DNA from: a virus
Direction: 5' to 3' (one strand)
DNA: 20,468 bases
IMG/VR virus record: IMGVR_UViG_3300048126_000040
Location: 1-20,468 of that record
Shown here one piece after another: positions 1 to 20,468 of this stretch (position 1 is the first letter of the stretch; every line of letters begins with the position of its first letter). The notes beneath the pieces are model-generated. The model did not search any database. It was given only the letters and a program-made list of their open reading frames with translations, and was not told the DNA's origin. The position numbers were made by a program, and so were the translations under genes.

Positions 1-3000
1 ATCTTGTAGAGCGCCAGTAATTTCATCGTCACCAAGTATTTTAGTTTCAAGATCATTAACTAAATTAGTGAACTTTTTATCTATCTCTACAAAAGCCTGA
101 CCTTTCTCGCCTTCTGGTAGGGTAATAGCATTTTGTATTTCTAAATACAATCCAGTAGGCTGTTTTCTTATGTCCGTTAAGTCTGGAACATGTGATTTTG
201 TTTCTTGGTCATATTTCGTGCCATATGTTGCAGGCTTACCTATTATGGTTTTGAACTCATCAACTTGGTCCTTCATTACTCCGTTAACAGCAATATCAAA
301 ACCGGGTATATCTTCGTATTTTTTAAATAGGTTATCTAGCGCATCCTGCCTGTCTTCGCCAACCTGTTCGTACACTTCCGCTATTTCTCTATACAATCCA
401 CTAGCGGGTCTGTAATTAGGGCTAGTAGGATTGAAGTGATTTTCGGGACTACCAATAGCTAATGCCTGATCGTCTAAACGCCCTGTAAATTCGGTGATGT
501 TATCGGCAACTTGTTCTTCTAAATCGTCGACTCTATAATCTAAAGTTTGAATATCACGGCCTTGTATTACAGCACTTTCCTGTAACTGCTGTATTTCGTA
601 AAGGGCGCCTTTACCCTCTTTCTTTACTACTCTAGAGTTACGCGTTTGTTTGTCTAGGTCTAATATATTCCCGTTTTCATCCGTGTTAAGCATAAAACCG
701 CGTGGGAAGTTTTTAGCGTATTCCTCATCCGGCTGATACTGTGCCTGCCACAGGAACGCGTTATAAGTATCTATCTCGCCGGGGTAATCGGTGACGGCTT
801 CAAAGTATCCGGGATATTTCTCATAGTTGTCATCCGTTATAAGGTTTATATACCCATCACCATCTTTGTCAATCGTTCTCCAAGGGAATGTCCCCACTAA
901 GTTATCGGGGATTTTCATGGGTCCATTATCACGAATATGGGCTTTTAAATCGTTTCTGCTTGTCTGGTAGTAGGTCTCCTCATTACCAAAAACGTTTTCT
1001 ATAATATCTATCTGACCTTCTATACTAACGCCCAACTGCTCTAAATCTTGTTTTAAGCCGTCTAAAGACTCGTTTATGTTTCCTATAGCACCCGAACCAC
1101 CAATAGCAGCGGCGAAATCATCAGATATTAAAAAGTCTTGGAGTGAGTCCCTTACAAGTGTTTTTGTTTCTTCTTCATCCATACTAGCGCTAGTTATGGC
1201 ATTTACAAGCCCAGTGCTATCTAAGAAACTATTCACTGCTTCACTTATAGCAAAATCTACATCTTCCGCTGTTTGAAATTCTGTGAAGTCAGGTAACGCA
1301 TCCAGTTCAGTTTGGAAATCTTCGGCGGTCACATAATCTTTGAGTGAAGCACTTATAGTACCAGCTACATCGTCTGCTGTTTGGAAATCACCAATAGCGG
1401 TATTAAAATCGTCGCTGTCTAAGAAATCTGCTAAACTACTAGCTATAAGAGTGTTTGCTTCGGTTTGGTCTAAACTATTTTCTTTGATTGTATCTACTAA
1501 GCGAGTGTCCTCTAGGAAGTTTGTTAGTGAAACACCTATAGCCCCTGTAATCTCTTCTTCGGTTGGGCCTACAGCATTTAAGAAATCGTCGCTTACTAAG
1601 AAATCCCCAAGTGCCCCAGATATTATGGTTGCTACTTCACTCGAATCAACCCCCACCATACTTTGGAAAAGGTCTCCCCTTACAAAATTACCAAACGCTT
1701 CATTTACTTCACCTACAGTCAACCCCGTATCAGGTAAAGCATCTTTAAACGCATCACTCTCTAGGAAGGTCTCTAGTGAAGTATCTACAACATCTTGCAC
1801 TCCATCTTCATCTAAACCTGCTTCGGGAATTTCCGGTAGTGCGTTTATAAATTCTTCCGTTGCCAAGAAGTCGGAAAAAACCTGTTGTACAGCATCTTGA
1901 TCTAACCCAGCTTCTGGTAAGTCTATAGTTTTTACATAGTCTATCAGTTGGGTTGCTATCGCAGTATTCACATCCTCTGATGTTACAGCATCAGGCAGTT
2001 CTAGGTCACTCGACTTAACGTAGTCTGTTAAAGAATCAGTTATAAGAGTCTTAACTGCATCTTCATCTTGCAAACCGGTTACATCAGGAATTATTGCTGT
2101 AAGTGCTTCGGACGTTGTGAAATTTGCTAATGATGTGGTAATTAGAGTAGAAACATCACTTACTGTTTGGAAATCAGAAGTGTCATCTGCAGTTATAAAA
2201 TCAGAAGTGTCATCTGCAGTTATAAAATCAGAAGTGCTAGGCAAAGCGTTTTTAAAATCTTCCGACTCTATAAAGGCTGTAAGTAACGCCGATACGTCAT
2301 CTGCATTGTCTACATCTACGAACGTACCATCTTCTTTTAGCTTGGTAACTATACTTTCGGTAAGAGTAGATATATTTTCATCCGCGGCAAACGCATTAGC
2401 AACTTCAGTCGCAATTAATCCTTCTGCACCTGCAAGGCCGTCGTACTTCACACTAAGGGCAGCTATTGCTTCGGTTGCAGTAACTCCTTGTTCTTTTAGC
2501 GTTGTGATGTCTGCTTTTATTGTTTCTGCTTCGCTGGCGTCCACGAGAGAATCTCCTACAAAAGTGTCTAATATGCCTGTTTGGTTGGGAGTATGTTCTA
2601 CCTCTTGGGTATTTACCTTATATTCATACTCTTCTAAAGCATTTCGTTCAAATATGTTAAGACCTCTTTTGTAAGTCTCAACGTCTTCATTAGTTAGGGA
2701 ACCATCTTCATCATAGTCAAATACTGACGCTTGGCCCCCTTGTTCAGCAATAGCGTACATCCGTTGTATTATGTCGTAATGATGCTGTGGTGTCGGTCTG
2801 TCTGAATATGTATCCTGTATATCATCAGGATTAGCTAACTGGTAAGCATCTGCAAGTTGCTGGTCAAAGTCTGCCTCATTAAAGTCATCCGTGTCACTAG
2901 GCAAGTTAATAGCGAAATTAATTGCATCTTTACTTGGGTTCTCTATACCCATCTTAACATACGACTCAATAGCTTCTGTAGTACTTATGTAGCTAGAGTC

Positions 3001-6000
3001 ATCTGTAGCATTTAGTAAGTCGTTACCGGCATTAAACCCAGCCATACCTAAATCGTTTGCTATGCTATTTACTGCTTCTACATCCCCACTGTTTATGGCT
3101 TCCTGCAACTCAGGATTTTGACTTATAGCTAAGTGTACTAGGGGGTTATTAGATTCGGCATTCGTAGTAAAGCCGCCCGCAGGACCGCTACCACTAGGCC
3201 CACCGGCTTGGTCAATTACCCCGTTAATAGCTAATATAGGTCCGGTAGTTCCAGCTGATGCTATCATTGACAACACAACATTTGAAGCCATCTCACCACC
3301 AAAATCTCTATCCGGGTCCATAGTTGCTAGAGAAGTTTCCTTAATATATGTGGACGCAGCGGCTTCAGCACCTTCCGCCCCAGTTTCTTTAAGAACTACA
3401 ACCCCGTTTTTAACAAGTAACCCACCTAGATCATCGGAAACATTTTTAGCGCCTCTTTCCGCTAACACATCTGTAGCTTCTCCCAGCGCACCTTTAAAAA
3501 TAGTCCCCTCTAACGCCTGACTACCCCCTGACAGTATGCCTACCATCATTGCAGCTGTAGCACCTACTTTTATAGACAGCCCCGCTGCATACTCCCCAGC
3601 ATAAGCCTCTAACTCTGCGCCACTTAATCCAAGTGCGTCTCTACCATAAGTCTCTGCAGTTGAGTAAGCGTCTTCATAAGTCTCCATGACCCCACCACCA
3701 GCAGCTTCCACCATATCTGTAGCCAAGCCTGTCTTTAGTGCCGCCTTAGAAGCCATCATGTTGGCCGCTTCCTCTGTAAGATCTTTTACCGCTGCAAGAC
3801 CCCCCGCTTTAACTGCAGCAAAAGTAACTCCGCCAAGAGCTAGTGGGATTAATTCACTTACGACCTCTACACCCACAAACTCTACTAAGAAAGTAGTCGG
3901 GTGAGCTACAAACTCGCCGAATATGGCTTTTGTAGTGCCCATAAACCCTTCAGCTTCATCTATGTTTTTCATCATTACTTTGAAGGTATCTTGGTGATCT
4001 TGAGACATGTACCCCATAGCCATACCTTGTATAGCATCTAGGTTTTTGGACATTTGATTTTCCATAGAGAAGTCTATGTTTTTAATGGCCGCATCATACA
4101 CTAAATCATAAGTTGCTTGAGCTTCCTCCTCACCAGCCCCCGCTAACAATAACGCATTCTTAGCCTGAACAGCATCTCTTCTGGCATTACCTATTTGTGC
4201 GTTAGTGGATATACTCATAGCAAAACTGTTAAACGCTCCGGCTACTTCAGTAACCCCACGAACTGCTACAGAGAGGGCAGCCGCTTCTTTACCCGAGGCA
4301 TTAGCATATTCTTCGTCGTAGGCTGCCTGAGCATCCTCATCATTACCACCGCTAAGTTTCACGTTGTCATAAGCACGTTGCGCCTGCTTCTTAACGCCAG
4401 CCTCTGCTTCGTGGTCAAGTATTCCTTTTATGGTCCTATAAACCCACGAAGTTTCACCTTCCTTTAGAGGCTCTTGCCCGTTTGCTTCGCGTACGTTGTT
4501 TTCTGCAATCCTAGCTTCTTCTGGCGGTAATACTCCCAACACCTGTAGGTATGCAGTTGGATCATACTTAGCTGTCTCTTGTAAAGTTAGCCCCGCAGGA
4601 CGCTCTGAAACGGTTAGTTGAGAGCCCCCCTCAACACCTTGATATTGCACTAGGGTAGTAGGTTGTATCCACTTTTTAGACCCGTCAGGTAGTGTTACAA
4701 GTCTTAACTGGTTAGTAGCTAGGGCATTAAGTACAGTGGCACGCTGCTCGGGATCGTCCTCAAAAAGACCTAACACATCAGATACTATATTAGTGTAGCC
4801 CTGTGTTGCTAATATATAGTTTACCTCTGGTATGCTAAGTAACGGCGAATCTTCCGGAGTAAATGCAGTGGATACAAGCGTGGCAGGGTCGTAATTGAAA
4901 TTTATGCTAGAATCTGGATCTTGAGCGGTTTGTAAAAACTTTAGTGTGGTGGCTGAACCCGCTGACTCTCCCTGAGCTTCTGCTTGCGCAAGTATACTAT
5001 TAAATACTGCGGCTCTTTGTCCGTCTGTTAACTTACTAACGTCTATACCCGACTGCTGTAACGCAAAGTCTGTTTGGTCCGACACTGCGGCATACAGCAA
5101 CGATTTATATTGAGTTTCGCTTACAGGAACTCCTTCAAATATACCAACACTTAAATAATGTTCGTGAGCATCTTCTACAGGTATACCATTGGCTGCTGCG
5201 TATTCTTCAGCCCCCCGCCAGTAGCCGTTTATATCTACTATCGAAGCATCTAATACGTTACCAAAGAAAGGATTTAACGCATCATCTCTAAGCTGTATTT
5301 CGGCGCTTAACTCGCCTGTTGCGGTGTTGTATATTGAATTTTGGACTTCATGCTGCCCTGCTAAGCGAAGAACATTACTGTTTATATCATCTAAAGCTAA
5401 TGTATCTAAAGTCGTTTGCACGCTATCTGCTTCTATAGCATCGTAATATGCTTGCTTATCTCCTTCAGAAGCGCCGGGAGCATTAGCGGCTATTCTTTTT
5501 GTTTCTATGTCTTGCTTCCTAGCTTCCTGTAGTCCCTGTATTTCAGTTATCTTAGCTATTTCAGCGTCAATTTCTTTATCTAGTTTATCCCTTTCAGCTG
5601 CCGCATTTTTCGCATCCTTGTATTTTGTTGTAGCTCTTTCCGTAGTCTCAGATACAGTCTGTTTAACCTCGTCCCAACCCATAGATACCGAGTTTTTAAG
5701 GTGAGTTACTACAGCATCACCTATAGTATTTAAGAAAGCACTTTCAATATTGCCTCCCTGCATAGCGGCATTTAGACTGCTGCGTAGTGCTACAGTAAAC
5801 AATTCGGGAGTTATCGTGTTTACTAGGTTGGAGTCTTTAAATGCTTCGTTTACTCTCTCAGCAACTACTAATTCCCTACTAATTATGCGGGCTTTATTCG
5901 CATCAGTAAGCTCCCCCGTCACAACCAAAGTGCCAAAAGACTCTTCTAGAATGTTTTTAAGGTCATTCGGCAGCTCATCTACCGCAATACCCATAAGGTT

Positions 6001-9000
6001 AGCTGTACCCTCCACCATCTCATCAATTCTTTCCAAGGTGCCTTCAGGAAGTTCATCTGCAAAAACTGTACCCATACCCACAAATTTAGACATTGCACCC
6101 TTTACAGAGTCAGATATAGGTTCTATAACGGAAGTGTCTATATTTTCACCTATAGTTCTTATTTCACCCTCTAACTTGTCAAACGCAACTTTCATCCCTT
6201 CTGTTGTGTCAAGCAAGAAATCTGTGCTTCCTTCCGGAAGCTGTTCTCTTACTAGATCTATTAGGGGTTGTATTGCTTCATCGTCTATCACCTTGCCAAC
6301 TTGAGATGCGGCTTCTTTTAAATCATTAATAGCTTCGCCAAAAAAGTTATTGAACTCTCCGCTTATATTATTTTCGTCAAAAAAGTTAGATACAACGTCC
6401 CCAGCCTTTTCTCCAACGAAACTTGCCGCTTCTTTATTTAGGGCATCCGTAAAACTGTCACCATCCGCAACGTCTACTACTATTTGAGAAACAGAATCCA
6501 TTACATAGTCTGGAACTGAACTAGTGTCTACTCCTAAATACTCAAACCCACTAGCGAGGTAGTCTGCACCAAAGCCACCCATTATGGCGCTTCCTATGTT
6601 TTCCCCAGAGCCAAGAGCATTTATAAGTGTTACAGTTTGGCGAGCAGTCAGGCCAAATAATCCTACCCCCGCGGCAGTAGCTACGGCAACTTGATTACCC
6701 ACAGCTAAAGCTGCATTCACAGCAACTGTTCCGGTTACGCCAAGTTTTTCAAGCCTACTGATTTCCTCAGCATAGGCAAGGTCTCCTGCTTTCTCCGCTT
6801 CTTCAGCACCGGCGGGCATTTTTAACTTACCATCAATTTGTAGTGCTGCTATTACAGCCTGAGCGTAGTCTTCTCCTTTTAATGTCCTACCGTCTCCCAA
6901 AAGACTATTAAGGCCTTTAAGGCCAACAAGGATCAAGGTAGCTATAGGACTAAACGAAGCGGCAATGTTTAGTATGGGGTTATCTAACCCTTTTTCAAGA
7001 GTACCAACACGTCTAGGCTGCGACACCCAAACCATAGAGTATGACCCAGTAGGAGCTTCACCGCCCGTAATGTCGATTAGAAACCCGTCACCCGCATTAC
7101 TCTTGCCCGGGTTGGCATACTCACTGTAATCCGGCATTTCACCATCAAAATAGTAAGTATGGTTTAGTACCCAATCCGCTCCTTGAATTTGATTATGGCC
7201 GTCCATCACGAACTCATCGCCAAACTGTGCGCCACCCTTCATATATAGCTTAGAAGAGTCATACCACAAGTCCATGTCTCCCATCATTTCATCTATGACT
7301 TCAGAGTCTGCTTCTACGTATAAGGGCATCTCTAATCGCTGAAGTTCTTTACCCCAATCCGCTAGTTGTTTATTAAACGACCATTCATGCCTAGGCATCA
7401 TATACTCAGCGTCGTGCGGTATACCTCCCGCCCAGTAAAGTTGTCCATTTGCAAAGTATGAATTATTAGTTGAACTGGATGAATACTCCATTCCGAACCG
7501 CCAAGTTTCGGTGGTATACTTCCATAAATCATCTGACTGTTCGTAGTTGATTCTGTTGCGCCAAGCATCTTGCGCTAATGTAAACTTGTTCTCCTCTGCT
7601 ATATTCCCTAGGGTAGTGCCTTCCCCAAAGTTATCTTGTTTATCGGGTAGCTCATAGAAATATTCTTCTACAGAATCTAGGGTGTACAATCTTGCTATAT
7701 CATCAACAGTTAAACTATCAGGGTCTTCCTGATATTTCCTAGCTGCAGTTGCCAACATGTGCATAGCACCGTACGCCGGCTCTACTTCATCCGCCCAAGC
7801 CGCCAGCTGATCAGCGGGGATGTCTTTTAACGAACCGTATTCCTGTATGTCAGCCGTGGTAAACGACTTTTTTAGCTGGTCAGTAACACCGGATGGGTTA
7901 AGTGCATGTTTTGGTACTTTCTCCCATGTGGATTCCCATTCTTCTGGTATACTTCTAAACTGTCTTTGTGCATGCTCCTCACCAAATAAAAGTGCTAAGC
8001 TGTAGTATCCCGCCGCCATTTCCTCAGCAGTAGGTATAGAATCAACGCCAACAACCCACTCCGCAGGTAGCGGTTCTTCTGGACGCCATGCAGGATTTTT
8101 AACCCCCGCCACCGTTATTGCTAAGTCAGGATCATTAGGCATACGAAGTTCAAACATATCGCGTAGCGTTATGTATTCTAGAGTCTCCGGGTCAATACCT
8201 AGTGTTATGTCTGTATCTTCTAGCTCTAAGCCCCCATACATTCCTCTTCTAGCGGTAGCCGTAGTATTTGAAGCCAACCAGCTCTCCGCGGCCCGTCTTC
8301 CTGTTCCGTTTGCGTAAGTCTTAGCCTCGTCCTCATATCCGTCAACAACTAAGCCCTCTTCCCATCGAGGGTCATACCATACTGTTTTTTCTAACTCACT
8401 TTCATACCCACCAGACATTATGGATTGGTAGCCGGCAATAAGTTCTTCAGTCGTTAAGGGTCTAGAATATCCTTGGTAGTGCACGGTGTAAGGGTTTGCA
8501 TTAGTAAACGCTAACTGGGGGGCGCCATCATTGGAAAACCCCGAAAGCTGATACCCTAATACAGCGCCACCTTCAACCTCGAAATTGTCATTGACTGTCA
8601 GCCCCGTATATATTTTTGCTAACCTATTATCAAGCTGTATACGTTCGTCGTAACTAAAATCTGACCCATCGGCTTTGACCTTTTCCGTTAGATCAGTACC
8701 CCGCATTCCTAGGGTATATCTCCGAAAGAGTAGCCCATCAGATAGGGCATCAAGTTCGCCATTGCCTACTAAGTCGAATAAATCGAAAAGTATAGGGTTT
8801 TTTTCTTTGTTAGTTACTTCATCGAGGTATTGTTCTATTTCTTCTGTACTACGAACGCCCTCCTTATCTGGTACTAGACCCTCGACTAAAGCATCTCCCC
8901 TTTGCTCTGATAGGTATCCGTAGAACAACTGGGCATCTTTTTCGTCTATAACACCATCACGGTTTATATCAAAAGGGCTATAAGCAGTTTTGTTATTATC

Positions 9001-9009
9001 TTCAGCCAT
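1..9009 (-). CDS. Giant virion protein with EF-hand/dockerin-like loops and repeats (3'-partial)
   Basis: A single open frame of 3003 codons starts at an ATG (9009-9007) and is still open at base 1. The start is preceded by AAGG at 7 nt. Visible parts are: a 12-residue calcium loop at residues 14-25 (D14, N16, D18, G19, I21, D22, D25); a second loop at 79-91 followed by ALSDGLLFRRY, a motif I associate with dockerin-like domains; hydrophobic Gly/Ala-rich stretches near 675-704, 753-790, 1717-1740, 1810-1830 and 1907-1933; a charged coiled coil near 1117-1183; an HY-x6-EG motif at 1284-1293; a third loop at 2098-2109; a repeat array at 2237-2636; and a fourth, degenerate loop at 2714-2725. It follows the nozzle and S74-fibre genes, where podoviruses place internal virion (ejection) proteins, so I infer an ejection or internal core role. 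A tape-measure or very large fibre role is possible. No transglycosylase motif was recognised. The frame is secure; the function is not. Confidence 0.85.
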   Translation of the reverse strand, partial: MAEDNNKTAYSPFDINRDGVIDEKDAQLFYGYLSEQRGDALVEGLVPDKEGVRSTEEIEQYLDEVTNKEKNPILFDLFDLVGNGELDALSDGLLFRRYTLGMRGTDLTEKVKADGSDFSYDERIQLDNRLAKIYTGLTVNDNFEVEGGAVLGYQLSGFSNDGAPQLAFTNANPYTVHYQGYSRPLTTEELIAGYQSIMSGGYESELEKTVWYDPRWEEGLVVDGYEDEAKTYANGTGRRAAESWLASNTTATARRGMYGGLELEDTDITLGIDPETLEYITLRDMFELRMPNDPDLAITVAGVKNPAWRPEEPLPAEWVVGVDSIPTAEEMAAGYYSLALLFGEEHAQRQFRSIPEEWESTWEKVPKHALNPSGVTDQLKKSFTTADIQEYGSLKDIPADQLAAWADEVEPAYGAMHMLATAARKYQEDPDSLTVDDIARLYTLDSVEEYFYELPDKQDNFGEGTTLGNIAEENKFTLAQDAWRNRINYEQSDDLWKYTTETWRFGMEYSSSSTNNSYFANGQLYWAGGIPHDAEYMMPRHEWSFNKQLADWGKELQRLEMPLYVEADSEVIDEMMGDMDLWYDSSKLYMKGGAQFGDEFVMDGHNQIQGADWVLNHTYYFDGEMPDYSEYANPGKSNAGDGFLIDITGGEAPTGSYSMVWVSQPRRVGTLEKGLDNPILNIAASFSPIATLILVGLKGLNSLLGDGRTLKGEDYAQAVIAALQIDGKLKMPAGAEEAEKAGDLAYAEEISRLEKLGVTGTVAVNAALAVGNQVAVATAAGVGLFGLTARQTVTLINALGSGENIGSAIMGGFGADYLASGFEYLGVDTSSVPDYVMDSVSQIVVDVADGDSFTDALNKEAASFVGEKAGDVVSNFFDENNISGEFNNFFGEAINDLKEAASQVGKVIDDEAIQPLIDLVREQLPEGSTDFLLDTTEGMKVAFDKLEGEIRTIGENIDTSVIEPISDSVKGAMSKFVGMGTVFADELPEGTLERIDEMVEGTANLMGIAVDELPNDLKNILEESFGTLVVTGELTDANKARIISRELVVAERVNEAFKDSNLVNTITPELFTVALRSSLNAAMQGGNIESAFLNTIGDAVVTHLKNSVSMGWDEVKQTVSETTERATTKYKDAKNAAAERDKLDKEIDAEIAKITEIQGLQEARKQDIETKRIAANAPGASEGDKQAYYDAIEADSVQTTLDTLALDDINSNVLRLAGQHEVQNSIYNTATGELSAEIQLRDDALNPFFGNVLDASIVDINGYWRGAEEYAAANGIPVEDAHEHYLSVGIFEGVPVSETQYKSLLYAAVSDQTDFALQQSGIDVSKLTDGQRAAVFNSILAQAEAQGESAGSATTLKFLQTAQDPDSSINFNYDPATLVSTAFTPEDSPLLSIPEVNYILATQGYTNIVSDVLGLFEDDPEQRATVLNALATNQLRLVTLPDGSKKWIQPTTLVQYQGVEGGSQLTVSERPAGLTLQETAKYDPTAYLQVLGVLPPEEARIAENNVREANGQEPLKEGETSWVYRTIKGILDHEAEAGVKKQAQRAYDNVKLSGGNDEDAQAAYDEEYANASGKEAAALSVAVRGVTEVAGAFNSFAMSISTNAQIGNARRDAVQAKNALLLAGAGEEEAQATYDLVYDAAIKNIDFSMENQMSKNLDAIQGMAMGYMSQDHQDTFKVMMKNIDEAEGFMGTTKAIFGEFVAHPTTFLVEFVGVEVVSELIPLALGGVTFAAVKAGGLAAVKDLTEEAANMMASKAALKTGLATDMVEAAGGGVMETYEDAYSTAETYGRDALGLSGAELEAYAGEYAAGLSIKVGATAAMMVGILSGGSQALEGTIFKGALGEATDVLAERGAKNVSDDLGGLLVKNGVVVLKETGAEGAEAAASTYIKETSLATMDPDRDFGGEMASNVVLSMIASAGTTGPILAINGVIDQAGGPSGSGPAGGFTTNAESNNPLVHLAISQNPELQEAINSGDVEAVNSIANDLGMAGFNAGNDLLNATDDSSYISTTEAIESYVKMGIENPSKDAINFAINLPSDTDDFNEADFDQQLADAYQLANPDDIQDTYSDRPTPQHHYDIIQRMYAIAEQGGQASVFDYDEDGSLTNEDVETYKRGLNIFERNALEEYEYKVNTQEVEHTPNQTGILDTFVGDSLVDASEAETIKADITTLKEQGVTATEAIAALSVKYDGLAGAEGLIATEVANAFAADENISTLTESIVTKLKEDGTFVDVDNADDVSALLTAFIESEDFKNALPSTSDFITADDTSDFITADDTSDFQTVSDVSTLITTSLANFTTSEALTAIIPDVTGLQDEDAVKTLITDSLTDYVKSSDLELPDAVTSEDVNTAIATQLIDYVKTIDLPEAGLDQDAVQQVFSDFLATEEFINALPEIPEAGLDEDGVQDVVDTSLETFLESDAFKDALPDTGLTVGEVNEAFGNFVRGDLFQSMVGVDSSEVATIISGALGDFLVSDDFLNAVGPTEEEITGAIGVSLTNFLEDTRLVDTIKENSLDQTEANTLIASSLADFLDSDDFNTAIGDFQTADDVAGTISASLKDYVTAEDFQTELDALPDFTEFQTAEDVDFAISEAVNSFLDSTGLVNAITSASMDEEETKTLVRDSLQDFLISDDFAAAIGGSGAIGNINESLDGLKQDLEQLGVSIEGQIDIIENVFGNEETYYQTSRNDLKAHIRDNGPMKIPDNLVGTFPWRTIDKDGDGYINLITDDNYEKYPGYFEAVTDYPGEIDTYNAFLWQAQYQPDEEYAKNFPRGFMLNTDENGNILDLDKQTRNSRVVKKEGKGALYEIQQLQESAVIQGRDIQTLDYRVDDLEEQVADNITEFTGRLDDQALAIGSPENHFNPTSPNYRPASGLYREIAEVYEQVGEDRQDALDNLFKKYEDIPGFDIAVNGVMKDQVDEFKTIIGKPATYGTKYDQETKSHVPDLTDIRKQPTGLYLEIQNAITLPEGEKGQAFVEIDKKFTNLVNDLETKILGDDEITGALQD
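1102..2301 (-). repeat. About 13 degenerate ~30-residue repeats inside the giant protein
   Basis: Residues 2237-2636 consist of about 13 end-to-end imperfect units, averaging 31 residues. The consensus is roughly acidic-x-V-x3-I-x2-SL-x-DFL-x-S-x-DF-x2-A(I/L). Clear units include those containing SLADFLDSDDFNTAI and SLQDFLISDDFAAAI. The units are diverged at DNA level apart from one local 27-base duplication. The pattern is amphipathic and acidic and would suit a helical rod or stalk. Confidence 0.75.
2172..2236 (-). repeat. Perfect 27-bp tandem repeat (2.4 copies)
   Basis: Two identical 27-base copies lie at 2172-2198 and 2199-2225, followed by an 11-base partial copy at 2226-2236. The period is nine codons, so the frame is kept; each copy encodes ITADDTSDF. 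It lies inside the degenerate repeat array of the giant protein and looks like a recent slippage or unequal-recombination product. Confidence 0.93.
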
Positions 9010-9018
9010 GAATCAGCC

Positions 9019-10626
9019 TTATAGTGAAGCGATTATGAATGCTAGTAATTCGGGATACCGAACACCGCGTCTTGTTACCTCTGTAGCTGTAACACCTTCT
9101 GGTATGTGTGCCTGCTCATTGTAGACTTCTTTTTTTGTTTTTGTGACCCCATCTTCATCAGTCTGAGTCACATCAGCTTCCCACCAAGTAGTGCTTATAA
9201 ACATAGCGTACCTGCCAGCGTCTAAACCCTCAGCAGTAAAAGCCGCATCAAGGTCTTGAGCAATAATACCAAAGTGTATTCTAGCACTATCACCGTTTTC
9301 TGCAACTGAATCTATCCATCTAAACTTACGTAGTAAGCCTTTTGCAGCTAAAGCTACTCTTTTTTCTGCGTCAGATAGTTCTTCTATGTCTTGTTTTAAG
9401 TTTCCGTCTGAAGTTTGTATTGTACCATTAGTGGCATACACGTCGTCGAACCTAACATTCGTGCTACCTAGATCTACAGCATTATCTTTATAATCTCCAA
9501 TTTCGTCACAGGGCTGAACAATATGACTAGAAAACTGTGTAGTTGCTAGAAGCCCACATCCGGGGCCAGCAAAGAATGTACCACTACCATAAGCAACATT
9601 AGTGTACCCAAGACTACCTCTAAGGTTAGAACTTACGTAAAATGTTATCATGCGCCCATCAGCACTACTACTACTGTTGTTGTTAGTCATTCTAAACAAC
9701 TCGCCTTCTTCAGACGTTTTATACCCACTTATCAAAAAGTCGTGGCTTAACGTAGATGTACCAATACTTAACTGATCTACACTATGTATATCTTTGTTAT
9801 TTGCATCTAAATTACCTCCTAATTGAGGCGTTGTGTCATCAACTACTGCAGATATACCGCTTGATACTTGTGCCCAAGTCAGACCCCCTGTGTTACCTGA
9901 TTGCGCAGACAAGAAATAACCATTAACCGGAGCATTGGATACTTTAAGATTAGCTTCGTCTACTATATTGTCCGCAATAGTTAAGGCTGTAGCTCCTGTA
10001 ACTTCACCTGTATGTGTAGCATTAGTTACTTTGGCTGTGTTGGCTGTAATAGCTGAGTTTATTGAATCTGCAAGTTTTGCATCTGTTACTGCATCATCAG
10101 CTATCTTTGCGGTGGTTACATTTGCATCAGCTATTCTTGCTGTAACTACAGCGCCATCTGCAATAGTTAAGGCTGTAGCTCCTGTAACTTCACCTGTATG
10201 TGTAGCATTAGTCACTTTGGCTGTGTTGGCTGTAATAGCTGAGTTTATTGAATCTGCAAGTTTTGCATCTGTTACTGCATCATCAGCTATCTGCGCAGTG
10301 GCAATAGTGCCCACAAGGCTAGACGTAGGGTATCCAGTGGCATCTACTAGGTTAAACGCAGGTCTAGCATCAACACCACCCAATGCTAACGTAACACCCC
10401 CAAAAGATACTGTAGAATTTTCTAGTTTACTGTTAGGTATAGAGCCATCAATTATGTCACTGGTATCAAACTGCAACGCCTTTGAAAGCGCTTCGTCTAT
10501 ATTAGCAAAGTAAAATTTAAGCACATTATCTTTTTGTGCTTCGTAAACAGCGCTGTAGGTTATTGGTGGTTGTGGTAAAGCTGGCGCATGAAATAACTTA
10601 TTGGTATTCCTTATTTTTGTAGCCAT
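9019..10626 (-). CDS. Tail fibre with C-terminal peptidase S74 chaperone
   Basis: This 535-residue fibre protein starts at an ATG with GAGG 7 nt upstream. The N-terminal half is rich in Ala, Thr and Asp with the IADxxVTxAKxAD and HTGEVTGATALTI motifs common in marine phage fibres, and it contains a 62-residue-period duplication (about residues 112-156 and 174-218). The last 130 residues match the S74 intramolecular chaperone: SDGNLKQDI at 406 onward, an FRW segment, a GIIAQDL motif, and a terminal RYPELLAFIIASL helix. S406 and K411 have the Ser-x4-Lys spacing of the endosialidase-type autoprocessing dyad. In this family the chaperone drives trimerisation of a beta-helical fibre and then cuts itself off, so the mature fibre should end at residue 405. 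The receptor is unknown. Confidence 0.9.
   Translation of the reverse strand: MATKIRNTNKLFHAPALPQPPITYSAVYEAQKDNVLKFYFANIDEALSKALQFDTSDIIDGSIPNSKLENSTVSFGGVTLALGGVDARPAFNLVDATGYPTSSLVGTIATAQIADDAVTDAKLADSINSAITANTAKVTNATHTGEVTGATALTIADGAVVTARIADANVTTAKIADDAVTDAKLADSINSAITANTAKVTNATHTGEVTGATALTIADNIVDEANLKVSNAPVNGYFLSAQSGNTGGLTWAQVSSGISAVVDDTTPQLGGNLDANNKDIHSVDQLSIGTSTLSHDFLISGYKTSEEGELFRMTNNNSSSSADGRMITFYVSSNLRGSLGYTNVAYGSGTFFAGPGCGLLATTQFSSHIVQPCDEIGDYKDNAVDLGSTNVRFDDVYATNGTIQTSDGNLKQDIEELSDAEKRVALAAKGLLRKFRWIDSVAENGDSARIHFGIIAQDLDAAFTAEGLDAGRYAMFISTTWWEADVTQTDEDGVTKTKKEVYNEQAHIPEGVTATEVTRRGVRYPELLAFIIASL
9974..10106 (-). repeat. 133-bp direct repeat in fibre gene, copy A
   Basis: This segment is repeated at 10160-10292 with an offset of exactly 186 bases (62 codons). 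Reading both copies base by base gives one difference in 133 positions, T at 10027 versus C at 10213. The 53 bases between the copies are unrelated to the repeat. Confidence 0.93.
10160..10292 (-). repeat. 133-bp direct repeat in fibre gene, copy B
   Basis: Partner of 9974-10106 with a single mismatch. It encodes the same block containing DDAVTDAKLADSINSAI and THTGEVTGATALTIAD. Near identity at DNA level points to a recent duplication or gene conversion rather than selection on protein alone. Confidence 0.93.
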
Positions 10627-10628
10627 TA

Positions 10629-12803
10629 CTAGCCTCGTCTACCGTCTGGACGCATGTTTAGTCGTAACGTACCTAACTGCCATTTTACCCCTAGAGTATC
10701 TGATTCTACCTTTATAGCTATTTGCCTACCACGAACACGTACGTCTAGTTGTTTTGTATACTGATCTACGGAATTTGTTGTTACCACTACGCCATCACTG
10801 TTACCCCCTTCAGACAAAGGATCATTATTAGCAGCGCCAGACTCACTAGCTCCCAATATAGATAGCGTAGTAGATATGTCGCCATCAGAAGCGGAACCCA
10901 AAAATTGAACGTCTGGTATGACCCTATCTACAAAAGTAAAACTATTGCCCGACTCTATGCCAAACTGGCCAGAGGTTATAAAAGCAGTTATGGGTGCAGT
11001 CTGTACATCTTGGTTATTATCTAACCCATTCTCATGCTCTACCAAGTTATAACTTTCGGTTGCTGCCAAAGGAAAATCGTTTATTGTAGAGTCTAACCAA
11101 GCACTACGATCCATAGTGCCATAATACCAAACGTCTTCTAAGTAGTTGTACACTACATACTTATTAGGCGCAACACGTTCCTCAGAACAATAGAACCACC
11201 ACACTTCATGGTACTCTTCTAAAGTACCCGCGAATACCTGACCATATTGACCTTGTTCTAAATCATCAAATATATATTTTCTTACATCACATCTTAAAGG
11301 CTGTACCGTACCATCGTACTTATAAAACTTTTCTTTGCCCATCCAGTACGTTACTCCGTTGGCGTACGCAGCGGCCTTCGATGAAGCTACTGATATGTTC
11401 GACCCAACCAACTGAGAACCCCATACTATGGGAGCACCAACATACTGTAACGAATATACAGAAGAATCGGTGAAAACCAATATTTCTTGTCGTGACTGGA
11501 TTGCAGTCATTATTTTTGTGCCTTGGGATAACTGCAAGTCTCCTGCTTGGTTAGTTGAACGTGGTCGCCAGTCAAACATATCTTCTTGATCTGACCAACG
11601 TATTAACATTGGATTCTTTGTTTCTGTGTCGTCACCAAAAGCATTACAACCAAAACAAAATACAAATCTACTAGCATCTGATACTAATAACATATCTTGT
11701 ACGACAGGAACCTCTGCAGAGACTTCATATTGTGCGGTAACTGAACTACCCCCACCAGTGCCAGTAGCATCAGCGTTTGTCGCAGTAGTTATAGTAAACG
11801 TGTTCGCTGCAGTATCAACGGTTTGTATTTTAAATCTACCATTAAGAGCCACATTGTTTAGTGGCGTTGTTGCATTTGCAAATGTGACATGTTGTCCCGA
11901 TTCATACACCCTACTTAGCGTAGCGTCTGTTACTGTAACTGTAGGAGACCCACTCACCGTAGCGAAAGGATTTGCAGCTAGCGACACGGCTGCCCCGTTA
12001 TTTACATTTTTAACCGCCTGCAATCGAGTGGCTGTTTTATTCGCATCATCAAAAGTTACTGACCCTGTATCCCAATAATATAACTCTCCACCACGCGGCC
12101 CTACTATAAGGTCTTCACCGAAGTTTGCTTGGTTCCACGTACGTAAGTCTTCTGCACCACCAGCACCTTGGTTAAAGCCCCCACTATTCCATGCCAACGA
12201 ACTCCAACCTTGTGTAGGAACTACTAAAGATGGCCCTATATTTAGTTGATATGTAGCAACCACGGCATTGTTAGTCACACCGCCAGTGCCATCTCCGTTA
12301 GCTGTAGTAGCTACCTCTATCTTATACGAATTAGCATCTACTATCTCTGTTATAACATGCTCTTTATTCAAGTCAGTTATAGGTACATTATTTATAGGGT
12401 TAGCTACATCAGATAACGTAACATAACTACCCACCGTAGCCCCATGACTAGAATGTGTTATGGTAACTACTTTAGAAGCATTAGCTGTTGCTATAGGGTT
12501 AGTCCCCAAAGTAGCGGTAAGCCTTATAGGAGTTACATCATAATATATGGATGCGTGCTCTACATAAAACTTTACATTTGTCCCAACGCCTGTATAAACA
12601 TTAGAACTTAAATCTACCCACTGGAATATTGATCTACAGACCCCCGTAAATGTTTCATCGCTAATCTTTCTCCAACCACCAATCTTTTCTGCATAGCCTT
12701 GACGAAAGCGCACTTTATCGCAATCGTGCCAACCAGCCTCATTAGTGTACTTGGTTATCTCACGATTTATACCCGGGTTAAATTCAAGTTTGCTTAATGG
12801 CAT
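10629..12803 (-). CDS. Tail nozzle/propeller-like protein (P22 gp10-like role)
   Basis: This 724-residue protein starts at an ATG two bases after the M15 peptidase gene ends. The N-terminus (LEFNPGINREITKYTNEAGWHDCDKVRFR, residues 6-34, given here in part) is a pattern I recall from many uncultivated marine phages. Repeated beta-blade-like segments follow, such as SIFQWVDL, TGVGTNVKFYVE, ILVFTDSSVYSLQY and GVTYWMGKEKFYKYDG. These resemble blades in the P22 gp10-type packaged-DNA stabilisation or nozzle proteins of podoviruses. Two similar domains (about 101-186 and 278-361) are inserted between blades. The likely role is closing the tail tube below the adaptors. The family placement rests on motif resemblance, so a different tail-hub role remains possible. 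Confidence 0.65.
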   Translation of the reverse strand: MPLSKLEFNPGINREITKYTNEAGWHDCDKVRFRQGYAEKIGGWRKISDETFTGVCRSIFQWVDLSSNVYTGVGTNVKFYVEHASIYYDVTPIRLTATLGTNPIATANASKVVTITHSSHGATVGSYVTLSDVANPINNVPITDLNKEHVITEIVDANSYKIEVATTANGDGTGGVTNNAVVATYQLNIGPSLVVPTQGWSSLAWNSGGFNQGAGGAEDLRTWNQANFGEDLIVGPRGGELYYWDTGSVTFDDANKTATRLQAVKNVNNGAAVSLAANPFATVSGSPTVTVTDATLSRVYESGQHVTFANATTPLNNVALNGRFKIQTVDTAANTFTITTATNADATGTGGGSSVTAQYEVSAEVPVVQDMLLVSDASRFVFCFGCNAFGDDTETKNPMLIRWSDQEDMFDWRPRSTNQAGDLQLSQGTKIMTAIQSRQEILVFTDSSVYSLQYVGAPIVWGSQLVGSNISVASSKAAAYANGVTYWMGKEKFYKYDGTVQPLRCDVRKYIFDDLEQGQYGQVFAGTLEEYHEVWWFYCSEERVAPNKYVVYNYLEDVWYYGTMDRSAWLDSTINDFPLAATESYNLVEHENGLDNNQDVQTAPITAFITSGQFGIESGNSFTFVDRVIPDVQFLGSASDGDISTTLSILGASESGAANNDPLSEGGNSDGVVVTTNSVDQYTKQLDVRVRGRQIAIKVESDTLGVKWQLGTLRLNMRPDGRRG

Positions 12804-12804
12804 A

Positions 12805-13152
12805 TTAGTATTTCCAAGCTACTGGGGTAGTCTCTCGCGTGTCTACGTGTACAAAACCTTTGGCAACACCAATACCATTAAACCCCATAATAGAAGCATT
12901 ACGTATAATAGACATACGCTGTGCACCACCAACTACCTTTATGTCAGCAGCTATGCCTTGACTATGAGTTCCCGGCTTGGCTTTTCTAGCTTCAATGCTA
13001 TGGTTAGGCGATCTATACCCACTAGTTATAATAAACGGAAACCCACACACCTCTCGCAGTGCATCAAGTTTCTGTAAGAAGTCAGGACACATCTCATTCT
13101 CACCAGTTTCCTGACAATTAAAATCTTCTACTTTAAAATACTTTAGGCTCAT
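12805..13152 (-). CDS. M15A zinc peptidase endolysin
   Basis: This 115-residue protein has the peptidase M15A fold signature (D-Ala-D-Ala carboxypeptidase or L-Ala-D-Glu endopeptidase type). It shows SGYRSPNH at 44-51, GTHSQGIAADI at 61-71 and FVHVD at 100-104. H63, D70 and H102 occupy the usual zinc-ligand positions. The length is that of a bare catalytic domain, with no cell-wall-binding domain and no signal peptide, so export would depend on the holin. Its ATG overlaps the stop of the upstream holin gene in an ATGA junction, indicating translational coupling. It most likely cleaves peptidoglycan peptide stems at lysis; the exact bond cannot be read from sequence. Confidence 0.9.
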   Translation of the reverse strand: MSLKYFKVEDFNCQETGENEMCPDFLQKLDALREVCGFPFIITSGYRSPNHSIEARKAKPGTHSQGIAADIKVVGGAQRMSIIRNASIMGFNGIGVAKGFVHVDTRETTPVAWKY

Positions 13153-13520
13153 TTTTTTAGACTCATTAGTTTAGATACACCTTTAATACCAAAGCTAGAA
13201 CTTATTGCAATAAACAATAAATATTGGTACCACTCAGGCAAACCAGATAACGCTACAAAACCTTGCTCTACACGATCTATAACAGTTAAATCATTTACCA
13301 CTATAGCATACCCTACCATAAACACGGGTAGCGCTAATACAACCGTCCAAAATTCGTCTTTCCAGCTATGGGCAGAAGCATCAGCCATCTTAGCTTCCCA
13401 TTCACCGTCATTCTCAATTACTTTGATTTTAGCCTTGTGTTTGGCTTGCTTCTCTTCGGCTTTGTTTTTTAGATACCCACCAGCTATATTAGCTATAGGG
13501 CCTATTAGGTGTTGTAACAT
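13149..13520 (-). CDS. Holin, 3TM/GTA-holin family
   Basis: This 123-residue protein has an N-terminal hydrophobic helix (LIGPIANIAGGYL), a charged Lys/Glu linker (18-46), the motif HSWKDEFWTVVLALP at 51-65, and two membrane segments at about 57-75 and 96-115. The SWKDEFW motif just before the first strong TM segment is typical of the family Pfam calls holin of 3TMs. The start is an ATG with GAGG five bases upstream. It overlaps the endolysin start by four bases. The role is to open the inner membrane and time lysis. A pinholin or membrane-docking function instead of large-hole formation cannot be excluded. Confidence 0.83.
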   Translation of the reverse strand: MLQHLIGPIANIAGGYLKNKAEEKQAKHKAKIKVIENDGEWEAKMADASAHSWKDEFWTVVLALPVFMVGYAIVVNDLTVIDRVEQGFVALSGLPEWYQYLLFIAISSSFGIKGVSKLMSLKK

Positions 13521-13527
13521 ATATACC

Positions 13528-14019
13528 TCACTTTAATGGGTTGTATAATTCGTCCATACCGTCCCATAAATCTTGTATTTCACGTTTTAAGACCTTTATC
13601 TCACCTTCAAAGCCTTCTACGTCTTTAACAACTAACTCTGCTTTTTTAACAATAGTTTGCATTTCTGTTACTGACTTTTCTACATCAGTAACTTGTTTCT
13701 GTATTAGTAACAAACCAGCTTGTTGGTCTTTAATAACTACTAAGTTAGTACCTAATTCCGCTAGTTTACCCTGTAATTTAGATACATCGTTAGCAGTAAG
13801 TTCTTGCTCAATAAGTAATATTTTCTCTTCTAACGGCACTATATCAGGTACTTGTATAGCTTCAACCGCTTCTAGACGGGAGTATAGGCTACTAGCAGTC
13901 CATACACCACCACCAATAGTAGAACCAATAGCTAATACTACAGCAATCCAAGCGCCTTTAAACGTCTGACCACCGATCTTTAGTTCGCTATCCTCAATAC
14001 TCACTGCAGTCTTCTCCAT
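13528..14019 (-). CDS. Membrane-anchored coiled-coil protein, possible i-spanin
   Basis: This 163-residue protein has a short charged N-terminus (1-21), one TM segment (about 23-42, containing AVVLAIGSTIGGGVW), and a long heptad-rich coiled coil (about 45-160) ending DELYNPLK. N-in topology with a periplasmic coiled coil is the layout of inner-membrane spanins such as lambda Rz, and the gene sits directly upstream of holin and endolysin. There is no obvious partner: neither neighbouring secreted protein carries a lipobox, so the spanin label is an inference. I recall similar TM plus coiled-coil proteins ending in NPL from marine phages, without assigned function. Its ATG overlaps the upstream gene by 26 bases. 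Confidence 0.8.
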   Translation of the reverse strand: MEKTAVSIEDSELKIGGQTFKGAWIAVVLAIGSTIGGGVWTASSLYSRLEAVEAIQVPDIVPLEEKILLIEQELTANDVSKLQGKLAELGTNLVVIKDQQAGLLLIQKQVTDVEKSVTEMQTIVKKAELVVKDVEGFEGEIKVLKREIQDLWDGMDELYNPLK

Positions 14020-14833
14020 ACATGAAGCAACTATAACCTTGTGCTGTAGGGCCTGTTAAGTAGTATTCAGCCTCACTACCTGTAGCTAATACATCCGCTT
14101 CTGATACGTATAAGTCTAAACCAAAGTTTGAACCATTTAGTAACACAGCAGTAGCATTGTTGGTGTTTGCCCAACTCATTGAAACCCATTGATTGTTAAC
14201 TGAATAAGACACAGTAGCTTGCTCTGCAGTAGTATTGTTGTTCTCAGCACCCTGCTCTAAGAAATCTACCGCCTCTTGGTTTTCGGCAACGGCAATGAAT
14301 GCACTTGCATTATTGGCATGCGTCTCAATGTCATCTATAGACTGATTATATTCGGTAACTTCTTCTTGTGTGATAGTTAGAACTTCTTGATTAGCTGCTA
14401 CAAACTCTTGTACTTCCGCTTCTTCATCCGGCGTAGCTGCAGTTTCAGCCATCTCCGCTACTTCTACAACCTGCACCATCTCAACAACTACTTCAGTAAA
14501 CGTATCAATAGCGCTATCCATAAGCTCTAATTCTTGAGTGGCACGCTCGTTAAGTACATCTTGTACAGAACCATAAGGTAAGTATGTACTCATACCTGAC
14601 AAAGCCATGTTATAGGCTTGAAGCTGCTCAGAAGTTATGTGAGCACTACCTGAAAGAGTACCATCAGACATACTATGCCCGTGATAAGAGTATTCTTGCG
14701 CTGCACCTACTAACTTAATTCCTCTATCAATTTGATCTACAATAGCAGATGAGGTATCAATTAAGTTGTCTAACTCACTGGAGTGAGCTACGGAACCTAG
14801 CACTAATAGAGGTAATATCATCATCTTCTTCAT
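13994..14833 (-). CDS. Secreted helical protein of unknown function
   Basis: I chose the ATG at 14833 (279 residues). The longer frame would begin at a TTG at 14851 that lies on the Shine-Dalgarno itself and adds MERALT before an otherwise perfect signal peptide. From the ATG the protein begins MKKMMILPLLVLGSVAHS-SE, a classical Sec signal with no lipobox cysteine. A helical, acidic, Val/Glu/Ala-rich region follows, including LMDSAIDTFTEVVVEM and a run of VQVVEVAEMAE. A beta-looking C-terminal part with NNQWVSMSWANTN ends in two cysteines (SCFMYGEDCSEY). I recall relatives in uncultivated marine phages but know no function. It is probably periplasmic or outer-membrane-directed, and its position in the lysis cluster suggests an envelope role. 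Confidence 0.8.
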   Translation of the reverse strand: MKKMMILPLLVLGSVAHSSELDNLIDTSSAIVDQIDRGIKLVGAAQEYSYHGHSMSDGTLSGSAHITSEQLQAYNMALSGMSTYLPYGSVQDVLNERATQELELMDSAIDTFTEVVVEMVQVVEVAEMAETAATPDEEAEVQEFVAANQEVLTITQEEVTEYNQSIDDIETHANNASAFIAVAENQEAVDFLEQGAENNNTTAEQATVSYSVNNQWVSMSWANTNNATAVLLNGSNFGLDLYVSEADVLATGSEAEYYLTGPTAQGYSCFMYGEDCSEY

Positions 14834-15413
14834 AGTCAACGCTCTCTCCAATCTTTAAAATTTTATTATACCAATCTTTGGTGTTTTTAGTGTAGTCAGG
14901 AATGTAAGTTTCTGGATTTTGTTTCATTACCAAAAAAGCCCTTTTACCAACTATAAGTTTACCATTAGACAATATAGGACAGGGAGTTCCCGATATAAAC
15001 ATACTTTTCCATACATCAACTGACTGACACATCCTAGCTACAGCAGCTACTTTCATACCTAAATCTGATAATAATTTACTATCTCTGCGGCGATCACAAT
15101 TAGGATCAACTTCATAAGAACCACTAGATAGCCCAACACCTACCGTCTGTAACGACCCGCCCGACCCTTTTAAACACGTATCCATGCCATTAGACATGTA
15201 ACTAGGACTTATGGCGCTGCCTACAGGCATTTCACTACTAGATCCCGCACCATTATATGTATTAGATACTGAATCATCCTGAGTAGTATTATTGCTAGAC
15301 ACCGTACTACCTTCACCATTATAGGTGTTTAAACTACCATCCTGCGCATTATCAGCAAGGGCACTAACCGCGAACAACCACAAAAAGCTGAACTTAAATA
15401 AATTTTTGACCAA
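14775..15413 (-). CDS. Secreted four-cysteine protein of unknown function, TTG start
   Basis: This 212-residue protein starts at a TTG at 15413, immediately after an in-frame TAA, with GGGG 10 bases upstream; no upstream ATG is possible. It opens with a strong signal peptide, MVKNLFKFSFLWLFAVSALA, with likely cleavage near residue 20. The next 40 residues are Asn/Ser/Thr/Gly-rich and contain two NTYNGxGS repeats. A conserved-looking domain follows with AISPSYM at 68-73 and four cysteines (C80, C106, C129, C145), an even number suited to disulfides in the periplasm. The tail is acidic (YEEDDD). I recall this AISPS/cysteine domain from marine phage genomes, where the Asn/Thr tract is often longer; no function is known to me. 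The 3' end overlaps the next gene by 59 bases. Confidence 0.8.
   Translation of the reverse strand: MVKNLFKFSFLWLFAVSALADNAQDGSLNTYNGEGSTVSSNNTTQDDSVSNTYNGAGSSSEMPVGSAISPSYMSNGMDTCLKGSGGSLQTVGVGLSSGSYEVDPNCDRRRDSKLLSDLGMKVAAVARMCQSVDVWKSMFISGTPCPILSNGKLIVGKRAFLVMKQNPETYIPDYTKNTKDWYNKILKIGESVDYEEDDDITSISARFRSSLQ
14844..14849 (-). promoter_or_regulatory. Shine-Dalgarno deciding the start at 14833
   Basis: On the minus strand this reads GGAGAG, 10 bases before the ATG at 14833. It overlaps the TTG at 14851, so that codon is unlikely to be the start. The site lies inside the coding region of the upstream secreted protein. Confidence 0.6.
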
Positions 15414-15600
15414 TTATATCTAGCCCCAAAATTAGTGGATATAGAAGCCATAATAAGCGTTCTATATTTTTAAACTTGTGCATACCCTGATCTAAACGCT
15501 TATCAACTGTATTTAGCTGGTACTGTATGTGTTCCATACGTAACGCGCATTCTTTCTCGTGAGATTCTATTTTGTATAGGGCTTCTTTAGTATCTTCCAT
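15394..15600 (-). CDS. Small tail-anchored membrane protein, XhlA-like
   Basis: This 68-residue protein has a charged helical N-terminus (KIESHEKECALRMEHIQYQL, residues 10-29, then KRLDQGMHKFKNIER) followed by one C-terminal TM segment (about 49-63, LLWLLYPLILGLDII). That is the layout of XhlA-type haemolysin/holin accessory proteins: an amphipathic helix and then a membrane anchor. It is the first gene after the fibre gene and opens the lysis and envelope group. Assignment by topology only; it could equally be an accessory holin or a virion-associated membrane peptide. The start is an ATG, and its end overlaps the next gene by 20 bases. Confidence 0.75.
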   Translation of the reverse strand: MEDTKEALYKIESHEKECALRMEHIQYQLNTVDKRLDQGMHKFKNIERLLWLLYPLILGLDIIGQKFI

Positions 15601-15602
15601 GA

Positions 15603-17009
15603 TTATGGTCTCGTCACGTTAGTTTGGTCTACTTGTAATACGTTAAATGTGTATTGCCCATCGGAAGAGCTAAGCCCCGCACCAACTTGCACACGCATCT
15701 CAACATTACCTGCACCACCAGAATCAGGCACTAGTTTTAATGTAGGTAAATTATTTTGCTTCCTTACAAGTAATGCACTACCTGAACCGTTTATTGGTAG
15801 GTATTCCGATATAGTGTAAGTTGAATCAAAACTTTCAGCGACACCTGAGTCTGGTATAAACGGCGAGGCTGTAACCCAAGTGCCGACGCTTTCAAATGCT
15901 GAAGAACTTACGTACACTGTACCACCAGTGCTACTAAACAACCCCGTACCCTCGGAACCATTGTCATAAACAATAGTTGTCTTATTTGTAGCGTCATCAT
16001 AAGTGGCATTTTGAATTCTCTTTTTACTAGCGCCATCCGCTGCATCATCTAAATAACTAAAAGAGTCTATTTTATTTGTCTGATCCCCAGCTACCTTTAT
16101 TAAGTACCAATACGAACTACTACCACCTTGTTTTGCATCTGCATCAGTAACTGCGCCAATGCTTGTACCTGTAGCGCCGGCTGACTTGCGCTGTACACGT
16201 AAAATTACACTGGCTAGCACCGGGTTGGTGTGTGTACCCGTACGAGCTAGTATACCTGAAATAGCTAGGTCTAATTCCTGAAACACCGTGTTGCCGTTAC
16301 CATACAAATCAAAAGTGGCTACTGTCTCAGTGTCGCCCTCGTCTACGAAAATAGAAGGAGGGGTCACACCCGCGATGCTTGCGGAATCTGAACTACCCCA
16401 CGGATATATTCTTTCAGAGCGCTTAAAATTACCAATAGTACCTACTAAAGTTCTAACCGCTTTGTTGGTAGCTACCTTTGTATCAGTGTTTGAACCAAAA
16501 CAGTCAGTAATAATACTATCAACAGTAGCGCCAGAAGAAGCTAATCGTAAACTATCAATTCTGGCTATAGCCGCCTGTATTGCAGCGCTATAATTATTCT
16601 GCTCTACCACATTAGTGCCATCACACATCAAGTTTATTTGTTGTGCTGTAGGTACAGCTATGCCTGTGCCACTAGCAGTTTTTACAGTTATTGTCTGGCC
16701 CGTAACATTTATTACCGTGTATAACTTACTAGCAGTAGGTACTACAACTGTGCCCGCACCACTAAGTTGGGTACTGGTATCAGTTAGCGACAACACAGCA
16801 TTTCTTGACTCTGAACTGGCCCCTTCGTTTATAGTTAAGGTGTGGACATTAGCTGAATCGCCCCCCTGTCCCCAAGTGTTAATTCCGGCTTTGCCTGATA
16901 TAGCTTCTTCTATTAAAGTAGTAACTTTATCATTGATCGTAGCACCCCAGCCCGCATCACCTGTAGCAGGTTTAGCTAACTTTAATATGCTTGTATATGT
17001 GTTAGACAT
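15603..17009 (-). CDS. Tail fibre or appendage protein
   Basis: This 468-residue protein starts at an ATG with GAGG five bases upstream. Its N-terminus (NTYTSILKLAKPATGDAGWG at residues 3-22, then a TINDKVTTLIEEAISG helix) is widespread at the start of marine phage tail fibres and appendages and probably attaches to the virion. Next come a beta-rich segment (VVVPTASKLYTVINVTGQTITVK) and a short helix (QAAIARIDSLRL). The Ser/Gly/Thr-rich C-terminal half contains DLYGNGN and YWYLIKVAG strands. There is no S74 domain and no recognised catalytic motif. It is the second fibre-like protein of the window, so the virion may carry two appendages. The receptor is unknown. Confidence 0.72.
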   Translation of the reverse strand: MSNTYTSILKLAKPATGDAGWGATINDKVTTLIEEAISGKAGINTWGQGGDSANVHTLTINEGASSESRNAVLSLTDTSTQLSGAGTVVVPTASKLYTVINVTGQTITVKTASGTGIAVPTAQQINLMCDGTNVVEQNNYSAAIQAAIARIDSLRLASSGATVDSIITDCFGSNTDTKVATNKAVRTLVGTIGNFKRSERIYPWGSSDSASIAGVTPPSIFVDEGDTETVATFDLYGNGNTVFQELDLAISGILARTGTHTNPVLASVILRVQRKSAGATGTSIGAVTDADAKQGGSSSYWYLIKVAGDQTNKIDSFSYLDDAADGASKKRIQNATYDDATNKTTIVYDNGSEGTGLFSSTGGTVYVSSSAFESVGTWVTASPFIPDSGVAESFDSTYTISEYLPINGSGSALLVRKQNNLPTLKLVPDSGGAGNVEMRVQVGAGLSSSDGQYTFNVLQVDQTNVTRP

Positions 17010-17018
17010 TTAATCCTC

Positions 17019-17471
17019 TCATCGTATTTGTATAACAGCACTTTCGTTTGTAAATGCTTGCCCAAAATCTACCTTAAAAGTTCCGTTAGTCACAGTCTTA
17101 TCCGCACCAAAATCTAAAACCATAACACTGTTTTTAGAACCTGTATTCTGGTATATCAATGCACCTCTGGCGGTGAATGTAGAACTTGCCCAAGTTGCAT
17201 CATTAAACGTAACGTACCCTACTCCGTTGCTTTCACCCACTGAGCTAACCGATAACGTAACGCCCCCCGCAGTATAGCCATTACCGTTAGCCACCTCACC
17301 TGTCAATCCCGTAGCCCCGTCGAAGACGCTGTATGCTTCCGTAGAAGCGTCAAGAGTAGTTGTATTAGTAAACAACGCTATGTTATAGCCCGTCGAGTTT
17401 AAAGTAAACGCATGCACACCTTGTAGCAATTGCCCTTTGAAACTATTAGTCAATACTTGTGAAATAGCCAT
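17019..17471 (-). CDS. Small conserved virion structural protein
   Basis: This 150-residue beta-rich protein matches a small family common in tailed phage contigs. It opens with MAISQVLTNSFKGQLLQGVH, followed by NIALFTNTTTLDAST, GYTAGG, TWASSTFTARGALIY and a C-terminal strand ending IQIR. The start is an ATG with AGGA eight bases upstream. It lies between the adaptor and the fibre gene, so a neck, tail or capsid-decoration role is likely. I do not know an experimentally assigned function for the family. Confidence 0.72.
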   Translation of the reverse strand: MAISQVLTNSFKGQLLQGVHAFTLNSTGYNIALFTNTTTLDASTEAYSVFDGATGLTGEVANGNGYTAGGVTLSVSSVGESNGVGYVTFNDATWASSTFTARGALIYQNTGSKNSVMVLDFGADKTVTNGTFKVDFGQAFTNESAVIQIR

Positions 17472-17480
17472 TTATAATTC

Positions 17481-18212
17481 CTATTTTGGTTCCGATGGTA
17501 CGGCTGGTGGCATAGGTCCAGCGGCTGGAGATTGTGGTCTAAACGAACTACTCCGCATACGTGTATTGACTGTATCCGTTAGTTGCGTCAAGGCCATAAT
17601 ATATTGTTCTTTATACAGTGCTTGTATATCTGGTTCAGCTTTCATAAACCTAGCAGCTTCAAATAAAACACCATTTAATAGGGCAGAATCATAGTTTTGA
17701 CCCAACCAAATTTCGCTATTACTGCCTAGAGTCTCCGTTATAGACCTAGGTCTAAAGTGGTAGTCTACAATAATAGTTACGGAGTCGCTGTAGTGCGGTG
17801 CAAACCTTAACTCCAACGTGCTACCATATAAAGTTGAATCTTCGTTGCTATTGTTAGCCACTGCATAATATTCTATTCTGTGGGAGTCAGACGCTATTTC
17901 TGTTGTTTTTGGGTAAGCCTCATCCAAAAAATCTATAGCCTTATTTAGCAGTGCGTACCTATAATTGCCGGACCGTTCACTCGTCTGTATACTAACATTA
18001 TGTACGTAAATACAATCTTCAGGTAAAATAGTGCCATTAAGAGTGCTACTGTTAAAATACGTTTTTGATTTGCGTAGTAGCGGCAGCCCTTTTGCGTAGT
18101 CATATATTTTTTGCTCAGCTTGTTTTGTAAACATTTTTAGCTGCGCGTCAGTAAAAGTCATCTCAGTGATGTCTTGTACATTAGTTTTTAATTCCACGTA
18201 TGTCATAGCCAT
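17481..18212 (-). CDS. Head-tail adaptor, SU10-adaptor-like
   Basis: This 243-residue protein has the pattern of a widespread podovirus neck family: MTYVELKTNVQDITEMTFTD at 3-22, KMFTKQAEQKIYDYAKGLPL, LPEDCIYVHNV, a YALLNKAIDFLDEAYP helix, ELRFAPHYSDSVTIIVDYHF strands, and WLGQNYDSALLNGVLFEAA near the C-terminal helices. I recall this family as the adaptor of SU10-like phages. It would sit under the portal and bind the nozzle. The last ~15 residues are Pro-rich (PAAGPMPPAVPSEPK). It follows the zinc-ribbon gene by one base. Confidence 0.72.
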   Translation of the reverse strand: MAMTYVELKTNVQDITEMTFTDAQLKMFTKQAEQKIYDYAKGLPLLRKSKTYFNSSTLNGTILPEDCIYVHNVSIQTSERSGNYRYALLNKAIDFLDEAYPKTTEIASDSHRIEYYAVANNSNEDSTLYGSTLELRFAPHYSDSVTIIVDYHFRPRSITETLGSNSEIWLGQNYDSALLNGVLFEAARFMKAEPDIQALYKEQYIMALTQLTDTVNTRMRSSSFRPQSPAAGPMPPAVPSEPK

Positions 18213-18213
18213 A

Positions 18214-18552
18214 TTATTCTACCGTAACCGTTACTGTATGAGATGCAAGTTCTAAAAAAGTATTGCTACTGCCCACAGGGTTCCAACCCCACTGCACTGC
18301 TCTACTACTAGAGGCACTAGAATCAGCTGCCAAGCTAGTGTCTGGGCGGGTTACTCGTAATCCTTGTGGATCATGCACCGGATACTCACCTAACATGTTT
18401 TGTGGGTGGTCTTTGTCCCAACAAGAAGGGCACGCTAACAATCCTGTGTCTTTACGCTTTTCTACTACTCTTTTCATGTTTCGCAATTTCTCACGAAAGC
18501 CACATATATCACAAAAGCCGAACGCTTTTTTACCTGAAGCAAATCTAGCCAT
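18214..18552 (-). CDS. Small zinc-ribbon neck-region protein
   Basis: This 112-residue protein has two CxxC pairs, C14-C17 (CDIC) and C41-C44 (CPSC), 24 residues apart, a zinc-ribbon arrangement. The N-terminus MARFASGKKAFGFCDICGFR and the later HPQN and RPDTS motifs resemble small phage proteins I recall from between neck genes. The C-terminus (NTFLELASHTVTVTVE) looks like a beta-strand tail. It is flanked by two connector-like genes, and its ATG overlaps the upstream stop (TAATG). It is probably a minor virion or assembly protein; DNA binding is possible but unproven. Confidence 0.75.
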   Translation of the reverse strand: MARFASGKKAFGFCDICGFREKLRNMKRVVEKRKDTGLLACPSCWDKDHPQNMLGEYPVHDPQGLRVTRPDTSLAADSSASSSRAVQWGWNPVGSSNTFLELASHTVTVTVE

Positions 18553-19241
18553 TATATATACCCTATGCGTGGTACAAACCTAGCAGGGACTTTAGTCCTA
18601 TCTTCAGAAGCCGCCAGCTCAAATTGCTCGTCATATATGTCTTTTAACATCATAACCCTGCCAGACAACTCAGGAGTTTTCATAGCGATGTAGTATGCTA
18701 ACCCTGCTACTAAACACGGTAAAAATCTATATGGCATATCAGGAGTAAAATTACCTTCTCCCGCATCTTGTATACGACGTAAATACCAATATTTTAGCGT
18801 GTAGGACTTATCTGGTACAGGCCAAAAATAACCTACGTTAGAGTCAGTACCACGCTCTAGGTACATTTTGTTTGGCCTACCCTCAGCGGTTTTGTTGGTT
18901 ATGTTGGCATAATCGCTAACACTCATTCTGCTTATGGTTAGCGCATTTTGAGCTGTAGTTCCATCACCAGTGGCTTCTATTGTCTGTTCTAGAATGTCCA
19001 CCATGTCTATGCCAGTTGCTATCGGAGTACTCGCAGTTCCCTTAGTCAAAACCTGACTACCTTCCGTTATAGTCCACATGTTTATTCCGCGGTTTGCCCA
19101 CTCAATAGTAAGTAAATTCATAGAACGTCTAGCTGTTCTTAGGTCATACCCAGAACGCATCTCACGTCCGGCACGCTCCCACGCTTCTTCTGCGACTTCC
19201 GCAAAATTCATGTTAAAATCTGAAGTACCTGATGTAGCCAT
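18552..19241 (-). CDS. Head-tail connector, P22 gp4-like
   Basis: This 229-residue protein contains the block FAEVAEEAWERAGREMRSGY, then DLRTARRSMNLLTIEWANRG, GINMWTI, a beta-rich centre with ISRMSVSDYANI and RPNKMYLERG, VGYFWPVPDKSYTLKYWYLRR, DMPYRFLPCLVAGLAYYIAM, and a C-terminal DEQFELAASEDR helix. This domain pattern is common in marine podovirus-like contigs at the position of the portal-proximal adaptor or tail-completion factor (P22 gp4-like). A strong AGAGGT lies six bases before the ATG. Assignment to a connector role is good; which ring it forms is inference. Confidence 0.7.
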   Translation of the reverse strand: MATSGTSDFNMNFAEVAEEAWERAGREMRSGYDLRTARRSMNLLTIEWANRGINMWTITEGSQVLTKGTASTPIATGIDMVDILEQTIEATGDGTTAQNALTISRMSVSDYANITNKTAEGRPNKMYLERGTDSNVGYFWPVPDKSYTLKYWYLRRIQDAGEGNFTPDMPYRFLPCLVAGLAYYIAMKTPELSGRVMMLKDIYDEQFELAASEDRTKVPARFVPRIGYI

Positions 19242-19543
19242 TATTTACCTCTACGTTTTAGTGACTTTACTCTACGAGGCTTACCTGCAGGTTGCCCTAA
19301 ACTTTTCTTTTCTCTTACCTTCTTACTCTTCTCAGAACTAGACATCTCGCCTGACGTTTTAGGAGTCTTAGAAGATACACGTTTACTAGGACGACAGTAT
19401 GGCGTACCACGACCATCACCTTTCTTTCTACCACAAGCCTTACCTGTACTAACGTCTTTCCAATCTTCCTTGAACCAACGCTTTAACGCAGCACCCTTCG
19501 CTGTTTTGCGAATCTTACCACCAGACTTATAGTATGTACGCAT
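19241..19543 (-). CDS. Small basic protein, DUF5872-like
   Basis: This 100-residue protein is very rich in Lys, Arg, Gly and Ser. It begins MRTYYKSGGKIRK and then has RWFKEDWKDVSTGKACGRKK (residues 22-41) and PYCRPSKRVSSKTPKT (48-63), which recall the family named DUF5872. The two cysteines are C37 and C50. The Ser/Lys tail has no predicted fold. The N-terminus resembles that of the 45-residue protein encoded just upstream. It sits directly before the connector gene and overlaps its neighbours on both sides in TAATG junctions. A nucleic-acid-binding, scaffold or virion-core role is plausible but unproven. Confidence 0.78.
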   Translation of the reverse strand: MRTYYKSGGKIRKTAKGAALKRWFKEDWKDVSTGKACGRKKGDGRGTPYCRPSKRVSSKTPKTSGEMSSSEKSKKVREKKSLGQPAGKPRRVKSLKRRGK

Positions 19544-19680
19544 TACTTACCAGCCTTTTTCTTCCGGCATTTGGCTATAGCTCCAGACGCATACGCAGAA
19601 GGGAAGACCTTGTAGCTGGCCTTCACCTTCTTATAGCATGAGTCCTTTACGGTACCACCTTTTTTGTAGTACCTACGCAT
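19543..19680 (-). CDS. 45-residue basic protein
   Basis: This short gene runs from the ATG at 19680 to the TAA at 19545-19543. It encodes a peptide starting MRRYYKKGGTVKDSCYKKVK, followed by VFPSAYASGAIAKCRKKKAG, with cysteines C15 and C38 and about one third Lys/Arg. It exactly fills the space between two basic genes and overlaps both in TAATG junctions, strong support for a real gene. The N-terminal MRxYYKxGG is shared with the next gene. Function unknown; small peptides of this type recur in marine phage structural blocks. Confidence 0.8.
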   Translation of the reverse strand: MRRYYKKGGTVKDSCYKKVKASYKVFPSAYASGAIAKCRKKKAGK

Positions 19681-20228
19681 TAGCGCATCTTCGCTGGGCG
19701 TACGCCTTTTTTAGCAATGCCACATCCGCGAACCTTACCGCCTTTACCATAAGACTTAGACTTAGCCTTCTTCTTAACCTTACCACCAGCTTTCATGCCC
19801 GGCATAGGTGGCTTCTTAGGAGGCATACCCATACCCATACCCATTGGAGGCTTAGGAGCACCGCCAGCCATACCACCCATTGGAGCAGGAGCAGCAGAAC
19901 CCATAGCAGCTTGTGGGGGAGTTGGTGGCTTAGGAGCACTAGTATTGTTCATAGCGCCTCTCATAGATGGGGTGGGCTTACTGTTGTTAGCCTTAATACC
20001 GTCCAATACTTTCTTTCTATTAGGATCCATTTTACCCGTCATAGAACCACCATCGTCAGCCATCATTTTCATTGGCTTCTTTTTGGCTTTCTTTTTCTTC
20101 TTTACTTTGCCGCCTTCAGCCATTTTACCTTTACCATCAGCAGCGTAGAATGGAACTTTCTTACCGTCCTTTTCTACCATATCTAAAGAGCCACCTTTTT
20201 TGTAGCCCATCATTTTTGTACCCGGCAC
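19680..20228 (-). CDS. Lys/Gly/Met/Pro-rich low-complexity protein, GTG start
   Basis: This 182-residue protein starts at a GTG (20228) with a perfect GGAGGT six bases upstream; ATG codons at residues 6 and 7 are less well placed. It has YKKGG at 9-13, EGGKV at 38-42 followed by a Lys-rich stretch to about 51, a Pro/Met/Gly/Ala-rich linker at about 97-145 (PPMGMGMGMPPKKPP), AGGKV at 147-151, and a C-terminal GKGGKVRGCGIAKKGVRPAK. The C-terminal motif resembles one I recall from marine phage proteins near portal and connector genes. The composition suits an unfolded, DNA- or capsid-binding protein. Function unknown. Confidence 0.78.
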   Translation of the reverse strand: MPGTKMMGYKKGGSLDMVEKDGKKVPFYAADGKGKMAEGGKVKKKKKAKKKPMKMMADDGGSMTGKMDPNRKKVLDGIKANNSKPTPSMRGAMNNTSAPKPPTPPQAAMGSAAPAPMGGMAGGAPKPPMGMGMGMPPKKPPMPGMKAGGKVKKKAKSKSYGKGGKVRGCGIAKKGVRPAKMR

Positions 20229-20229
20229 T

Positions 20230-20468
20230 TTAACACCTCCAGCGCTTACGCGCTTGTCTTAATCTTGAATTAGGATCTTTAGCAGCTTTAGGGAACTGTT
20301 TCATTTGTCCTGCTGATCTAGCGCAATATGACTTACGTCTTGCTGCATCTTTACCTTTAGGATTTTTCCCTGTAACTGCCGTCTTTAATTTACTACCCGG
20401 ATTATTTCGTCTGTACTTAGCTACACCTTTAGCAGTCATACCAGCACCAGATTTAGTGGGGCGCTTGT
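20230..20468 (-). CDS. Basic phage protein, 5'-partial at right edge
   Basis: The C-terminal part is complete; it ends RLRQARKRWRC at a TAA one base before the next GTG. An ATG at 20439 would give 69 residues, but the frame is open upstream to the window edge and reads KRPTKSGAG directly into MTAKGVAKYRRNNPGSKL. This continuous stretch is what I recall as conserved in a family of basic phage proteins, so the true start is probably outside the window. Further motifs are RRKSYCARSAGQMK and KDPNSRLRQ. It is highly Lys/Arg-rich with two cysteines in the visible part. A capsid-internal or nucleic-acid-binding role is possible; I know no tested function. Confidence 0.75.
   Translation of the reverse strand, partial: KRPTKSGAGMTAKGVAKYRRNNPGSKLKTAVTGKNPKGKDAARRKSYCARSAGQMKQFPKAAKDPNSRLRQARKRWRC
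20235..20240 (-). promoter_or_regulatory. Perfect Shine-Dalgarno for the GTG start at 20228
   Basis: The minus strand reads GGAGGT here, six bases before GTG (20228-20226). It lies in the last codons of the upstream basic-protein gene. It supports the GTG over the two in-frame ATG codons 15 and 18 bases downstream. Confidence 0.75.

Follow-up and report, generated by a model that had tools for sequence, protein, structure and literature searches.

Genes A, B and C of the virus contig IMGVR_UViG_3300048126_000040 (20,468 bases; hereafter the window, the whole stretch of DNA analysed) constitute one fixed three-gene unit, rather than a pair, and the unit is also carried by phages of SAR11 and Roseobacter. 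With a probability of about 0.36, we read the trio as a trans-envelope module that acts on the outer envelope at lysis, either spanin-like or as an accessory. A 2018 survey reported that 91 of 677 phage genomes have no spanin and asked whether another route across the outer membrane exists (PMC6139136). The A-B-C trio is a concrete candidate for such spanin-less passage in SAR11 and Roseobacter phages. What had been a pair of hypothetical proteins is now a defined module: its gene order is conserved, its predicted membrane anchor ends in a near-invariant tail, its middle protein is exchangeable and one natural variant carries a lipoprotein. It is of more interest than an ordinary hypothetical pair because it is fixed and widely shared and bears on the spanin-less breach of the outer membrane raised in that survey.

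Gene organization in the window

The trio is part of a minus-strand run that proceeds from a gene for a 68-aa protein through A (14775-15413), B (13994-14833) and C (13528-14019) to a holin-like gene (13149-13520), an M15 endolysin gene (12805-13152), a virion-protein gene and a tail-fibre gene. From 15600 through the endolysin the genes overlap or are in near contact, with A and B sharing 59 nt, and no terminator-like site was found between 12500 and 17100. The endolysin is assigned by family (Peptidase_M15_3, phrog_894); the 123-aa holin-like protein matches phrog_2524, a family with no assigned function, and is termed holin-like from its position and hydrophobicity only. With that proviso, the order proposed in the sequence-only reading, two exported proteins upstream of coiled-coil, holin and endolysin genes, is correct. 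The same reading described the two as consecutive Sec-signal proteins without lipoboxes, one with an Asn/Ser/Thr-rich N-terminus and four cysteines and the other helical with a C-terminal cysteine pair; the coordinates, a signal-peptide rule and a lipobox scan bear this out, and the two proteins are A and B, respectively.

Co-occurrence of A, B and C

Relatives were retrieved from IMG/VR with a B query (58 loci) and with A queries, for which the best 80 of 141, the best 80 of at least 596 and the best 80 of 547 loci were kept. As 58 loci encode a relative of B and 141 a relative of A, neither gene is a chance frame. Merging of identical 3′-ends reduced 278 loci with A to 226. The A queries gave 130 distinct window-like loci, 112 of which have a complete gene after A; this gene is B in 112/112, and a C-profile match is present within six genes in 112/112. 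Addition of the B-fetched loci raised the totals to 147 distinct and 129 complete loci, with B present in all 129 and the C tail in 126, the contig ending in the other three. Of the pelagiphage-type loci, in which small genes often intervene between A and B, 56 have a complete gene after A; the C tail is present in 37 of these and the contig ends in 19. The tail also follows A in 10 of the 11 annotated phage records with A, the exception being HTVC115P, in which a C-like gene ends in ...NPLSNMK, one residue too long for the search pattern. Invariable co-occurrence of the trio and independent distribution of its members had been named as the outcomes for and against a joint system; the first was observed throughout the examined set and, for the second, A showed no distribution independent of that of B.

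Distribution among phages

A tblastn search detected A in 11 of 50,697 annotated phage records, namely six Pelagibacter phages (HTVC115P, HTVC023P, HTVC033P, HTVC202P, Baldr and Mosig), Roseobacter phages CRP-207 and CRP-810, the fosmid genome MedDCM-S28-C10 and two Manatee Spring assemblies. Window-type B was detected by tblastn only in CRP-810, to which phmmer added CRP-207 and the assembly ct7L0027. The module crosses phage families, as MedDCM-S28-C10 is placed in the Autographiviridae and Mosig in the Kyanoviridae. It is also optional, since A is not present in four related T7-like pelagiphages or in CRP-114, which have other small membrane proteins where MedDCM-S28-C10 has the trio. Eight loci were present in the bacterial genome contigs scanned, in MAGs labelled Porticoccaceae, Neomarinimicrobiota and others, and these may be binned phage contigs. 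Homologues suspected in cyanophages were not found in a profile search of P-SSM2, Syn9, Syn5 and P-SSP7, and no cyanophage was among the matches listed when the phage collection was searched by tblastn with pelagiphage and MAG members. Several cyanophages are listed as spanin-less in the available part of the 2018 survey (PMC6139136). Phages HTVC022P and HTVC027P, the subjects of PMC12753301, are not among the A matches, and the trio genes are not mentioned in the available portion of that paper; the words 'spanin' and 'holin' do not occur in the available portions of PMC9038755 and PMC11288001. Judged by titles and abstract openings, supplements aside, no description of the A-B-C trio was recognized among the literature matches listed.

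Multi-gene envelope modules do pass from one marine phage family to another, as exemplified by the pelagiphage T8SS/curli module (PMC9599517), which the trio resembles as an exported multi-gene set common to marine phage families. The trio could similarly be a late auxiliary module for envelope remodelling unrelated to lysis. The T8SS/curli module carries CsgG, CsgF, CsgA/B, FecR and kinase genes (PMC9599517), whereas the trio matches none of them; Pfam searches for CsgG, CsgF and the curli repeat gave nothing for A, B and C of the window or for the pelagiphage members searched. Nor did A, B or C match any family of metabolic, secretion or curli proteins above the cut-off, and we regard remodelling of this kind as very unlikely.

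Properties of the A and B proteins

The A protein (212 aa, TTG start) has a Sec-like signal, an Asn/Ser/Thr-rich stretch at residues ~27-60 and four conserved cysteines (Cys80, Cys106, Cys129 and Cys145), and matches PHROG 20531 (E 9e-12). Signal-like N-termini were scored with a home-made rule, not SignalP, and are present in 42 of 45 A homologues; 2 of the 45 have a lipobox-like tetrapeptide. In an AlphaFold2 model (mean pLDDT 71.3), the Asn/Ser/Thr-rich stretch is disordered and the C-terminal half folded, with a beta hairpin between Cys80 and Cys106. A pore-forming role for this hairpin was dropped, as alternation typical of membrane strands exceeded that of shuffled sequences (p<=0.05) in only 1 of 45 homologues. 

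The longest frame of B begins at a TTG at 14851; the assigned ATG start gives a 279-aa protein with a Sec-like signal, rich in Glu and Asp, with its C-terminal cysteine pair at Cys269 and Cys276. All 45 B homologues have a signal-like N-terminus by the same rule and none has a lipobox-like tetrapeptide. The AlphaFold2 model (mean pLDDT 88.6) has long helices to residue 198 followed by short strands. Comparison with PDB folds revealed nothing convincing for A (best Foldseek E 0.72; best Z 2.6) or for B (best Foldseek E 0.29; Z 7.7 over part of a helical bundle), although a missing fold match does not by itself show a new fold. The best matches of the A and B profiles to PDB sequences had E values of 0.97 and 0.057, the latter to an aspartate receptor. 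A BFVD search with B identified three similar phage proteins (E 8e-11 to 8e-7), all with no assigned function.

The protein in the B position in pelagiphages is longer, Glu-rich and exported, and no relation to window-type B was detected beyond the signal region (probability 26%). In contrast, the C proteins of the two types are related (probability 96%, P 3e-9). With A and C related across the types and the two B proteins unrelated, the outer genes have been kept and the middle gene exchanged.

Properties of the C protein

The C protein (163 aa) has one N-terminal hydrophobic segment, a coiled-coil-like body and a conserved C-terminal W...NPL tail. A hydrophobic 18-mer is present within the first 70 residues of all 34 C homologues inspected; the coiled coil was recognized by eye and from weak matches to coiled-coil families. 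For 14 pelagiphage C proteins, the mean charge is +0.9 before and -0.7 after the segment, which fits an N-inside orientation, whereas for window-type C (-0.5 before, -1.4 after) charge does not settle the orientation. A tail of the form ...[NSD]P[LM] ends 193 of 194 complete C matches, the remaining one ending in ...NPIR, compared with 34 of 3287 other ORFs. The C homologues of CRP-207 (L125:3292-3873) and CRP-810 (L126:7387-7809) are annotated as lysozymes, probably a misannotation, as they look like membrane proteins of the coiled-coil type. A further family of membrane coiled-coil-like proteins, which end in an NGNG-type tail (L290:4974-5339, matching phrog_20984; L288:4237-4602; L299:8368-8826), recurs near pelagiphage holin-like and TerL genes and sometimes lies between A and B.

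The trio of the window sits amid tail genes, the depositors of two pelagiphage B proteins annotated them as carbohydrate-binding, and C-type proteins weakly match tape-measure models through their coiled coils (E 0.0015 for CRP-207; E 0.0075, far below the cut-off, for HTVC115P), so that A, B and C might be virion or adsorption proteins, exported or surface parts that end on the particle or bind shed receptors. The signal-like N-termini of almost all A and all B homologues argue against this. Homology to structural proteins had been named in the sequence-only reading as evidence against an envelope role, and no structural family match, those to tape-measure models included, was convincing; Pfam assigned no family to the HTVC033P B protein. 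A virion role is, in our judgement, improbable.

A lipoprotein-carrying variant

In roseophage-type loci, a small lipoprotein gene lies upstream of A and overlaps the longest frame of A. Among the 21 loci L185-L205 it is missing only from L198, where the contig begins at A, so that 20 have it, as do the three phage records CRP-207, CRP-810 and ct7L0027 (L125, L126 and L133). The lipobox pattern was found in 21 of 23 of these lipoproteins, in some of which it fell on a later cysteine, and the remaining two (LCSC, LLGC) were assigned by eye. With hhalign, the mature lipoprotein aligns over 39 columns to the C-terminal domain of A, which has the pattern C.R..NA..L..IG...AA..L.C.D (probability 96%, P 2e-9), and two of three lipoproteins weakly match PHROG 20531 (E 0.004 and 0.007), a family that is itself without an assigned function. 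This shared domain hints more strongly than any other observation at an outer-membrane site of action for the A domain. The roseophage type thus has a feature of two-component spanins, a lipoprotein with a lipobox beside the trio, putatively sorted to the outer membrane. No lipobox ORF was detected in the window, which may be a fragment, so that one could be encoded elsewhere.

Lysis genes near the trio

The position of lytic or holin-like genes relative to the trio was taken from homologues of ten query proteins, several of them called holins only by position. Such a gene is nearby in 6 of the 11 phage records (CRP-207, HTVC023P, HTVC033P, Mosig, ctXG6705 and MedDCM-S28-C10), compared with 578 of 2746 random positions (21%) in the same records. 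The recognized genes are far from the trio in CRP-810, HTVC115P, Baldr and HTVC202P, and none was recognized in ct7L0027. Within -4/+5.5 kb, a lytic or holin-like gene is present in 32 of 58 loci of the window-like type and 15 of 18 of the pelagiphage type, in 4 of 7 from phage records and in 0 of 4 from MAGs; these 87 loci exclude those with short flanks and retain duplicates, and the count has no background of its own. The trio of MedDCM-S28-C10 has a holin-like gene on one side and TerL on the other, a position that 18.5/18.7 (Rz/Rz1) occupy in T7. The link between the trio and lysis genes is real, though not universal.

Spanins and lipobox ORFs in trio carriers

The Rz family phrog_1327 was not detected in any of 38 trio records, with T7 scoring as a control, nor was the Rz1 family phrog_4306 in any of 20. 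PF03245 gave no match above cut-off in 20 records and one sub-threshold match, in HTVC033P, within a 463-aa frame. Of 23 trio records, two, each from a MAG, matched the Rz-like spanin family phrog_812. An overlapping phrog_739/phrog_812 pair (L299:7595-8378) lies ~1.3 kb upstream of A on the 118-kb L299 contig of a MAG labelled Porticoccaceae. On the 335-kb L293 contig of a MAG labelled Neomarinimicrobiota, possibly a large phage that was placed in a bacterial bin, the pair is ~60 kb from the A gene of a trio-like A-B-C set. Matches to phrog_739 were used only jointly with phrog_812, as the former model also picks up long frames of coiled-coil type and scores in 9 of 14 control genomes. Neither the phrog_4306 nor the PF03245 model detects the spanins beside L299, and absence of spanins judged by family is accordingly weak. 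The A, B and C proteins themselves matched no spanin family in PHROGs or Pfam; T7 18.5 and 18.7 scored as controls.

A scan for lipobox ORFs found none in HTVC202P or Baldr, one each in HTVC115P, HTVC033P, ctXG6705, S28-C10, G001 and G010, two each in HTVC023P, G008 and G009, three in Mosig and G007, four in ct7L0027, five each in CRP-207, CRP-810 and G021 and six in G020. In HTVC023P and S28-C10 the ORFs overlap genes already annotated and look like chance frames. Mosig has at least three lipoprotein-like ORFs (including L324:12539-12742 and L326:2883-4686, minus strand) that look like real lipoproteins, and one of 67 aa could be an o-spanin. A Pro-rich lipobox ORF is present in CRP-207 and the roseophage-type contigs G020 and G021 (L300:9664-9873, L349:14444-14653 and L354:11691-11876), the G020 and G021 copies having 37-39% identity to that of CRP-207. 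It lies within a larger gene that is read in a different frame of that strand, with the G020 copy partly beyond the gene; we lean towards a chance frame, but it could be an embedded o-spanin. Some trio carriers thus look spanin-less and others may possess both systems.

The trio might instead act as a periplasmic sensor or block that delays lysis or excludes a second phage, functions with analogues in T4 RI/T and in outer-membrane exclusion proteins. The exported proteins often adjoin a holin-like gene, the trio occurs together with recognized spanins on two MAG contigs, and the exchange of B between related A and C proteins is as would be expected of a part that faces a changing partner. PADLOC, which is not an exclusion-protein library, gave only weak matches of the coiled-coil type (E 0.02 and 0.03), and the trio has no sign of a promoter of its own, with 12 promoter-like sites compared with 12.0 expected. 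We regard such a sensor or block as possible but unlikely.

A possible role at lysis

What is observed is the gene order and co-occurrence, N-termini that resemble signals, a hydrophobic segment in C and a lipoprotein homologous to a domain of A; from these we infer a topology, contacts between the proteins, a time of action and a disruption of the outer envelope. In this scheme, A, B and C would be late phage proteins of one co-inherited, exported, envelope-spanning module. C would be the anchor in the inner membrane, with its coiled-coil-like body and NPL tail reaching into the periplasm, B a helical periplasmic protein, and A would be located at the outer membrane or close to it, where, in roseophage-type loci, the lipoprotein would add a second, lipid-anchored copy of A's C-terminal domain. 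After the action of holin and endolysin, the three would open or detach the outer layers, replacing or accompanying a spanin pair.

Action on the outer envelope at lysis is favoured by the anatomy of the trio, by the roseophage lipoprotein and by the frequency of lytic or holin-like neighbours relative to random positions. It is weakened by the spanins co-carried on two MAG contigs, by lytic genes that are elsewhere or unrecognized in 5 of the 11 records, by the possible o-spanin lipoproteins of Mosig and some roseophage types, by the lack of a lipoprotein in the window and by failure of the pore hairpin. The sequence-only reading had proposed an outer-envelope lysis or exclusion system; gene position and the roseophage lipoprotein favour this, co-carried spanins and known lytic genes located elsewhere weaken it, and the proposal is kept here in conditional form.

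Two-component spanins (lambda Rz/Rz1, T7 18.5/18.7, PHROG 739/812) resemble the trio in lying near holin and endolysin genes, as it does in about half of its records, and in having an N-terminally anchored, coiled-coil-like membrane protein (in the trio, the putative anchor C), overlapping genes and, in the roseophage type, a small lipoprotein. The trio differs in its two extra soluble exported proteins, in the window type having no lipoprotein, in its lack of sequence relation to the spanin families tested and in the co-occurrence of recognized spanins on two MAG contigs. We do not class it as a spanin, because the window type does not have the lipoprotein and no spanin family gave a match, but it may work like one. 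A unimolecular spanin combines an N-terminal lipobox and a C-terminal TM segment in one protein, and no such protein is present among A, B and C of the window. Disruptins are small cationic peptides, unlike A and B with their 212 and 279 aa and the Glu/Asp-rich composition of B. A bolder reading, which we consider doubtful, is that the trio is an undescribed modular apparatus for breakage of the outer envelope, unlike spanins and disruptins, that has been transferred as a block among marine phage families, several of them spanin-less as far as spanins are recognized. The same doubt applies to the spread that this would entail, across phages of SAR11, Roseobacter and other marine bacteria, with the lipoprotein in some lineages.

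Neighbouring open reading frames

The 68-aa protein encoded at 15394-15600 (minus strand), the gene of which overlaps A, has a C-terminal hydrophobic segment and a HEKECALRM motif. It is present in only 51 of 135 loci and is therefore outside the core of the trio. By eye, an HEK.CA.RM motif is common to this protein and to 80-aa proteins of T7-like pelagiphages. At one end of the window (1-9009, minus strand), an exceptionally long frame (at least 3003 aa) runs off the contig end and encodes acidic repeats and, by eye, an EF-hand-like N-terminus.
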